64,000 nucleotides of DNA, taken from the NCBI RefSeq assembly GCF_000427685.1, contig NZ_KE386573.1, positions 2,898,938 to 2,962,937 of the forward strand, written 5' to 3'. Source of the DNA: Haloplanus natans DSM 17983. Lineage in GTDB: Archaea > Halobacteriota > Halobacteria > Halobacteriales > Haloferacaceae. This document shows, in pieces, positions 1 through 64,000 of the stretch; within the stretch, counting starts at the first letter, position 1; each line of letters starts with the position of its first letter. The notes beneath the pieces were generated by a model, which saw only the letters and a list, made by a program, of their open reading frames with translations, was not told the DNA's origin and did no database searches. The position numbers and the translations under genes are program-made.

Positions 1-628
1 TGTCGATGGCGCCGCCGACGACCTTCTCGATGGAGACGTTGTCGGTGTCGACACCGTCGTCGTCGCGCACGGCGAGGACGGCGTCGACCACGAGATCCGC
101 GAGCTGGTCCTTGGCGCTCTCGGCGCCCTTGCCCGTCATCGCCGTCGCGGCGATTTTGACGAGCGTCTCGCGGTCGTCCGGGGAGACGTCGATGGCGTTC
201 TCTTCGAGGATCTCCTTTGCCTTCTCCGCGGCCCGGCGGTACCCCTGGGCCAGCGTCGTCGGGTGGATGTCCTGGTCGATGAGCTCTTCGGCCTCGTCGA
301 GGAGTTCACCAGCGACGACGACGGCCGTCGTGGTGCCGTCGCCGACCTCGTCTTCCTGGGTCTCCGAGACCTCGACGATCATATTCGCGGCGGGGTGGTC
401 GATGTCCATCTCCTTCAGGATCGTGACGCCGTCGTTCGTGACGACGACGCTCCCGCCGGAGTCGACGAGCATCTTGTCCATCCCTTTCGGGCCGAGTGTG
501 GTCCGTACGGCCTCCGCGACGGCCTTGCCGGCCGTGATGTTCATCGTCTGGGCGTCTTTGCCCTGCGTTCGCTGGGAGTCCTCGCCGAGAATGATCATCG
601 GCTGGCCTTGCTGCATTCGCTGAGACAT
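1..628 (-). CDS. Thermosome (group II chaperonin) subunit, N-terminal part
   Basis: ATP-driven protein-folding chaperonin of the cytosol that assembles into double rings. Only the first ~209 residues are in the window; the rest lies beyond base 1. The N-terminus carries the family signatures [18 protein letters not shown] and GDGTTTAVV (the nucleotide-binding loop of the equatorial domain). The start at 628 follows the usual [11 protein letters not shown] beginning of haloarchaeal thermosomes and sits about 30 nt from a strong TATA box, so the message is probably leaderless or nearly so. Haloarchaea usually carry two or three thermosome paralogues; which one this is cannot be decided from the N-terminus. 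Confidence 0.95.
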
Positions 629-654
629 AATCGGTCGTTGATTGATTGTGATTC

Positions 655-668
655 TATAAAAAAGTTGT
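655..668 (-). promoter_or_regulatory. TATA/BRE of the thermosome gene
   Basis: On the minus strand the sequence reads ACAACTTTTTTATA, an A/T-rich TATA box with an upstream purine-containing BRE, centred about 31 nt before the thermosome start codon at 628. It is the most A/T-rich stretch in the surrounding kilobase. The call rests on sequence and spacing only. Confidence 0.6.
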
Positions 669-811
669 GTTTTGCTGTGTGGGATACCCTCACGCGGTCA
701 CGGGATTAGCCGAATCGGGCAGCAACGTGAGGGTGGGGGTATATCGTTACTCGATACCACGGACCGAGCGGTGGCGGTGGCGGCTCGCGGGTCAAAAATG
801 CGTCAGCCGCG

Positions 812-1354
812 TCAGTTCGACGGCTGGAGGTCCGCACCGCGGGTCAGTTCGTTGTGCTTGCGTTCGAGGAAGCCGTAGACGGCGCCGTGGGGCGCCCCGT
901 CGAGCAACATCTCGGCGGCCCGGCGAACGGCCTGAACCTCCTCCGGCTGGCCGATGATACCGAGGGTCGTGCCGTAGATCACGACTTCGGCGCCCGTGAG
1001 CTCCTCCATCAGTTCGCGGGTCCGACCGTCCTCGCCGATGAGGCGGCCTTTCTGTCGCTGGAGGTCGTTTTTGTTTCGCGTGGCGTCGTCGATGTCGATG
1101 AGGTCGAACATCCGCATATCGTCGTCGAGCAGGGAGAGCGCCGCGTCGGGACGGAATCCACGACCGATGGCGCGGACGATGTCCGGCGCCACCAGCGCGG
1201 TGACGGGGTCACCGACGGCGTCGATGGCGACGCTCCCGCTCTCGCTGTCGATGTCGAGGCGGACATCGGCACGTCGCTCGATTTCGCGCATCGTCTCGCC
1301 ACCGTCGCCGATGAGAACGCCGAGACGGTCCTGCGGAACCTTCACGTGCTGCAT
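812..1354 (-). CDS. KH-domain RNA-binding protein (archaeal Pno1/Dim2-like)
   Basis: A 180-residue protein with two KH-type RNA-binding domains. The first GxxG loop is VLIGDGGETM near residue 13 and the second is GRLIGEDGRTREL near residue 104. In eukaryotes the homologue Pno1/Dim2 acts in 18S rRNA 3'-end maturation, and archaeal members are inferred to help small-subunit assembly. It lies 45 nt downstream of the RIO1 kinase gene on the same strand. That pairing is conserved in archaea and supports a shared role in ribosome biogenesis. The gene is full length and the ATG start fits the family's MQHVKVP beginning. Confidence 0.88.
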   Translation of the reverse strand: MQHVKVPQDRLGVLIGDGGETMREIERRADVRLDIDSESGSVAIDAVGDPVTALVAPDIVRAIGRGFRPDAALSLLDDDMRMFDLIDIDDATRNKNDLQRQKGRLIGEDGRTRELMEELTGAEVVIYGTTLGIIGQPEEVQAVRRAAEMLLDGAPHGAVYGFLERKHNELTRGADLQPSN

Positions 1355-1399
1355 ACCCGCCGATACCGGCCGTAGCGGTTTAAGCGTTCTCGCTCGGGG

Positions 1400-2263
1400 C
1401 TACGGCTCCGCGTCGACCGCCGTCACGAACGAACGCAGGTCCCCGGAGTCGACGTCGAGCCCCTGCCGGCTGAAAAAGGAGGCGACGTTCCGGCAGTCCC
1501 GTTCCAGAAAGTCGTCGGCGTTCGGGTGGTGGACCGTCACCGCCTGCCCCAGATCGATCACTACCAACTCGCCGTCGTGGATGATCAGGTTGTACTCCGA
1601 GAGGTCGCCGTGGACCAAACCGGCGCCGTAGAGCCGGCGCATATACTCCCGGACCACCTCGAACGCCGTCTCGGGGTTCTCCACTGTCACTTCGGCCAGC
1701 CGCCGGGCGCGCTCCTCGACCAGTCCCACTAACTCCATCACGAGAACGTTGCGCTCGACGGCGATAGGTTCCGGCACACGGACGCCCGCCTGCCGCGCAC
1801 GGCGCAGGTTCGCGAACTCCTTTTTCGTCCACGCGAGCACGATTTTTTTCTTGTCCGAGCCGATCCCCTCGAAGCGCGGATCGCCTTCCAGATACTCCCG
1901 CATCTGCTGGAAGTTCGAGGCGTTGATGCGGTAGATTTTGACCGCCACGTCCCGGTCGTCGGCTCCGAGCGCCTCGTAGACGTTCGCCTCCTTCCCCGTC
2001 GAGATTGGCCCGCCGAAGGCGTCGATGTACCCGTCCTGGACGAGTTTGTAGATGGCCGCGAAGGTGGCGTCGTCGAACACCGACTGCTCTACTTTGAACT
2101 GGTCGGCGTCTTTCAGCCGCTTGCGGAACTCGGCGAACTCCCGATCCCGTTTCCTGGCGATGCGGTCGGCCTCGGTGTCGGAGACATCGATCTCCTCCCA
2201 CTCGTCGCCGAAATCCTCGCCCTCGCCTTCCTCGGGGTCGAGTAAACCGTACTCCTCTGTCAT
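1400..2263 (-). CDS. rio1: RIO1-family serine/threonine protein kinase
   Basis: Atypical protein kinase of 287 residues, required in other systems for late 40S/30S ribosome maturation. Visible kinase motifs are the modified P-loop STGKEANVY, the ATP-binding lysine in VAVKIYR, the catalytic loop GLVHGDLSEYNL (HxDxxxxN) and the metal-binding VVIDLGQAV, where DLG replaces DFG. An acidic N-terminal segment of about 30 residues precedes the RIO domain. It is followed 45 nt downstream by the KH-protein gene, probably as one transcript. Upstream lies a 440-nt gap holding a large inverted-repeat element rather than another gene. Confidence 0.95.
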   Translation of the reverse strand: MTEEYGLLDPEEGEGEDFGDEWEEIDVSDTEADRIARKRDREFAEFRKRLKDADQFKVEQSVFDDATFAAIYKLVQDGYIDAFGGPISTGKEANVYEALGADDRDVAVKIYRINASNFQQMREYLEGDPRFEGIGSDKKKIVLAWTKKEFANLRRARQAGVRVPEPIAVERNVLVMELVGLVEERARRLAEVTVENPETAFEVVREYMRRLYGAGLVHGDLSEYNLIIHDGELVVIDLGQAVTVHHPNADDFLERDCRNVASFFSRQGLDVDSGDLRSFVTAVDAEP

Positions 2264-2705
2264 CTACGTCGGGGTACGCGGGCGAGGGGGAAAAGCGTGG
2301 GTATCGGTCGCGATTGGATTCGGAGATAGCGCATCGGATCGGACCACCTCGAAAGCCCCGAGTCGCTGGGGTCGGGGGGCTCGCTGCGCGCGCTCGCACC
2401 ACTCGCGTGCTTGCGCCCCCGGGAGAGCTCCGCTCTCCCGATGACGACTCGCCCCTTTCAGTCCCACCCAACGGTGGCTGATCGGCCAGCCCATGCAGGT
2501 GGGACTGGAAGGGGCCGGCATCTCGGCGAACCTGGACGACGTAAGCACCGCAGGCCGAAGGCCGAGGAGCACAACGAGTCCCGGGAGCCGAGATGGCGGG
2601 GGCTTTCGAGGTGGCCACAGAAACGATGCAGTAGCCCTCGTCGGAATGGCACGACACTACTAGTGACCGTCGCGCTTATCCACCCCGCTCTACAACCGAC
2701 CGTCG
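2264..2705. other. Gene-free gap between rio1 and priL
   Basis: This 442-nt interval separates divergent rio1 (minus) and priL (plus). Neither strand holds an ORF that looks like a protein. Most of it is filled by the nested inverted-repeat element at 2342-2616. The ~80 nt on the rio1 side should carry the rio1 promoter, but no clear TATA box is visible. The ~90 nt on the priL side contain a weak A/T patch around 2650-2690. Confidence 0.7.
2342..2616. repeat. 275-nt nested inverted-repeat element
   Basis: Two inverted repeats are nested inside each other. The outer arms, 2342-2359 and 2599-2616, pair at 17 of 18 positions. The inner arms, 2451-2468 and 2498-2515, pair at 17 of 18 Watson-Crick positions, with the remaining position a G-U pair in RNA, and enclose a 29-nt loop. 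Sequence between the arms is GC-rich with further short complementary runs, such as the gggagagc/gctctccc type at 2420-2440. No ORF is present. It could be a non-autonomous transposon-like element or a structured RNA. I recall similar arms between genes of other haloarchaea but could not search for copies. Confidence 0.7.
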
Positions 2706-3761
2706 ATGCGCCCCGACCCGCTCTACGCCCGGTATCCGTTCTTCGGCGCCGCCCGCGAGGCGGTCCAGCGGGCGGACATCTCCCCACCCCGGCTGGTCAC
2801 CGAGGGCGACCCCGCCGTCGAGCGCGCCCGCGAACGCGTCGAGCGCGCGCTCATGTCCGGGACGGTGGCGTCGGAGACGCCCGGGCGCTGGAGCGACCGC
2901 GACGAACTCCTCTCGTATCCCATCGCGCGCATCCTCGTCTCGCTGGTCGACGTGCGCGCCGCGGTCGAGAAGTACGCCGAGGCCGAGGCCGAGACGGCGT
3001 TCGCGCGCCTTCGCGAGGACTTCGACGCCGGCGACGCGGAACTGCGCAGCGTCTCGACGCCCCGTGCCGACCTCGAAACCGTCCTCGACGAGTTCGACCT
3101 CGACGGGGCGGTACGGCGGGTCGAGGATGGCCCGAACCGCGCCGGCTTCCGGATCGACGTGACCGCGTATCTCCGGCTGGCCGATCCCGACTGGGGCGAC
3201 GGCTGGCGGCTCGTCAACCGTGACCTCGCCGACGGCGCGGTGCCGATCGCCGGCGACGAACTCCGCCGCCTGCTCCGGGAGGCCGTCCGCCGCCGGGTCG
3301 CCGACGGCCTTCCGTTCGAGGTGCGGGGGAGCGCCGGCGGCGACGCCATCGCCGAGGCCCTGAGCGAGGACGTGGCGGCCCTGCGTGACCGCCTCGCTGA
3401 GCGCGAGCGGCTGCCGGACGTCGAGGCCGTGATCCCGGCGCAGTTCCCGCCGTGTATGCGGGCGTTGCTCGATAGGGAGGAGGACCTCGCCCCACACGCC
3501 GCCTTCGCGGCGACCGCCTTCCTCGTCTCGCTCGGACTCGACGCCGACGCCATCGCGGAGCGATGGCCCGCACTCGACGACGGCTCCCTCTCCTACCGAA
3601 CGACGGTGCTCGCGGACGCGAACGGGAGCCAGTACCCCGCGCCCTCGTGTGCGACGATGCAGGCGTTCGGCGACTGCGTGAACCCGGACGAGCGCTGTGA
3701 GACCATCGATCACCCGCTGCGGTACTACGCGGCGGCGGTCGCGGACGTCGACGCCGACTAG
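2706..3761 (+). CDS. priL: DNA primase large subunit PriL
   Basis: Non-catalytic, iron-sulfur subunit of archaeal/eukaryotic-type primase; with PriS it makes the RNA-DNA primers for replication. The 351-residue protein has the C-terminal Fe-S domain with four cysteines expected to bind one [4Fe-4S] cluster: one in PPCMRALL (near residue 252), then CATMQAFGDC and a final Cys in ERCETID. The helical N-terminal domain is rich in Arg and Glu. The start at 2706 (MRPDPLYARYPFF) matches the family beginning. PriS is not encoded nearby. Confidence 0.93.
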   Translation: MRPDPLYARYPFFGAAREAVQRADISPPRLVTEGDPAVERARERVERALMSGTVASETPGRWSDRDELLSYPIARILVSLVDVRAAVEKYAEAEAETAFARLREDFDAGDAELRSVSTPRADLETVLDEFDLDGAVRRVEDGPNRAGFRIDVTAYLRLADPDWGDGWRLVNRDLADGAVPIAGDELRRLLREAVRRRVADGLPFEVRGSAGGDAIAEALSEDVAALRDRLAERERLPDVEAVIPAQFPPCMRALLDREEDLAPHAAFAATAFLVSLGLDADAIAERWPALDDGSLSYRTTVLADANGSQYPAPSCATMQAFGDCVNPDERCETIDHPLRYYAAAVADVDAD

Positions 3762-3821
3762 TACTGTCCCAAGACGTTCACCACCCGGGGTGGCAAAGCG
3801 CTCTATCGACGTACAGCCGAC

Positions 3822-4019
3822 CTACCGGTCGAGAAGGAGGCCAACGCCGGCCATCAGGAGAATGAACAGAACGATAGCGCCGACGAGCGCGAGCCCGCCG
3901 CTCGAACCCAGTCCACCGTCGTTGTAGGTGGTGCCGATGCCGACGACGAAGGCGACGAAAACCCCCACCGCGACGACGGAGATGGCGATTTTCCGGACCA
4001 TCCCCTCTTCGAGTTCCAT
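3822..4019 (-). CDS. Small haloarchaeal membrane protein, two TM segments
   Basis: A 65-residue protein of unknown function. After the short charged start MELEEGMVRK there are two hydrophobic helices (about residues 10-28 and 41-61) joined by a glycine-rich loop, ending in LLLDR. The ATG at 4019 was chosen over a longer frame because hydrophobic, haloarchaeal-like sequence begins there and the upstream extension is arginine-rich noise. It lies convergent to priL, 60 nt from it. It resembles small conserved haloarchaeal membrane proteins, and no role can be inferred. Confidence 0.75.
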   Translation of the reverse strand: MELEEGMVRKIAISVVAVGVFVAFVVGIGTTYNDGGLGSSGGLALVGAIVLFILLMAGVGLLLDR

Positions 4020-4166
4020 ATGCGGCCATCCGCCGGCCACCTCAAAAGGGCTTCGATGACACGGCGCCCCCGGAGAGCCCGTTTTTGCCACCCAGGCCGC
4101 CCGAAACGAGGGTTTAGATGTGTCGAGCACCAAGGAACGACACCGGAGCGACGGCCGCTCCACACC

Positions 4167-4850
4167 ATGACGCACCCAGCATACACACCCGCGTCACTGC
4201 CGGCTACCCGCTCGAAGACCACGTTCCCCGCCGCCGGAACGACGGGCCGCGCCAGGCGTGCCCGTGTCGAACCGATGGCGGTCCGCCCGCTCCGTGACGG
4301 CCGCTACGCCGTCGAGACGACGGGCGGGACGTACGTCGTCGACCTCGACGCCCGCACGTGCACGTGTCCGGACCACCAGCTCCGGGGCGCTCGCTGTAAG
4401 CATCGACGCCGGGTCGCCCTCGAAGTGACCGAAGGACTCGTTCCCCCGCCCGGCGAGCGCACCGCCGTCTGTGCGGTCTGTGGCGGTCGAACGTTCGTCC
4501 CGACGGCGTTCGAGGGCCCCGCGCTCTGCCCCCGCCACGACCATCGGCCGGGGACGCTCGTCCGCGACCGCGAGACGGGCGACCGTCTGATCGTCGTGGC
4601 GGCGACCGGCGAGCGCGCCGACCGCGTCGAGACTGCGGAGGGGCGCCCCGTCGCCGACTATCCGACAAACGCCGCCTACGGCCCCCACGAACCCGTCTTT
4701 CGTGCGGTCTATCTCGACGCTCTCCGACGCGACGGCGACGTGAAACGCTACGCGTTCCCGGCGTCGCGACTGCGGCGGATCGACCGCGCGAACGAGTCGG
4801 ACTCCGGCCCCTCGCCCACGGACGGCACGGCATCGCCGACGACCGCCTAG
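4167..4850 (+). CDS. SWIM zinc-finger protein
   Basis: A 227-residue protein with a SWIM zinc-binding motif near residues 60-80, seen as [15 protein letters not shown] (CxCx(n)CxH). A second Cys pair follows (CAVCGG, then CPRH), forming a possible additional zinc knuckle. SWIM domains occur in Rad51-associated and DNA-binding proteins. Its stop codon overlaps by four bases the stop of the convergent Holliday-junction resolvase gene hjc, which makes a recombination link tempting but unproven. The start at 4167 is the first ATG after a basic leader-like stretch; an internal ATG at [11 protein letters not shown] is an alternative. Confidence 0.8.
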
Positions 4851-5269
4851 GACTCGTCGAGACGCGCCTGCGTCGAGTGGCCAACGAGTGCGTCCAGATC
4901 CTCGCCATCGGCCAGCGCCGTCTCCTTTTTTACCCGGTAGTTCCCGCCGTCGGTGACGTGCAGGTCGCCGGGATGGAAAAAGTACCAGTCCTCGCGGTCG
5001 AAGCGGATGGCGATGCGTGCCTTCGCGCCGAAATTACGGGCGAAGTAGATGAGGGATTCGACCTCCTCACCCGAGAGATAGATGGGGTCGCCGGCGGACG
5101 ACTTCGCCTCGATGGCGTAGAATTTGTCGCCGTCGCCGGCGAGCACGTCCGGCAGGTCACGCTCTGTAGCGCTCCCGCTCGCGGGAGCACGCATGACCGC
5201 AAAGCCCGCGGCGTCGAGTTCGTTGACGAGTTCGCGCTCCCGGCGATCCCCCTTGCGGTTCGCGGACAT
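4847..5269 (-). CDS. hjc: Holliday junction resolvase Hjc
   Basis: Structure-specific endonuclease of 140 residues that cuts four-way DNA junctions as a homodimer. It has the archaeal Hjc nuclease fold: N-terminal [13 protein letters not shown] with the catalytic Glu, then [20 protein letters not shown] giving the D...ExK catalytic signature, followed by a conserved basic and aromatic region. The start [13 protein letters not shown] at 5269 is typical. The stop codon overlaps that of the convergent SWIM protein gene. Next upstream, on the same strand, is a small 46-residue ORF. Confidence 0.95.
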
Positions 5270-5356
5270 ACGACCGACTGGGCGACGGCGAGTGATAAAG
5301 GAACGGTCCGCGGTCGGAGGGGCCGGTGGGGGAACGCCGATAGCGACTGCCACCGA

Positions 5357-5497
5357 TCAGTCGTCGGCGTTCGAGGACCGTGGGTCCTCGCCCTCCTCGA
5401 ACGGCGACGGCCCGGCGGCCCCCGATGCGGGGACGGCCCACGCCGCGACGGCGGCGAGAAAGATACCGAGGGTCGCACGGCGTCGGCGGTCGGTCAT
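5357..5497 (-). CDS. Very small protein with an N-terminal hydrophobic segment
   Basis: A 46-residue ORF starting MTDRRRRATLGIFLAAVAA and ending in an acidic tail (EEGEDPRSSNADD). The basic N-terminus followed by a single hydrophobic stretch of about 16 residues suggests a signal peptide or one membrane helix. It lies between hjc (87 nt downstream) and the K+ channel gene on the same strand. Coding is supported by the ordered charge pattern and haloarchaeal acidic tail. I recognise no family. Confidence 0.5.
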   Translation of the reverse strand: MTDRRRRATLGIFLAAVAAWAVPASGAAGPSPFEEGEDPRSSNADD

Positions 5498-5583
5498 GCG
5501 CGTCGTATCGGCGGCGACGAGTTAAACGGTCGGGTGATGGCTGCTCGCGCGGGTCGTCGGGCAGGCCGTCGTACCGGAGCTGT

Positions 5584-7269
5584 TCAAGACTCCGTCTCCA
5601 GCGAGGGAACGTCGAACCGCTTTCGGAACCGCTGAATCGCCTCGTCGGAGCCGACGACCGTGAGGCGCTCGTCGCCGGTGAACCGCTGGTGTGGGTCGAC
5701 CGCGACCGACGGCCCGGTGTCGTCTTCGACGGCGATGACGCGACAGCCGGTCTCCTCGTAGATGCGCGATTCGGCGAGGGTTCGCCCGGCAAACGGCGCC
5801 GCGGACACGCGGACGATCCGAATCTGTGTCGACGGCGTGATCACGTCCTCGCCGCGCAGTTCCCTGGCGACCATCCGGGCGCTCACCCGCGGGACCGACA
5901 GGACGTAGTCGGCGCCAGCACTCAGCGCCTTTCTCGTGGCGTCGGCGTCGCTCACCCGGACCAGTATCTCGGCGTCCGGGTTCATCGACCGTGCCAGAAC
6001 GGTCGTCAACAGGGACGCCGAATCGTCGGGGAGTCCAACGACGATGGCGTCCGACCGCTCGACGCCCGCCTCCCGCAGCACCGACCGCGAGCCGGCGTCG
6101 CCGACGATGTCGACCCCGTCACGCTCCTCGATGTCGACAGTCACGAAGTCGATCCCCGACTCCTCGACGACCGACCGTGCGGCCCGTCCGACCTCCCCGT
6201 GTCCGACGAGGACGATGCGCTCGTGTTTCCGGAGGGAGCGACGCGACCGGGTGAACTCGCTGAACGCCTCCAGCGCCTCGTGGCCGCCCGTGACGAGCAA
6301 CACCGTGTTCGGTTGGATGACCGCGTCCGGATCGGGGGGCAACTGCAGTTCGCCGTCGATCCAGGCGCCGATGATGTTCGCGCCCGTCCGCTCCCTGATC
6401 CGCGAGTCCCGGATGCGCATTCCGACCAGTCGACTGCCGTGGGCGACCGGAATCTCGACCACTTCCACGTCGGCGCCCAGATCGATCGTATCCGTCAGCT
6501 CGGCGCTGAACGAGGAGACGGCTTTCTCGGCGAGGCGGTGGCCCAAGACACCGTGGGGGGAGAGCACGCTGTCGGCGCCGGTCGAACGCAACACGTCCCG
6601 CAGGTCGCTGTCGTCGGTGAGCGCGATGATTTCGACGTCCGGGCGCACCGATCGCACCGTGAGGATGGTGTTGACGTTCGCCACCCCGGCGTCGGTGATG
6701 ACCGCCCGGGCGTCTCCGATGCTGGCCCGCTCGAACGCCGACACATCCTGCGGGGAGCCGTGGATGGCGGCGTACCCCTCGTCGGAGAGGTTCTTGGCGT
6801 CCTCCTTGGACGAGGAGATCAGGACGTAGTCGATTCCGAGTTCCCTGAGTTCCTCGAGGAGCACGGCGGAGTCGCGGCGGTACTCACAGATGACGACGTG
6901 GTCCTCCTTGCGCGAGAGTCGGTCGTCGAGGTTGACCTCGGCGTCGGTAAACAGGGGGATGATGATTAATCGGAGCGTAAAGAAGCCGATGCCGATGCCC
7001 GACACCTGCGTCAGGATCACGAACAGGTACGTCACCGGGTGGCTCCAGTGCCCCGAATCCTGACCGTAGCCGGTCGTCGTCATCGTCTGCGCGACGAACT
7101 CGATCGAGGCAAAGATGGACTGATCGACCCCCTCCAGCCGCGCCATCACGACGTTGTACACGGCCGCGTAGACGAGGACGAGTGCCAGAAGCCCCGTGAG
7201 GTAGTAGACGATGATCCGATCCCGACGGGAGAGCTCGATGTCGGAGAGTCGGTCGCGGGGAGAGAACAT
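5584..7269 (-). CDS. Potassium channel / TrkA-N domain protein
   Basis: A 561-residue ligand-gated K+ channel. Two membrane helices (about residues 20-42 and 78-105) flank the pore loop, whose selectivity filter reads TMTTTGYGQ. The cytoplasmic part holds two tandem RCK units: TrkA-N Rossmann domains start at HVVICEYRRDS (about residue 123) and IVLVGHGEVGRAARS (about residue 350), each followed by a TrkA-C domain. The first Rossmann unit has CEYRRDS in place of the usual GxGxxG, whereas the second retains GHGEVG, so only one nucleotide site may be intact. K+ control fits the salt-in osmoadaptation of haloarchaea. Confidence 0.9.
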   Translation of the reverse strand: MFSPRDRLSDIELSRRDRIIVYYLTGLLALVLVYAAVYNVVMARLEGVDQSIFASIEFVAQTMTTTGYGQDSGHWSHPVTYLFVILTQVSGIGIGFFTLRLIIIPLFTDAEVNLDDRLSRKEDHVVICEYRRDSAVLLEELRELGIDYVLISSSKEDAKNLSDEGYAAIHGSPQDVSAFERASIGDARAVITDAGVANVNTILTVRSVRPDVEIIALTDDSDLRDVLRSTGADSVLSPHGVLGHRLAEKAVSSFSAELTDTIDLGADVEVVEIPVAHGSRLVGMRIRDSRIRERTGANIIGAWIDGELQLPPDPDAVIQPNTVLLVTGGHEALEAFSEFTRSRRSLRKHERIVLVGHGEVGRAARSVVEESGIDFVTVDIEERDGVDIVGDAGSRSVLREAGVERSDAIVVGLPDDSASLLTTVLARSMNPDAEILVRVSDADATRKALSAGADYVLSVPRVSARMVARELRGEDVITPSTQIRIVRVSAAPFAGRTLAESRIYEETGCRVIAVEDDTGPSVAVDPHQRFTGDERLTVVGSDEAIQRFRKRFDVPSLETES

Positions 7270-7299
7270 CCTGGTAGGTTACTAGCTGACTGTCGACGG

Positions 7300-7310
7300 T
7301 TAAATAAGCC
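7300..7310 (-). promoter_or_regulatory. TATA box of the K+ channel gene
   Basis: The minus strand reads GGCTTATTTAA, about 34 nt before the channel start codon at 7269. Spacing and A/T content fit a haloarchaeal promoter. Confidence 0.5.
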
Positions 7311-7338
7311 AGTTACGCCCGGATGGACAGGCGACGCG

Positions 7339-8619
7339 TCAGGTCCCGTGATCCCACGAGTCCAGATACTCGCGCTGGTCGTCGCTCAGGCCGTCGATGG
7401 CGATGCCCTCGGCGTCGAGTTTCACCTCCGCCACCTCCCGGTCGAGGCGGTCCGGCACCTCGTGGACGCCCGCGTCGTAGGCGTCGGGAGCGGCCGACAG
7501 TTCGCGTACGCAGACCGCTTGCACGCCGAAACTCTGATCCATCACCTCGACGGGATGGCCCATCGAGAGCGGGCCGGCGAGATTGACGAGTCGGCCTTCG
7601 GCGAGGACGTTCAGCCGCCGGCCGTCGGGCAGTTCGTACTCCTGCACGCCGTCGCGGACCTCGCGGCTCGAGACGGCCATATCGGCGAGCTGGTCGAGGT
7701 TGATCTCCACGTCGAAGTGGCCTGCGTTGGCCAGCAGGACGCCATCCGGCATCCGCTCGAAGTCCTCGCGGGTGAGCACGTCGCGGTTGCCCGTCGTCGT
7801 CACGAACACGTCGCCTTCGCTCGCCGCCTCGTTCATGGGCATCACCTCGTAGCCCTCCATGTGCGCTTCGAGGGCGCGCCGGGGATCGACTTCCGTGACG
7901 ATCACGTCGGCGTCCATCCCCGCGGCCTTCTTCGCGACGCCGCGGCCACAGTAGCCGTAGCCCGCGACGACCACCGTCTTGCCCGCGATGGCGAGGTTGG
8001 TCGTCATGGCGATGTTGGTCAGCGCCGACTCGCCGGTGCCGTGGACGTTGTCGAACAGCGTCTTCATCGGCGTGTCGTTGACTGCGAACATCGGATACTC
8101 CAGCGCGCCGTCGTCGGCCATCGACCGCAGGCGGTGGACACCCGTGGTCGTCTCCTCACAGCCACCCTTGAGTTGGGGGATCAACTCGGGATGTTCGTCG
8201 TGGATGTGGGTCACCATGTCGGCGCCGTCGTCGACGGTGATGGTGGGGTCGACGCCGACGACGGCTTCGATGGCGTCGTAGTACTCGTCGGTATCGACAT
8301 CGTGGATGGCGTAGGAGGCGACGCCGTCGACAGCGTCGAGCGCCGCGCTCACGTCGTTTTGGGTCGAGAGGGGGTTGCAGCCGGTGATAGCGACCTCCGC
8401 GCCGCCGACGGCGAGGAGTTCGACGAGCACCGCCGTCTTGGCCTCGACGTGCATCGCCATCGCGATTCGCTCGCCTGCGAGGGGTTGCTCGGCCGCAAAC
8501 TCCGCGCGAAGTTCGGCGAGGATGGGCATATGCGCCTCGGCCCAGTCCATCTTCCGACGGCCCTCGGCACGGGCGGCGGCAGGGTCGTCGAGTCGCTCGG
8601 TTACGGTGGGAGCGGTCAT
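7339..8619 (-). CDS. ahcY: Adenosylhomocysteinase
   Basis: NAD-dependent enzyme of 426 residues that reversibly splits S-adenosylhomocysteine into adenosine and homocysteine, relieving product inhibition of methyltransferases. It has the substrate-domain start with MHVEAKTAVLVELL, the NAD-binding VVVAGYGYCGRGVAKKA (about residue 208) and the C-terminal region without the long insertion of eukaryotic forms. It is preceded by a ~290-nt leader containing a perfect 16-bp hairpin and two direct 29-nt repeats, then by the functionally related deaminase gene mtaD on the same strand. Confidence 0.96.
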   Translation of the reverse strand: MTAPTVTERLDDPAAARAEGRRKMDWAEAHMPILAELRAEFAAEQPLAGERIAMAMHVEAKTAVLVELLAVGGAEVAITGCNPLSTQNDVSAALDAVDGVASYAIHDVDTDEYYDAIEAVVGVDPTITVDDGADMVTHIHDEHPELIPQLKGGCEETTTGVHRLRSMADDGALEYPMFAVNDTPMKTLFDNVHGTGESALTNIAMTTNLAIAGKTVVVAGYGYCGRGVAKKAAGMDADVIVTEVDPRRALEAHMEGYEVMPMNEAASEGDVFVTTTGNRDVLTREDFERMPDGVLLANAGHFDVEINLDQLADMAVSSREVRDGVQEYELPDGRRLNVLAEGRLVNLAGPLSMGHPVEVMDQSFGVQAVCVRELSAAPDAYDAGVHEVPDRLDREVAEVKLDAEGIAIDGLSDDQREYLDSWDHGT

Positions 8620-8667
8620 ACCGTTCGTAATGGGAGGCGTGGCAAAACGCTACCGTCTCGAAGCCCG

Positions 8668-8703
8668 GAGAGCGGGCCACCGAGTCATCGGTGGCCCGCT
8701 CTC
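8668..8703 (-). promoter_or_regulatory. Perfect 16-bp hairpin with 4-nt loop
   Basis: Arms 8668-8683 and 8688-8703 are exactly complementary and enclose a GTCA (plus strand) loop. It lies 49 nt upstream of the ahcY start codon, inside the expected 5' leader. It is GC-rich and lacks a T-run, so attenuation or protein binding is as likely as termination. Confidence 0.6.
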
Positions 8704-8789
8704 GACGGGTTCGAGACCCGCGGTGTCGTGGAGCAGGTCGCCGAGTCAGCGGGGTGTACGCTCGACGGGTTCGAGACCCGCGGTGTCGT
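8701..8789. repeat. Two identical 29-nt direct repeats, 60-nt period
   Basis: Bases 8701-8729 and 8761-8789 are identical over 29 nt and separated by 31 nt. Each contains the partial palindrome CGGGTTCGAGACCCG, which folds like a tRNA T-arm (loop TTCGAGA). The first copy overlaps the right arm of the 16-bp hairpin. No cas gene is nearby, and there are only two units. Confidence 0.75.
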
Positions 8790-8828
8790 AGGGGAATGAG
8801 AACGCGCGCCGCGTTGTGAGACCCCCGT

Positions 8829-8916
8829 CTCATAGTGTTTATTGTAACGGTGTACCGGTGGTTCGCCGACCCGTTCTGGCGAACCACCGGTACTGACTTA
8901 CAATGATCACTATCAG
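8829..8916. repeat. 88-nt palindromic repeat, copy 1
   Basis: The termini are CTCATAGTG and CACTATCAG (near inverted repeats), followed inward by TTTATTGTA and TTACAAT. The core is a perfect 14-bp stem, 8854-8867 with 8878-8891. The right end contains the TGA stop codon of mtaD (8913-8915, minus strand). It is the best-preserved of four 88-nt copies in the window. Confidence 0.85.
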
Positions 8917-10205
8917 ACCCCCACCCGGTCCAGCAACCCCTCCGCACGCTCCGCGGCCCGCGCCATCACCGCCGCCTCGTCCAGCGTCAACACCTCCCGG
9001 TCACGCATCACCACCTCGCCGTCACAGATCGTGTGGCGCACGTCCGAACCACGGACGGCGTAGGCGAGGTGGCTCACGAGGTCGTGTTCGGGCGTCAGAT
9101 GCGGCGCGTCGAGGTCGACCACCGCGAGGTCGGCGGCGGCACCGGCCTCGATCCGGCCGGCGTTCAGACCCAGTACGTCCGCGCCGCCCGCCGTCGCCAT
9201 GTGGACGGCGTCGGGGGCGGGGACGGCGCTCGCGTCACCGGCGGCGAGTTTCCCCAGCATCGCCGCGTCCCGCAGTTCGTCGAAGAGGTCGAGGTCGTTG
9301 TTCGAGGCGGCGCCGTCGGTGCCGAGGCCGACGGGGACGCCAGCGTCGAGGAGGCGCTGGACCGGCGCCATCCCGGAGGCGAGTTTCATGTTCGACGCCG
9401 GGCAGTGGACGACACCCGTGCCCCGCCGGGAGAGGAGGTCGATCTCCGCGTCGTCGAGGTGGACGCCGTGGGCGAGAAAATCCGCTTCGGTACAGAGCCC
9501 CATCTCCGCGGCCCACTCCAGCGGCCGCAGTCCCCGGTCCTCGACGATGGGGTCGACTTCGTCGACCGTCTCGTTGGCGTGGTAGTGGACCGGCACGCCC
9601 GTCTCGTGGGCCTCGGTGGCCGCCAGTTCGAGCAACTCCGGCGTGACGGTCGTGAGGCTGTGTGGCATCACGGCCGTCGAGATTCGTCCATCCGCGGCGC
9701 CGTCGAGTCGCCGGGCCATCTCGATCGATTCCTCGATGTCGGCGCGGGCCGCCACGTCGTCCTTGCCGGCGGAGATGGCGCCGTGGCCGAGGACGGCCCG
9801 CACGCCCGCCCGGTCGACCACGTCGGCCGTGCGGTCGATTTCGAAGTACATGTCCGCGAACGTCGTCGTCCCCGACTTGATCATCTCGAGGATTCCGAGG
9901 GCGGCGCCGGCCGCGATGTCGTCGGGGTCGAGCGCCGCCTCGACCGGCCAGATGTCCTCCCGAAGCCACGTATCGAGGGGTTTGTCGTCGGCGTGGCCGC
10001 GAAGGAGCGTCATGGCAACGTGGGTGTGGGCGTTCACTAGTCCCGGCATCACCAGGTCGCCGTCGGCGTCGAGTTCGTCGTCGCCGGCGAGTTCGGCACC
10101 GATTTCGACGATGTCGCCCGCCTCGCGGTCGACCAACACGTCCGCTTCGGTGACGGTCATATCCGATCGGAGAATTCGCCCGCCACGGATCGAGAGGGTA
10201 GCCAT
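8913..10205 (-). CDS. mtaD: 5-methylthioadenosine / S-adenosylhomocysteine deaminase-type amidohydrolase
   Basis: Metal-dependent amidohydrolase of 430 residues, expected to deaminate S-adenosylhomocysteine, methylthioadenosine or 5'-deoxyadenosine. Metal-binding motifs are NAHTHVAMTLLRGH (near residue 58), the central VHYHANETVDE (His) and the C-terminal GTDGAASNNDLDLF (Asp). Gene order mtaD then ahcY on one strand puts two SAH-consuming enzymes together. The stop codon lies inside the terminus of an 88-nt palindromic repeat, so the final residues may have been set by that element. Start MATLSIRGGRI at 10205 is the family beginning. Confidence 0.9.
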   Translation of the reverse strand: MATLSIRGGRILRSDMTVTEADVLVDREAGDIVEIGAELAGDDELDADGDLVMPGLVNAHTHVAMTLLRGHADDKPLDTWLREDIWPVEAALDPDDIAAGAALGILEMIKSGTTTFADMYFEIDRTADVVDRAGVRAVLGHGAISAGKDDVAARADIEESIEMARRLDGAADGRISTAVMPHSLTTVTPELLELAATEAHETGVPVHYHANETVDEVDPIVEDRGLRPLEWAAEMGLCTEADFLAHGVHLDDAEIDLLSRRGTGVVHCPASNMKLASGMAPVQRLLDAGVPVGLGTDGAASNNDLDLFDELRDAAMLGKLAAGDASAVPAPDAVHMATAGGADVLGLNAGRIEAGAAADLAVVDLDAPHLTPEHDLVSHLAYAVRGSDVRHTICDGEVVMRDREVLTLDEAAVMARAAERAEGLLDRVGV

Positions 10206-10282
10206 ATCCCACCATTACCTCCGGCCGGGTTAAGTCCGGTTCGGTGAAAAGACGTTTACCGATCGGACCGGGAGTGGTATCG

Positions 10283-10912
10283 ATGCCCTCCACCACACGC
10301 AGACGCGCCCTCTCCGGCGCGGCGGCGCTTCTGACCGGATTCGCCGGCTGTTCCGGCGAGTCGTCGTCGGGGTCGAGCTATCCGCCCGAGGAAGTCGGGT
10401 CCGTCGAGACCGACCCCGAGTCGTACAGCCTCCGCAACCCGAGCGCCGAACCGGTCGTCTGGACCGGCGAGCGCCCGACGCCACGCGAGGACGAGGACCG
10501 TCGGCACTACCGACACCACACGTTCGTCACGGGGCCGGACGACGCCGCCGGCCTCTCCGTCGCGGACGTTCCCGGCGTCGACGAGGCCCGCGCCTTCCTC
10601 GACGCGACCGACTACGACGCCGCGACGGTGTACGTCGAACAGCAAACCGTACAAGAGTGTTTCGCGCCGGAACTCTGTCACGTCCGGTGGTCCGAGGACG
10701 ACATCGAGACGAGCTACGCCCGGCGCTACCGCGACGCCGACGTGGCCTGCGAGACGGACGCCGAGGACACGATCGCGACGCTGATCCGAATCCCCGAGGC
10801 GTTCGATCCGAGCGGCATCGACAGCTACGGATCGAGCTACGGGTCGGGCACCTGCGAGGAACGCAACGCACGGCTGCGACGGCGGCAAAACGAATCGCGG
10901 AGGGCGGAATGA
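10283..10912 (+). CDS. Haloarchaeal lipoprotein of unknown function
   Basis: A 209-residue secreted protein. MPSTTRRRALSGAAALLTG carries a twin-arginine motif, and GFAGC is a lipobox whose Cys is near residue 22, predicting Tat export and lipid anchoring. The mature part is acidic, with five further cysteines (two in QECFAPELCHV, one in ADVACET, one in SGTCEER), suggesting disulfides outside the cell. Its TGA overlaps the ATG of the next lipoprotein gene, so the two are translationally coupled. The ATG at 10283 was chosen because the Tat signal begins there. No family recognised. Confidence 0.75.
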   Translation: MPSTTRRRALSGAAALLTGFAGCSGESSSGSSYPPEEVGSVETDPESYSLRNPSAEPVVWTGERPTPREDEDRRHYRHHTFVTGPDDAAGLSVADVPGVDEARAFLDATDYDAATVYVEQQTVQECFAPELCHVRWSEDDIETSYARRYRDADVACETDAEDTIATLIRIPEAFDPSGIDSYGSSYGSGTCEERNARLRRRQNESRRAE

Positions 10913-12204
10913 ACGATCACACGCTCACCCGTCGGGGCGCGCTCGCGGCCCTCGGCGCGCTCGCGGGATGTAGCGCGGCGAACCCCCTCGGCGACGGCCG
11001 GACCGAACTCGACGGCGCGGCGATCCGGGCGCTCGTCGACGACTCGGTGCCCGCGGTGCCGGAACGGCTCCCTGTCGGCGTCGGCGCGGCCCACCTCGCG
11101 GCGAGCGAGGAGCGCGCGCGGGCGCTTCTCGACGCCGTGCCCGCGAGCCTCGGATCCGACGACCTTCCGAACGGAGCGATGCGCGAGCAGGTCCGGCGAA
11201 AACGGGAGTACGCCGTCGAGAGCCTGGACGCCGCAGCCGTGGCGCCGACGCCGTTCGAACGGCTGGACGCCCTCGCCGACGCGCGGGCCGAGGCCCGCTT
11301 CGCCGCCGGGGCGTGGCGTGCCGTCGACGACGGCCTGACCCGCGACGACATGCGCGAGGAGGCCGGGACCGTCCGCGACGAGCGGGCGGCGTTCCGGGAG
11401 CGGTGGCGGTATCTCGGCGGCGATCCGGCCGTCGCGGTGCGGGTCCACGCCGAAATCGAGGAGCGCGTCGACGCGGGGCGGGCCGACATCGCGCTCGGCG
11501 AGCCCCGGCGCTACCGCGTCGGCAACCCCCTCGGTGTGGGCGAAATCGCCGAGGAGGTCGAACGCGCCCGCGTCGCCGTTTCCGACGCCACCCACTGTTA
11601 CGACCGGCTGCTGGCGTCGGTCGACGAGCCGACGGAACTTCGTACCCGGTTTCTCGACGCCCGCCGGACCGTGCGCGAGACGTTCGAGTCGGAGCGCGAC
11701 GACCTGCCGCCCGTCGACGCCGAGGAGCCGTGGCAAATCGAGGGAGTCGACACCGAGGGGACGCCCGCGGCGGCGGCGCTGGAGGACCTCTACCGGCCGA
11801 TCAACCCTCGACACGACGACGACTGGGACGACGAGTGGCCCGCGCGGTCCCTGCACTGGGCACACGCCTCCCTGCTCGGTCTGCGGGCGTTCGCGTCGCT
11901 CCGTAACGCCGTCGCCGACGGCGAGACGTTCGCGGTCGAGTCGGCCGACGACGTGGCGGCAGTCCGACGCGAGGCGATCGACGCGGTTCGGGCGGCGGCG
12001 GCGGAGCCGACGATCCTGGGACGGACGGCGCTGACCGACGCGGCGGCCCGGCTGGGACACGCCGACGACCGGCTGAGTGAGGTGCATGACGACGTGAGCG
12101 CCGGCCAGATCCGAAACGAGGTGGGGCGGTATCTCGTCGTGATGGCGCGGGCGGGGGCGGTGTCGAGCGCGAGCGAACGGGTGGTCGAGGCGTTGCGGTC
12201 GTGA
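10909..12204 (+). CDS. Large haloarchaeal lipoprotein, mostly helical
   Basis: A 431-residue protein with an RR signal ([17 protein letters not shown]), lipobox Cys near residue 21. The mature chain is Ala/Arg/Glu/Asp-rich and appears almost wholly alpha-helical, with no obvious catalytic motif. It overlaps the upstream lipoprotein gene by ATGA, and the pair probably forms an operon of two surface-anchored partners. The ATG at 10909 is favoured over longer in-frame extensions because it starts exactly at the signal peptide. No family recognised. Confidence 0.75.
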
Positions 12205-12317
12205 CCGAGGCCTCGACGCGACGCGGCGGGCGGAGTGAGCCGCGGAATCGCGGAAACCGTAGGGACCGGGGCTTCGCACCCAAAAGGCAATTGCACCCGG
12301 ACCGAGAGATATCGACA

Positions 12318-13163
12318 ATGCGCATCGCCATCCCCAACAAGGGCCGTCTGCACGATCCCTCGATCGACCTCCTCGAACGCGCCGGCCTCCACCTCGAAGG
12401 CGGCGCGGACCGCAAACTCTACGCGAACACGGTCGACCCCGACGTGACCGCGCTCTTTGCCCGCGCCGCCGACATCCCCGAGTACGTCTCCGACGGCGCC
12501 GCCGCCGTGGGGATCACCGGCCTCGATCAGGTGCGGGAGTCGGGGCACGACCTGGTCGACCTGCTCGACCTCGAATTTGGTCGGTGCCGCCTCGTCGTCG
12601 CTGCGCCGGAGGACGGCGACATCGAGACGGTCGCGGATCTGGAGGGTGGCACCGTCGCCACCGAGTTTCCCCGCATCACCCGCGACTTCTTCGCGGAACG
12701 GGGTGTCGACGCCGACGTGGTCGAGGTGACGGGCGCGACGGAGCTCACCCCCCACGTCGACATGGCGGACGCCATCGTCGACATCACGTCGACGGGGACG
12801 ACGCTCCGCGTGAACCGGCTGGCCGAAATCGAGGAGGTGCTTTCGAGTTCGGTCCGGCTCGTTGCCCACCCCGACGCCGTCGACGACGAGAAAATCCGGC
12901 AACTGGTAACGGCCTTCGAATCCGTCCTCGCCGCCGAGGATCGGCGCTACGTGATGTTGAACGTGCCCGAGGACCGCCTCGACGACGTGCGCGACGTGTT
13001 GCCGGGGATGGGCGGCCCGACGGTGATGGACGTGGCCGGCAGCGACGACGTGGCGGTCCACGCCGTCGTCGCGGAGCGCGCCGTCTTCGGCGTCATCAAC
13101 GACCTCAAAGCGATGGGGGCGAGCGACATCCTCGTCACCGAAATCGAGCGGCTGGTGGAGTGA
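12318..13163 (+). CDS. hisG: ATP phosphoribosyltransferase HisG (long form)
   Basis: First enzyme of histidine biosynthesis, joining ATP and PRPP. At 281 residues it is the long form, with a C-terminal ACT-like HisG_C domain that allows histidine feedback without HisZ. Visible are [11 protein letters not shown] at the start, the periplasmic-binding-like fold and the PRPP-binding [14 protein letters not shown] loop (near residue 155). It stands alone, convergent and directly abutting the CPBP protease gene, with no other his genes nearby, as is common in haloarchaea. Confidence 0.96.
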
Positions 13164-14192
13164 TCAGTCCTCGGGCGCCGGCTCCCAGCGGTCGCCGTCG
13201 ATCGACCCGTCCGTCGCGTCCCGCTCCGGTCGCAACTCCGGCGTCGTCACCGCCGAGTCGATCCGCAGGTCGCCGGTGCGCCACCGGACCCAAGCGGCGA
13301 TAGCGGCGGTGCCGACGGCCATCGCACCGAGGCCGAGGAGGCCCGCTTCCGGGCCGAACGCGCCGCCGGTGACGACGTTCGGTCCCGTCTCCTCGACGGC
13401 GACGACGCTCGCACTGACGCCCAGACCGGAGACGGGAAACCCGAAGACACCGCCCTGAAACAGGTTCCAAGTGATATGGAGGCCAATGGGAACCGCGAGT
13501 TCGCCGGTCAGGACGTAGCCGACGGCCAGCATCACGCCCGCGACGACGATAGCGAGCGTCGAGAGCATCGTCACGTTCGGGTTGTTGGCGTGGGCGAGGC
13601 CGAACACGAGCGAGGAGAGAAGCGTCGCACTCACGACGGCACCGCGGTCCCCGAGGATGCCGGCGAGCCCCTCGGCGGCGTTCGTCAGGAGATACCCCCG
13701 CAGGAGGAGTTCCTCGTAGACGCCGACGACAACGAAGACGGCGACGAGACCGGCAAAGCGAACGGGAAAGCCGGAACGGGGCTGGACGGTGCCGGTCACG
13801 CGCACCCACCCGGCCGCGAGCGTGACGAGAAAGAGCAGTGCCATGAGGCCGGCGCCGAGGGCGAGGCCGAACCCGCAGTCGAGCCACCAGTCCCGGTCGA
13901 GTCGGAGGCCGAAATCGCGGAGTCGTCGCCGGTCGATGTACCGGCCGGCGATCAGCACGGAGAGCGTGACCGTCCCGCCGGTGAGAGCGATACCGACGAC
14001 GGCGACGACGGCCGTCCCGACGGCCTCGCCGAACGTCGTCGCGAGCCACGCCCGGAGCGACCCGAATCCGATCGTCGCGCCGACGCTCGTCCCGACGGCA
14101 AGCAGCGCCGAGACGACGATCAGGAGGACGACCCGGAAGAGCGCCCGGGGGCGGCGCTCGGCGTCGTTCCACACCACGTCACGGAGACCCAT
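13164..14192 (-). CDS. CPBP-family intramembrane metalloprotease
   Basis: A 342-residue membrane protein with about eight TM helices. It carries the CPBP (Abi/CAAX-protease) motifs: EELLLRGYLL with the catalytic double Glu, FGLAHANNP with a His, and HITWNLF with the second His. These enzymes cleave prenylated or membrane substrates; the substrate here is unknown. The start MGLRDVVWNDAE at 14192 was chosen since upstream in-frame sequence lacks protein character. Its stop codon abuts that of convergent hisG. Confidence 0.85.
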   Translation of the reverse strand: MGLRDVVWNDAERRPRALFRVVLLIVVSALLAVGTSVGATIGFGSLRAWLATTFGEAVGTAVVAVVGIALTGGTVTLSVLIAGRYIDRRRLRDFGLRLDRDWWLDCGFGLALGAGLMALLFLVTLAAGWVRVTGTVQPRSGFPVRFAGLVAVFVVVGVYEELLLRGYLLTNAAEGLAGILGDRGAVVSATLLSSLVFGLAHANNPNVTMLSTLAIVVAGVMLAVGYVLTGELAVPIGLHITWNLFQGGVFGFPVSGLGVSASVVAVEETGPNVVTGGAFGPEAGLLGLGAMAVGTAAIAAWVRWRTGDLRIDSAVTTPELRPERDATDGSIDGDRWEPAPED

Positions 14193-14286
14193 TGACCTCA
14201 CGTGCGTGGCGGCGTCTAATAGGGATTGCCGTGGTGCGCGAATATTTTCAGAGAGAATACATAATGAACGTATGCGTAAGATTAGT

Positions 14287-14308
14287 GTGAGCTGGTACCG
14301 AAGCTCAC
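14287..14308 (+). promoter_or_regulatory. 7-bp hairpin just before a start codon
   Basis: GTGAGCT (14287-14293) and AGCTCAC (14302-14308) form a 7-bp stem with an 8-nt loop ending 3 nt before the ATG at 14312. An A/T-rich patch (GCGAATATTTTC, 14238-14249; further at 14256-14285) precedes it and may hold the promoter. It could act as an operator or translation control. Confidence 0.4.
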
Positions 14309-14311
14309 GGT

Positions 14312-14533
14312 ATGAGTTCACACACTGTCGACCGCGAACGGCTCCCGTCGATGGACGAACCGCTCGATGCCGTGGACACGCTCCTGACGGGTGGCGGGGC
14401 GGTGGGGATCCTGCTGTACGCGGTGGCCCTGTTGCTCGGCCACACCGAGGCGGCGACGGTCGGCGTGGGTATCGGCGTCGTCTGCGTGCTCGGCGCGCTC
14501 ACGGTTCGGAGCGTGGTGCGGACGATCGGTTAG
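14312..14533 (+). CDS. Small two-helix membrane protein
   Basis: A 73-residue protein. A polar N-terminus of about 28 residues (MSSHTVDRERLPSMDEPLDA) is followed by two hydrophobic helices (about 29-46 and 49-66), ending VVRTIG. It is convergent with the next gene, overlapping by four bases at the stops. No family recognised; similar small proteins are common in haloarchaea. Confidence 0.7.
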   Translation: MSSHTVDRERLPSMDEPLDAVDTLLTGGGAVGILLYAVALLLGHTEAATVGVGIGVVCVLGALTVRSVVRTIG

Positions 14534-14907
14534 CCCGGCGCCGAGAGGACGAGTACGTAGAGGCTGAAGATCATGCTCCCGAGGATGATGCTGACGACGG
14601 CGTGAATCGCGGTGACGCCGGCGGTCAGCCGGCGGTCGATGTCGTAGACGTACTTGATCAGGACGGCGTCGACGGCGAGGGCGACGAGGAGCGCGGGGAT
14701 AGAGGGGAGTTCGAGCGCGGCGGCGACGACGGCGATAGCGGCGGGGAACGGCCCGACGAGGAAGGCGTTGCGAACCGGTACGTCGCCGAGTACGTTCCGG
14801 GCGGCGAGGTGGGCGGTGAGGGTGAGAAACAGGGCAAACAGCGCGGCGGTGCCGGCGACGGCGAGGGGGGACGCCGCGCCGACCGTCTGGAGCGGGACGG
14901 GGACCAT
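14530..14907 (-). CDS. Conserved haloarchaeal membrane protein, four TM segments
   Basis: A 125-residue hydrophobic protein with four predicted TM helices, roughly residues 12-34, 48-64, 68-84 and 97-120. Charged residues cluster in the DIDRRLTAG loop between helices three and four. It is followed upstream, 12 nt away on the same strand, by the TBP gene, so it is probably co-transcribed with tbp as its distal gene. Function unknown. Confidence 0.75.
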   Translation of the reverse strand: MVPVPLQTVGAASPLAVAGTAALFALFLTLTAHLAARNVLGDVPVRNAFLVGPFPAAIAVVAAALELPSIPALLVALAVDAVLIKYVYDIDRRLTAGVTAIHAVVSIILGSMIFSLYVLVLSAPG

Positions 14908-14919
14908 CGGGGCCGGTGA

Positions 14920-15480
14920 CTATCCCAGGAGTCCGAGTTCTTCGAGGCGGGAGACGATCACGTCGACCGCTTCCTCGGCGTCCTCGGGCTGTTTTCCGCC
15001 CGTGATGACGAGTTTGCCGGACCCAAAGAGGAGCGCGACCACGTTGGGGTCGTCGAGACGATAGACCAAACCGGGGAACTGCTCGGGTTCGTACTCGATG
15101 TTCTCCAGACCGAGGCCGATAGCGATGGCGTTGAGGTTGAGATTCCGACCCAGATCCGCGCTCGTGACGATGTTCTGAACGACGATTTCCGGATCGTCGT
15201 CCACGCTGATCTTGAGGTCGCGGAGCTTATCGAAGACGATGTGTAGGCTCTCGTGAACGTCGGCGGTGGATTTCGCGCCGGTGCAGACTATCTTCCCCGA
15301 CCGGAAGATCAGCGCCGCCGACTTGGGGTTCTGTGTCCGGTAGACGAGGCCGGGAAACTGCTCGGGGTCGTAATCCGCGCCTTCCAAGTCCATCGCGACG
15401 CTCTGGAGGTCGAGTTCCTGTCCGATTCCGGTAGAAGCCACCACGTTCTCGATGTTGATCGTCTCCTTGGGATCGGTCAT
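14920..15480 (-). CDS. tbp: TATA-box-binding protein (TBP)
   Basis: General transcription factor of 186 residues that binds promoter TATA boxes and recruits TFB and RNA polymerase. The two direct repeats of the saddle are plain: EQFPGLVYRTQNPKSAALIF in the first half and EQFPGLVYRLDDPNVVALLF in the second, with the matching SGKIVCTGAK and SGKLVITGGK. Haloarchaea carry several TBPs; the arrangement and sequence fit the main housekeeping TbpE type. Its own promoter has a strong TATA box. Confidence 0.97.
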   Translation of the reverse strand: MTDPKETINIENVVASTGIGQELDLQSVAMDLEGADYDPEQFPGLVYRTQNPKSAALIFRSGKIVCTGAKSTADVHESLHIVFDKLRDLKISVDDDPEIVVQNIVTSADLGRNLNLNAIAIGLGLENIEYEPEQFPGLVYRLDDPNVVALLFGSGKLVITGGKQPEDAEEAVDVIVSRLEELGLLG

Positions 15481-15507
15481 GAGACGACTTAAGTATCGTA
15501 TTTAAGG

Positions 15508-15516
15508 TTTAAAAAG
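15508..15516 (-). promoter_or_regulatory. TATA box of tbp
   Basis: The minus strand reads CTTTTTAAA, 28-36 nt before the tbp start codon at 15480, inside an A/T-rich stretch (15488-15520). A classic haloarchaeal promoter for a short- or no-leader transcript. Confidence 0.6.
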
Positions 15517-15550
15517 ATTGGTGGGCCGTCGCCGGCGGGTCGGTAGTCTC

Positions 15551-16543
15551 ATGCCGACGGCGGACGGACGGCGACGCGTGTACGGTCTCGAACTCGCGGG
15601 CGAGGACGACGCGTTCGCGGCCCGGGAAGCCGCGTGTGCAGCGACGGCGGTCGACGTGATCGCCCCCGGGTTGGCGACGGCCCGGGGCGTCGACGAAGAC
15701 CGCCTCCGAACGCTCGCGTACACCCACCGCGCCAGCCGACTGCTCGGCCGCTGCGTGGCCGATATCGACGCTGCGCGGGCCGCCGTCGAGGCGGCGACGA
15801 TCGACCGCTCGGGCACCGTCGCCGTCCGCGCTCGCGACGTTCGGGGGACGGCGGGGATCGACACCCGCCGTGCCGAACGTGAACTCGGCACCGCGCTCGT
15901 CGACCGCGGGTTCGTCGTCGACCTCGACGCCCCCGACCACGAACTCCGGGCCTGCTTCGCCGGCGACACCTGCCTGCTCGGCTGGCTGGTCGCCGAGAGC
16001 GTCCGCGACTACGGCAACCGCAAGCCGACCGACCGGCCCTTCTTCCAGCCCGGAAGTATGGCCCCGCTCGACGCCCGCGCGTTCGTCAACCTCGTCGGCG
16101 CCGAACCGGGGGCGACGGTTCTCGATCCGATGTGCGGGACGGGGGGCACGCTGATCGAGGCGGGGCTCGTCGGTTCCCGTCCCATCGGGATCGACGCCCA
16201 GCGAAAGATGGTATACGGCGCCAGCGAGAACTGTCGGGCGTATCTCGACGACTACCACCTCTGCCGTGGCGACGCGACGGCCCTCCCTCTCGTCGACGAC
16301 GCGGTCGACGGCGTCGTATTCGACGCACCGTACGGCCGCCAGTCGAAAATCGCCCGCCACTCCCTCGCGGATCTCGTCTCGGGAGCGCTCGCGGAAGCGG
16401 CCCGAGTCGCGCCGCGGGCGGTCGTCGTCGCCGATCGGTCGTGGCGCGAGGCGGCCGAAGACGCGGGGTGGACGGTCGAGGCGAGCTTCGAGCGGCCGGT
16501 CCATCGCTCGCTCACGCGGCACGTCCACCTGCTGGAGCGATGA
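15551..16543 (+). CDS. tRNA (guanine-N2) methyltransferase, TrmG10/Trm11 family
   Basis: A 330-residue SAM-dependent enzyme expected to methylate the N2 of guanine 10 (or a nearby G) of tRNA. The N-terminal half (about 1-145) resembles a THUMP RNA-binding domain. The Rossmann methyltransferase part starts near residue 170 with VLDPMCGTGGTLIEA (motif I). Motif IV reads FDAPYGRQSKI, that is DAPY where DPPY is usual. The start MPTADGRRRVYGLEL at 15551 fits the family. An 88-nt palindromic repeat starts 11 nt after the stop. Confidence 0.88.
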   Translation: MPTADGRRRVYGLELAGEDDAFAAREAACAATAVDVIAPGLATARGVDEDRLRTLAYTHRASRLLGRCVADIDAARAAVEAATIDRSGTVAVRARDVRGTAGIDTRRAERELGTALVDRGFVVDLDAPDHELRACFAGDTCLLGWLVAESVRDYGNRKPTDRPFFQPGSMAPLDARAFVNLVGAEPGATVLDPMCGTGGTLIEAGLVGSRPIGIDAQRKMVYGASENCRAYLDDYHLCRGDATALPLVDDAVDGVVFDAPYGRQSKIARHSLADLVSGALAEAARVAPRAVVVADRSWREAAEDAGWTVEASFERPVHRSLTRHVHLLER

Positions 16544-16553
16544 GGGCGCCGCG

Positions 16554-16641
16554 CTCATACGGTTTATCGTAAGTCACTACCGATGGATAGCCGGCTCGTC
16601 TCGGCGATCCACCGGCGAACCGTTACAATAATCCGTATCAG
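16554..16641. repeat. 88-nt palindromic repeat, copy 2
   Basis: The termini are CTCATACGG and CCGTATCAG, followed inward by TTTATCGTAAGTCAC and CGGTTACAATAA. The stem is less perfect than in copy 1. It lies between convergent genes, and its right end contains the TGA stop codon of the TRAP permease gene (16638-16640). It has exactly the same length and layout as the other copies. Confidence 0.85.
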
Positions 16642-19376
16642 GCGGTTTCGGGCTCGGCATCCGTCTCCGAATCGGTCTCGCTACCGAAGAAGCCGGAGGC
16701 GCCCTGTCCCCGGTTACCGAGGAGAAGCGCCACGAAGAGCGCGAGGCCGACGCCCCGGAGTGCGAGATCGATTCCGACGGCGACTTCGCTCCCACCGCCG
16801 CCCCCGATTCCGACCAGGCCGAGAACGTCGAGAGCTCCCCGGACGCCGAGGCCGGGCGCCATCAGGAGGAGCGAACTCAGCGCGAAGGCACCGCGTTCGA
16901 GGCGGGAAACCGGCGTGTAGACGTAGCCGATGACCGTCGCCGCGAGGGCGACGACGCCGAGGAAGAGCCCGACCACGGGGATCACCACCTCGGGGATGAT
17001 ATAGCCCAGGTCGAACAGGTCGGCGGTCCCGAGGACGCGGTATTTCTCGCCTACCTCCAGATTCGCGGCGTCCGGCTCACGGCGCAAGAGCACGAGCCCC
17101 GGCGCGAGGACGAACGCGAAGGGGACGATTGCCTTGTTCAGGGAGAGCGAGAAGGCCTCGATCCCGGTCTGGAAGGCGTCGGATTTCGCCACCCCGGAGG
17201 CGGCGTAGGCCGCGACGGCGACGGGGGGAGTGATGTCGGCGATGACGCCGAAATAGAGGATGAAGAGGTGTGCGGCGAGTTCGGGCACGCCGAAGACAGT
17301 CAGGGCCGGCGCGAGCAGGGAGACGAGGATGATGTAAGTGACCGTCGTCGGCATCCCCATACCGAGCAGGATGGAGGAGACGGCGGTGACGAGGAGGAGA
17401 AGAACGAGCGACCCGCCGGCGACGGCCTCGATGAGCGCGACCAGATTCGGCCCGAGACCGGAGACGCTGATGACGCCGGGGATGATGCCCGCGGCGGCGA
17501 CGGCGATGACGACCGGCACCGCGGTCCGTGCCCCGCCCTCCATCGACTTCCCGAGGAAGACGCCGAGACGGTGGAGGCCGTTGTCCGCGAGGCGAGGGCG
17601 GCCGACGGCCGTCGCCGTCGTCTCGGCGGCCCGGTCCACCGCGTCGTCGTACTCCAGTAGCGGCGCCTCGATGAAGGGGTGGGTCGCCAGCGTGAGCACG
17701 CCCGCGACGATGCTGATGCCGCCGAGTTGGCCGAGAGTGGCCGCGAACGCCGCCGCGAGCGACTGGCCGCCCGCGCCGGTGCCGAGGAGCGCCCCGGGGA
17801 TGCCGGTGCCGGCGACGTACTGCGCGCCGAGCGTCGCCGCGAACAGGCCGACGAACAGCGCGCCGAGTCGGCCCCGCGTCTCGTCGCTGTAGGCCGCGAC
17901 GAGCGCGATCAGGGCACCGATAGCGACGAGCGTGAACCACGCCGACCGCGCGACCGACAGGCGTTCGACGATGAGGTAGTAGAGCAACAGGCCGATCGGG
18001 ACGAGGTAGAACCAGCCATCCCGGAGATGCGACCGGACGTCGACGAGATCGGCGGGATCGAGGCCGCCGATGCCGAGTTTCGACGCCTCGAAGTGAACCA
18101 TCACCCAGATACCGAAGAAGAAGACGATGGCCGGAATCGCGGCGGCGACGATCACGTCCGCGAACGGCGTCGCCGTATACTGGACGATGAGGAACGCGGC
18201 GGCACCCATCACGGGCGGCAGGATCTGGCCGCCCGACGACGCGGAAGCCTCCACCCCGCCCGCGAACTCGGGGCTGTAGCCCGACTTCTTCATCAGGGGG
18301 ATGGTGAACGCGCCCGTCGTCACCGTGTTGGCGATGGAGGAGCCGGAGATAGTGCCCATGAAGCCCGAGGCGAGGATCGAGGCTTTGGCCGGGCCGCCCC
18401 GACGGGTCCCGGTCGCCGCGTACGCGAGGTCGATGAACCACTTGCCGGCGCCGGACATCTCGAGGAAGGCGCCAAAGAGGATGAAGATGTAGATGAACTG
18501 GACGGAGACGGTGACCGGGATGCCGAAGACGCCGTTCTCCGTGTTGTACCAGAGGTTCTGGATGATCGAGGGCCACGAGAGTTCGGGGATAGAGAGGACG
18601 CCCACGTAGGCGGCGTTCTGCGGAATGAGGACGCCGAACCGGGCGTAGACGATGAACGCCGCGACGATGAGCATGAGATAGAGGCTGATCGCCCGGCGGG
18701 TCGCTTCGAGGACGAGGAGGACCCCGAGGATACCCAGCAACATCGCGTAGGAGATGTCGGCCAACGGACCGAGCAGGCCCGCGACGGGGTCGAGAAACGT
18801 GAACACCTCGTGAATGGGCCGGCCGGCCTCCAGTCCCAGCGCGCGCATCGTCTGAATCTCCTGAAAGTCGGTGATGAAGTAGGCCGCAGAGAGAACGGCA
18901 ACGGGAATGAGCGCGAGGTCGAAAGGCGTCACGCGGTCCATCTCGGGGTCGACGAAGATCCAGCGGAGCGCGTCGCCGACGGCGTGGACGACCCGCGAGA
19001 GCGGATGCGTGGCGCCGAGTCGGTCGTCGAGCATCGCGCCGAGCGCGACACAGCGAGACGAGACGGGGCCCTCGCCGGTGCTACCCGGGTAGAGCAGGAA
19101 CGTGAGAACGAGGCCGAAGGCGACGTGGATGGCGTTGATCTGGAGGAGTTGGAGCGAGACGAACTCCACCTCGCCGAGGCCGGGCACGGTGAGCGAGAGG
19201 ATGAAGCCCTTCGCCGCGAGCCACATCTGAAACAGGGAGAAAGTGATGCCGATGGCGGCGACGGCGACGACCGCCCAGCCACCCAGCGATCGTTTGCGCT
19301 CGATCTCCTGGATGAGCGCGTCGGTCTCCTCTCGATCCGGTTCGTCTACCGTCTCGTCGGGTGTATCATCGGTCAT
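16638..19376 (-). CDS. TRAP transporter fused permease (4TM + 12TM)
   Basis: A 912-residue inner-membrane subunit of a TAXI-type TRAP importer that combines the small and large permease parts in one chain. The N-terminal ~60 residues are polar and acidic. Many TM helices follow, including the conserved DctM-type segments LASGFMGTISGSSIANTVTT and GGQILPPVMGAAAFL (near residues 330-400), and GMGMPTTVTYIILVSLLAP near residue 680. Such systems use ion gradients to import organic acids or similar solutes. Downstream, in transcript order, come a DUF1850 protein and the binding lipoprotein's upstream neighbour; the actual order is binding protein, DUF1850, permease. The stop codon falls in an 88-nt repeat. 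Confidence 0.93.
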   Translation of the reverse strand: MTDDTPDETVDEPDREETDALIQEIERKRSLGGWAVVAVAAIGITFSLFQMWLAAKGFILSLTVPGLGEVEFVSLQLLQINAIHVAFGLVLTFLLYPGSTGEGPVSSRCVALGAMLDDRLGATHPLSRVVHAVGDALRWIFVDPEMDRVTPFDLALIPVAVLSAAYFITDFQEIQTMRALGLEAGRPIHEVFTFLDPVAGLLGPLADISYAMLLGILGVLLVLEATRRAISLYLMLIVAAFIVYARFGVLIPQNAAYVGVLSIPELSWPSIIQNLWYNTENGVFGIPVTVSVQFIYIFILFGAFLEMSGAGKWFIDLAYAATGTRRGGPAKASILASGFMGTISGSSIANTVTTGAFTIPLMKKSGYSPEFAGGVEASASSGGQILPPVMGAAAFLIVQYTATPFADVIVAAAIPAIVFFFGIWVMVHFEASKLGIGGLDPADLVDVRSHLRDGWFYLVPIGLLLYYLIVERLSVARSAWFTLVAIGALIALVAAYSDETRGRLGALFVGLFAATLGAQYVAGTGIPGALLGTGAGGQSLAAAFAATLGQLGGISIVAGVLTLATHPFIEAPLLEYDDAVDRAAETTATAVGRPRLADNGLHRLGVFLGKSMEGGARTAVPVVIAVAAAGIIPGVISVSGLGPNLVALIEAVAGGSLVLLLLVTAVSSILLGMGMPTTVTYIILVSLLAPALTVFGVPELAAHLFILYFGVIADITPPVAVAAYAASGVAKSDAFQTGIEAFSLSLNKAIVPFAFVLAPGLVLLRREPDAANLEVGEKYRVLGTADLFDLGYIIPEVVIPVVGLFLGVVALAATVIGYVYTPVSRLERGAFALSSLLLMAPGLGVRGALDVLGLVGIGGGGGSEVAVGIDLALRGVGLALFVALLLGNRGQGASGFFGSETDSETDAEPETA

Positions 19377-19386
19377 CTATCGACTC

Positions 19387-19863
19387 CTAGAGTGGGATCG
19401 CGAACCCGGATTCGTGCCGAATCGAAAGCGTCACCGACCGGCCGTCCGAGAGAGCGACCAGATCGTACGTCTCGTCGCCGACGTGGAGACGGTGGCCGGC
19501 GATCCGGCCGGGTGCGACCGTCAATCGCTCGTAACTGCCCGGTGGATCGTAGATAAAGGTCCCGTTCTTCCGAGTGACGTTCGCACGGCTCGGCAACCCC
19601 CAGCCGAACGATTCGAACTCCATGTGTGTCATCACCAGCCGGTCGCCACGGACCGTGTAGGCCTCGTAGACGCGGGTTTTTTCCACGCTGTGGGTGTATT
19701 CAAGCGCCACCACGGTGCCGTTGTCGATGGGGGTTTCGAGGTAGATGTCGCCCGTCTCCGCGTCGCTGACGACGAGCGTCGGCCGGTCGGGAGCGGCCGC
19801 GACGCTCCCGAGGGCGGCGGCGAGAACGACGATGGCGACGGCGGCGACGTATCGGCGCTTCAT
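19387..19863 (-). CDS. DUF1850 protein of a TRAP operon
   Basis: A 158-residue exported protein with a signal peptide (MKRRYVAAVAIVVLAAALGSVAAA). The body shows the DUF1850 hallmark YTHSVEKTRVYEAY and ends with a beta-rich region. DUF1850 proteins are repeatedly encoded between the TAXI binding protein and the fused TRAP permease, exactly as here: the binding-protein gene lies 27 nt upstream and the permease 10 nt downstream. It presumably assists the transporter outside the membrane, but its role is unknown. Confidence 0.85.
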   Translation of the reverse strand: MKRRYVAAVAIVVLAAALGSVAAAPDRPTLVVSDAETGDIYLETPIDNGTVVALEYTHSVEKTRVYEAYTVRGDRLVMTHMEFESFGWGLPSRANVTRKNGTFIYDPPGSYERLTVAPGRIAGHRLHVGDETYDLVALSDGRSVTLSIRHESGFAIPL

Positions 19864-19890
19864 GGCGTCGAAAGCGTGTGCGCGGCGACG

Positions 19891-20880
19891 TTACGCGTCG
19901 AAGTACGCGGCCGCGCCGGGGTGAAGCTCGATGGACATGCCGTCCTGGGCCGAGTCCTTGCCGATGAAGTCGGTCTTGATCGTGAGTTCGCTCACGTTGT
20001 CGAAGATGGCCGCCGTGACCGTCTCGACCGTCGACTCGGGGACGCCGGAACGGGTTGCGATCATCGCCTGCACGGCCACCGTCTCGACGGCGCTGTCGAC
20101 ACCGCTGTACGTGCCCGCGGGGATGGTGTCGTTCGCGAACCAGGAGGCGGCGTCCTTGACGGCCTCGCGGTTCTCGCCCGCGATGGGGACGATGTTGATG
20201 TCGTTGGTCGTCGCCAGGTCCTCGATGGCGCCGACGGGCCAGCCGCCGACGACGAACGCGGCGTCGATGTCGCCGTTCCGGAGCTGATCTGCCGCCTGCG
20301 AGAACGAGGCGTTCTGCTCGGTGAACTCCGTGACGCCGACGGCGTCGAGAATCTGGAGGGCGTTAACCTGCGTGCCCGACCCGAGGTCACCGGTGTTGAT
20401 CGTCGCACCCGACAGGTCCGAGAGCGTCTCGATGCCCGTACTCTGGAGCGTGACGACGGTGATGGTTTCGGGGTAAAGCGTCGCGACGCCCCGCAGGTTG
20501 TCGACGGCGTTGCCCTGGAACGCCTCGATACCCGTGCCGTTTTTGGCAAAGTAGGCGATGTCGTTCTGAATCAGGGCGAAATCGGCGTCGCCGCTCGCGA
20601 GATTCCCTACGTTCTCGACGCTGGCGCCCGTCGACTGGACGTTCAGCGTGAAGTCCGTGTTCGCCTCGACGACCGACTTGAACTCGTTCGAGAGCGGGAA
20701 GTAGGTCCCACCGGTGCCGCCGGCGTGCCACGAGAGGCGGGTGTCACCGCTGCCGCTACCGTCGCCGCCGTTCTCACCGCCGGAGCCGCCACCGCCACCG
20801 CCGCTACATCCGGCCAAGGCGGCGACGCCAGTCACTCCGGCCACACGCAGGAATCGTCGTCGGGTGGAATCGTCTGACAT
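19891..20880 (-). CDS. TAXI-family TRAP substrate-binding lipoprotein
   Basis: Extracellular solute receptor of 329 residues that delivers substrate to the adjacent TRAP permease. A Tat signal (STRRRFLRVAGVTG) leads into the lipobox ALAGC, then a glycine-rich linker. The mature domain begins LSWHAGGTGGTYFPL, the usual TAXI opening with its substrate loop, and contains the conserved ALIQNDIAYFA segment. The ATG at 20880 is the natural start of the signal; upstream in-frame codons run into the promoter. It is the first gene of the three-gene operon. Confidence 0.93.
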   Translation of the reverse strand: MSDDSTRRRFLRVAGVTGVAALAGCSGGGGGGSGGENGGDGSGSGDTRLSWHAGGTGGTYFPLSNEFKSVVEANTDFTLNVQSTGASVENVGNLASGDADFALIQNDIAYFAKNGTGIEAFQGNAVDNLRGVATLYPETITVVTLQSTGIETLSDLSGATINTGDLGSGTQVNALQILDAVGVTEFTEQNASFSQAADQLRNGDIDAAFVVGGWPVGAIEDLATTNDINIVPIAGENREAVKDAASWFANDTIPAGTYSGVDSAVETVAVQAMIATRSGVPESTVETVTAAIFDNVSELTIKTDFIGKDSAQDGMSIELHPGAAAYFDA

Positions 20881-20905
20881 ACTTTTGATACTAACGAATT
20901 GCGCG

Positions 20906-20914
20906 CATTTAACC
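20906..20914 (-). promoter_or_regulatory. TATA box of the TRAP operon
   Basis: The minus strand reads GGTTAAATG about 30 nt before the binding-protein start at 20880. Purines precede it as a BRE candidate. It is the only clear promoter for the three TRAP genes. Confidence 0.5.
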
Positions 20915-20953
20915 CTGTCCAAACGGGCGGCCGTTAGATAACATATGGCGTGA

Positions 20954-21562
20954 TTACGGCGACTCGAGAGCCAGGACCGTCTCCCCGGCACGGACGGCAT
21001 CGCCCGTCGCGACGAGCAGATCGTCGCGGTCGTAGTCGGCCGGCAGGAGTACGTCCGCCCGGCTCCCGAAGTCGATGTGACCGATCCGGTCGCCGCGGGT
21101 GACGGCGTCGCCGGCGCCGCAGTAGGGATGGATGCGCCGCGCGAACCAGCCGGCGATCATCGACACGTCGTGGGTGTCGAAGGCCATGTCGACCCGTTCG
21201 TTGCGATCCGAATCCTTGGTGAACGCCGGCCGGTGCGCGCCGGGTCGGTGCGTGGCCGTCTCGACCGTTCCGTCCATCGGCGCCCGGAGGACGTGCACGT
21301 CGGTGACGTTCATGAACACGCCGACCCGAATTCGATTCTCTTCCTCGCGGACGACGGAGACGCGGCCGTCGGCGGGGGCGACGACGCCGTTCGGCGGCGG
21401 CGTGCGCTCGGGGTCGCGAAAGAACCAGATCACGAACCCGCCGAGCGCGAGGGCGAGGGCGCCGAGCGGCGGCGCCAACACGGCGAGCGGGATCGCGGCG
21501 AACAGCGGCGGCAGGGTGAACCGGCGGGCGCCGGGCGCGAGCGAGAACGAGGGACCGATCAT
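20954..21562 (-). CDS. asd: Archaetidylserine / phosphatidylserine decarboxylase proenzyme
   Basis: Pyruvoyl-dependent enzyme of 202 residues that makes the ethanolamine head group of polar lipids. It has an N-terminal hydrophobic region (about 17-46) for membrane association. The conserved catalytic region includes FFRDPERTPP, APADGRV and the C-terminal HIDFGSRADVLLP, where the Gly-Ser pair is the self-cleavage site that forms the pyruvoyl group. Length and motif match the short archaeal/proteobacterial type. Its ATG overlaps the stop of rfcC (ATGA), showing co-transcription. Confidence 0.9.
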   Translation of the reverse strand: MIGPSFSLAPGARRFTLPPLFAAIPLAVLAPPLGALALALGGFVIWFFRDPERTPPPNGVVAPADGRVSVVREEENRIRVGVFMNVTDVHVLRAPMDGTVETATHRPGAHRPAFTKDSDRNERVDMAFDTHDVSMIAGWFARRIHPYCGAGDAVTRGDRIGHIDFGSRADVLLPADYDRDDLLVATGDAVRAGETVLALESP

Positions 21563-22572
21563 CGGTGCGTGCCCTGTCCGGTCCCCCACGACGCCAGCAG
21601 ATGCGTGAGGTGGAGGCGGTCGTCCGTCCCCGTCACCAGATCGTGATCCACCTCGCCCGCGAGGCGATGGAGGCGCGCGAGCCGCTCGCCGTCGTAGCGC
21701 TTGCGCCCCGCCTCCAGCAGGTCGACCAGCAGCGACTGCCCGTCGTACCCCTCGTCGTCCAGCAGGGTGCCCACGGTCTTCCGCGCATCGGCGACATCGC
21801 CCGCCTCGGCCGACTCCAGGATCGCGGCGAGTTCGTCGTCGTGGCCCACGTCCCGGAGCGTCCCGTGGACCGTCGTCATCGTCACTTCGCCGGCCTCGAC
21901 GGCGGCGGCCTGAGCACCGAGGATCGCCTTCCGGAGGTCGCCGTCGGCGTAGCCGGCGACGAACTCCAGACCGTCGGCGTCGTAGTCGACGGCCTCGGCG
22001 TCGAGGATGTCCCGGACGACCGCTTCGATTTCGTCGGCCGTCGGCGCCCGGACGGGCACCGGGAAACACCGCGACCGAACGGGTGCGATCAGCGTCGACG
22101 GCTGGCGAGTGACGATCACGAACTGGGTGGTGCGGTGGTGGCGCTCCATCACCCGGCGGAGCGCCTGCTGGAAGTCCTCGCGGATCGCCTCGGCGTTGTC
22201 GAGAACGATCGTCTTGTAGTCGCCGGAGACGGGGGCGTAGCTCGCCGACTCCTTCAGCACGCGGTTGATCATGTCGCGTTTCGCCATGCGCGAGCGGCCG
22301 GTGAGGAACTGCTCGAACCGGGGGTCCTCGCGAATCTCCCTTTTCGTCCGGTCGAAGAAGTCCGCGACGTTGATCTCGACGAGATCAGTCGCGTCCGCGT
22401 GTGCGGCGTCGGCGAGCGCCCGGACGGCGGCAGTCTTGCCGGCGCCCGGTGGTCCCTGCACGACGAGGTTCATCGGTTCGTCGACCGCACGGTCGAGACG
22501 GTCCCGGACCGACGCCTGTGGCAGGTCGTCGAGTCCGGGGGCGTGCGTCTCCGTCCACAGCGGGGCGTCCAT
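21559..22572 (-). CDS. rfcC: Replication factor C small-subunit paralogue (RfcC type)
   Basis: Clamp-loader ATPase of 337 residues that helps load PCNA onto primed DNA. The Walker A motif is GPPGAGKTAAV (near residue 40). The Walker B position reads IVLDNAEAI, so the usual DEAD acidic pair is altered to DNAE. The sensor 1 region and the arginine finger in RSRCF remain. The altered Walker B suggests reduced or absent ATP hydrolysis, typical for the third haloarchaeal RFC subunit. It overlaps the downstream decarboxylase gene by four bases. Confidence 0.88.
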   Translation of the reverse strand: MDAPLWTETHAPGLDDLPQASVRDRLDRAVDEPMNLVVQGPPGAGKTAAVRALADAAHADATDLVEINVADFFDRTKREIREDPRFEQFLTGRSRMAKRDMINRVLKESASYAPVSGDYKTIVLDNAEAIREDFQQALRRVMERHHRTTQFVIVTRQPSTLIAPVRSRCFPVPVRAPTADEIEAVVRDILDAEAVDYDADGLEFVAGYADGDLRKAILGAQAAAVEAGEVTMTTVHGTLRDVGHDDELAAILESAEAGDVADARKTVGTLLDDEGYDGQSLLVDLLEAGRKRYDGERLARLHRLAGEVDHDLVTGTDDRLHLTHLLASWGTGQGTHR

Positions 22573-22642
22573 TGTCGGGGGTAGTCGCGCGTGCAGTACA
22601 AAGCTTGCTCTCTTCCTCCCCCGGCGCTCGCTTACGACCCGC

Positions 22643-22909
22643 TCACACCGTCTCGTCGGGTTCGTGTCGCGCCGCCATCCGCGTCGCCTCGGCGGCGTAC
22701 CGCTCGCGCAGGTCGGCGTCCGAGATCGGTTCGAGCGCGTCCGGATCGGCGTCGACGGCCGCGGTGACCCCGCCCGACCGCTCGACGGCGATCGGCGCCC
22801 GTTCGATCCGACGTACCGCCGTCCCGTCGGCCGTCGCGTACGCCAGTGAGATGAGTCCCTTGTCGTCGTAGGTTCGGTCGACCAGCCACAACCGCTCCGT
22901 CTCGCCCAT
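22643..22909 (-). CDS. Conserved small haloarchaeal protein
   Basis: An 88-residue acidic protein. The first half looks beta-rich (RLWLVDRTYDDKGLISLAYA, then AVRRIERAPIAV); the second half has an alpha-helical segment ending ATRMAARHEPDETV. It is located between rfcC and the transducer gene on the same strand, with gaps of 70 and 24 nt. No known motif and no family recognised, but the composition is that of a real haloarchaeal protein. Confidence 0.7.
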   Translation of the reverse strand: MGETERLWLVDRTYDDKGLISLAYATADGTAVRRIERAPIAVERSGGVTAAVDADPDALEPISDADLRERYAAEATRMAARHEPDETV

Positions 22910-22933
22910 GCCCGACCATCGCCGCCGGCCGTG

Positions 22934-24415
22934 TTATAGCCTGTCCTCGCGCCCGTCGGCCCGGATGTCCGCCACGCTCCGCTGGAGTTCGTCGACGGCC
23001 CCGTCAGCTTCGTCGGCTGCGGCGACGATCCGATCCGCTGCGTCGGCCGTCTCTTCGGCCCGATCCCGGAGGTTCTCGATAGTCGCCGTCAGTTCCTCGG
23101 CGGTCGCCGCCTGATCGTCGGCCGTCCGCGACACCTCCGCGACACCGTCCGCCACCCGATCGATGGTGTCGGCGATATCCTCGAACGTCTCCAACACCGC
23201 GTCGATACGGTCGCTCGCCTCCTCGATACGGTCGAGCGAGTGGGTCGCCGCCCCTACCGTCTCCTCCGTCTGGGTCTGGAGCGCCTGAATGTCGTCGGTG
23301 ATCGCTTCGGTGTGGTCGTGGGTCTGTTCGGCCAGCGACTTCACTTCCTCCGCGACGACGGCGAACCCGTCGCCGTCCTCGCCCGCCCGCGCCGCCTCGA
23401 TGTTGGCGTTCAAGGCGAGCAGGTTCGTCCGGTCCGCCACCTCCGAGATGACCTCCACGACCTCCTCGATGTCGTCCATCCGATCGCCGAGGGCGGTCAC
23501 GTCCTCGACCAGTTCCTCGCCCACGTCGACGACGCTCTCGGTCGCCGCCCGGGCGTCCTCGCTCGCGTCCTGCCCCGTCGCCGCCGCGTCGCGGGCGTCC
23601 TCGGCCGCCGACTCCACTTCGTCCGTCGTCGCCGCCACCTCCTCGATGCCCGCGCTGAACGACTGCATCTCGTCGGCCCCCTCGATTAGTAGCTCGTTTT
23701 GCTCCTTGACGTTGTCGGCGATGGCGTCCGCCGCCGTCGCCGTGCGGTCGATGGCGTCCGCCAACGACTGCGTCTCGTCGTCGACCTGTCCGGTGAGGCT
23801 CTCGAACTCCGCCGCCGTCCGGTTCAGCTCCTCGACGACCAGCGCGAGGCGGTCGTCGACTTCGCGTTCGTCGGCGTCGAACGCCGCCCGGGCGTCGAGC
23901 CGTCCCTCGGCGAGGTCGTGGAGCGTCCCACGGACCTCGTCGACGAGATCCGCCACCGCTTCACGGCGCTTCACCGCCGTCGTCCGATCGCGGATCGCCT
24001 GGATGACGGCGACGAACTCGCCGTCCTCGTACAGCGGCATCGACGTGTGCCGGAGGTGCCGCGTCTCTCCCCATCGATCCGTCATCGTCTCCTCCATCGC
24101 GTAGAGCGACAGGTCGTCGTCCTCGAGTTCGATGCCCGACCGCTCGTCGGCCGATTCCGGCGCATCGAGCACCGTCTGAGCCAGCATCTCCGATTCGCGG
24201 CCGTCGGGGTAAAACACCGAACTCGGCCGCGTCGAACCGATAGCGGCGTCGTCGCCGTTGCCAGTCAGCCGTTCGATGCTGTGGTTCCACGCCGCAATCG
24301 ACCCGTTCCGGTCGAGGACGAACACCGGCATCCCGACGCCGTCGATCAACACGTCGTCGTCGATGTTCAACTCCACCGATCGTTTCCCTGCCTGTGACTC
24401 GGGAGCGTTATTCAT
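22934..24415 (-). CDS. Soluble chemotaxis-type transducer with PAS domain
   Basis: A 493-residue signalling protein. Residues ~20-140 form a PAS sensor ([19 protein letters not shown]). A helical linker is followed by the methyl-accepting signalling domain, whose conserved hairpin tip reads [14 protein letters not shown] near residue 365. There is no membrane helix, so it senses a cytoplasmic or diffusible cue. It is predicted to control CheA/CheW and flagellar (archaellum) motors, but no che genes lie in the window. It is divergent from uvrC with a 108-nt intergenic gap. Confidence 0.88.
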
Positions 24416-24523
24416 ACGCCACCGGTCGATATGTCGGTTCTTAACGGTTTCCGGCGATTATCACAGGCGAAAATCCGAGCGAACGCGTCAGGCTCATTTG
24501 TGCTCGCCGGCTACGACACTCCG

Positions 24524-26260
24524 ATGGACGCGACGGCGGTTCGAGCACGTGCGGCCGACCTGCCGCCCGATCCGGGCGTTTACCTCTTTTACGAGGGCGA
24601 GCACGTCCGCTACGTCGGCAAAGCGGTCGACATCCGAGCGCGCGTGCGCTCCTACGCCGACCCGCGGAGCGACCGTATCCGGCGCATGGTCGACCGGGCC
24701 GACCGGATCGACGTGGCCGTCACCGACACCGAGACGCAGGCGCTCTTGCTGGAGGCGAACCTCATCAAGCGCCACCAGCCGCGGTACAACGTCCGGCTCA
24801 AGGACGACAAGTCCTATCCACTCGTCCAACTCACCGACCACGACGCGCCACGGATCGAGGTGACGCGGGACCCCGACGAGGGGGCGACCGTCTTCGGCCC
24901 CTTCACCGACAAGGGTCGGGTCGAGACGGTCGTGAAGGCGCTCCGGGAGACGTACGGGCTCCGTGGCTGTTCGGACCACAAGTACCGCGGCCGGGATCGA
25001 CCCTGTCTCGACTACGAGATGGGACTCTGCAGCGCCCCCTGCACCGGCGAAATCGACGCCGAGTCGTACGCCGAGGACGTCCATGCCGCCGTCCGCTTTT
25101 TCAAGGGGGAGACGGGCACCCTCGCCGACCCGCTCCGCCGGGAGATGGAAGCCGCGGCACAGGACCGGTCGTTCGAACGCGCCGCCAACCTCCGTGACCG
25201 CCTAGAGACCGTCGAGTCGTTTCACGGTGCCGGCGGCGACGCGGTGGCCGACCCGTCCGACGAGCGGACGGTCGACGTTCTCGGCGCCGCCGTCGAGGGC
25301 GACCGGGCGACGGTCGCGCGCCTGCACAGCGAACGGGGGCAACTCGTCGACCGCTCGCGCCACCGGCTCGACGCACCGGAGGGCGAGGATCGGGTAGGGA
25401 CGCTCCTCGCGGCCTTCGTCCCCCAGTACTACGCCGACCGCAACCTCCCCGACGCCCTGCTGTGTTCCGAACGGCCGGACGACGACGAGGTGCTCGCGTG
25501 GCTGGAGGCCGAAGGCGTCGCCGTGCGCGTTCCAGGAGCCGGCCGCGAGGCGAAGCTCGTCGACCTCGCACTGAAAAACGCTCGCCGACGGGCCGGCGGC
25601 GACGACGCCGCAGAGCGGCTCGCCGACGAACTCGGTCTCGACGCCCCCGTCGAACGGATCGAAGGGTTCGACGTAAGCCACAGCGGCGGGACGGCGGTCG
25701 TCGGGAGCGACGTCTGTTTCGTCGACGGGAGCGCCGAGAAATCGGCGTACCGTCGGAAGAAACTCACCGAGCGCAACGACGACTACGCGAACATGCGCGA
25801 ACTCGTGCGCTGGCGGGCCGCCCGTGCCGTCGACGGGACGGATGACCGCCCCGATCCGGACCTCCTCTTGATCGACGGCGGCGACGGCCAACTCGCCGCC
25901 GCTCGCGACGCCCTCGCGGAGACGGGCTGGGACGTGCCCGCCGTTGCACTGGCGAAAGCCGAAGAGCGGATCGTAACGCCCGGCGGCGTCCACGACTGGG
26001 CCGACGACGCCCCCCACCTCCATCTCTGCCAGCGGGTTCGCGACGAGGCCCATCGCTTTGCCGTCCAGTACCACGGGGCCCTCCGAGACGAGGTGTCGAC
26101 GGCGCTCGACGACGTGCCGGGCGTCGGCCCCGAGACGCGACGACGACTCCTCCGGCGGTTCGGGAGCGTCGAGAACGTCCGCACGGCGTCGGCCGCGGAT
26201 CTACAGGACGTGGACGGCGTCGGCGAGAAGACGGCGGCGGCGCTGACGCGACGGCTGTGA
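24524..26260 (+). CDS. uvrC: UvrABC excinuclease subunit C
   Basis: Nucleotide-excision-repair endonuclease of 578 residues that makes both incisions around a lesion. Domains in order: GIY-YIG nuclease ([18 protein letters not shown], residues ~20-40), a Cys-containing region ([13 protein letters not shown]), UVR motif ([15 protein letters not shown]), the RNase H-like C-terminal nuclease ([20 protein letters not shown]) and a final helix-hairpin-helix pair ([18 protein letters not shown]). Bacterial-type Uvr genes are standard in haloarchaea. I chose the ATG at 24524 over an upstream start at 24431 because family similarity begins there. Confidence 0.95.
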
Positions 26261-26323
26261 TGGCAAACAGGTGGCGCCTCTCCTGGCAGCGTCACGAGGT
26301 GTGGCACCACGCGCCCGCGAACA

Positions 26324-26351
26324 CCCCGTGACTGCTCGTCAGATCACGGGG
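26324..26351. terminator. Hairpin between convergent uvrC and mdh
   Basis: CCCCGTGA (26324-26331) and TCACGGGG (26344-26351) form a perfect 8-bp stem. A second GC-rich hairpin (GAGGC...GCCTC, about 26351-26368) follows. The 119-nt gap between convergent ends holds nothing else, so these probably act as a two-way transcription end or processing site. Confidence 0.45.
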
Positions 26352-26379
26352 AGGCTGGCCGCGGCCTCCTATATAAGAC

Positions 26380-27294
26380 TCAGGCGATTTCGTCGTACTG
26401 CTCGCTCAGCTTTTCCGCCGCGTCGTCCATCAGGTCCGCCTCGTAGTCGTCGAGGTCCCACTCCACGACCTCCTCGACGCCGTTCGCGCCGAGTTTGACG
26501 GGGACGCCGAACGCGGTGTCCTCGTAGCCGTACTCGCCGTCGAGGACGACGCTGCCGGGGAGGACCGCGCCGGTGTCGCGGATCACGGCCTCGACCATGT
26601 GGGCGACGCCCGTCGCCGGGCCCCACTCGGTCGCGCCCTTGCGCTCGATGACATCCATCGCGGACTGCTTGAGGTTGCCGAGGATCTCTTCGCGTTCGTC
26701 GGCCGAAAAGTCGGGGTCGCGGCCGTCGACCCGCACCTTCGAGAAGACGGGTACCTGCGCGTCGCCGTGTTCGCCGAGGATCGTCGCCTCGACGTTCTTG
26801 ACCGGCGCGTCGAACCGCTCGGAGAGGACGTAGCGGAACCGGGCGGAGTCGAGGCGGCCGCCGAAGCCGACGACCGAGGATCGGTCGCGGTCGCCCGTCT
26901 CGTAGAGGTGGCGATTGAGGAGGTCGACCGGGTTCGAGGTGGTGATCGACACGAAGTCGTCGTTGTACTCCGCGAGCGAGGAGCCGATGTCCTCCATGAT
27001 CGGCGCGTTGTCGCCGGCGAGGTCGATGCGGGTCTGACCGGGTTTCCGGGGGATGCCCGCGGTGATGACCACCACGTCCGATCCCTCGGTCGCCTCGTAG
27101 CCGCCCTGCCGGACGACCGTGTTCGAGTCGTAGGCGATGCCGTGGTTCGCGTCGGCCGCCTGCCCGATCGTCTCCGCCTCCATATCCGGAATGTCGACGA
27201 AGACGAGTTCGTCCGCGATATCGCGGAGCGCGATGTTGTAGCCGGCCGCGGCCCCGACCGTCCCTGCGGCGCCGATGACGCTGACTTTCGTCAT
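26380..27294 (-). CDS. mdh: Malate dehydrogenase
   Basis: NAD-dependent oxidoreductase of 304 residues, LDH-like type, interconverting malate and oxaloacetate in the TCA cycle. It has the N-terminal Rossmann motif [17 protein letters not shown], the substrate-binding arginines in [13 protein letters not shown], the NAD-proximal TTSNPVD and the catalytic His in [15 protein letters not shown]. Length and high acidity match the well-studied tetrameric haloarchaeal enzymes. It is convergent with uvrC and divergent from the zinc-ribbon gene. Confidence 0.96.
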
Positions 27295-27440
27295 ATCACG
27301 TACCGATGGCTGCGGATTCCGATTAAACGCTTCGGAAGGGCCGTATTCGGCCCGCAGTCGGCGTACGACCGATCGACGACCGTCGAAAATCGCGGGGCGA
27401 GCCCGTGGGGTTTTTCGACCTCGACCGTCTTTTCGACCCT

Positions 27441-28040
27441 ATGAGCGGGTTCGACGAGGAGGCCGAGCGCGAGCGACTCCGGGAGAAGTACGAACGCGAC
27501 CAGGAGAAGCGCGCGAGTACGCAACGCATGAGCGAACTCCTCTTGAAGGGAGCGACGATGACGAACAGCCACTGTGACACCTGTGGCGATCCCATCTTCC
27601 GTTACGACGGACAGGAGTTCTGTCCGACGTGCCAGACGGCCGGTGAGGAGGCGGCCGAACGGGACGCCGAGGCCGAGACGACGGCGTCCGAGGAGGTTAC
27701 CGAACCCGAGACGGCGGCCGACACCGCCGACGCGGCGGCGGACGACACGACTCCGGCCCCCGAGGCCGCCGGCCGCCCCGTGCAACCCGGCACGGCCGAC
27801 GAAAGGATGACCGTTACGAGCGACGGACGGATTCGCGACGCGGGTGCGGAGCCGACGGCGAGTCGACCGTCGGCGTCCGCCGACGGATCGCTCGACGAGG
27901 CCCGCGCGTCGCTCTCGCGGACGCTGCTCCGGTACGCGCGGGCGGCCGAAGAAGCGGACGACCCGCGGCGGGCCACGGAGTTCCTCTCGGCCGCGCGCGA
28001 GGCCGCGGAGACGCTCGCCGCACTGGACTTTCAACGGTAG
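27441..28040 (+). CDS. Zinc-ribbon protein of the Sjogren/scleroderma autoantigen 1 family
   Basis: A 199-residue protein. A charged N-terminal helix (about 1-40) ends in STQRMSELLLKGATM, followed by a zinc ribbon with two CxxC pairs (CDTCGDPIF and CPTCQT), which together define the autoantigen p27 (ZNRD2) family. A long acidic Ala/Glu/Asp/Thr-rich disordered linker and a C-terminal helical region (LDEARASLSRTLLRYARAA) follow. Function in archaea is unknown. The ATG at 27441 was chosen over an upstream GTG at 27405. It converges on hef and overlaps its 3' end by 10 nt. Confidence 0.82.
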   Translation: MSGFDEEAERERLREKYERDQEKRASTQRMSELLLKGATMTNSHCDTCGDPIFRYDGQEFCPTCQTAGEEAAERDAEAETTASEEVTEPETAADTADAAADDTTPAPEAAGRPVQPGTADERMTVTSDGRIRDAGAEPTASRPSASADGSLDEARASLSRTLLRYARAAEEADDPRRATEFLSAAREAAETLAALDFQR

Positions 28041-30427
28041 TCGCTGCCCACTACGTCGCGGATGCGGTCGGCGGTGACCTCGCCCACGCCGTCCACGTCC
28101 AGTAAGTCCCCCTCGCGGGCCGTCATCACGGCCTCGACGCTGCCGAAGTGTTCGAGCAGCGAGCGTGCCGTCACCGGGCCGATATCCGCGATGGCGCCGA
28201 CGACGTACTCCTGCTGTTCGGCCAGCGTCTTCGCGCTCTTCTCGCCGTGGACGCTGACCGCGCGGTCACGGGTCGTCTGCTCCCGGCCGGCAAGCACCGC
28301 GAGGAGGTCAGCCGTGTCGCCCTCCCCCTCCGTCCGCAGGACGCTCACGCCGAAATCGACCGTGAGCGACGCCAGCGCCCCACGGATGGCGTCGGGATGG
28401 ACGTTGCGCTCCTCGTAGAGCCCCTCGCCTTCGATCAGGACGACGGGGCGGGCGTAGTGACGCGACAGGTCGCCCACCTGGTCGAACAGGGAGCGGTCGC
28501 CCCCGGTGAGGGTGTCGAGGAAGTCGGAGACGGTCTTGCGTTCGAGCGCGACGCGGTCCGAGACGACGTAATCGCCCACCGCCAGCGTCTCCAGTCGCGT
28601 CTCGATCCCCTCGCGGGTCGAGAGGTCGCGGGCGATGGCGGAGTCGAGTTCGCGCTGGTCGACGACGATTTCGACGGTGTCGTCGTCCTCGTCCGTCTCC
28701 GCGGTGGCGACGACGGCGTCGGTGTCCGCGCTCTCGCTTTCGCCCGCCTCGTCCGCATCCGTCGCCCCGAAGTCGGCCAGCCCCGGCTGGGCCGTCGCAC
28801 CGCCGTCGGCCTCGGCGCTGGCGCCCGTCTCCGCACCATCGAACGAGTCGAGCGCCGTCTGGGAGTCGTCGAGTTCCGCCGCCATCTCGTCGGCGACGCC
28901 TTTCAGCTCCTTCAGCTCGTCTTCCATCTCCTGTTCGCGTCGTCGGGAGATCCAGAAGAAGGCCTCGTCGCGGGTGTCCTCGGCCATCAGGACGACCACC
29001 CGACCCTCGTCCTGTCGGCCCGTCCGCCCCTTGCGCTGGATGGATCGGATCGCGGTGGGCACCGGTTCGTAAAAGAGCACGAGGTCGACCTCGGGCACGT
29101 CCAGTCCCTCCTCGGCGACGGAGGTAGAGACCAACACCTCGAACTCACCGTTTCGAAAGGCGTCGAGCGTCTCGCCCTGTTCCGTCTGGGTCATGCCGTC
29201 CGACCCCTCCTTGTCGCCCTGGCCGACGAACCGCCGCACGTCGAAGCTCTCGCTCAGGAAGTCGGTCAGCGCCTCGGCGGTGTCGCGGGACTCGGTGAAG
29301 ACGATGACGCGGTCCCCGCCGCCGATGCCGAGCGTCCGTGCGAGGAGGACGCGCGTCTGCCTGAACTTGGGATGTAGGTCGTCGAAATCCTCGGCGTTCC
29401 GCATCGCTTCCCGTACCTTGGGCTCCGAGACGAGCCGCTGGCTCGCTTTCGACGCCCCGGAGGCGCGGGCGGCGTTGCGCTGGCGCTCGAAGTAGCGACG
29501 CAGGGATTCGACGGACTGCGTCTCCGCGAGTTCCACGGCTCGACGAAGCTTCATCACCTCGGCGTGGATCGACATCCCCTCGTACCCCTCCGACTGGTCG
29601 GCGTCGATGAGGTCCTGTAACTGCCCGCGCATCGAGTTCAGGTCGCGCTGGGAGAGGTCCGGACTCGTCTTGTTCGTGACGCCGAGCTCTTTCAGTTGCT
29701 CCAGCCGGTCGGTGATGACCTCGTTGATCGCGTCTCTGATGTCGAGCACCGGGTCGGGCAGCGTCACCCGCTCCCACTCGACTTCGGTGTCGTGGGTGTA
29801 GTCGGCCACGTCGGCGTCCTCTTCGGTCATCACCGCCACCTCGCTCAACCCGAGATTCTCACAGACGGTGCGGATCGCCTCCTCGTCGCCGCCGGGCGAG
29901 GCGCTCATGCCCGTCACCAGCGGCGCCTCGGCGTCGGCGTGGTAGCGCTCCGCGATGTAGACGTAGGCGTAGTCGCCGGTCGCGCGGTGACACTCGTCGA
30001 AGGTGCAGTGGGTCACGTCGGACAGCGAGATGCGTCCGCCGATCAGGTCGTTTTCCACCACCTGCGGCGTGGCGATGACGATGCGGCTCCCCGTCCACAG
30101 GTCGGCCCGGTCGTCCGGCCGTACCTCGCCGGTAAACACCGTAATCTCGTCGTCGGGGATGGAGAGCGCCTCGCGGTAGAAGTCGGCGTGTTGCTGGACG
30201 AGCGGCTTGGTCGGGGCGAGAAAGAGCGCCGTCCCGCCGATGTCGTGGAGGCGTTCGGCGGTCACGAGCAGGCTCACCGTCGTCTTGCCGAGGCCGGTGG
30301 GGAGACAGACCAGCGTGTGCGCGTCGCGGGCATCGGACGCGAGTTCGAGCTGGTAGCGACGGCGCTCGATGAACCCCGGTTCGAGCAACGGGTGCTCGAC
30401 GTACGTTTCCTCGTCGGTGGCCGCCAT
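28031..30427 (-). CDS. hef: Hef helicase/nuclease (FANCM/XPF-like)
   Basis: A 798-residue fork-processing protein that combines a superfamily-2 helicase with an XPF-type nuclease. Helicase motifs: LPTGLGKTTVSLL (Walker A), TFDECHRA (DECH box) and QRKGRTGRQ (motif VI). An acidic linker (~residues 520-590) is followed by the nuclease domain with VDQRELDSA and ERKTVSDFLDTL (the ERKxxxD active site). Tandem helix-hairpin-helix repeats lie at the C-terminus. It handles stalled or branched forks, together with Holliday-junction resolvases such as the Hjc in this window. Confidence 0.96.
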   Translation of the reverse strand: MAATDEETYVEHPLLEPGFIERRRYQLELASDARDAHTLVCLPTGLGKTTVSLLVTAERLHDIGGTALFLAPTKPLVQQHADFYREALSIPDDEITVFTGEVRPDDRADLWTGSRIVIATPQVVENDLIGGRISLSDVTHCTFDECHRATGDYAYVYIAERYHADAEAPLVTGMSASPGGDEEAIRTVCENLGLSEVAVMTEEDADVADYTHDTEVEWERVTLPDPVLDIRDAINEVITDRLEQLKELGVTNKTSPDLSQRDLNSMRGQLQDLIDADQSEGYEGMSIHAEVMKLRRAVELAETQSVESLRRYFERQRNAARASGASKASQRLVSEPKVREAMRNAEDFDDLHPKFRQTRVLLARTLGIGGGDRVIVFTESRDTAEALTDFLSESFDVRRFVGQGDKEGSDGMTQTEQGETLDAFRNGEFEVLVSTSVAEEGLDVPEVDLVLFYEPVPTAIRSIQRKGRTGRQDEGRVVVLMAEDTRDEAFFWISRRREQEMEDELKELKGVADEMAAELDDSQTALDSFDGAETGASAEADGGATAQPGLADFGATDADEAGESESADTDAVVATAETDEDDDTVEIVVDQRELDSAIARDLSTREGIETRLETLAVGDYVVSDRVALERKTVSDFLDTLTGGDRSLFDQVGDLSRHYARPVVLIEGEGLYEERNVHPDAIRGALASLTVDFGVSVLRTEGEGDTADLLAVLAGREQTTRDRAVSVHGEKSAKTLAEQQEYVVGAIADIGPVTARSLLEHFGSVEAVMTAREGDLLDVDGVGEVTADRIRDVVGSDYR

Positions 30428-30496
30428 TACCCGGGATTCGTCGTCCGCGTGGTTAAGGGTTGGCGAACCGCAGTGAAAGTGAAACCGAGACCGTGA

Positions 30497-30739
30497 CTAC
30501 ACGATCCGTTCGCCGTCGTCGTCGTACAGGCGGATGGCGTCGACGGGGCAGGTGCGCGCGGCGAACTCGGCGTCGAGTGCCGCGTCGTCGGGCACCTCGC
30601 GGACGAAGACGTCCGGTTCGGTCTCCTCACCCCCCGCGAGGTCGGCTTTCCCGTCGTCCCGGTTCTCCTCGAACGCCGCCCACTCGTCGGTACACTGGAA
30701 CATCCCGATACAGGTGTCGCGGTCGAACTCGACGTGCAT
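30497..30739 (-). CDS. Small ferredoxin, probably three-cysteine [3Fe-4S] type
   Basis: An 80-residue acidic ferredoxin. MHVEFDRDTCIGMFQC holds two cysteines (residues 10 and 16) and RTCPVDAI the third (residue 64). The second position of the usual CxxCxxC cluster motif is missing, which favours a [3Fe-4S] cluster or an incomplete one. A short acidic insertion sits mid-chain. It would carry electrons to an unidentified partner, such as a P450 or dehydrogenase; none is encoded nearby. The start is the ATG at 30739; the longer frame upstream lacks protein character. Confidence 0.85.
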   Translation of the reverse strand: MHVEFDRDTCIGMFQCTDEWAAFEENRDDGKADLAGGEETEPDVFVREVPDDAALDAEFAARTCPVDAIRLYDDDGERIV

Positions 30740-30822
30740 GAACGGTGGTAAACGGGGCGACGAGAAAGGTGTGGCGCTGAGCGGGTGTCGTCCGGCGGCC
30801 CTCGATCGGACCGACACTCGTC

Positions 30823-31509
30823 TCAGTTCGTCGTCGACTTCGACTCGCCGCCGTTCTGCGGCGGTTCGACGCCCTCGACGACTTCCGCGACGGTCGTCTC
30901 CTTTTCGGTGTCGACGTGCCAGCGATCCACCGCGTCCTCGTAGTCGGTGAGCCGATCGCTCACGGCCGACTTGAGTTCGTCTTCGTTGACGTTCACCTCG
31001 AAGATGAACCGATCCTCGTCGCCGCCGCGAGCCGTCTTCTGGACGTTCGCGCTCACGAGTTCGTTGTCGAAGTAGTAGGGAGCAAGCTGGGTCATCACCT
31101 TCCGGTAGACCGTGTCCTCGACGGCCCGGAGCGCCTTTCGCCCGGCGGAGTCGGCGGCGCGGGCGACGTAGTTGATGGAGTCCTGCCAGCGCTCGACCGC
31201 CCCCTCGTTGTCCCCCTCCTCGACGCGTTCGTAAGACTCCGAGAGCTTCTCGCCGGCCGTCCGCAGATCCTCGTCGGGCTCTTTCCCCGCTTTCTCGCCC
31301 TCGCCCTCGGCGACGCTTGCCTGTTCGGCCGTCTTCTCGTTGACGTCCTCGCCGAGACGCTCGTGGGACTTGGGTCGCCACTCGTCCCACTCCTCGAACG
31401 CGTCGCCGTCGGCACCGGCCTCGCGAAGTGCGCGCGTAATCCGCTCACCGTGCTCGACGATATCCGCCCACGTGCCCCGGCATTTGAAACCGGATACGCT
31501 CTCTTCCAT
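30823..31509 (-). CDS. Conserved haloarchaeal protein (DUF5828-like)
   Basis: A 228-residue soluble protein. The opening MEESVSGFKCRGTWADIVEH and the long alpha-helical middle (KLSESYERVEEGDNEGAVER) fit a conserved haloarchaeal family that I recall as DUF5828. The C-terminal third is predicted mixed alpha/beta, with aromatic QLAPYYFDNELVSANVQ. There is no catalytic or metal motif. It stands alone; the 5' side faces a ~290-nt gene-poor gap. Confidence 0.75.
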   Translation of the reverse strand: MEESVSGFKCRGTWADIVEHGERITRALREAGADGDAFEEWDEWRPKSHERLGEDVNEKTAEQASVAEGEGEKAGKEPDEDLRTAGEKLSESYERVEEGDNEGAVERWQDSINYVARAADSAGRKALRAVEDTVYRKVMTQLAPYYFDNELVSANVQKTARGGDEDRFIFEVNVNEDELKSAVSDRLTDYEDAVDRWHVDTEKETTVAEVVEGVEPPQNGGESKSTTN

Positions 31510-31602
31510 CTCTTGTCACCTTCCCACGGCTCCGGCGTACAAAACGGTTCCGCGGTATCACCGGGGCGAGGTCCTCGTGACCGAGCGGCCACGCCTCCCG
31601 GT

Positions 31603-31710
31603 CTCATAGGGATTATCGTAGCCAGGCGGAAGTAAAGCGATCCTCGACTGGCCGTGGTCTCCGATTCGGACGAAACCGAACCGATGACCATCTACGAGCA
31701 TCCCTATCAC
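31603..31710. repeat. Degenerate relative of the 88-nt palindrome
   Basis: CTCATAGGGATTATCGTA (31603-31620) matches the left end of copy 2 at 16 of 18 positions. CCCTATCAC at 31702-31710 resembles the right terminus. The interior no longer pairs, and the span is 108 rather than 88 nt, so this is a decayed copy or a partial insertion. Confidence 0.45.
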
Positions 31711-31772
31711 GTCCCGAACCCGCTGTGAGGTTGCTGACGCCGGCCACGTACCGTGAGCCGTCGACGACGGGG

Positions 31773-31780
31773 GATTTTTA
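31773..31780 (+). promoter_or_regulatory. TATA box of the cupin gene
   Basis: GATTTTTA ends 23 nt before the ATG at 31804, in an otherwise GC-rich stretch. Confidence 0.5.
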
Positions 31781-31803
31781 TTGTTCCTCGGCCGTGATCG
31801 ACT

Positions 31804-32175
31804 ATGGGTTACCACGTCGTCGATACGGACGAAGTCGATCCCGACCCCGACCGTCCCTGCACGCGCCGTTCGTTGTCGGAACTGGGCGGACTCTCGAAGA
31901 TGGCGATCAATCGCTACACGGCCGAACCGGGCGAGGAACTGCCGCTTGCCTACCACTACCACGACGAACAGGAGGAAGCGTTCTACGTCCTCTCGGGAAC
32001 GCTCCACGTCGACACACCGGAGGGACGGCTGGAGGCCGGACCGGACACCCTCCTTACCGTCGAACCCGACAGCCCGCAGTTCGCGTACAACCCCGAGGAC
32101 GCGACCGAATCCGTCGACGTCGTCGCGGTCGGTGCACCGGCGGTCGACGGAGATGTCCACGCGTACGAACCGTAG
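31804..32175 (+). CDS. Cupin-domain protein
   Basis: A 123-residue single-domain cupin. The metal-binding motif 1 reads HYHDEQEEAFYVLSG (H-x-H-x(n)-E type, about residues 50-65), and motif 2 lies around PDSPQFAYN, where the usual His is replaced by Gln, so metal coordination may be three-residue. Such small cupins act as isomerases, dioxygenases or sugar-binding proteins; the substrate cannot be told. It has its own promoter, and its stop abuts the convergent small gene at 32176. Confidence 0.85.
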   Translation: MGYHVVDTDEVDPDPDRPCTRRSLSELGGLSKMAINRYTAEPGEELPLAYHYHDEQEEAFYVLSGTLHVDTPEGRLEAGPDTLLTVEPDSPQFAYNPEDATESVDVVAVGAPAVDGDVHAYEP

Positions 32176-32382
32176 CTACCGGTTCCAGACGAATCGCGTG
32201 ACTGCGTCGTCGACCCGCGTCGAGAGCCGCGACAGCCACGCCTCCGGGGAGGCACGTTGCATCGAGGTCCGGTCGACCTCGATCCGCTCGTCGCCGAACG
32301 GGTCGCGGGTCTCGTCCTCGTCGACGGCGTCGACGACGACGCTCATCGAGCACCGTCCGCACGCTTCGGTATCTTTCGCCAT
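32176..32382 (-). CDS. Small haloarchaeal protein with a CxxC pair
   Basis: A 68-residue acidic protein starting MAKDTEACGRCSMSVVVDAV. The CGRC pair near residues 8-11 could bind zinc or be redox-active. The rest (DPFGDERIEVDR...AWLSRLSTRVDDAVTRFVW) appears as a beta strand plus an amphipathic helix. The ATG at 32382 is preferred to the upstream in-frame start because the extension crosses the promoter-like A/T patch. No family recognised. Confidence 0.7.
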   Translation of the reverse strand: MAKDTEACGRCSMSVVVDAVDEDETRDPFGDERIEVDRTSMQRASPEAWLSRLSTRVDDAVTRFVWNR

Positions 32383-32514
32383 TGATCGTAGTTGGGTCGC
32401 CAGTGATTTAAATCCTGTTCGCGATGCGTTTTTCATCGTCGCTGGTGTATCCCCCCTTATGCACCGACTCGTGACGCCGACGCCACCGACCGACCCCGGT
32501 CACCGCCCGCGGCG

Positions 32515-33237
32515 ATGAGCGGCGATCGGGGTGAGGACGCGACGGACGGGGCGAACGCACCCACCGCCGCGATACCCTCCGAAGGACCGGCGAACCACGC
32601 GCCCGACGACGACTGGGGCGCGCCGGCGGGCGAGGCCGAGCGGCTAGCGTCCCTCCCGGACGAGGTGATCGAAGGGGTTCCCGACTGGCACGACGACCCG
32701 TATCTCGACCGCGTGAGCGATCGCTTGCTGCACAGCTACGATCTGGAGCGGGCGGTGACCCACGGCGGCCACCGCTGGGACCTCTACGGCGAACTCCGGG
32801 TGATAAACCAGAAGCAGTTCGTCCACCCCGCCCTCTCCTACGCCGACCACGAGTCCGAGGAGTACCTCTTCGCCCGCCGGGTCCATCGGCCCACCGTCGC
32901 CGAACTCGAACGCCTCGTCGACCTGGGACACGACATCGCCGACGAGCGGGTGAGCGGGGACGAGGAACATTATCGGACCGACATCACGTTCGTCCTCGTC
33001 GCCGACGGGATTCCCGACCCAGTCCGGGAGTTCGTCGACGGCTTCCGCGACCGCACCCTGTTGAAGTTCGGGTACTACGGCCACTACGAGGTGAATCTGA
33101 TCGTCGTTGCGCCGGACCGCCGGGCTGCGGTCGCCAGCGAGGCGGCCGACGCCGTCCAGGCGTTCGCCCTCTGGGAGGACCTCGACGACTCCGAACCGGG
33201 CCTCCTCGAACGCGTCGCCCGCCGCTTCTGGTCGTAG
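32515..33237 (+). CDS. Conserved haloarchaeal protein of unknown function
   Basis: A 240-residue acidic protein. After a disordered N-terminus of about 40 residues comes a conserved-looking core with DRVSDRLLHSYDLERAVTHG, the aromatic-rich FGYYGHYEVNLIVVAP and a C-terminal helix ending in RFWS. There is no catalytic motif and no membrane helix. The following lipoprotein gene starts 2 nt after its stop, so the two are co-transcribed. Confidence 0.75.
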   Translation: MSGDRGEDATDGANAPTAAIPSEGPANHAPDDDWGAPAGEAERLASLPDEVIEGVPDWHDDPYLDRVSDRLLHSYDLERAVTHGGHRWDLYGELRVINQKQFVHPALSYADHESEEYLFARRVHRPTVAELERLVDLGHDIADERVSGDEEHYRTDITFVLVADGIPDPVREFVDGFRDRTLLKFGYYGHYEVNLIVVAPDRRAAVASEAADAVQAFALWEDLDDSEPGLLERVARRFWS

Positions 33238-33238
33238 G

Positions 33239-33856
33239 ATGCGTCGCCGTCACTTCCTCGCCAGTGGGCTGGCCGGTCTCGTCTGGACCGCGGGCTGTGG
33301 GCTCGTTCCCGAGGAAAGCGATCCCATCGAGGCCAGCGCGACCGCACCGGCGACGCTCCCCGAGGCTGCGGCGGCCGAGGCGGGGGACGAACGGATCGTC
33401 GCCGAGACGACCACCGTCGAGACGACTGTCGACGCCGACATCGGCGGCGACGTGGCGTTGAGCGCCAGCCGGGAGGTGGTGATGACGCTGTTCCGACGGG
33501 TCTACCGCGCCGATGGCGAACGGCGGTTCGGGCTGGTGACCGCGCCGACGGTTCGGCTCATCGGGAACTCGGAGACGCGGTACGATCCGATCCCGGCGCT
33601 CGACCGCGCGCGTGTCGTTGCCCTCGCGACCGACCGATCCGTCGACACCGTGAGCGACGCCACGGAGTCGGGAGCGGTCACGATGCTCGGGACGGAAACG
33701 CCACGCGAGACGGCGACCGCGACCGACGGGGACGAGAAACTCGCGCTCGTCCGGGCGCGCGTTCGCGCTGACGACGACGCCGTCACCGCCGTCGCCCTCG
33801 CCCCGACCGACGACGCCGTCGTCGCGCCGCTGGGTGCGGTCGCTCGCGACCCGTAG
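33239..33856 (+). CDS. Haloarchaeal lipoprotein (DUF6517-like)
   Basis: A 205-residue exported protein. MRRRHFLASGLAGLVWTAGC holds a Tat-like signal and lipobox with Cys at residue 20. The mature part is Thr/Ala/Glu/Asp-rich and beta-strand-rich (VVMTLFRRVYRADGERRFGL). It resembles haloarchaeal secreted proteins I recall as DUF6517. It follows the previous gene with 1 nt between stop and start. It converges on cstA; the 28-nt gap contains an A-run that may serve transcription termination. Confidence 0.75.
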   Translation: MRRRHFLASGLAGLVWTAGCGLVPEESDPIEASATAPATLPEAAAAEAGDERIVAETTTVETTVDADIGGDVALSASREVVMTLFRRVYRADGERRFGLVTAPTVRLIGNSETRYDPIPALDRARVVALATDRSVDTVSDATESGAVTMLGTETPRETATATDGDEKLALVRARVRADDDAVTAVALAPTDDAVVAPLGAVARDP

Positions 33857-33884
33857 CGGGTCAAAAAACCGTCGGTTCTGGCGG

Positions 33885-35735
33885 TCAGTCGTCGCTCGGC
33901 GTGCTGACCGCGCTGCCCTTGTCCCGAACGCTCCGAATGTTCGAGTAGCCGATACGGACGAGCGACAGTGCGAGGTAGATGAGCACCAGCGCGAGCACGG
34001 CCTGGACGGCGCTGGAGATCATCGCGGATGTCGACTCGGCCCCACCCTGCAGGATGTTCGTATAGATGTTCTCGTAGAGCGCGAGCCACAGCAGTCCCAG
34101 GATGGTGATGACGGTCATGACTGCCATCGGGACGCCGGTGGAGATGAGCTGTTTGGAGTCGTCCCAGTTGGCGAGCCACACCGTCGCGGTCAGGAGCGCA
34201 AGCGCGGCCAGCAGCTGGTTGGCCCCGCCGAACAGCCCCCAGAGGACGACCCACTCGCCCGACGCGACCAGCGCGTAGGCGGCGAGACACTGGATGACGG
34301 GGTTGGTGTAGCGGCCCCGGGCGAGGTTCCCGAGGCTGAAACTCTCCAGTCCGGTCGTCGTATTCCCGGCAGGCAGGCCGACGATCTCCTCCATCATGTA
34401 TCGGCCGAGGCGGACGGCCGTGTCGGTAGAGGTCAGGAGGAAGCTCACGAGCACCAGCGCCATGAACACGCTGGCAGCCGTCTGGGGCAGGCCGAAGCTG
34501 GTGAGAATGATGCCACCGCCCGTGGCGAAGTTGGGGAGCGCACCCCCGATACCACCGGCGGCGGCGTCGGCCGCGAAGCCCCCGATCGCCAGCGTCGACA
34601 GCGCGACGGACGCGAGCAGGCCCTCACCGAGCATCCCGCCGTAGCCGATGAGGCGGGCGTCGGTCTCCTTGTTCAGCTGTTTGGCCGTCGTCCCCGAGGA
34701 GACCAGCGAATGGAACCCGCTGATCGTCCCGCAGGCGATAGTGATGAAAAGCAGCGGGAACAGCGGCAGGAACACGCCTTCGACCCCCCAGAAGCCGTTG
34801 TACATTCCGATCGAGGGGTCGATGACGAGCGGCTGACTGCTGGTTCCAAACACCGTGCCGACGATGATCGCCAGCAGCGCGCCCCCGACGCCCGTGTACA
34901 GCAGGAACGACGAGAGGTAATCGCGCGGCTGGAGCAACACCCAGACGGGGAGTGCGCTGGCGATCCCGGCGTACACCAGCACGACCGGGATCCACGCCGC
35001 GGTGTTGGCGCCGAGTGCCCCGGCGGCCGGGACCCAGCTACCCGGTCCCGAGAACAGCACGAACGTGCCGGCCGTGTGGCTCCCCTCGGCCAGCGGGAAC
35101 AGCGCGAACGGGTACTGGAGCCCGACCCAGACGCCGCCGAAGACGCCGGCGACAAACAGGATCGTTCCGGGGATGAACGGGCCGTCGAGCTGGTAGAGGT
35201 AGACGCCGAAAATCAACGCGAGTACCACGTAGACGAAACTCGCCGTCGCTACCTGTGGGAAGGCGTTGAAGACGATGGCCACCACGAGGGCGAACACCGC
35301 CACCACCAGCACGATGGTGAGGAAGGCGAACCACAGCAGCATGTTCTTGCCCCGCTCCCCGACGTACTCCCCGATGATGTAGCCGATCGACTTCCCCTCG
35401 TGTCGGAGCGATCCTGACAGCGAAACGAAGTCGTGGACTGCACCCATCAGCGGGTTACCGATGGCGATCCACAACAGCGCCGGCACCCAGCCCCACACCG
35501 CACCCGCGGTGATGGGACCGACGATCGGCGCACCACCCGCGATACTCGAGTAGTGGTGCCCCAGCAACACCGGTTTTTTGGCCGGAATGTACTCCTGACC
35601 GTCCTCGTACTTGTGTGCTGGCGTCTCGGCCTCCTCGTCGAGGTCCACGAACTTCGCGAGATACCGCGAGTATCCCACGTACCCGAGCGTGAACGTCACC
35701 AGCACCGCGAGTACGATCCAGATTACTTGTGTCAT
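33885..35735 (-). CDS. cstA: Carbon starvation protein A (CstA) transporter
   Basis: A 616-residue membrane transporter with about 15 TM helices. In bacteria CstA imports pyruvate or peptides during carbon starvation. Conserved segments include GHHYSSIAGGAPIVGPI (near residue 63), GAVHDFVSLSGSLRHEGKSIG (its core quoted in part) and TDTAVRLGRYMMEEI. The start MTQVIWIVLAVLV at 35735 begins the first TM helix. It has its own promoter with an A/T-rich TATA region; there is no adjacent sensor gene. Confidence 0.93.
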   Translation of the reverse strand: MTQVIWIVLAVLVTFTLGYVGYSRYLAKFVDLDEEAETPAHKYEDGQEYIPAKKPVLLGHHYSSIAGGAPIVGPITAGAVWGWVPALLWIAIGNPLMGAVHDFVSLSGSLRHEGKSIGYIIGEYVGERGKNMLLWFAFLTIVLVVAVFALVVAIVFNAFPQVATASFVYVVLALIFGVYLYQLDGPFIPGTILFVAGVFGGVWVGLQYPFALFPLAEGSHTAGTFVLFSGPGSWVPAAGALGANTAAWIPVVLVYAGIASALPVWVLLQPRDYLSSFLLYTGVGGALLAIIVGTVFGTSSQPLVIDPSIGMYNGFWGVEGVFLPLFPLLFITIACGTISGFHSLVSSGTTAKQLNKETDARLIGYGGMLGEGLLASVALSTLAIGGFAADAAAGGIGGALPNFATGGGIILTSFGLPQTAASVFMALVLVSFLLTSTDTAVRLGRYMMEEIVGLPAGNTTTGLESFSLGNLARGRYTNPVIQCLAAYALVASGEWVVLWGLFGGANQLLAALALLTATVWLANWDDSKQLISTGVPMAVMTVITILGLLWLALYENIYTNILQGGAESTSAMISSAVQAVLALVLIYLALSLVRIGYSNIRSVRDKGSAVSTPSDD

Positions 35736-35753
35736 GTATGGCCCCAGCCACAA

Positions 35754-35778
35754 GGATAATTAAAGATAAACTTAAGCG
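35754..35778 (-). promoter_or_regulatory. A/T-rich promoter region of cstA
   Basis: The minus strand reads CTTAAGTTTATCTTTAATTA, beginning about 20 nt upstream of the cstA start at 35735. It is the longest A/T-rich stretch in this part of the window and offers two overlapping TATA candidates. Confidence 0.5.
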
Positions 35779-35904
35779 TTGGTATTCTGGGCGTGAGACG
35801 TACACACACGCACCCACCGCCCGAACGGCAGACTGGCGGAATCACGGAAGCAGCCGGCCGCCGTGCCGACCGAACGGATCGTGTCGTGGAAACGACGGCC
35901 CCGC

Positions 35905-36858
35905 TCACCTCACCGACACGTCGAGTTCGGCGGCCACCTCGTCGAGCAGCGACCCCTTCACCTCCCGGACCCGGGTTTCGATTTCCGCGACGACCGGTTG
36001 GTCGAACGTCTCGTGGAGTTCGTCGAGACGTTCGTTCTCGGTGGCCACCCGCTCTCGGAGGTAGCGAGCGCCGCGGCCGTCCTCGTCGTCGTCCGGCGAC
36101 GGCGTCAGTTTGTTCACCGCCAGACCCCGAACCGTCAGACCGTGGTCGGCGAGCCCCTCGATCGCGCGTCGCGTCTCTCGGATCGATAGCTCGTCGGGGT
36201 TGACGACGAGAAAGAAGGCGGCGTCCTCCTGAAGCGCCTCCTTCGCGAACTCGAAAGTCTCCTTGCGATCCCGGAGGCGCGCGATGATGGGGTCACCGTC
36301 CATCAGCCGTCGGGGCTCCTTGTTGCCGATGGCCGCCCGCTCGTACAGTTTGACGCTCTGTTCGCGTTTGTGGAGGAGGCGCTCGACCCACGCCTGCAGA
36401 AACTCGGGGAGGCTCAGGAGCCGCAGGGTTCCCCCGGTCGGCGACGTATCGAAGACGATCCGATCGTACGGATCGGGGTCGCGCATCACGTCGATGAACC
36501 GGTCGAACAGCGCGGCCTCGTAGGCGCCCGGCGTCTGGTGGGCCATCTCGATCTGGCGGTCGATCTCGGTGACCATCGCCGGGCTCACCTGATCGCCGAG
36601 GGCGCGTTTGGTCTCCATCAGGTGCCGTTCGAGTTCGTCGTCGGGATCGATCTCCATGACGCTGAGGTTCTCGACCCCCTCGACCGGGCGCGGGTCGTCG
36701 GAGAACTCCTGGTCGAACACGTCGGCGGTGCTGTGGGCGGGGTCGGTGGAGACGACGAGCGTCTCGAGGCCCGCGCGGGCGCATTTCTGACCGTAGGCGC
36801 TCGACATCGTCGTCTTGCCCACGCCGCCCTTACCGCCGAAAAAGACGAATCGGTCCAT
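35905..36858 (-). CDS. ArsA/Get3-family ATPase
   Basis: A 317-residue P-loop ATPase. The deviant Walker A FGGKGGVGKTTMSSAYG lies at the very N-terminus, switch I STDPAHSTADVF near residue 37, and the A-loop/P-loop partner DTSPTGGTLRLL near residue 140. A single ATPase half, so it would act as a homodimer like Get3. Possible roles are tail-anchored protein targeting or metalloid export; the lack of arsenic genes nearby favours Get3-like work. The start overlaps by one base the stop of the upstream 98-residue gene. Confidence 0.9.
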   Translation of the reverse strand: MDRFVFFGGKGGVGKTTMSSAYGQKCARAGLETLVVSTDPAHSTADVFDQEFSDDPRPVEGVENLSVMEIDPDDELERHLMETKRALGDQVSPAMVTEIDRQIEMAHQTPGAYEAALFDRFIDVMRDPDPYDRIVFDTSPTGGTLRLLSLPEFLQAWVERLLHKREQSVKLYERAAIGNKEPRRLMDGDPIIARLRDRKETFEFAKEALQEDAAFFLVVNPDELSIRETRRAIEGLADHGLTVRGLAVNKLTPSPDDDEDGRGARYLRERVATENERLDELHETFDQPVVAEIETRVREVKGSLLDEVAAELDVSVR

Positions 36859-37154
36859 CAGAAGTGAAACTGCTGGCCCTTTCGTTCGAGCAGCGACCCG
36901 CGGTTCCACATCCGACGCTCCCACGCCTCGAACTCGTCTTCGAGGTAGGGGAGGAGTTCGGCGGTGTAGTACGACACCGGACTCGGGATACCGAAGGCGT
37001 CGGGGAAGCAGGCCAGCATGAACGTATCCTCCCGATCCTCGGCCTCCTTCTCGATTTTCTCGTACGCCGGGTGGGAGATCAGCCCGTGATACAGCCCACG
37101 GAGCCACTCCTCGGCGACCCGCCGGAAGCGCTCGATCCGTTCCGCGAGATCCAT
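36858..37154 (-). CDS. Conserved small protein coupled to the ArsA/Get3 ATPase
   Basis: A 98-residue protein of mainly helical character (MDLAERIERFRRVAEEWLRG), with the conserved-looking centre MLACFPDAFGIPSPVSYYT and an aromatic/basic end (KGQQFHF). Its last base is the first base of the ATPase gene, so the two are translated from one message and may be partners. No catalytic motif or TM helix. I do not recognise a named family. Confidence 0.75.
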   Translation of the reverse strand: MDLAERIERFRRVAEEWLRGLYHGLISHPAYEKIEKEAEDREDTFMLACFPDAFGIPSPVSYYTAELLPYLEDEFEAWERRMWNRGSLLERKGQQFHF

Positions 37155-37253
37155 ACCCCGACTCCCGGCGGCGCGGAGAAAAGGGTGTCGTCGGTCGCCC
37201 GCCGCGAGCGCACGTCCGCGGGGTTAACGTCGGTCGACGCCCTCTCCCCGGTC

Positions 37254-38483
37254 ATGTCTCGCGACCGCGACACTATTCCCGTCACGATCCTGAGCGGGAG
37301 CCTCGGCGCCGGCAAGACGACGCTGCTCAACCACCTGCTCACCGGGGCGGGCGACCGCGATATCGCCGTCCTCGTCAACGACATGGGCGACATCAACGTC
37401 GACGCCGACCTCGTGAGCCAGAACACGGACCTCGCCGTCGACGGCGGCGTGACCGAGCTTTCGAACGGCTGTATCTGCTGTGAACTGCAGGACGACCTCG
37501 AAACCGCCGTCGTCCGGCTGGCCCGAGACCGCGACTTCGATCACCTCGTCGTCGAGGCGTCAGGCATCTCCGAACCCCGGCCCGTCGCCCGCCTCTTTAC
37601 AACGGGATCGCAGGCCGCCGCTCGCTACGACGTGGCCGCTGTCGTGGCCGTCGTCGACGCCCGCCAGTTCCACGACGCCTTCGGCGAGGCGGGCGCCGCG
37701 GCACGCCGGGGCGAGACCGACGACGGGGCGCGACCCCTCTCCGACCTCCTCGTCGAACAGGTCGAGTTCGCCAACCTCGTCGTCCTGAACAAGACGGACC
37801 TCGTGACGCCAGATGAACTGGACGCCGTCGAGGAGATGGTTCGCGCGCTCCGCCCCGACGCCGAGGTGGTGCGGACGGAGCAGAGCCGGGTCGACGCCGA
37901 GACGGTGTTTCGAACGCGATACGATCCCGCGACCGCCGACGAGGCGGGGTGGAAGCGGACGCTCGAGGAGGACGCACACGACCACGGGGGCGAGGACACC
38001 GCTCACGACCACGCCCACCCCGAAACCGTCTACGGCGTCACCTCAATCACCGACCGCCGCCGCCGTCCGTTCCACCCGAAACGCCTCCACGCATTTCTCG
38101 CCGACCTGCCCCCGACGGTCGTCCGCTCGAAGGGCACCTGCTGGATCGCCACGGGGGCCGACCAGTCGTACACGATGGGCCAGGCCGGTCCCTCGGTCCG
38201 GATGACGGCCGCCGGGCCCTGGATCGCCAGCCTCCCCGAGTTCGAACAGGACGCCTACCGGCGCAACCGCAAGAATCTGGAGTGGGACGCGGAGTGGGGC
38301 GACCGCCGGACGGAACTCGTCTTCATCGGCCGGGGGATGGACGAGAAGGCGCTGGTCGCGGCGCTCGACGACTGCGTGCTCACCGACGAGGAGATGACGG
38401 CGGACTGGGACGACTTCGAAAATCCGTTTCCAACCGAGACGGGGGCGGAGTACGTCGTGGTCGAACCGACGATGGAGCGCTAG
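37254..38483 (+). CDS. CobW/COG0523-family GTPase (metallochaperone)
   Basis: A 409-residue G3E GTPase that delivers metal ions to target proteins. Motifs: Walker A GSLGAGKTTLLNHLL, the metal-binding CxCC in SNGCICCEL, Walker B VVEASGISEP and NKTD for guanine specificity. A His/Asp-rich loop (DHGGEDTAHDHAH, near residue 245) provides further metal ligands. The C-terminal CobW_C domain is complete. The metal (Zn, Co or other) cannot be told, since no target lies adjacent. The ATG at 37254 starts MSRDRDTIPVTILSG. Confidence 0.92.
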   Translation: MSRDRDTIPVTILSGSLGAGKTTLLNHLLTGAGDRDIAVLVNDMGDINVDADLVSQNTDLAVDGGVTELSNGCICCELQDDLETAVVRLARDRDFDHLVVEASGISEPRPVARLFTTGSQAAARYDVAAVVAVVDARQFHDAFGEAGAAARRGETDDGARPLSDLLVEQVEFANLVVLNKTDLVTPDELDAVEEMVRALRPDAEVVRTEQSRVDAETVFRTRYDPATADEAGWKRTLEEDAHDHGGEDTAHDHAHPETVYGVTSITDRRRRPFHPKRLHAFLADLPPTVVRSKGTCWIATGADQSYTMGQAGPSVRMTAAGPWIASLPEFEQDAYRRNRKNLEWDAEWGDRRTELVFIGRGMDEKALVAALDDCVLTDEEMTADWDDFENPFPTETGAEYVVVEPTMER

Positions 38484-38701
38484 CAGGCACACCCGGTCGA
38501 TCCGGGCGACCGTTCGAGCTCCATCGCCTCGCCGCAGTCCGGACACGTCGGTGCGTCGTCGCCGTCTACCTCGGTGTCGAGGATCCGTTCGCCACAGTCG
38601 TGACACCAGTACGCGCCCGTCGACTCGTCCGCACCCTCGCTGCGGTTCGGCGCCGGGGTCGAGGCCTTGAACGTGTCGGTGATCGTGTTCAACAGTCCCA
38701 T
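38480..38701 (-). CDS. Small zinc-ribbon protein
   Basis: A 73-residue protein. MGLLNTITDTFKASTPAP forms a short amphipathic N-terminus. A zinc ribbon with CHDCGERIL and CPDCGEAMEL follows, then a C-terminal CAC. Such CPxCG-type mini-proteins are abundant in haloarchaea and often regulatory. Its stop overlaps by four bases that of the convergent CobW-type GTPase gene. Confidence 0.78.
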   Translation of the reverse strand: MGLLNTITDTFKASTPAPNRSEGADESTGAYWCHDCGERILDTEVDGDDAPTCPDCGEAMELERSPGSTGCAC

Positions 38702-38784
38702 AAGTGACGCTTCACACGGTGAGCGTTAAAAACTCGGTCGGCTGTCCGCGGGCGGCGCACGGCCGCGACGGATCGCCGCCGCGG

Positions 38785-38895
38785 TCACGCCTCGTCGTCG
38801 GGCGTCGAATCGGCTTCGACCTTCGCGACCCGGCGTTCGAGAGCCGCGACGCGGTCGGTGCGTGCCCTCCTCCGGGCGCCGACGGCCAACAGCCA
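38785..38895 (-). pseudogene. In-frame coiled-coil tail after the SRPBCC stop codon
   Basis: Directly after the TAG stop of the SRPBCC gene the same frame continues for 36 codons, reading WLLAVGARRRARTDRV then AALERRVAKVEAD and an acidic end, with a TGA at 38785-38787. The heptad-like pattern and acidic finish look coding. It may be the severed C-terminus of the SRPBCC protein or a separate mini-gene starting at TTG. There is no ATG or GTG in frame. Confidence 0.4.
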
Positions 38896-39309
38896 CTATC
38901 GGGTCGCCTCGTCGGCCAGCGTGTCCAGCAGCCGGGTCAGTTCTCCCCGTCGCTTCCACGTCGCCAGCCGGTCCGTCAGCGCCGGCGTGGGCAGCCCCAG
39001 GCTCACCGCCGACCGGGCGGTCACGCGCGACCCCTCGTTTTCGGCCTCGACGGTCAGATCGGTCGTCATGGCGTCGAACGGTCCCGCCGAGCCGGCCTGC
39101 GTGTAGTGGAGGCCGCACGGCCGCTCCTCGAACCGGAGCGTGAGTTCCAGCCCGCGCGCGCCGGCGGTGACGAGCGTGCCGTCGTCGGCCTCGGTCACGT
39201 CGCGGACGGTGAAACTCCCCTCGCTCTCGACGACCGTTGCGGGCGTCAGGGCGCGCTCGACGGCCGTCGGTGTCGCCCGGACGAACCGCGAGACTTCGAC
39301 CTCGCGCAT
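38896..39309 (-). CDS. SRPBCC (polyketide cyclase-like) domain protein
   Basis: A 137-residue START/SRPBCC-fold protein starting MREVEVSRFVRATPTAVERAL, typical of haloarchaeal members that bind hydrophobic ligands in a deep pocket. A helix follows the strand-rich core, and the chain ends at TRLLDTLADEATR. The TAG stop is followed in the same frame by a plausible 36-residue coiled-coil tail, so the gene may be truncated by a nonsense mutation. The next gene upstream starts its stop 15 nt away. Confidence 0.8.
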   Translation of the reverse strand: MREVEVSRFVRATPTAVERALTPATVVESEGSFTVRDVTEADDGTLVTAGARGLELTLRFEERPCGLHYTQAGSAGPFDAMTTDLTVEAENEGSRVTARSAVSLGLPTPALTDRLATWKRRGELTRLLDTLADEATR

Positions 39310-39323
39310 GGGAGGCGTTCGCG

Positions 39324-39644
39324 TCACGGCATGAAAAGGGGGAGGGAGAGGGCAACGAGCACCGCGGCCCCGACCAGCGCGGCGTAGAACAGCCCCTCGA
39401 TGCGCTGTCCGGCCGGGAGTTCGCCGCGGAGTTCCGGCCGGGCGGTGTAGACGAGACGGTGATACGCCACGCCGACGGCGGCGAGACAGGCGACGGTCGG
39501 CAGGCCGAACACCGCCGGCCCCGACAGGCCGATAGTGATGGCGTAGACGGGGCCGAACGAGTAACAGACGAGGACGGCCATCGACGCCACAACGAGGAAG
39601 GGCACGGCGTCGACGGCGGTTCCGTCTCGGTTCCGGAGGGGCAT
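39324..39644 (-). CDS. Haloarchaeal membrane protein, three TM segments
   Basis: A 106-residue hydrophobic protein with helices at about residues 15-37, 43-61 and 84-105, and a polar loop YTARPELRGELPAGQRIEG between the second and third. It lies 14 nt upstream of the SRPBCC gene on the same strand, likely in one operon. Function unknown. Confidence 0.72.
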   Translation of the reverse strand: MPLRNRDGTAVDAVPFLVVASMAVLVCYSFGPVYAITIGLSGPAVFGLPTVACLAAVGVAYHRLVYTARPELRGELPAGQRIEGLFYAALVGAAVLVALSLPLFMP

Positions 39645-39724
39645 AGGTGGCGTATACGCCTGCGTGGTGAAAACTCGCGCGGCGCGACGGAAGGTTCAGG
39701 GGCGTCCGCCGACTCCCTCCAGCC

Positions 39725-40327
39725 ATGCCCACGGTTCGCGCCGAGGTGGTCGGCGAAGGCGTCGAAACGGTCGCCCTCGACGCCGACGCCACCTACGGCG
39801 ACCTGCTCGTCGCCCTCGAGTTCAGCCCCCACGAGGCGACGGTCCTCGTCGACGACCGGCCGGTACCGGAGGATCGATCGGTCGACGCCGACCGGGTGCG
39901 CGTCCTCCGGTTGGTGAAGGGAGGGGCGCTCGACGAGCGGGCGATCCGGGTTCGCCGCGCCGACGCCGCCGACCTCCTCGACGTGCTGCGGATTCTCGAC
40001 GGCGCGATGCTCGAAACCGACGCCGATCGGGTGTCCGAACGCATCGAAGCGGGGTCGGTGCTGGTGGCGACGGTCTTGGAAGACGGCGAAGTCGTCGGTG
40101 TCCCCGTCGGCGCCCTCGTCCGCGACGGCGACCGCGTGACCGCGGTGGCGACCCGCCGGCGCCACCGCGACCGGGGCGTCGGGAGCGCCCTCGTCCGGGC
40201 CGCGCTGGCGGGTCGGGATCACCTCGTCGCCGAGTTCGACCCCTGCGTGCGGCCGTTCTACGAGTCCCTGGGGTTCGATATCGAAGCGGCCGGGGACGGT
40301 CGTCTCCGTGGCCGGTTAGAGGGGTAG
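39725..40327 (+). CDS. SAMP2-like ubiquitin-fold domain fused to a GNAT acetyltransferase
   Basis: One 200-residue ORF with two parts. Residues 1-67 closely resemble, from memory, haloarchaeal SAMP2, a ubiquitin-like modifier and sulfur carrier: a beta-grasp pattern with FSPHEATVLVDDRPVPEDRS, ending RVRVLRLVKGG. SAMP2 normally stops at that Gly-Gly. Here the frame runs on without a stop into a full GNAT acetyltransferase (about residues 73-200), whose acetyl-CoA loop is RRRHRDRGVGSALV. Exposing the Gly-Gly would need proteolysis, as for ubiquitin precursors. Start MPTVRAEVV at 39725; the 3' end overlaps the convergent membrane-protein gene by 12 nt. Confidence 0.85.
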   Translation: MPTVRAEVVGEGVETVALDADATYGDLLVALEFSPHEATVLVDDRPVPEDRSVDADRVRVLRLVKGGALDERAIRVRRADAADLLDVLRILDGAMLETDADRVSERIEAGSVLVATVLEDGEVVGVPVGALVRDGDRVTAVATRRRHRDRGVGSALVRAALAGRDHLVAEFDPCVRPFYESLGFDIEAAGDGRLRGRLEG

Positions 40328-41014
40328 TCGCCGCGAGACGGCGATCCCCACCTCGTCCGCCCAGTAGAGGAGCGCGATGGTGAGAAGAAAGACGAGCGTC
40401 GAGAGATCCCAGGACAGCCCCGTCAGCGTCGACCCGAAGAGGGTGGTGGCGCCGAGGATGGGGAGGAGAATGGAGAACGTACAGCCGACACAGGAGACCA
40501 GACCGAGGACGCCGGAGAGCACCGCCCGCGTCGCGTCGAGCAGGCGGGCGTAGACGAGGTAGGTCATGGCGAGGTAGCCGACGAATTTGAACGGGACGAC
40601 GGCGAGCCGAACCCGCGGCGTGCCGTAGACGACCGACGGCCCCCAGCCGGGGATGTTCCAGTGAATCGACGAGACGGCGCCGCCCGGGAGGGGCCCCGGA
40701 ATGCCGAGAAGGAGGATGCCACCGGCCCACGAGAGCAGGAGGAAGTAGCCGGCAGCGAGGGCACGCGCGACCCAGCGCTTGCGACCGTCGACGCTCGGGA
40801 GGCCGGTCCGAATCATCGCCCACAGACCGACGTTGATCCAGACGAACGGGTAGACGACGTAGCGTGGTTCGGTGATGATAACGCCCGTGACCACGATATA
40901 CGCCGTCACGAGGGCGAGTTCGGCGGCGACGACGAGGCTCCACCACCGGATCGCCCGCGTCTCCGCGAGGAGGAGACGGCGCACCCGGTCGAGCGGGTCG
41001 TAGGCTTCGCTCAC
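40316..41014 (-). CDS. Haloarchaeal membrane protein with a CxxC in a helix
   Basis: A 232-residue membrane protein with about six TM helices and a GTG start (MSEAYDPLDRVRRLLLAET). The segment LVSCVGCTFSILLPILGA places a CVGC pair within or at the edge of a helix, a pattern that can bind copper or haem or act in thiol redox. It resembles, from memory, membrane proteins linked to terminal oxidases, but no oxidase gene is nearby. The stop overlaps that of the SAMP2-GNAT gene. Confidence 0.75.
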   Translation of the reverse strand: MSEAYDPLDRVRRLLLAETRAIRWWSLVVAAELALVTAYIVVTGVIITEPRYVVYPFVWINVGLWAMIRTGLPSVDGRKRWVARALAAGYFLLLSWAGGILLLGIPGPLPGGAVSSIHWNIPGWGPSVVYGTPRVRLAVVPFKFVGYLAMTYLVYARLLDATRAVLSGVLGLVSCVGCTFSILLPILGATTLFGSTLTGLSWDLSTLVFLLTIALLYWADEVGIAVSRRLPL

Positions 41015-41097
41015 GGGACCACCTCCACGGCGTCACCGCGTGGCGCGCACATGGTCGACGGCAGGTTCCGGAGCAGTATGGACGCTTCGACTGCGGC

Positions 41098-42465
41098 CTA
41101 CAGGTGGCCCGCGACCAGCTCCCGGCCGGCGTCGAGCAGGTCGTCGACCCGGTCCCGGCTCCCGGCTTCGGCGTACACCCGCATCTTCGGCTCGGTCCCG
41201 CTGGGGCGGACGAGGAGCCACGAGCCGTCGGTCAAGAGGAGTTTGAAACCGTCGAGTGTGACGACGGTTTCGACCGCCTCGCCCGCGACGCGGTCGGGGA
41301 TGGCGTCGCCGAGGGCGTCGATCACCGCGGCCTTGCGGTCGTCCGGGCAGTCGACACTCACCTTGTCGGCGACGATATCGCCGTAGGTGTCGAGCAGTCG
41401 GTCGACCCGGGCGTCGAGTGACTCGTCCGCGGCGGCGTCGGCCGCGAGCGCCGCCATCAGCACTCCGTCTTTTTCGGGGACGTGCCCGCGGATGGAGAAG
41501 CCGCCGGACTCCTCGCCGCCGATCAGCGCGTCGTGCTCGACCATCGCCTCGGCGACCCACTTGAACCCGACGGGCGTCTCGACCACGTCCTCGCCGTGGG
41601 CGTCGGCGATGCGGTCGATCAGGAACGTCGTGGGGACGGTCCGCACTGCCGGCCCCGAATCGTCTTCGAGGAGCGCGTCGTACATCGCGGCGAAAAAGAG
41701 GTTCTCGTCGAGATACCCTCGGTCGGGCGTGACGAGGGCGAGGCGGTCGGCGTCGCCGTCGTTCGCGATGCCCAGGTCGGCGTCGTGGGCGGCCACGGCG
41801 TCGACGAGGCCGGCGAGATGCTCCGCGCTCGGTTCGGGCGGCGTCCCGCCGAAGGCGGTGTCCCGCTCACAGCGCCGGCGGATCACGGTCGCCCCCGCCG
41901 ATTCGAGGACGGCGTCGGTCACCCCCCGGCCGCTTCCGTGCATGGCGTCGTAGACGACGGTCAGCCCCTCGCAGTCGGGGGCGACCAGATCCTCGATCTG
42001 GTCGGCGTGTGAGGTCACGAAGTCGGCCCGGTCGACGGTGCCGCGGGGGCCGCCGGCCCGTGGCTCGGCGAGGCGGTCCTCGATGGCGTCGGTCACCTCG
42101 GGGAGGGCCGGCGCGCCGTTTTCGGGGATGAACTTCACGCCGTTGTACTCGGGCGGGTTGTGGGAGGCGGTGACCATCAGCGCACCCGAGAGGTCGCGGT
42201 CGACGACGGCCCACGCGACCAGCGGCGTCGGGCAGTCACGCTCGGGGAGGATGGCGTCGAAGCCGTTGGCCGCGAGGGTGTCCGCCAGCGACTCGGCGAA
42301 CCCCTCGGAGGTGGCCCGCGCGTCGTACCCGACGGCGATGGGGGCGTCGTGGCCGGCATCGGCGAGGTAGTCCGCGACGGCCTGTCCGACCATCCGCACC
42401 CGCGCGTCGGTGAAGGTGTCGAGACGGGCGCGCCACCCGTCGGTGCCGAAGGAGATGGCGTCCAT
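41098..42465 (-). CDS. Phosphohexomutase (phosphoglucomutase/phosphomannomutase)
   Basis: A 455-residue alpha-D-phosphohexomutase that moves phosphate between C1 and C6 of hexose phosphates. Domain signatures in order: active-site serine loop MVTASHNPPEYNG (near residue 95), metal loop NDGDADRLALV (near residue 235), sugar loop GGEESGGFS (near residue 315) and phosphate loop RPSGTEPKMR (near residue 420). Start MDAISFGTDGWRA at 42465. It probably supplies nucleotide-sugar or N-glycan precursors; whether it acts on glucose, mannose or glucosamine phosphates is not evident. Confidence 0.92.
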   Translation of the reverse strand: MDAISFGTDGWRARLDTFTDARVRMVGQAVADYLADAGHDAPIAVGYDARATSEGFAESLADTLAANGFDAILPERDCPTPLVAWAVVDRDLSGALMVTASHNPPEYNGVKFIPENGAPALPEVTDAIEDRLAEPRAGGPRGTVDRADFVTSHADQIEDLVAPDCEGLTVVYDAMHGSGRGVTDAVLESAGATVIRRRCERDTAFGGTPPEPSAEHLAGLVDAVAAHDADLGIANDGDADRLALVTPDRGYLDENLFFAAMYDALLEDDSGPAVRTVPTTFLIDRIADAHGEDVVETPVGFKWVAEAMVEHDALIGGEESGGFSIRGHVPEKDGVLMAALAADAAADESLDARVDRLLDTYGDIVADKVSVDCPDDRKAAVIDALGDAIPDRVAGEAVETVVTLDGFKLLLTDGSWLLVRPSGTEPKMRVYAEAGSRDRVDDLLDAGRELVAGHL

Positions 42466-42540
42466 ACGCTTCCATCCCCGTCGGGCGAGAAAAAGGTGGG
42501 CGTCGGGCGGAGTCGGGTTGCTATCGCTCGTGGTTTGTTT

Positions 42541-42580
42541 TGTCGGAATCCTCCCACGGCTAAAGCCGTGGGCTTCTTCC
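42541..42580. mobile_element. IS200/IS605-type transposon end relic
   Basis: The perfect hairpin CCCACGGCT-AA-AGCCGTGGG (42553-42572), with flanks GGAATCCT and CTTCTTCC, matches what I know of the terminal hairpin and RNA end of haloarchaeal IS200/IS605 (tnpB/IS1341-type) elements. No transposase or TnpB fragment remains in the 149-nt gap. It is a solo end, a deletion remnant or a small derivative. Confidence 0.6.
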
Positions 42581-42614
42581 TCGATTCTGTGTAACTCGGC
42601 CGAGGTGCGCCGGA

Positions 42615-42908
42615 TCAACCGCCTGTATCGCCGTCGACCAACCGTTCTTTTTGTCGCCGCGACAACGACTTGATCTCGTACTCGCGGCTCATCGCCGCCG
42701 AGCGAGTCTCGTACGTCTCGACGTGGACGAGTTCGACCGGCGTCCGGCCGCGGGTGTATTTCGCCCCCTCGCCAGCGTCGTGTTCGGCGACGCGGCGCGC
42801 CACGTCCGTCGTATAGCCCGTGTAGTAGGTGCCGTCGGCACATTCGAGGACGTAGACGTAGTGCACGCGTCCGTGACGGGTCGGTGTCGGTATAGTGGTT
42901 GTCGTCAC
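42615..42908 (-). CDS. GIY-YIG nuclease domain protein (UPF0213-like)
   Basis: A 97-residue single-domain GIY-YIG protein. The hallmark strands are YVYVLECADGTYYTGYT, followed by the catalytic Arg in DVARRVAEHD and the basic end SREYEIKSLSRRQKERL. Members are suspected structure-specific nucleases of repair or recombination. The listed start is GTG at 42908; an internal GTG at 42866 (MHYVYVLECADG) begins exactly at the domain and may be the true start. Confidence 0.85.
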   Translation of the reverse strand: MTTTTIPTPTRHGRVHYVYVLECADGTYYTGYTTDVARRVAEHDAGEGAKYTRGRTPVELVHVETYETRSAAMSREYEIKSLSRRQKERLVDGDTGG

Positions 42909-43059
42909 TCTCCGGAACTCGCGACGATCCGTATCGGAACGTCAGCCGGTCACCCCGCCGACTGCGGCCGGGGGTCGATCGGAGGCTGACGCCGAGCGGG
43001 CACGAACGGTTCGTGCGTGGAAGGCGGCTTCGCGTGGTGGTCGAACGTCGCTGTAGTGA

Positions 43060-43209
43060 TTACGCGTTTGGGGTCCGGCGTCTCGATTCCTCCGCGATAC
43101 CGGCGTTGGCCGAGCAGCTTGGACAGGCGAGGATTCGCCCACTGGCGTCGGCGAACACCCGTGCGAAGCGCTCCGAGACGTGTGACCCGCAGTGATCGCA
43201 GCGTGCCAT
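43060..43209 (-). CDS. Mini zinc-ribbon protein (DUF7563-like)
   Basis: A 49-residue protein: CDHCGSHVSERFARVF, then CPSCSANAGIAEESR and a short basic end. Two CxxC pairs form a zinc ribbon. The pattern matches a widespread haloarchaeal small-protein family that I recall as DUF7563. The ATG at 43209 is clear and the ORF ends with TAA. An A/T-rich TATA-like CATTTATGTG lies ~55 nt upstream. Its role may be regulatory. Confidence 0.78.
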   Translation of the reverse strand: MARCDHCGSHVSERFARVFADASGRILACPSCSANAGIAEESRRRTPNA

Positions 43210-43285
43210 GATTGAAACCGGCTACCACCGGTGGCCGGCATCTTCGTGTACGATACACACACATAAATGGGCGTCGCGCGCGTGC

Positions 43286-43368
43286 GTGAACGGTTTACGT
43301 GCGTCCAAAAATGCGCGTATGAACGACCTAACGGTCGGTCCTCGTGCCGTCGGCTGTAAGTCGTTCAC
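43286..43368. repeat. Long inverted repeat in the gap before larB's end
   Basis: GTGAACGGTTTAC (43286-43298) and GTAAGTCGTTCAC (43356-43368) pair at 11 of 13 positions around a 57-nt loop, which contains a second small stem (CGACC...GGTCG, near 43323). A 23-codon ORF (43319-43390) starts in the loop. The 206-nt gap otherwise holds only promoter-like sequence for the mini zinc-ribbon gene. Confidence 0.4.
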
Positions 43369-43415
43369 GGGAGTCGTCGTCTCGGGGTAGCGACTATCCC
43401 GATCGGCAGACGGTG

Positions 43416-44174
43416 TCACGCGTCGCGGGCAGCGGCGACCGATCGGGCGATCAGGCCGGCCTGTGCGCCCGCGGTGAAGCCGTCGTCGATGTTGACCGTC
43501 GAGAGGACGGTACACGACTGGAGCATGCTGGCGAGTGCCGACTCCCCCTCGCCGCCGTAGCCGTAGCCGGTGGAGACGGGCAGTCCGATCACCGGCGTGT
43601 CGACGAGGCCGGCGACCACCGTCGGGAGCGCCCCCTCCCGCCCGGCGGCGACGACGGCCACGTCCGCCGCCCGGAGCGCGTCGAGGTGGTCGACGATGCG
43701 CCCGAGGTGGGCGACGCCCACGTCGTCGATGCGTTCGACCGTTGCGCCGACGGCGCGGGCGAGGACCGCCGCCTCGCCCGCCGCCGCCGCGTCGGAGGTG
43801 CCCGCGGTGACGACGGCGACGGTCGCGTCGATGGCTGGCGGGTCGAACGACGGCGCGTGGACGACGAGCGTCCGGGCGCGTTCGTCGTGGCTCACCGTCG
43901 TGTCCGGCGGCAGGTCGTCGGTGACGGCGGAGACGTGGGCGTCGTCGGCACGGGTGATCAGGGCACGGCCCGCCGTCTCCAGCGCCGTCGACGCCATCGA
44001 CGCCACCTCAGCCGGCGTCTTGCCCTCGGCGAGGACGGCCTCGGGAATCCCGCGGCGGCGCTCGCGGGCGGCGTCGAACCGCCCCGCGTCGGTCGTCGCG
44101 TAGCCGGCGAGTTTGACTTCCGCCTCGGCCGGCGAGAGGTCGCCGTTCGCCACCGCGTCGAGAACCTCGCGCAT
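43416..44174 (-). CDS. larB: Pyridinium-3,5-biscarboxylic acid mononucleotide synthase LarB
   Basis: A 252-residue PurE-like enzyme that carboxylates and hydrolyses nicotinate adenine dinucleotide, the first step of nickel-pincer nucleotide (lactate racemase cofactor) synthesis. The AIR-carboxylase-like C-terminal half is seen in AVVTAGTSDAAAAGEAAVLA and in LPVSTGYGYGGEGESALASM. The short N-terminal domain starts MREVLDAVANGDLSPAEAE, the usual beginning. The partner larE is ~8 kb away and larC is not in the window. The promoter has a dyad around its TATA box. Confidence 0.9.
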   Translation of the reverse strand: MREVLDAVANGDLSPAEAEVKLAGYATTDAGRFDAARERRRGIPEAVLAEGKTPAEVASMASTALETAGRALITRADDAHVSAVTDDLPPDTTVSHDERARTLVVHAPSFDPPAIDATVAVVTAGTSDAAAAGEAAVLARAVGATVERIDDVGVAHLGRIVDHLDALRAADVAVVAAGREGALPTVVAGLVDTPVIGLPVSTGYGYGGEGESALASMLQSCTVLSTVNIDDGFTAGAQAGLIARSVAAARDA

Positions 44175-44217
44175 ACCCCCAGTCCGGTCGTCAGACACTC
44201 GTAGGTGTCGGTTTTGA

Positions 44218-44242
44218 GCCCCAGTATTTATATATCTGGGGC
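44218..44242 (-). promoter_or_regulatory. Palindromic operator around the larB TATA box
   Basis: GCCCCAG (44218-44224) and CTGGGGC (44236-44242) are perfect 7-nt arms flanking TATTTATATAT. The TATA-like core lies ~50-60 nt upstream of the larB start. A dyad that brackets a TATA box is the classic layout for a repressor blocking TBP. Confidence 0.55.
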
Positions 44243-44294
44243 GAAACACGCGAGAACGGCTTCTGTGGCGGTACGTGCGGCCGATTTGGGAAAT

Positions 44295-44306
44295 CTTATT
44301 AATAAG
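44295..44306 (+). promoter_or_regulatory. Palindromic TATA region of the DUF1931 gene
   Basis: CTTATTAATAAG is a perfect 12-nt palindrome located 21-32 nt before the ATG at 44327. It fits a TATA box for a leaderless message, and the symmetry may also serve a regulator. Confidence 0.55.
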
Positions 44307-44326
44307 GGTCAGTATGTGTAGGTCGT

Positions 44327-44494
44327 ATGGCAGACCTTATCGTCAAAGCCGCTGTCAAGGAAGCGCTCCAGGACAAGAACGTCGCTTCGGACTTCTACGA
44401 TGCCCTCGACGAGGAAGTCGAGGAACTGCTCGCCGACGCCGCCCGGCGTGCCGAACAGAACGACCGAAAGACCGTCCAGCCGCGCGACCTGTAA
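44327..44494 (+). CDS. DUF1931 histone-fold-like mini protein
   Basis: A 55-residue acidic protein: MADLIVKAAVKEALQDKNVA, then EEVEELLADAARRAEQNDRK and the end TVQPRDL. The central helix plus the RKTV(x)PRD tail mirror the alpha2-loop-alpha3 part of the histone fold, and the family is annotated DUF1931. It is short for a full histone but usual for this archaeal group. It is too small for most ORF callers. The TAA stop lies inside the terminus of 88-nt repeat copy 3. Confidence 0.88.
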   Translation: MADLIVKAAVKEALQDKNVASDFYDALDEEVEELLADAARRAEQNDRKTVQPRDL

Positions 44495-44578
44495 GACGGT
44501 TTATTGTACGTCAGTGCCGGTGGTTCGCCGGACCGTCTCGGCGAACGGCCGGTACACGGTTACAATAATCCGTACGAG
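44491..44578. repeat. 88-nt palindromic repeat, copy 3
   Basis: The termini are GTAAGACGG and CCGTACGAG, then TTTATTGTACGTCAG and CGGTTACAATAA inward. The core stem is CCGGTGGTTCGCCG against CGGCGAACGGCCGG, with small mismatches. The left end contains the TAA stop of the DUF1931 gene (44492-44494). It is followed after 17 nt by copy 4. Confidence 0.85.
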
Positions 44579-44595
44579 GCGGCACCCACCTCTCG

Positions 44596-44683
44596 ACTTC
44601 TCCGTTTATTGTAAGTCACAACCGGTGGTTCGCCAGAACGGGTCGGCGAACCGCCGGCAAACAGTTACAATAACCACTATCAC
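44596..44683. repeat. 88-nt palindromic repeat, copy 4
   Basis: It begins before TTTATTGTAAGTCACAACCG and ends ACCACTATCAC. The core stem ACCGGTGGTTCGCC pairs almost fully with GGCGAACCGCCGG. The right end contains the TGA stop of rpiA (44680-44682, minus strand). Same 88-nt length as the others. Confidence 0.85.
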
Positions 44684-45375
44684 TCGTCGGCACGTCGCAC
44701 CGTCACACCGTCCTCGCTTCCCACGTGTACCTCGTCGGCTACGCCGACGAAGAGACCGTGTTCGACGACTCCCGGTAGCGTCGCGAGGTCGGTCGCCAGC
44801 GCCCTCGGTTCGGCGATGGTGCCGAAGTCGGCGTCGAGAACGAGGTTTCCGTTGTCGGTCACGACGGGACCGTCCTTGCGCTCGGCCGCCCGGAGCGTCG
44901 GCGTCCCCCCCAACTCGCGGATGGCCCGGCGAACGGTCGCGCGGGCGTCGGGCAACACCTCGACGGCGACCGGGCGATCCAGCGCCGCCGCGACCTTCGA
45001 GGGGTCGGCGACGACGACGAACCGCTCCGCCGCCGTGTCGACCACCTTCTCGCGGGCGTGGGCCGCGCCGCCGCCTTTGATCACCGCCAGGTCGTCGTCG
45101 ACCTGGTCCGCGCCGTCGATGGCCACGTCGATCCGGTCGACCGCGTCGAGGCCGACCAGCGGAATGCCGACCTCGCGGGCCAGATCCCGGGTGGCGTAGG
45201 AGGTGGTGACCCCACACACGTCGAGGCCGTCGTCGACCGCCCGACCCAGTGCGCGGATGGCGTGGGCCGCGGTGCTCCCCGTCCCCAGGCCCACCGTGTC
45301 GCCGTCGGTCACGAGTTCGGCGGCGTGTTCACCCGCGCGACGCTTCGCCGCGTCCGATCCGCCGGGCGTCTTCAT
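44680..45375 (-). CDS. rpiA: Ribose-5-phosphate isomerase A
   Basis: A 231-residue enzyme interconverting ribose 5-phosphate and ribulose 5-phosphate for nucleotide and sugar metabolism. Signatures: VGLGTGSTAAHAIRAL (phosphate loop), AIDGADQVDDDL (catalytic Asp pair), KGGGAAHAREKVVD (with the catalytic Glu nearby) and VTDNGNLVLDADF. Start MKTPGGSDAAKRRAG at 45375 is the family form; an ATG at 45387 would add four residues. The stop codon is part of an 88-nt repeat terminus. Confidence 0.95.
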   Translation of the reverse strand: MKTPGGSDAAKRRAGEHAAELVTDGDTVGLGTGSTAAHAIRALGRAVDDGLDVCGVTTSYATRDLAREVGIPLVGLDAVDRIDVAIDGADQVDDDLAVIKGGGAAHAREKVVDTAAERFVVVADPSKVAAALDRPVAVEVLPDARATVRRAIRELGGTPTLRAAERKDGPVVTDNGNLVLDADFGTIAEPRALATDLATLPGVVEHGLFVGVADEVHVGSEDGVTVRRADE

Positions 45376-45447
45376 GCGCGTAGCCATCACCGGCGTCGAC
45401 AAAAGCGGCCCGGTCCTTATACGACCCTCGCCGCCGTCGGGGACGGT

Positions 45448-45879
45448 ATGGTCCCCCTCCAGGCCGCTACCCACCTGTTCGTCCGCTGGATACACGTCCT
45501 CGCGATGGCCGTCGCTCTCGGCGGCGCCGCCCTCACGTGGGGTGTGAGCCGCGCCGCCGACGCCGAGACGACCATCGCCGTCGCGACGACCTACGAGCGC
45601 GCGTTCTGGGGCGCACTCGGCATCCTCGTCATGACGGGGGTCGGCAACCTCGGTGCCCTCGCCCCCGCCATCCCCCGCGGCCGGTGGGGGATGGCGTTGC
45701 TCGCCAAACTCACGCTCGTCTGTCTCGTACTCGTCGGCTCGGCGCTCCGTTCGGCGACGGTCCGCGCGGCCCGCGACGCCGCCGCACCGCCGACGAGGAC
45801 CCTCGAACGCGGCTACGCGCTCACCACACTCGCGCTGGTGGCTATCGTCGCCCTCGGGGCGGTGATGGCGCATGGCTGA
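45448..45879 (+). CDS. CopD-like four-helix membrane protein
   Basis: A 143-residue membrane protein with four TM helices. HLFVRWIHVLAMAVALGG (near residue 9) has the His residues typical of CopD/haem-binding membrane domains, and GILVMTGVGNLGAL forms the second helix region. CopD proteins take part in copper uptake or cofactor handling. The next membrane protein gene overlaps by 8 nt, so both act together. No copper genes are adjacent. Confidence 0.75.
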   Translation: MVPLQAATHLFVRWIHVLAMAVALGGAALTWGVSRAADAETTIAVATTYERAFWGALGILVMTGVGNLGALAPAIPRGRWGMALLAKLTLVCLVLVGSALRSATVRAARDAAAPPTRTLERGYALTTLALVAIVALGAVMAHG

Positions 45880-46360
45880 CGGCGACGCGGACGGGGCGCC
45901 CGCCCCGGACGCGGCGGCCACCGCCGACCCCTTCCTGCGGTGGCTGCTGGCGTCGTTTCACGCCGCGACCCTGCTGGTCGCGCCACTCGCCCTCCTCTAT
46001 GCCGTCGGCGCCCTCGGCTCCCTCCTGCAGGGTGTCCACACGGCGACCGGCCTCGGCCTTTATTTCGCGCTCTGGGGGCTCACCTGGTGGACGAACGGGC
46101 GATGGCTGGCCGCGACGCGCCTCGACGGCCTCCGGGAGACGATCCGACCGGCTGCGACGTGGGGCGCCGCCACCGGCGTCGGATTTCTGCTCGCCTTGCT
46201 CGTCGCCGTGGCGGTGTCGCTCCCGGAACCCGCCTTCGTCGCGATTCTCGCTCTCGTCGGCGCGCCCGTTTCGGCGCTGATCGGGGCCGTCGTCGGCGCG
46301 GGGTTCGCGGCCCTCGATCTGGCCATCGTGGCGGCGGGCGAGCGACTCGCCGGAGCGTGA
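45872..46360 (+). CDS. Membrane protein coupled to the CopD-like gene
   Basis: A 162-residue protein with an acidic N-terminus of ~20 residues and four TM helices (about 23-50, 55-72, 95-115 and 123-150). FHAATLLVAPLALLYAVG and the aromatic GLYFALWGLTWWTNGRW are the notable segments. It overlaps the upstream gene by 8 nt. No family recognised. Confidence 0.72.
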   Translation: MADGDADGAPAPDAAATADPFLRWLLASFHAATLLVAPLALLYAVGALGSLLQGVHTATGLGLYFALWGLTWWTNGRWLAATRLDGLRETIRPAATWGAATGVGFLLALLVAVAVSLPEPAFVAILALVGAPVSALIGAVVGAGFAALDLAIVAAGERLAGA

Positions 46361-46401
46361 GCGGCCGAACCGTTTTGTCCGCGCCGGCCCTCGTCCCACC
46401 C

Positions 46402-47127
46402 ATGACACGAACCGCCGTCGTCGCCGGGGTCGGACCGGGCCTCGGCGCCGCCGTCGCCCGTCGCTTCGCCGCCGAGGGCTGTCGGGTCGCGCTGCTCGCG
46501 CGTACCGAATCGTACATCGAGACGCTCGCGGCCGAACTGTCGGACACCGACGGGTCGGGGCTGGCCGTCCCGACTGATCTCGCCGACGCCGACGCGGTGG
46601 CGGCCGCGTTCGAGACGGTGCGCGAGGCGTTCGGATCGACCGACGTGCTCGTCTACAACGCGAGCGACACGCCGTGGAAAGGGCTGACCGACATCGCTCT
46701 CGACGAGTTCGACGACGCGCTGGCGACGGGACCGCGGGGCGCCCTCCTGTGTGCGAAGGCGGCGACAGCGGGGATGCTGGACGACGGGGACAGCGCCCAA
46801 AAGGCCGGCACGCTCGTCTTCACCGGCGCCACCACCTCGGTCCGGGGGAAGGAGGGGGCGCTCGGCTTCTCGGCTACCAAGTTCGCGATTCGGGGGATGG
46901 CCCAGTCGCTCGCGCGCGAACTCGGTCCCGAGGGAGTCCACGTCGCCCACGTCGTCCTCGACGGCTCGATCCGACCGCCGGACGTGGTTCCCGCCGATCC
47001 GCCGACGAGGCTCGATCCCGACGCCATCGCGGGCCAGTACTGGGATCTGGTGACGGCCGATCCCGCGACGATGCCGTTCGAGGTCCACCTCACGAACGGG
47101 CCGGGTGGCGCGGTGGAGTTCGTCTAG
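46402..47127 (+). CDS. Short-chain dehydrogenase/reductase
   Basis: A 241-residue SDR oxidoreductase. The cofactor motif VVAGVGPGLGAAVARRF (GxxxGxG variant) is at the N-terminus. The NAG-like motif reads VYNASDTPWKG. The catalytic region GTLVFTGATTSVRGKEGALG leads into FSATKFAIRGM, where the expected YxxxK appears as FSATK, so Tyr is replaced by Phe in this alignment. That may reduce ordinary SDR activity. Substrate unknown. Stops overlap with the convergent PQQ-repeat gene. Confidence 0.88.
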   Translation: MTRTAVVAGVGPGLGAAVARRFAAEGCRVALLARTESYIETLAAELSDTDGSGLAVPTDLADADAVAAAFETVREAFGSTDVLVYNASDTPWKGLTDIALDEFDDALATGPRGALLCAKAATAGMLDDGDSAQKAGTLVFTGATTSVRGKEGALGFSATKFAIRGMAQSLARELGPEGVHVAHVVLDGSIRPPDVVPADPPTRLDPDAIAGQYWDLVTADPATMPFEVHLTNGPGGAVEFV

Positions 47128-48509
47128 ACGCTCGTGAACGCGAACAGGCGGCCGTCGGTCGTGATGCTGAAGAGGTAGCCGTTGGCGGCCATCACGTCGA
47201 CGATGGGGTCGTATATCTCCTGTTGCCACCGCGGGGTGCCGGACGGCGCGTCGACGGCCGCGAGCAGGATGCGCTGGCTCGTCGGATCGCTCCGGCCGAC
47301 GGCGAAGAGCACGTCGCCGACGAAGATCACGTCGCCCCGGACGCCGAAAGGGATCGACCAGCGTTCGGTCCCCGTCGCCACGTCGAGGCCGTGAAGCGTC
47401 CGCCGCGTACCGTAGACGGCGATACCGTTCGCCACGGCGAGGGTGGCGGGACGGATCGACGCGTCGGCGGTGACGGACCACAGTTCCTCGCCGCTCCGGG
47501 GTGAAAAGCCCGCGACGCCGTTGCCCGTCGTGGCCACGACGACATCGTCGGCGACCGCGATACGGCCGACCGGGCCACTCATCGGCACGTGCCACCGAAT
47601 ACCGAGGACCGACGGGTCGACGGCGTACAGGTGACCGATCTCGGTCGTTGGCTCGCCGTCGGGGTAGCCCGTGCCGACGAACGCGACACCGTCGCCGACG
47701 GCGGCGGCGCGGATCTTCCGGTCGCGGCGGTCGGTCCCCTGTACCCGGTTCGGCGCGAACGACCAGCAGTGCTCGCCGGTGCGGGCGTCGACGACGCGGT
47801 ACGCGTCTTCGCTCGGCATCACCAGGCTCGTCCCCGCGGTTCCCAGTTCTCCGACGAACCGCCCGGGGAGGTCGTAGGCGTCCCGAAGCCGGCCGTCCTC
47901 GCGGTCGATGGCGAGGACGCGGGCGTCCTCACGGGGACCGAAGGGGACGTACACCGACCCCGCGGCGACCACCGGGGGGCCGATCGGCATGGCGTCGACC
48001 TTGTGTCGCCACTGGATCTCGCCGTTGCGCCGCGGGTCGTGACACAGCACGGCCGCTACCGGCACGCTCGGGGGCGAGTCCGGGTCCGCCGCGACCACGT
48101 AGACGAAGTCCTCGTCGGCGACGGGAAACGTGACCTGGGCTTCGAGGGCCGACATGGTCCAGCGTTCGTTGAGCGGGAAGCCGGTCGGGCCGTTGGCGGC
48201 CGGCGAGGCGTTCGTCCCCGCGGGGTCGTGGTGGGACATCGGCCACGTCCCCTCCGGGATGGGATCGGCTTCGAGCGCGCAGGTTCCCGGCCCCTGCTCG
48301 AACGACGCGTCCGCCGCTGCCGTCGACGCGCCGACGTCGTCGCCCGACATCGCCGCCGTCGTCGAGGGGCGCGTCGCCGTCGTCGTGGGCGGCGGCGTGG
48401 CCGTCGGCGTGGCGGTCTCACCCTCGCCGGACCGCCCCCCACAGCCCGCGGTCACTCCCCCGGCGAGGACCGCGAGCCACCCCCGTCGTGTGAACCTGTC
48501 ACGTGGCAT
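47124..48509 (-). CDS. PQQ-like beta-propeller lipoprotein
   Basis: A 461-residue exported protein. RFTRRGWLAVLAGGVTAGC gives a Tat signal and lipobox, followed by a Thr/Pro-rich linker (about 30-55). The remainder is a series of PQQ-type blades, e.g. RVLAIDREDGRLRDAYDLPG, YRVVDARTGEHCWSFAP and RSGEELWSVTADASIRPATL. It probably forms a propeller on the cell surface; whether it binds a quinone cofactor cannot be seen. It converges on the SDR gene. Confidence 0.85.
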   Translation of the reverse strand: MPRDRFTRRGWLAVLAGGVTAGCGGRSGEGETATPTATPPPTTTATRPSTTAAMSGDDVGASTAAADASFEQGPGTCALEADPIPEGTWPMSHHDPAGTNASPAANGPTGFPLNERWTMSALEAQVTFPVADEDFVYVVAADPDSPPSVPVAAVLCHDPRRNGEIQWRHKVDAMPIGPPVVAAGSVYVPFGPREDARVLAIDREDGRLRDAYDLPGRFVGELGTAGTSLVMPSEDAYRVVDARTGEHCWSFAPNRVQGTDRRDRKIRAAAVGDGVAFVGTGYPDGEPTTEIGHLYAVDPSVLGIRWHVPMSGPVGRIAVADDVVVATTGNGVAGFSPRSGEELWSVTADASIRPATLAVANGIAVYGTRRTLHGLDVATGTERWSIPFGVRGDVIFVGDVLFAVGRSDPTSQRILLAAVDAPSGTPRWQQEIYDPIVDVMAANGYLFSITTDGRLFAFTSV

Positions 48510-48559
48510 TCTCTACCACCACGCAGTATTCCGTGGCTAAATGTGTTCCGGCGGGGGCC

Positions 48560-49684
48560 CTACAACCGATCGAGCACCGCGTCCGGGTCGTAAGAGAGCG
48601 TGAGCGAGCGCGAGCGTCCGCGGCCCTCCACGTCGGCGTAGTCGGCCTCGATGACGCCCAACTGATCGAGTTTGTTGACGATCTCCGTATAGCGGGTGTA
48701 GCCCAGCCCCGTCGAGTCGTGGAACGCCTCGTACACCGTGCCCGCCTGCTGGCCGTCGTGGTCGGCGATGGTCTCGACCAGCGCCTGCTCCGAGTCGGTG
48801 AGTTCGCGCAAACACCGCGAGAGGTGGACGTACTTCGACTTGTCGTACGCCGCCTCCACGTCGTCGACGCTGATCGTCCGACTCGCGCGCATCTCGGCGT
48901 TCAGTCCCGCCCGACGCAGTAAGTCGATACCGACCCGAAGGTCGCCGCTCTCGGCGGTCAACTCGGCGACGCGGTCGAGTTCCGGCGCCCCGATCACGCC
49001 GTCGTGGAAGCCGCGGTCGACCCGCTCGCCCAGGATGTCGACGATTTCGTCGGCGTCGTAGACGGGGAAGTACACCTCCTCCGGCCGGAAGACACTCTGG
49101 ACCCGGCCGTCGAGTTCGTTCATGATGTCGAGACCCAAATCCGAGGAGACGACGATGACGCCGATCCGAACCCCCGCCGACCCTTCGTGGGCACGCAGGA
49201 GCGAGTAGAGCGTGTCCGACGCCTCGTTCTCGTAGAAGAGGTAGTTCACGTCGTCCAGAGCCACGACGAGCACCTCGTCGTCGTCGACGAGACGGTCGGT
49301 GATCTGCCCGAACAGTTTCTTGAACGAGATACCCGACGAGGGGGGTTCGTACTCGAAGACGTTCTCGAAGACGCGGGAGAAGACGGCGTAGCGAGTCGAG
49401 TCGAGCTGGCAGTTCACTCGGACCGTCCGCACGCCGGGCTGACCCGATAGCTCGCCGAACAGCTTCAGTACCGCCGTCGTCTTCCCCGTCCCCGGTGGGC
49501 CACGAACCATCGTGTTGAGCGGGCGGGAGCCACGCACCGCCGGGCGGAGGGCGTATTTCAGGTTCTCCAGTTGCGTCTCCCGGTGGTCGAAGGTCTCCGG
49601 GACGTAGTCGATCTCGAAGACGTGCTCGTCCCGAAAGACCGACTCGTCCCACGACAGCATCCCCTCGTCGGGGTCCTCCGTCAT
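48560..49684 (-). CDS. Orc1/Cdc6-family replication initiator
   Basis: A 374-residue AAA+ protein of the archaeal origin-recognition/helicase-loader family. Walker A is RGPPGTGKTTAVLKL (near residue 62). The Walker B position reads VVALDDVNYLF, with DD in place of DE. The C-terminal winged-helix domain (STGLGYTRYTEIVNKLDQLG) binds DNA. Haloarchaea have many orc paralogues; this one has no visible origin repeats next to it. The ATG at 49684 is preferred to a GTG three codons earlier. Confidence 0.92.
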   Translation of the reverse strand: MTEDPDEGMLSWDESVFRDEHVFEIDYVPETFDHRETQLENLKYALRPAVRGSRPLNTMVRGPPGTGKTTAVLKLFGELSGQPGVRTVRVNCQLDSTRYAVFSRVFENVFEYEPPSSGISFKKLFGQITDRLVDDDEVLVVALDDVNYLFYENEASDTLYSLLRAHEGSAGVRIGVIVVSSDLGLDIMNELDGRVQSVFRPEEVYFPVYDADEIVDILGERVDRGFHDGVIGAPELDRVAELTAESGDLRVGIDLLRRAGLNAEMRASRTISVDDVEAAYDKSKYVHLSRCLRELTDSEQALVETIADHDGQQAGTVYEAFHDSTGLGYTRYTEIVNKLDQLGVIEADYADVEGRGRSRSLTLSYDPDAVLDRL

Positions 49685-49820
49685 CACTTTCACCTCGCTC
49701 GCGTGACCACTTAACCCTTGCCGCGGGCCGCAAGACGGCCGTCCGACGGCGGCCGATAACGCGGCCCTCGTCGTCCGCCTCCACCCCGACTGTCGGCGTT
49801 CGTCCCCCTCTACGGACGTG
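49685..49820. other. Gap upstream of the orc gene
   Basis: A 136-nt gap between two minus-strand genes. It is GC-rich, with only a short CTTAACCC-like A/T patch (49708-49716) as a promoter candidate. No origin-recognition-box pairs were seen, so I do not call a replication origin. Confidence 0.5.
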
Positions 49821-51794
49821 TCAGAACTTCTCCAGCAAGCGCCCGTAGAACTCGCCGTCCCCCTCGCCCGCCAGTTTCTCGACGATGAGTTCGGGCGTCG
49901 ACCGCGCGAGGTGGTCGGTCACGGGCGAGCGGTTCACCCGGAGTTCGCCATCAACCAGCCCGACGGCCTCGATACCGTCGACGGCCACGTCGACGGCCGC
50001 GGCGTCCCGAATCTCGCCCGCGAGGTGGGAGACGAAGACGGCCGTCACGGCCTGTCCCTGCAGGGATTCGAGGATGCCGGCGATGATCTTCGCGCTCGCC
50101 CCCGGCTCCGTGATACTCTCCAGTTCGTCGACGAGGACGAGCCGCGAGTCGGTGCCGCGGGCGAGGTCGGCGAAATCGCGGAGCGTCGCCTCGAACGCCC
50201 CGGCGTCGAGGGTTCCCTGACTCTTGGCGTAGTAGTGAAGTTCCGAGACGCGCTCGACCCGCGCCGACTCGGCGGGGACGGGCAGTCCCATGTGCGCGAG
50301 GACCGTCACCAGCGCCAGCAGGTCGAGCGTCGACGTCTTGCCGCCGCTGTTGACACCCGAGAGCAGGGTGACACCGGAGACGGCGTAGTCGACGGGTTCC
50401 ACCTCGTCGAAGGGAACGTCGAGCAGCGGCGAGCGCCCGCCCTCGACGGCGACACCGGCCACGTCCGTACCGATCTCCGGGAGCGTACAGTCGAAATCGC
50501 GGGCGAAACGGGCGAGCGCGAGTTCCACGTCGCGGTCGAGCGCCGCCCGCACCAGATCGGTTGCGGGCTCCCGAAGCGTGCCGAGATCCGCCGCGAGGTC
50601 GGTTTTCAGCCGTGTCGCCCGGCGGTCGCGGGCCGCTTTCAGTTCCGTTCGGAGGCGGGAGACGGCCTCCGCGTTCCGCTCGACCGGAAAGGTGGGGTCG
50701 TCGTCGAAGGCACGCTCGGCGAGGTCAGCCTCGTCGGCGAGATCCAGGCTGTCGATCAGGTGGTCGCGCGCCTTCTCGACGGCACGGTCGAACTCGTCGG
50801 CGAGTTCACGCGAGAGCAGGGCGTCGACGCGGGCGCCCTGTTCGACCAGCGAGAGGAAGTCGGTGCCCTCGATGGTCACGTCGCGCTCTCGGATGGCGTC
50901 GCGGAGGTGGTCGTTGGCGACCGATTCGGCCGTCCCCACGGCGGCGTCGAGGTCGTCGACGGCCGTCGTCAGCCGGTCGAGTTCGTCGTCGCCGACGGGC
51001 GTCCCGTCGTCGTCGAGGCGCGCGAGGGCGTCCCGGAGCGCGTCGAGATCACAAGGCGGCTCCATCCCCGCCGTCTCGTGGACGCGGGCGGCCGCGAGCA
51101 GGGAGTCGCGGTTCGCCGCGAAAAAGGCGAGGGGGCGCTCGGGCACCACCTCGGCGGGGTGGGAGAGGGCGTCGGGCCGAACCCGTACGTCGCCCGCCAC
51201 GTCGACGCCCGCGAAGGTTTCATCGAGCGCGATCACCGTCGCGTACGACCGGGCGAGCTCCGCCAGTCCGCGGGCGTCGTCGACCACTTCGACGGAGAGT
51301 TCGGGGATGGCGTCGCTGGCCGCGGCGTACGTCTCGGCGTCGGTGGTGGCGAGACAGCGGTCCCGAACCCGGGTCGGCGGCGGCGATTCGAGCGGGGCCA
51401 CGTCCGCCAGGGCGTCGAGGGTCGCCGCGTCGATGTCGTGGGTCGTCGCCCGCTCGACGAGTTCGCGCACCTCCGCGATCCGCGATTCGGCGCCCGTGGG
51501 GACGAACGTCTCCACCCGCCGGGCGGCGTAGTCGGTGACCGTTCGCTCCTGCAGGAGCGAGAGGACGGACTCGAAGATATCGCGGGCGCGGTCGGTCGCG
51601 AGGAAGTCGCCCTCGGCGCCGTGTTCGTGACGGACGGCCGCGCGGGCGATGGCGGCGGCGCGGCCGGCGGAGATGCCCGGCGCCCGCGAGAGCGCCGCCA
51701 CGTCGCCCTCCCGGAGCGCCCGGTCGGGGTCGGCGAGGTCGGCGAGAGCGGCCGCCGTCTTCTCGCCGACGCCGGGGATGGCCGTAAACTCCAT
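49821..51794 (-). CDS. MutS-like ATPase with N-terminal helix-hairpin-helix
   Basis: A 657-residue protein related to MutS2/MutS5. It opens with helix-hairpin-helix motifs ([15 protein letters not shown] at residue 5), has a long coiled-coil middle, and ends in the MutS ATPase domain: Walker A VNSGGKTSTLDLL (near residue 485), Walker B LVLVDELESITEPG (near residue 565) and the VFVSHLAGEI helix. It lacks the mismatch-reading N-terminal domain of MutS and the Smr nuclease of MutS2. Probably acts in recombination or branched-DNA handling. Confidence 0.88.
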   Translation of the reverse strand: MEFTAIPGVGEKTAAALADLADPDRALREGDVAALSRAPGISAGRAAAIARAAVRHEHGAEGDFLATDRARDIFESVLSLLQERTVTDYAARRVETFVPTGAESRIAEVRELVERATTHDIDAATLDALADVAPLESPPPTRVRDRCLATTDAETYAAASDAIPELSVEVVDDARGLAELARSYATVIALDETFAGVDVAGDVRVRPDALSHPAEVVPERPLAFFAANRDSLLAAARVHETAGMEPPCDLDALRDALARLDDDGTPVGDDELDRLTTAVDDLDAAVGTAESVANDHLRDAIRERDVTIEGTDFLSLVEQGARVDALLSRELADEFDRAVEKARDHLIDSLDLADEADLAERAFDDDPTFPVERNAEAVSRLRTELKAARDRRATRLKTDLAADLGTLREPATDLVRAALDRDVELALARFARDFDCTLPEIGTDVAGVAVEGGRSPLLDVPFDEVEPVDYAVSGVTLLSGVNSGGKTSTLDLLALVTVLAHMGLPVPAESARVERVSELHYYAKSQGTLDAGAFEATLRDFADLARGTDSRLVLVDELESITEPGASAKIIAGILESLQGQAVTAVFVSHLAGEIRDAAAVDVAVDGIEAVGLVDGELRVNRSPVTDHLARSTPELIVEKLAGEGDGEFYGRLLEKF

Positions 51795-51879
51795 TCGGGG
51801 CAGTGTATCCCCCCATCCGGCAAAACGTTGCGGGTCTCCAACAACGCTCTTTTGCCCGTCGACACGGTACGGACGGGGG

Positions 51880-52743
51880 ATGACCGCCACTGCCCTCGAC
51901 GCGAAACTCGACGCCGTCCGCGACGACCTGGCCGCCCGCGACGGCGTCGTCGTCGCCTTCTCCGGCGGCGTCGATTCGAGCGTCGTCGCCGCCCTCGCCC
52001 GCGACGCCCTCGGCGACGACGCCGTGGCGTGTACGGCCCGGAGCGAGACGCTCCCCGCCGCGGAACTCGACGACGCCCGCCGGGTCGCCGAGGAGATCGG
52101 GATCCGCCACGAGACGGTCACCTTCTCCGAACTCGACAACCCCGACTTCGTCGAAAACGACGGCGAGCGGTGTTACCACTGCCGGACGATGCGGCTGGGA
52201 AAGATGTACGAGGTGGCCCGCGACCTGGGTATCGGAACCGTCTGTGACGGCACGAACGCCTCCGATCCGGGCGAGGGCCACCGGCCCGGCCTCCGCGCCG
52301 TCGAGGAACTCGAAGTGTTCTCGCCGCTCCTCGTCCACGACCTCACCAAATCCGAGGTGCGCGAGGCCGCCGAGCGCTACGACCTCTCGGTCGCCGACAA
52401 ACCCTCGATGGCGTGTCTCTCCTCCCGTATCCCGACAGGACTGGAGGTGACCGAGGAGAAGTTGACGCGCGTCGAGACGGCCGAACGCCTCCTGCGGACG
52501 TGGGGCTTCTCGCAGTTCCGCGTCCGCGACCACGACGGCCTCGCACGCATCGAGGTGGCGCCCGACGAACTCGACGCCGCCCTCGACCGCGAGTTCGTCC
52601 GCGCGGCCCGCGAACATCTCACGGACGCCGGCTTCGACCACGTCACCCTCGACTTACACGGCTACCGGACGGGGAGCGTGAGTCCCGGGGGCGACTCGGC
52701 AGGGCCGGATCCGGACCAGGAGTATCCGGTTCGCGAGGACTGA
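51880..52743 (+). CDS. larE: Sacrificial sulfur transferase LarE
   Basis: A 287-residue PP-loop ATP pyrophosphatase that adenylates the pincer precursor and donates sulfur during nickel-pincer cofactor synthesis. The PP-loop is [16 protein letters not shown] (near residue 24). [12 protein letters not shown] holds one Cys pair, and the conserved [15 protein letters not shown] supplies the Cys that in some LarE enzymes gives up its own sulfur. larB is 8 kb away and larC is absent here. It converges on the frameshifted DUF6653-like gene, which overlaps its 3' end. Confidence 0.9.
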
Positions 52744-53185
52744 CCGTTCACCCCGCCTCGTCGCCGTCGCGTATCGTCGTACGCCGCCATCTCGCGGAGG
52801 AACACGAACTTACAGAGCATCGAGACACCGAGGCCGACGAGCGTCGTAGCCGGCGTTCGCCGGACGACGCCCCGAACCGTTACCGTCGCGCCGAGGTTCA
52901 CGACGTTCAGTCGGCCGATACGCGTATCCAGGGCGAACACGTCGTGACCGTCGGCGAGCCACCGGCGTTCGCCACGGACCGCGCGGGTCATCCACGCGTT
53001 GTCCGGCGGCGGCGAAAAGAGGATCGGATTGAGAACCGTGAACGCGACGGCGACGACGAACGCCGGGGGTTGCGGTAGTACGCGGCGGCGACGAGCGCCG
53101 GGCCGGCAAACGTGCGGGTCCAGCCGCTCAACGGGTGGGTGTGTCGCGCCCAGAACCACTCGCGGAGACTGGAGAACGGGGCCAT
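52662..53185 (-). pseudogene. Frameshifted membrane protein gene (DUF6653-like)
   Basis: Starting at ATG 53185, the frame reads [20 protein letters not shown] and [13 protein letters not shown]. The conserved continuation [20 protein letters not shown]...[19 protein letters not shown] lies in another frame. The switch coincides with a run of five G (53065-53069, plus strand); six would restore one frame. The shifted frame then misses a nearby stop and runs to 52662, overlapping larE by 82 nt. A TGA in the original start frame at 52748-52750 would give a normal ~145-residue length. It may be a real pseudogene or a base-call error. Confidence 0.65.
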
Positions 53186-53213
53186 GCGTCGGCGACGGCG
53201 CCCGCAGTCAAAA

Positions 53214-53843
53214 CTATGGGGACGGCGCGTCGAGGAAGTCGGTCCGGTTCTCCACGACGACACGCGACGAACCCTCCCGAACCCGGAGTTCGTTCAGCGC
53301 GCAGTTGTGTTGTTCACCCTCCACCACCGCGGAGACGATGTCGCGGCCGGCGACGGCGCCGAGGAGCAGATAGAGGGGGCCGCCGTGGGCGACGACGACC
53401 ACCGTCTCGTCGGGGTCACTCTCGGCGAGCACCCGCTCCCAGCCGGAGAGGACCCGTTCGCGAACGTCACGGAGGCTCTCGCCGCTCTCCGGGCGGGCGT
53501 CCACCGCATCGCGGCCGGCGCGGGCGAGCGACAGGCGTTCGTGGTCCTCGAACACCGTCTCGTGGGGAAGCCCCTGATACCGGCCGAAGTCGCGTTCGCG
53601 CCACGCCGACTCGAAGGTCGGGTCACAACCCACGCGGTCGGCGAGATACGCCGCCGTCTGTCTGGCACGCCGGAGGTCCGAGGCGACGACCCGGTCTACC
53701 TCGTACTCCGTCGCGACGGCGGCGGCGAGCGCCCGCGCCTGGTCGTGCCCGCGGTCGGTCAGCGGCGTCGGCGCCCAGCCCTGCAGTCGCCCGTCGCGGT
53801 TCCACGTCGTCTCGCCGTGTCGGGCGAGGAGGACGGTCGGCAT
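53214..53843 (-). CDS. Histidine phosphatase (phosphoglycerate mutase-like) family protein
   Basis: A 209-residue enzyme of the RHG superfamily. The catalytic [17 protein letters not shown] (phospho-His) is at residue 7. The acid residue region [15 protein letters not shown] and the second His in [13 protein letters not shown] complete the active site. It may be a phosphatase of sugar phosphates, as in the cobalamin CobC or broad-specificity PhoE types; the substrate is unknown. The start [12 protein letters not shown] at 53843 was chosen over an upstream in-frame ATG. Confidence 0.9.
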
Positions 53844-53922
53844 GGGTCGGGGTAGCACCGTCCCGTACAAGAGCGTTCCTGGGGAGCGCTCCCCAGCGAT
53901 ACGGACGGCAACGGTCACCACG

Positions 53923-55323
53923 CTAGTTGCCCGTCCACCGCAGGAGCGCGAGCGTCCCTTCGAACAGCGCGATCATCGTCGCGGCGACGATGATGGGCGC
54001 CATCCCCGTCGGATCGGGGCTGATGAGGAAGGCGACGCCGAGGAAGCCGCCCCAGAACAGCAGACGACGGTCCTCCAGCCAGACCCGGGTGGTGAGGTTC
54101 ATCATGATCGCGAGCATGATGAACAGGGGGATCTGGAAGACGAGCGCCATATAACCCATGAGGACGAGGATGAGGCTGAACGTCTCCTTGAGACCGAACG
54201 CGACGACGGCCGTCCCCGTCGTGTAGGCGGTGAAGTACGCGAAGATGGCAGGGAGGACGACGAAGTGGGCGAAGGCGACGCCGATCAACGCGAGGATGAG
54301 GCTGGTCGGGACGGCGGCGAGGTAGTAGCGGCGTTCGCGGGGGAAGAGACCGGGGCGCATGAACAGGTACGTCTCGTAGACGGCGATGGGGAGCCCGACG
54401 ACGAAGCCGGCCAGCGCCGCCACTTTCAGTTCGGTGACGACGAGTTCGAGCGGGCCGTACAGTCGGGGGCGGCGGTCCGTGATGGTCTCCGCCCCAGGGA
54501 TGTGGGAGTTCCAGAGGAAGTTGATGAGCTGGTCGGCGATCGGAAAGACCGCGAGGGCGACGACCCCGCCGACGACGAGGACGACGGCCAGCCGGCGCAC
54601 CATCTCCTCGATGTGGGCCGCCAGCGGCATCTCCTCGTCCGAAGCGGGTCCCTCACCCACCAGTCCGTCGTCCAGCACGTCGGTCGACTCCTCGCCGGCC
54701 GCGGTGAGGTCGGTCGCCGGCTCCGCGTCGGCGTCGAACTCCGCGTCGACTGACGGCTCCGTCGGCGTCTCGGCGGGTTCGTCGTCCGTCTCCACCACCG
54801 AGTCGGCCGTCGTCTGCACGACCGAGTCGTCGTCCGTCGCGTCGGCGTCCTCGTTTTGCCAGTGCCGGGGGGTCGTGGAGCCGCGCATCTCCTGTCCGGA
54901 CCGGGACGCGGAGTCGCTTCCGGGGGTGTCGTCGGCGTCGGCGTCCGGCGCACCGTCACTCGCCGCCACGCTCGGATCGAGTTCGAGTTCGGGGTCGTCT
55001 TCGAGTTCGGACTCGGGAACGGGCGCGCCCACGGCGTCGGAGACGCTCCGGCGTTCGTCCTCGTCGAACGGGTCCGGCGTCCCCGTCGCCCCCATCGGCG
55101 CCCGTTCGTCGGTTTCGATGATGGACTCGTCGTCGAGGTAGTCCTCGATGGAGCCGCCGGGAACGTCGTCGGACGAATCGGCCGCGTCCGTCTCGCCGTC
55201 GTCCGCGGCCGCGTCGCTCGCGTCCCCCGCCGTCGATGGTCGGTCGTCGGACTCGGACGCTGTCTCGGGCGACTCGTCGTCCGTCGGACCCGGCGGTGGT
55301 TCCGACTCCGATTCCTCAGCCAT
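53923..55323 (-). CDS. tatC: Twin-arginine translocase TatC with long acidic N-terminus
   Basis: A 466-residue Tat translocase subunit. The first ~235 residues are acidic, Asp/Glu/Ser-rich and look disordered. The TatC domain follows with six TM helices, beginning MPLAAHIEEMVRRLAVVLVV and containing the conserved YETYLFMRPGLFPRERR loop. Haloarchaea export most secreted proteins by Tat, which fits the many RR-type signals in this window. It lies divergent from the double-TatC gene with 104 nt between starts. Confidence 0.95.
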   Translation of the reverse strand: MAEESESEPPPGPTDDESPETASESDDRPSTAGDASDAAADDGETDAADSSDDVPGGSIEDYLDDESIIETDERAPMGATGTPDPFDEDERRSVSDAVGAPVPESELEDDPELELDPSVAASDGAPDADADDTPGSDSASRSGQEMRGSTTPRHWQNEDADATDDDSVVQTTADSVVETDDEPAETPTEPSVDAEFDADAEPATDLTAAGEESTDVLDDGLVGEGPASDEEMPLAAHIEEMVRRLAVVLVVGGVVALAVFPIADQLINFLWNSHIPGAETITDRRPRLYGPLELVVTELKVAALAGFVVGLPIAVYETYLFMRPGLFPRERRYYLAAVPTSLILALIGVAFAHFVVLPAIFAYFTAYTTGTAVVAFGLKETFSLILVLMGYMALVFQIPLFIMLAIMMNLTTRVWLEDRRLLFWGGFLGVAFLISPDPTGMAPIIVAATMIALFEGTLALLRWTGN

Positions 55324-55427
55324 TCACCCGACATATCCTCCCGGCTGTTATAGGCCTTTTTCCATTGTGCCGCGCGGCCGACGAGGGAGAGAAAAGATTG
55401 ATAGCGGCGAGACGGTTTCGATAACCC

Positions 55428-57620
55428 ATGTCGAGCGCGCTCGATGAGGACACCCGTCAGACGCTTGATGCCGGTCGAGAGACGGCTGGCGCGATGCTCC
55501 GGTCCGCCCAGAAGGACCTACAGAAGGTGTTTATCGTCTTCCTCGTCGGGTTCATCGGCTCGTTTTACGCCCTCCGACTGTACGTCTGGGGCTTCCTCGA
55601 GAGTGTCACCCGATCGCGGCTGGACGAGGTTGCGTCGAGCGAACTCGAGATCATCGCCCAGACCCCCTTCGACGTGATCCTTCTGCAGGCGAAGATCGGT
55701 CTCGTCGCCGGCATTCTCCTCGGACTGCCAGTCTTCATCTACTTCTCGCGGGACGCGCTCCGGGAACGAGGCGCGTGGCCCTCCTCGCCGGTTTCGCGGT
55801 GGAAACTCGCCCTCGGCGGCCTGCTGGCGGCCGGCCTCTTCGTCGCCGGTCTCGCCTACGGCTACCTCGTTTTCTTCCCCGTGATGTTCGCGTTCCTCGC
55901 GAACAACGCCCTCTCTGCCGGCTTTACTCCCACCTACTCCATCGTCCTCTGGGCGCAGTTCATCTTCCTGCTCACCCTCTCCTTTGGTCTCGCGGCCCAA
56001 CTGCCGCTGGCGATGAGCGGGCTCGCCTACGCCGAAATCGTGCCCTACGAGACGTTCCGCGACCGCTGGCGCTACGCCGTCGTCGCCATGGTCGCCCTGG
56101 GTGCCCTCTTCACCCCGCCGGACCCCTTCACGCAGATCATGTGGGCGGTCCCGATGATCGTCCTCTACGGGTTCAGCCTCTATCTCACGAAACTGGTGGT
56201 GACGGCCAGACGCGGGAGCGAGCAGATCAGCATCGGTGCGGCCGCCGCCGGGCACTGGAACGTCATCCTCGGGTTCGGCCTCGTCGGTGGCCTCCTCGTC
56301 TACGCCTTCTTTACCCGCGGCGGCCTGCCCGCCACCAACGACCTGCTGGCGTGGGCGGGGAGCAGCCGACGCCTCTCCGGCCCCGGATCGACCCTGCCGC
56401 TCTCCCGGAGCGCCGGCCTCGCGCTGTGGACCGGCGTCGGCGCCCTCGGCGCGGGGGTCGTGGCGTTCATGTACTACGTCTACGTCGAACTCGACGCGGC
56501 GGTCGATCCCACGGCGGTGGGCGATCCGACCGAAATCGACCTCGGCGAGCTCGACGCATCTGGGATTCGCGCCGCGCCACCGGAGGCCTTCGCGGACCTG
56601 AGCGAGGACGACGCGGTGGGAATGGCCGGCGACGCGATGGACGACGGCGACAAGGAGAAAGCGCGCGCGATCCTCGAACGGTTCGACGAGGCCGAGGCGC
56701 GCCGGGCCGTCGAGGGTGAGGACGCCCCCGGAACCGACGCCCCGCAGTCGACGACCGAGGAAATCGGCGACCGGGCGAGTCGCGCCGGCGGGACGTTCCT
56801 CGACGAGTTCACCGGCGGCGAGAAAGACGAGGACGATATCGGCGGCTACTACACCGATATCGCCTTCATCCTCGATTCGCTCACCTCACGGGCCTTCCGC
56901 ATCGCCGCCTTCTTCGGCATCGTCCTCGCGTCGACGTTCGGCTGGCTCTACACCGGCGGGATCGGTCGCGTCTTCGAACAGTTCCTCTCGCAGTTGCCGA
57001 GTCAGGTGACGCCCGAGGACATCAACGTCGTTGCCCTCCACCCGATGGAGGCGCTCATCTTCGAGGTGAAGTTCTCGACGCTCGTGGCCGCCGCCGCCAC
57101 CTTCCCCATCGTCATGTACTACGCGTGGCCGGCGCTCAGGGATCGTGGGTTCGTCCGCGGCAACCGTAACGTGATCTTCGGCTGGGCCGCCGCCCTCGTG
57201 GTCGGCCTGTTCGGCGGGTTCGTCGTCGGCTACACCACCGTCGCGCCGACGGTCATCTCCTACCTCGTCGCCGACGGCGTCCGGGCGAACATGATCATCG
57301 CCTACCGCATCACCAACTTCTTCTGGCTCATCTTCTTCACCACCGCCGGCATCGGCTTGCTGGCCGACGTGCCCGTCCTCATGCTCCTGCTCAACACCGC
57401 CGGCATCTCCTACCGGACGATGCGGGACCGCTGGCGCGAGGTGACCGTCGGCATCCTGGCTTTCGCCGCCGTCGCCACGCCCGCCGACGTGATGACGATG
57501 TTCATGGTAACCATCCCGCTGATGGTCGCCTACGGCGTTGGCTTGGTCGTGCTGTTCGTGGTGACGCTGGGTGGGAGACGCGATCTGTCGCGGCACAGGA
57601 GTGCGGCCGCCGAATCCTAA
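55428..57620 (+). CDS. tatCt: Tandem double-TatC protein (TatCt)
   Basis: A 730-residue protein with two TatC domains in tandem: the first about residues 20-250, the second about 465-715, joined by an acidic, helix-rich linker with two extra hydrophobic segments. The second domain includes FPIVMYYAWPALRDRGFVRG. It is the haloarchaea-specific TatCt, essential in several species. It is paired divergently with the single TatC gene. The start MSSALDEDTRQTLDAG at 55428 fits. The stop overlaps by four bases that of the convergent glycerate kinase. Confidence 0.95.
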   Translation: MSSALDEDTRQTLDAGRETAGAMLRSAQKDLQKVFIVFLVGFIGSFYALRLYVWGFLESVTRSRLDEVASSELEIIAQTPFDVILLQAKIGLVAGILLGLPVFIYFSRDALRERGAWPSSPVSRWKLALGGLLAAGLFVAGLAYGYLVFFPVMFAFLANNALSAGFTPTYSIVLWAQFIFLLTLSFGLAAQLPLAMSGLAYAEIVPYETFRDRWRYAVVAMVALGALFTPPDPFTQIMWAVPMIVLYGFSLYLTKLVVTARRGSEQISIGAAAAGHWNVILGFGLVGGLLVYAFFTRGGLPATNDLLAWAGSSRRLSGPGSTLPLSRSAGLALWTGVGALGAGVVAFMYYVYVELDAAVDPTAVGDPTEIDLGELDASGIRAAPPEAFADLSEDDAVGMAGDAMDDGDKEKARAILERFDEAEARRAVEGEDAPGTDAPQSTTEEIGDRASRAGGTFLDEFTGGEKDEDDIGGYYTDIAFILDSLTSRAFRIAAFFGIVLASTFGWLYTGGIGRVFEQFLSQLPSQVTPEDINVVALHPMEALIFEVKFSTLVAAAATFPIVMYYAWPALRDRGFVRGNRNVIFGWAAALVVGLFGGFVVGYTTVAPTVISYLVADGVRANMIIAYRITNFFWLIFFTTAGIGLLADVPVLMLLLNTAGISYRTMRDRWREVTVGILAFAAVATPADVMTMFMVTIPLMVAYGVGLVVLFVVTLGGRRDLSRHRSAAAES

Positions 57621-58957
57621 TCCTCGATCAGCGTCAGTCGGAGGTCCATCACGTTCGTCCCCGTCGGACCCGTGACCACCGCGTCGTCGACCGCCCGCAG
57701 TGCCGGCGTCGCGTCGTGGCGACGCAGGTGATCGCGGGCGTCGAGTCCGCGGTCGGCCATGCGCGGGACGGTCGTGGCGTCGACCAGACCGCCCGCCACG
57801 TCGGTGGGGCCGTCGGTGCCGTCGGTGCCGAGAGCGAGTGTCGTCACGCGGTCGTCGTCGAGTTCGAGCGCGCTGGCGAGGGCGAACTCCTGGTTCGGCC
57901 CGCCCTCCCCACACCCGTCGTCGACTCGGACGGTCGTCTCGCCGCCCGAAACGAGGAGACACGGTGGCGTCACCGGGCGGCCGTACGTCGCCGCCTCCGT
58001 GGCGATTGCCGCCAGACAGGTCGCCACCTCGCGGCTCTCGCCCTCGACGGTTGTCGAGAGGATCAGCGACTCGTATCTCAGTTCCGCGGCACGCGCCTGC
58101 GCCGCTTCGGGGGCGTCCGCCGGTCCCGCGAGGACGACGACGTGGCCGTCGGTGTCGGTCGGCGTCTCCGCGACGGCGCCGTCACGACCGCGTTCGAGGT
58201 GTCGGACGACCGCCGGCGGCACGGTATCGAGGAGGTCGTTGCGCGCCAACACGTCCAGTGCGTCGGCAAAGGTCGTCGCGTCGCCGACGGTCGGTCCCCA
58301 CGGCTCGCCGGCCACCTCGTCGACGACGACGAGCGTGACCGCCGTCGCCGGAGCGATGCGCTCGGCGAGACGGCCGCCCTTGATCGCCGAGCAGTGCCTG
58401 CGAACCGTGTTGATCTCGTCGATCCGCAGCCCCGCGGCCAGTAGCGTCTCGGTCGTCGCCGCGAGGTCGGCCAGCGTGAGGTCGCCGGCCGGCGCGACGA
58501 GCGTCGACGACGCCCCGCCGGTAACCGGGACGATCACGAGGTCGTCGGGGCCGGCCGCGTCCGCGACGGCGAGCGCCCGTCGACCGGCGGACAGGCTCCC
58601 GTCGTCGGGGATCGGGTGGCCGGTCCCGATCACTGCGACCAAGTCGGCGACGCCAGCGTCGGCGACGCCCGCCTTCGCGGCGACGACGCCCCCGGCGAGC
58701 CGGTCGCCGAGGATCGCCGAGAGTTCGGCTGCGACGGCGGCCGCGCCCTTGCCCGCGCCGACGACGGACACGTCGTCGACGGCGTCGAGGTCGTAGGATC
58801 GGTTGCCGACGCGGAGCCGGGTCCCGTCGCGGCCGATGGCCTGTGGGACGGTCCGGCGCGGGTGGACGGCGTCGACGGCCGCCCGCGCCACGTCGAGGAG
58901 GGTCGCCCGCGCCTCGCGGTTGCCGTGATCGAGGAGGGCGTCGCGGTTGCGGATCAT
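57617..58957 (-). CDS. Glycerate 2-kinase (DUF4147/MOFRL type)
   Basis: A 446-residue kinase expected to phosphorylate glycerate to 2-phosphoglycerate. The N-terminal domain has VVGAGKGAAAVAAEL (near residue 65) and the conserved PVTGGASSTLVAPAGDL. The C-terminal MOFRL domain includes LLVSGGETTVRV and EGGPNQEFALASAL. The ATG overlaps the stop of the enolase-like gene (ATGA), so one message encodes the kinase and a possible next-step enzyme. Confidence 0.92.
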   Translation of the reverse strand: MIRNRDALLDHGNREARATLLDVARAAVDAVHPRRTVPQAIGRDGTRLRVGNRSYDLDAVDDVSVVGAGKGAAAVAAELSAILGDRLAGGVVAAKAGVADAGVADLVAVIGTGHPIPDDGSLSAGRRALAVADAAGPDDLVIVPVTGGASSTLVAPAGDLTLADLAATTETLLAAGLRIDEINTVRRHCSAIKGGRLAERIAPATAVTLVVVDEVAGEPWGPTVGDATTFADALDVLARNDLLDTVPPAVVRHLERGRDGAVAETPTDTDGHVVVLAGPADAPEAAQARAAELRYESLILSTTVEGESREVATCLAAIATEAATYGRPVTPPCLLVSGGETTVRVDDGCGEGGPNQEFALASALELDDDRVTTLALGTDGTDGPTDVAGGLVDATTVPRMADRGLDARDHLRRHDATPALRAVDDAVVTGPTGTNVMDLRLTLIED

Positions 58958-60225
58958 CGGAGGGCGTCGCCGGGCGGGCCGAACGTCGCGGAGTCGCCGA
59001 GTTCGGCCTCGATTTCGAGGAGTCGGTTGTACTGCTCGGTCCGCTCGCCGCGGGTGACGCCGGTCTTGATCTGGCCGGCGGCGAGGCCGACCGCGAGGTC
59101 CGCGAGCCACGTATCGGGGGTCTGTCCCGACCGCTCTGACACCTGGACGGCGTAGCCGTTGCGGGTGGCAAGCCGTGCGGCCTCGGTCGCCTCGGTCACG
59201 GTCCCCACCTGGTTCACCTTCCACAGGAGGGCGGTCGCGGCGCCGCGGTCGATGCCTTCTTCCAGACGGCGTGGGGTCGTCGTGAACAGGTCGTCGCCGA
59301 CGATCTGTACGTCGAGGCGGTCGGTCAGGTCGGCGACGCCCGTGAAGTCGTCCTGATCGAGGGGGTCCTCGAGCGAGACGATCGGGTAAGCGTCGACGAG
59401 GTCGGCGTAGAAGTCGGCGAGGTCCTCGCGCGTCATCGACTCGCCGAGCAGAGCGTAGGTCTCCGTCTCGGAGTCGTAGAAGTGGGTGGCGGCCACGTCC
59501 GCGGCGAGGGCGAACTCGTCGCCGTAGCCACACGCCTCGATCGCCCGCAGTTCGAGGTCGAACGCCTCGCGGGGGTCGTCGACGCCGATGGGGTTGTACC
59601 CCCCCTCGTCGCCCACGTTGCACGACGCCTCGCCGTACTCGTCCCGGAGGATGTCGCCGAGTTCGTAGTACACCTCGGCGGTCCAGCGGACGGCCTCGGC
59701 GACGGAGTCGGCGCCCACGGGCACCACCTGATGTTCCTGGAAGGGAAGGTCGCCGCCGGCGAGTTCGCCGCCCTCGATCAGATCGAAGAAGGGAAGGGGC
59801 AGGACGCCCGCGTCGGCGCCGCCGACGTACCGATAGAGCGGGAGTTCGGTCGCCGCGGCGCCCGCACGGAGGGTCGCCAGCGAGACGCCGGTGACGACGT
59901 TGCCGCCGAGGCGTTCGTACCGCCGGGTCCCGTCGAGAGCGCGGAGGGCGGCGTCGACGCCGCGCTGATCGGTCGCGTCGTGGCCGGCGAGGGCGGGCGC
60001 GACCTCTCCCTCGACGGCCGCGACGGCCTCCCGGACGCCCCGACCACGGTATCGGTCGCCGCCGTCGCGGCGCTCGTGGGCCTCGTGGGCACCCCTGGAG
60101 CGGCCACAGGGCACGTCGGCCCGGCCGGTGCCGGCGGGCGTCTCGACGGTGACCCGCAGCGTCGGCTCCAGTCGGTTGTCGAGGATTTCACGGGCAGCGA
60201 CGGCCTCGATGGGCGCGGTTGTCAT
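58954..60225 (-). CDS. Enolase paralogue with altered active-site residues
   Basis: A 423-residue enolase-superfamily protein. Kept from true enolases: NVGDEGGYNP (Glu207), the metal residues Asp243, Glu286 (SLEDP) and Asp311 (VGDDLF), Lys336 in LLWKVNQVGT, Lys387 in GQIKTG and Glu164. Changed: the GGSHAGG-type loop is GGELAGG, so the His159 (yeast) position is Leu155; VSHRSGET is VSERSGQT, so His373 is Glu364; and PSGASTG is PCGRSRG. It may be a weak or re-purposed enolase. It overlaps the glycerate kinase gene. Its promoter carries a dyad around the TATA box. Confidence 0.88.
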   Translation of the reverse strand: MTTAPIEAVAAREILDNRLEPTLRVTVETPAGTGRADVPCGRSRGAHEAHERRDGGDRYRGRGVREAVAAVEGEVAPALAGHDATDQRGVDAALRALDGTRRYERLGGNVVTGVSLATLRAGAAATELPLYRYVGGADAGVLPLPFFDLIEGGELAGGDLPFQEHQVVPVGADSVAEAVRWTAEVYYELGDILRDEYGEASCNVGDEGGYNPIGVDDPREAFDLELRAIEACGYGDEFALAADVAATHFYDSETETYALLGESMTREDLADFYADLVDAYPIVSLEDPLDQDDFTGVADLTDRLDVQIVGDDLFTTTPRRLEEGIDRGAATALLWKVNQVGTVTEATEAARLATRNGYAVQVSERSGQTPDTWLADLAVGLAAGQIKTGVTRGERTEQYNRLLEIEAELGDSATFGPPGDALR

Positions 60226-60236
60226 CGGGCGCGCCT

Positions 60237-60268
60237 ACTACCGGCGGCTGTAAGTCTATACCGGTAGT
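60237..60268 (-). promoter_or_regulatory. Dyad operator around the enolase-like promoter
   Basis: ACTACCGG (60237-60244) and CCGGTAGT (60261-60268) are perfect 8-nt inverted arms. Between them, on the minus strand, lies TATAGACTTACAG, placing a TATA box about 29 nt before the start at 60225. The right part (CTGTAAGTC...ACCGGT) also resembles the left half of the 88-nt repeat. Confidence 0.5.
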
Positions 60269-60368
60269 CGCCGTTCGTAGTGACGAGCGTGATCCACAGC
60301 CGCCGGTATCCGTCGGCGGGGCGCGACGGAACTTCAGCGTCGTCACGGCTGCGGACCCAAGCCGTCGC

Positions 60369-60420
60369 GTTTAACTTCTCGACGGAGAATATTCGCTGGA
60401 GAACACCATGCGAATATTTC
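60369..60420 (+). promoter_or_regulatory. Promoter and operator of the RHH regulator operon
   Basis: GTTTAAC (60369-60375) is a TATA candidate 33 nt before ATG 60408. GAATATTCGC (60387-60396) and GCGAATATT (60410-60418) form an inverted repeat with 13-nt spacing that covers the transcription start. Ribbon-helix-helix dimers commonly bind such palindromes, so self-repression is likely. Confidence 0.5.
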
Positions 60421-60455
60421 GGGGAGTCATCGGTCGCAGGGGGGACGCAGCGTGA
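60408..60455 (+). CDS. 15-residue leader ORF overlapping the RHH gene
   Basis: ATG at 60408 opens MRIFRGVIGRRGDAA and ends at TGA 60453-60455, which overlaps the GTG start of the RHH gene by GTGA. The distance to the TATA box suits a leaderless transcript starting at this ATG. It may couple translation to the downstream regulator. No coding evidence beyond layout. Confidence 0.35.
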   Translation: MRIFRGVIGRRGDAA

Positions 60456-60625
60456 GCAAGATCAGCGTCGAGATTCCGGACGAACTGCTCGCCGACCTGG
60501 ACGACCACGTCGGCGAGGACGGCAAGTTCGTCAACCGAAGCGACGCGATTCGGGCGTCGATCCGGAAGACGCTCGATACGCTCGACGAAATCGACGCCCG
60601 GCACGGCCGGTTGGAGGACGAATGA
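60452..60625 (+). CDS. Ribbon-helix-helix (CopG-like) regulator
   Basis: A 57-residue DNA-binding protein with GTG start. The strand KISVEIPDELLADLDDHV is followed by the two helices FVNRSDAIRASIRKTLDTLD, the standard CopG/Arc/NikR N-terminal layout; it acts as a dimer. TGA overlaps the ATG of the transporter gene (ATGA), so it probably controls that operon through the upstream palindrome. It is too small for the usual ORF cut-offs. Confidence 0.85.
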   Translation: MSKISVEIPDELLADLDDHVGEDGKFVNRSDAIRASIRKTLDTLDEIDARHGRLEDE

Positions 60626-61368
60626 GCGCGCGCACCGACTGGCCGGCGGGCCGCGTCGCCATCCTCGCGCTGTTCGTCACCGCCCTCGCGACCGCACAAC
60701 TGACCGCGTCGAAGATCCTCGCGATCCCGCTTCCGACCGCCGTCCCGCGGGTCGGGGAGACGATTTTTCTGCCGGGGGCGGCGCTGGCGTACGCGCTCAC
60801 CTTCTTCGCGTCGGACTGTTACGGCGAACTCTACGGCCGGCGCGACGCGCAGGTGATGGTGAACGTCGGGTTCGTGATGAACTTCGTCCTCCTGGCGCTG
60901 GTGTGGTCGACCATCCTCGCGCCGGGGCGAAACGCCGAGTTCGCCGCGCAGTTCGAGGGCGTCCTCGCCCCGGCGACCAACATCGTCGCCGGAAGCCTAC
61001 TGGCGTACATCGTCAGCCAGAACTGGGACGTGATCGTCTTCCACCGTCTCCGCGAGGCGACCGAGGGCGACTTCCTCTGGCTTCGGAACATCGTCTCGAC
61101 GGCGACGAGTCAGGCCATCGACACCGTCATCTTCGTCGGCATCGCGTTCTACCTCCTGCCGACGTACGTTGGCATCGGCATGGAGACGCCGTGGTCGGTC
61201 GTCGTCACGCTCATGCTGGGACAGTATCTGCTGAAGCTACTCATCGCGGTCGTAGACACGCCGTTCGTCTACGCCGTCGTCGGCGTCGTGCGCTCGCGGG
61301 CCGACGCGGCCGCGAAGGCTACGGCCACTGCGGGGGCGGGCGAAGGGGAGCCGGTCGAGGAGTTCTGA
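60622..61368 (+). CDS. Queuosine/archaeosine precursor transporter (YhhQ/VUT family)
   Basis: A 248-residue membrane protein with six to seven TM helices. The family signatures are ALATAQLTASKILAIPLP near residue 22 and FFASDCYGELYGRR near residue 62. YhhQ imports preQ0/preQ1-type deazaguanines; in archaea it may feed archaeosine synthesis for tRNA. Its ATG overlaps the stop of the RHH regulator. The basic/acidic C-terminal tail (RSRADAAAKATATAGAGEGE) is unusual but short. Confidence 0.9.
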   Translation: MSARTDWPAGRVAILALFVTALATAQLTASKILAIPLPTAVPRVGETIFLPGAALAYALTFFASDCYGELYGRRDAQVMVNVGFVMNFVLLALVWSTILAPGRNAEFAAQFEGVLAPATNIVAGSLLAYIVSQNWDVIVFHRLREATEGDFLWLRNIVSTATSQAIDTVIFVGIAFYLLPTYVGIGMETPWSVVVTLMLGQYLLKLLIAVVDTPFVYAVVGVVRSRADAAAKATATAGAGEGEPVEEF

Positions 61369-61426
61369 ACGCTCACACCGACCGTCGTCCAGAGCCCGGC
61401 GACCCGGGCGCGGACAGTTGCGACCG

Positions 61427-62194
61427 CTACGACAGCCGTTCCGCGAACGCGAATCGGGGTTTCACGTCCACGATTCGCACCGTCACTTCCTCCCCCACGT
61501 CGGCGTCCGGAACGAAGACGGTGAAGCCGTCGACGCGGGCGATGCCGTCGCCCTCGCGGCCCTCGTCGCTGATTTCGACGACGAGTTCGTCGCCGGCGGC
61601 GACCGGCGCCGTGAGATAGCCCTTGGCGACGAGGTAGAGTTCGGACGACGAGTCCCGGGAGGCGTCGGGCCGGATGGAGCGTACGTACTCGAAGGACTCC
61701 TCCATGTCGCTCCGGAGGTCGGCGAGGTCCGGGCCGTCGAACACCTTCGTGACGAAGTCGCCGCCGGGAGCGAGCAGGTCGCGAGCCACGTCGAACGCCT
61801 GCCGGGCGAGGTGGACGGAACGGGCGTGGTCGACGGAGTACTCGCCGGTCATGTTCGGTGCCATGTCGGAGACGACGGCGTCGACGGCGTCGCCGACGGT
61901 ATCGTGGAGGTGGTCGACCGTCCGCTCTTCGGTCATGTCGCCACGAACCGTCTCGACGGTCGCGGCGTCGAGGGACCGAATCCGCTGGCGGTCGACGCCG
62001 ACGACCGTGCCCGACTCGCCGACGGCTTCGGCGGCGACCTGAAGCCACCCACCGGGGGCGGCCCCCAGGTCGACGACGCTGTCGCCGGCGTCGAAGAGGT
62101 TCGCTTCCGCGTCGAGTTGCTTGAGTTTGTACGCCGACCGGGCGCGGTAGCCCTCCTGTTTCGAGCGGTTGTAGTACTCGTCTTTACCCGTCAT
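61427..62194 (-). CDS. rlmE: FtsJ/RrmJ rRNA 2'-O-methyltransferase with TRAM domain
   Basis: A 255-residue SAM-dependent enzyme, expected to methylate a 23S rRNA uridine. MTGKDEYYNRSKQEGYRARS is the FtsJ opening. Motif I is VVDLGAAPGGWLQVA, and the K-D-K-E catalytic set includes Lys in AYKLKQLD, Asp in SDMAPNMTG and Lys in FVTKVF. A TRAM RNA-binding domain occupies about residues 195-255, typical of haloarchaeal members. Start at ATG 62194; an upstream extension lacks similarity. Confidence 0.94.
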   Translation of the reverse strand: MTGKDEYYNRSKQEGYRARSAYKLKQLDAEANLFDAGDSVVDLGAAPGGWLQVAAEAVGESGTVVGVDRQRIRSLDAATVETVRGDMTEERTVDHLHDTVGDAVDAVVSDMAPNMTGEYSVDHARSVHLARQAFDVARDLLAPGGDFVTKVFDGPDLADLRSDMEESFEYVRSIRPDASRDSSSELYLVAKGYLTAPVAAGDELVVEISDEGREGDGIARVDGFTVFVPDADVGEEVTVRIVDVKPRFAFAERLS

Positions 62195-62292
62195 GGTCCC
62201 CTCCGGAACGCGTTCTGGGCTGGCGACTCGGCGGTCATACCGGAACACAGGCGGTCGACCCGGAAAGGCACGTCGAATCGGGCAGCGGGCGG

Positions 62293-62652
62293 TCAGACCT
62301 GCTCTAGCAGGCGTTCGAGAAGCGGCGGACCGTCGTACCGGATCCGTGACCGATCGGGTGCGTACTCGACGACGCCGGCCGCGTCGAGTTTCGGCAGGTG
62401 GACGTGTCGGAGCGAGACGACGAGCTGGTCCGGGTCCGGGTCGCCGGGCTCGCGTCCGGCCAGCGCCTCTGCGAGCGTCGGCACGGAGACGGAGCCCCCG
62501 GAAGACCGGAGGGCACGCACGACGCGGCGTCGACGTGCGTCGGCGAGCACGCCGAACATCGCGTCTACGTGCTCCTCGGTCGGTCGGTGTCGGTTCCCCC
62601 TTGATTCCTCACCCGTCGCCTGGTCGTGTCTATCGACGTTTGATGTGGTCAT
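62293..62652 (-). CDS. Winged-helix protein (DUF7344-like)
   Basis: A 119-residue protein. After a disordered Asn/Arg/His-rich N-terminus (~25 residues) comes a winged helix: AMFGVLADARRRRVVRALRS, then VPTLAEALAGREPG and the wing HLPKLDAAGVVEYAPDRSRI. This is the haloarchaeal single-wHTH type I recall as DUF7344. It is probably a transcriptional regulator; the target is unknown. The following gene, also an HTH regulator, is on the same strand 80 nt away. Confidence 0.8.
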   Translation of the reverse strand: MTTSNVDRHDQATGEESRGNRHRPTEEHVDAMFGVLADARRRRVVRALRSSGGSVSVPTLAEALAGREPGDPDPDQLVVSLRHVHLPKLDAAGVVEYAPDRSRIRYDGPPLLERLLEQV

Positions 62653-62732
62653 GGCACCCCCCTACGATGCGAATACCGATTCGACGTGAGCGTTCATGAA
62701 GGTGTTGGATAGAAATACTGTCACGTCCCGCG

Positions 62733-63395
62733 TCACTCGTCGTGGTCGAGTAGCAACGCGTTGGTCACGAACGTCACGATACCCCGACGCAGTCGTTCGG
62801 TGACGGCTTGATCGGAGATGCCGAGTTCGTCGGCGAGTTCGAGGGTCGTACAGCGACGCGGGATGTCGTAATACCCCCGTTCGACCGCGAGTTCGAGCGT
62901 TCGATGCTGTCTCCGTGTCAGCCCGTACCAGGCACCGGTTCCGCGTCTGGTCGGGCAGTACACACGGTCCACCTCGGCTCCGAACGCCCCGTCGGTACAG
63001 GCCGACCGGAACCCAGCGAACGCGCCTTGGGTCGGAAAGCACGTCTCGAAGACCCAGGCATCCGACGTCCCCGTACCGCGGCGGACGACGCCGTCGTGGT
63101 CGTCGAGCAGCCGGAAGAACGGATCGACCGCCGGATCCCACCGCATCGCGTAGACCGTCTCGTCGCCGAACACCTCCAGCACTTCGACCCGACACCCCTC
63201 CACGTCGGCGAACGAGTCCCCGACACCCCCGTCCGACGGATCGCCGAACGACCCCGAGAACGAGAAGACCGAAACGTCACCGTCCCCCACCGAGCCCATC
63301 CGTTCGATTTCCGTGACCTCGTCGTGTTGCAACGGAAACCGCCGACCGAACTCGAACTGATGGGCCGGTATTCGTAAATCTACGATCACACCCAT
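62733..63395 (-). CDS. Bat-type HTH-10 transcription regulator
   Basis: A 220-residue regulator. The N-terminal ~160 residues form the bacterio-opsin-activator sensor-like region (MGVIVDLRIPAHQFEFGRRF). The C-terminal HTH-10 domain reads LTRRQHRTLELAVERGYYD, then CTTLELADELGISDQAVTE. No GAF or PAS motif is apparent. Such proteins activate or repress in response to light, oxygen or redox; the signal is not evident. The promoter region upstream contains a perfect 14-nt palindrome. Confidence 0.85.
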   Translation of the reverse strand: MGVIVDLRIPAHQFEFGRRFPLQHDEVTEIERMGSVGDGDVSVFSFSGSFGDPSDGGVGDSFADVEGCRVEVLEVFGDETVYAMRWDPAVDPFFRLLDDHDGVVRRGTGTSDAWVFETCFPTQGAFAGFRSACTDGAFGAEVDRVYCPTRRGTGAWYGLTRRQHRTLELAVERGYYDIPRRCTTLELADELGISDQAVTERLRRGIVTFVTNALLLDHDE

Positions 63396-63439
63396 ATAGT
63401 GCGTTAGGAACTTGCCGACGAGGGGTCATAGCAGGTATG

Positions 63440-63453
63440 CTTGGTTAACCAAG
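63440..63453. promoter_or_regulatory. Perfect 14-nt palindrome CTTGGTTAACCAAG
   Basis: It lies in the 187-nt gap between the divergent HTH-10 regulator (start 63395) and pcn (start 63583), 45 nt from the first. It is the most likely operator in this gap and could be bound by either HTH protein encoded here. Confidence 0.5.
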
Positions 63454-63550
63454 TTTCGTTCGTCGTTGGCGACGCCCTCATAAAGCCCGGACGCGAACGG
63501 CGTCGGTACCGAGACCGAGCCACGCGCGCGGTCGCGCTCGAACAGCGGGT

Positions 63551-63558
63551 ATTTTTAA
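63551..63558 (+). promoter_or_regulatory. TATA box of pcn
   Basis: ATTTTTAA ends 25 nt before the ATG at 63583, giving a leaderless-type promoter for the sliding clamp gene. Confidence 0.55.
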
Positions 63559-63582
63559 CGCATGGGGCGTACCACTGGATAC

Positions 63583-64000
63583 ATGTTCAAGGCCATCGTG
63601 AGCGCGTCGACGCTCCGGGATGCCCTCGACTCGGTGAGCGTGTTGGTCGACGAGTGTAAGATACGGCTCAACGAGGACGGCCTGTCGATCCGCGCGGTCG
63701 ATCCGGCGAACGTCGGGATGGTCGATCTCTCGCTCGATTCGGCGGCGTTCGAGTCCTACGAGGCCGACGGCGGCGTCATCGGTGTCAACCTCGCACGGCT
63801 GGAAGACATCGCCGGCATGGGCAACGCCGGCGACCTCGTCCACCTCGAACTCGACGAAGAGACCCGGAAGCTCCACATCCGAATCGACGGCCTCTCCTAT
63901 ACGCTGGCGCTCATCGATCCCGACTCGATCCGGCAGGAGCCGGACATCCCCGACCTCGACCTGCCGGCCCGAATCGTCGTCGAGGGGAACCAACTCGACC
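63583..64000 (+). CDS. pcn: DNA polymerase sliding clamp PCNA, N-terminal part
   Basis: Trimeric ring clamp that tethers polymerase, ligase and other factors to DNA. The first ~139 residues are in the window and the rest runs past base 64000. [20 protein letters not shown] opens the chain; [18 protein letters not shown] holds the conserved AVD(x)ANV(x)MV motif of the first clamp half; the interdomain connector region is reached near the end. Start at ATG 63583 with a TATA box at leaderless spacing. Clamp loaders act on it, and the RfcC subunit is encoded at 21559-22572. Confidence 0.95.

Follow-up and report, generated by a model that had tools for sequence, protein, structure and literature searches.

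An in-frame fusion of SAMP2 to a GNAT acetyltransferase in all sampled Haloplanus genomes, a probable cleavable modifier precursor

The window analyzed here is a stretch of 64,000 nucleotides from the genome of Haloplanus natans DSM 17983. Within it, a 200-residue open reading frame with an ATG start (39725-40327, plus strand) encodes the small modifier SAMP2 followed in the same frame by a GNAT acetyltransferase, with no stop after residue 67 (Table 1). The 5' neighbor (39324-39644, minus strand) is divergent from the fusion gene, and the 3' neighbor (40316-41014, minus strand, DUF7546) is convergent with it and overlaps it by 12 bases, an arrangement that suggests a gene standing on its own. 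Judging from the conserved upstream element, it appears to have its own promoter and is possibly leaderless. Long open reading frames also run in other frames, as is usual in GC-rich haloarchaeal DNA, but it is the SAMP2-GNAT frame, the only one scanned against the family libraries, that matches curated families, and a reverse-strand or overlapping alternative was rejected.

Table 1. Features of the SAMP2-GNAT gene (positions in the window) and loci of the peroxiredoxin fusions.
Feature	Position	Strand	Basis or remark
Promoter-like element CGGAAGGTTCAGG	39688..39700	+	25-37 nt 5' of the ATG; kept across 12 fused loci; function assigned from position only
SAMP2 beta-grasp domain, residues 1-67	39725..39925	+	NF041919, PF21965, PDB 4hrs/2l32, AF2 model
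SAMP2 tail LRLVKGG	39905..39925	+	Gly-Gly codons 39920-39925; predicted cleavage site after residue 67
Linker, residues 68-73	39926..39943	+	Hypervariable between species in length and sequence (alignment of 12 fusions)
GNAT N-acetyltransferase domain, residues 74-200 and stop codon	39944..40327	+	PF13508/PF13673/PF00583; Foldseek; arCOG04721 via published neighborhood
Acetyl-CoA-binding motif RDRGVG (R/Q-x-x-G-x-G), residues 148-153	40166..40183	+	Sequence
SAMP2-AhpC loci			L215, L221, L230, L255, L256, L257, L283 (g32); L205, L287, L290 (g4); L259 (g18); L292 (g20)

Residues 4-67 match the SAMP2 families of both NCBIfam (NF041919, 93.5 bits against a cut-off of 70) and Pfam (PF21965, 82.8 bits against a cut-off of 27), and the domain aligns from end to end, including the KGG, with two structures of Haloferax SAMP2 (4hrs and 2l32). 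This motif occupies residues 65-67 and closes the beta-grasp domain, the first half of the protein ending in VLRLVKGG. An AF2 model computed from a nine-row alignment contains two confident domains (mean pLDDT 87.7, with values of about 82-94 for most of the SAMP2 domain) with a single disordered stretch between them (residues 65-69, pLDDT below 50). A second, stand-alone SAMP2, which the preliminary description had considered, was searched for in the H. natans genome, and none scored above the cut-off; the sole other match, L003, falls below it with an E-value of 0.18. The SAMP2 domain holds a single lysine, K65 of the KGG, in 12 of 12 fusions.

In the second half, residues 101-185 score above the curated cut-offs of PF13508, PF13673 and PF00583, and both glycines of the acetyl-CoA-binding motif are kept in the 12 fusions. 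By family, fold and motif, the C-terminal domain is a GNAT acetyltransferase with predicted activity. The top Foldseek match is the archaeal Ard1 (4pv6, E 5e-7), the nearest folds are generic GNATs and N-terminal acetyltransferases, and a sequence search of the PDB with the GNAT domain returned no close relative; we therefore claim no substrate for it.

The fusion occurs in all 12 Haloplanus genomes, each time with a match that covers the whole query and contains no internal stop. An open junction that recurs in 12 of 12 genomes is due neither to chance nor to sequencing error, and the agreement of 12 separate assemblies speaks against an assembly error. Together with the curated-family matches, this confirms the preliminary description of a SAMP2 that continues in frame into GNAT, and a stop codon overlooked after the Gly-Gly is likewise dismissed. 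It would be a further possibility that the stop codon was lost neutrally and that translation itself yields free products, through internal initiation or some other effect. In-frame GTG codons do lie close to the junction in some species, but the 12 fusions have no start codon in common there, which speaks against an internal start as the source of a free GNAT, and the SAMP2 C terminus would stay blocked anyway. An explanation of this kind, or one by misassembly, is extremely improbable.

Beyond the genus, the search covered 391 Halobacteria genomes from 86 genera and yielded the best matches, among which none outside Haloplanus runs uninterrupted over both domains. The non-Haloplanus matches listed that span both domains contain one stop each, and where the sequence was inspected, the stop in the unfused pairs lies at the GG or a few codons away. 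Of the fused and split forms weighed in the preliminary description, the fused form thus holds in all 12 Haloplanus genomes, whereas elsewhere in Halobacteria a stop usually separates samp2 from the gnat gene next to it. The order samp2-gnat is that of the published Halobacteria neighborhood arCOG00535-arCOG04721 (PMC2948915). These are the very two genes that are fused in Haloplanus, but in the accessible portion of that publication they appear as separate genes, with no mention of a fusion. Loss of the stop codon in the Haloplanus ancestor is the simplest account of SAMP2-GNAT. A search with NF041919 gave no SAMP2 match in the haloarchaeal genomes G014, G313, G316 (g3), G345, G187, G299, G309 and G315; losses, gaps or divergence are possible reasons. 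Contig 1 of G263 carries two SAMP2 matches of equal score near its opposite ends (3326-3541 and 3939603-3939818), reflecting either a true duplication or the overlap of an unclosed circle.

SAMP2 was further compared over 226 distinct loci, an uneven sample drawn partly from best matches. A stop follows the GG directly in 144 of these loci, 1-12 residues extend past it in 58, and 24 encode SAMP2 joined to a whole enzyme, which is a GNAT in the 12 Haloplanus loci and an AhpC/TSA peroxiredoxin-like protein in the other 12 (PF00578 above cut-off in four of the four tested). The KGG is intact in all 24 enzyme fusions. Those with AhpC span four genera, with seven of eight genomes of g32 (from another family), all three of g4, and one genome each of g18 and g20, and the unfused order samp2-ahpC-gnat is common in other genomes. 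In a tree of SAMP2 plus AhpC, g4 groups with g20, while g32 and g18 stand apart, giving at least three separate groups; counting Haloplanus, there were probably at least four independent fusion events. The unfused G273 of g32 is nested among fused g32 genomes in this tree, with weak support. In 64 of the 82 extended or fused cases, the P1' residue is small (Ala, Ser, Thr or Gly). The MoaD-type Ubls of Haloplanus also extend past their GG, in 23 of 30 loci inspected. Taken together, the SAMP2 tails, the fusions and the MoaD-type extensions suggest that a maturation step after GG is a general need.

The tails themselves vary in character. Several g2 genomes carry a variable ATDGDA-type repeat (e.g., L165, L171, L174, L176, L184 and L193), and the tails of L161 and L195 end in GG again (TGG and RGG). 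Among the MoaD/ThiS-type loci L094-L123 of Haloplanus, the SAMP1-like Ubls ending in PPVSGG or PPVAGG often have 1-5 residues after the GG, and L121, a MoaD/ThiS-type Ubl of H. natans, has an Arg-rich tail of 21 residues.

To compare constraint along the fusion, changes were counted over all pairs of the 12 sequences. Expressed as pN/pS, here uncorrected difference proportions from a small sample and short regions, constraint is strongest in the tail (0.083 for residues 60-67) and nearly absent directly after the Gly-Gly (0.84 for residues 68-74), a large difference, with SAMP2 residues 1-59 at 0.45 and the GNAT domain at 0.46. The tail follows the consensus (V/I)LRL(V/L)KGG, and both of its glycines are invariant in 12 of 12 fusions despite varying codons. 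A conserved tail with synonymous codon turnover beside a free linker fits a Gly-Gly that is used and exposed rather than a fossil.

These values also bear on a fixed ubiquitin-fold/acetyltransferase enzyme, the other option raised in the preliminary description. Such a protein would remain uncut, the SAMP2 fold serving to target or regulate the acetyltransferase while other Ubls take over the functions of SAMP2. The similar constraint on SAMP2 and GNAT (pN/pS about 0.45) is consistent with this, as are the 3-6 ThiS/MoaD-family matches encoded by each Haloplanus genome. So is the arginine that all 12 fusions carry at the position of the chain-forming lysine K58 of Haloferax SAMP2, a replacement that should make K58-type SAMP2 chains impossible in Haloplanus. 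However, an unused tail should decay like the adjoining linker, yet it is the most constrained part of the protein; other genera fuse SAMP2, with its GG unchanged, to the unrelated peroxiredoxin; and JAMM has been retained, as have UbaA and a PP-loop protein resembling NcsA. We thus disfavor the fixed enzyme and regard it as unlikely. Several other Haloplanus Ubls might cover some SAMP2 roles, which counts against the precursor reading.

Putative machinery for the maturation and activation of a SAMP is encoded in Haloplanus. A JAMM protein (PF14464) scores above the cut-off in 12 of 12 Haloplanus genomes and in 12 of 12 SAMP2-AhpC genomes, with the active-site motif HxHP...S..D present in the Haloplanus copies inspected, and a ThiF/UbaA (E1) homologue is found in 12 of 12 Haloplanus genomes. 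The H. natans genome further encodes one PP-loop ATPase with an NcsA-type domain and two JAMM homologues with the JAMM motif, L076 (G000:C7:304350) and L082. Judging from the motif rather than from a direct alignment to HvJAMM1, L076 looks to be of the HvJAMM1 type and L082 of a second type. Because JAMM is also present in fusion-free haloarchaea such as Haloferax volcanii, its presence does not discriminate between the explanations. In two Haloplanus genomes, a long frame outside the largest contig combines ThiF (E1) with a JAMM of the HYHPG type (L081 and L083; G413 contig 1 and G233 contig 3), a layout that resembles the E1-JAMM fusions of bacterial Ubl operons.

Published systems provide precedents for cleavage at such a junction. 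In vitro, HvJAMM1 cleaves a linear SAMP1-MoaE fusion precisely behind the C-terminal Gly. Cleavage of this fusion also occurs in vivo and restores activity, and it goes undetected once the GG has been deleted (PMC4443979). CsJAMM cleaves SAMP precursors of Caldiarchaeum subterraneum (PMC6043591), and MoaX of M. tuberculosis is cleaved at its Gly-Gly, which is required for function (PMC4326299). By analogy with these three cases, SAMP2-GNAT would be cut after Gly67; in the literature found, the documented cleavage of a linear SAMP fusion concerns SAMP1 only, not SAMP2. Furthermore, growth of Haloferax at 50 C requires SAMP2 and NcsA (PMC4048286), which suggests a considerable cost when SAMP2 no longer functions.

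Taking these observations together, SAMP2-GNAT is most probably a cleavable N-terminal fusion precursor, in which GNAT forms the C-terminal "tail" and a JAMM-type protease matures SAMP2 after the GG. This reading, offered first in the preliminary description, is well supported by comparison: by the invariant GG beside a free linker, the second fusion partner, the short tails, the presence of JAMM and E1, and the published linear-SAMP precedent. In the proposed sequence of events, the stop between the adjacent samp2 and gnat genes would have been lost in the Haloplanus ancestor, and a JAMM/MPN+ metalloprotease, most likely of the HvJAMM1 type, would cut after Gly67. The cut would free a SAMP2 with an exposed Gly-Gly end, which UbaA would activate by adenylation and thiocarboxylation for use in protein conjugation and, together with NcsA, in tRNA thiolation. 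The same cut would release the GNAT as a protein of about 133 residues with Ala first, and both products are predicted to be active.

A variant of this scheme would be partial or regulated cleavage, with a role of its own for the uncut form, for example because SAMP2 brings GNAT to UbaA or NcsA complexes or because the cut switches GNAT. GNAT is fused to samp2 or lies no more than 1.3 kb downstream in 179 of the 226 loci, a neighborhood that is also published (PMC2948915) and hints at a functional link, and the SAMP1-MoaE linkage has been described as an on/off switch (PMC4443979). The linker, in contrast, varies too much for a conserved arrangement of the domains, and we consider regulated cleavage very unlikely. 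The link between SAMP modification and acetylation suggested in the preliminary description is likewise not established: in most haloarchaea GNAT is merely the gene after samp2, and SAMP2 is joined to peroxiredoxin where that gene is the first to follow. GNAT may be only the next gene, and the change of partner with gene order speaks for a lost stop and a tolerant protease as the origin of the fusion, rather than any special chemistry between SAMP2 and GNAT. In Haloferax, sampylation and acetylation sites overlap, and the authors of that acetylome study did not detect SAMPs in it (PMC10294847). Given these shared sites and the wide samp2-gnat neighborhood, the two modifications may still be linked in function.

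As a probable cleavable precursor, SAMP2-GNAT can be compared with several known systems. Its domain resembles Haloferax volcanii SAMP2 (HVO_0202, NF041919/PF21965; a ThiS-like, Urm1-type Ubl) in its full-length domain match, KGG tail, single copy, and UbaA and PP-loop NcsA-like partners. The Haloferax protein, however, is a free protein of 66 residues, whereas the C terminus in Haloplanus is blocked by GNAT, so that cutting would be needed before activation by the E1. Linear Ubl-MoaE fusions (the SAMP1-MoaE construct and M. tuberculosis MoaX, cut at Gly82/Ser83) share the N-terminal Ubl, the Gly-Gly at the join and a C-terminal enzyme, and their activity needs a cut for which we predict a counterpart in SAMP2-GNAT. 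Their partner works with the Ubl, as its co-subunit, in molybdopterin synthesis, whereas GNAT in Haloplanus and AhpC/TSA in the other genera have no known reaction in common with SAMP2. The C. subterraneum precursors (CsUb-pre, cut by CsRpn11, and the SAMP precursors, cut by CsJAMM) also carry residues after the Gly-Gly, whose removal by JAMM is predicted here too, but CsUb has a nine-residue tail and no whole enzyme.

Eukaryotic ubiquitin arises as fusions that require cleavage, and SAMP2-GNAT has the layout of such a Ubl-fusion precursor, with an N-terminal Ubl whose Gly-Gly falls precisely on the junction and a frame uninterrupted by stops. The ubiquitin-ribosomal fusions likewise combine an N-terminal small modifier with a folded cargo after the Gly-Gly, the cargo varying by gene or lineage. 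They differ in their ribosomal cargo, in their processing by cysteine DUBs where a JAMM protease is expected here, and in their independent origin. SAMP precursors and naturally occurring Ubl-MoaE fusions have been described before. A literature search that took in few of the subscription papers turned up neither SAMP2-GNAT nor SAMP2-AhpC fusions, no account of SAMP2 tails as a general haloarchaeal feature, and no paper on Haloplanus SAMP2.

These comparisons allow a broader proposal, which we hold tentatively and with slightly more doubt than conviction, that haloarchaea repeatedly evolved a ubiquitin-style fusion of their modifier with an enzyme of stress response or metabolism. The supply of SAMP2 would be tied 1:1 to that of an acetyltransferase in Haloplanus and of a peroxiredoxin in other genera, with cleavage by JAMM controlling both products simultaneously. 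The peroxiredoxin is of interest as a partner because yeast Urm1, as well as Sulfolobus Urm1 placed in yeast, conjugates to the peroxiredoxin Ahp1 (PMC12645042), which the fusion would echo if the proposal is true. In its fusion architecture, the Urm1-like archaeal modifier parallels ubiquitin, with two different cargo enzymes and, inside a single class, a gradation from no tail through a few residues to an entire enzyme, and the genes for peroxiredoxin and acetyltransferase are indicated as old companions of SAMP2. Haloplanus, finally, offers a natural single-copy test of whether archaeal JAMM proteases are required for the maturation of SAMPs, beyond their removal from targets.
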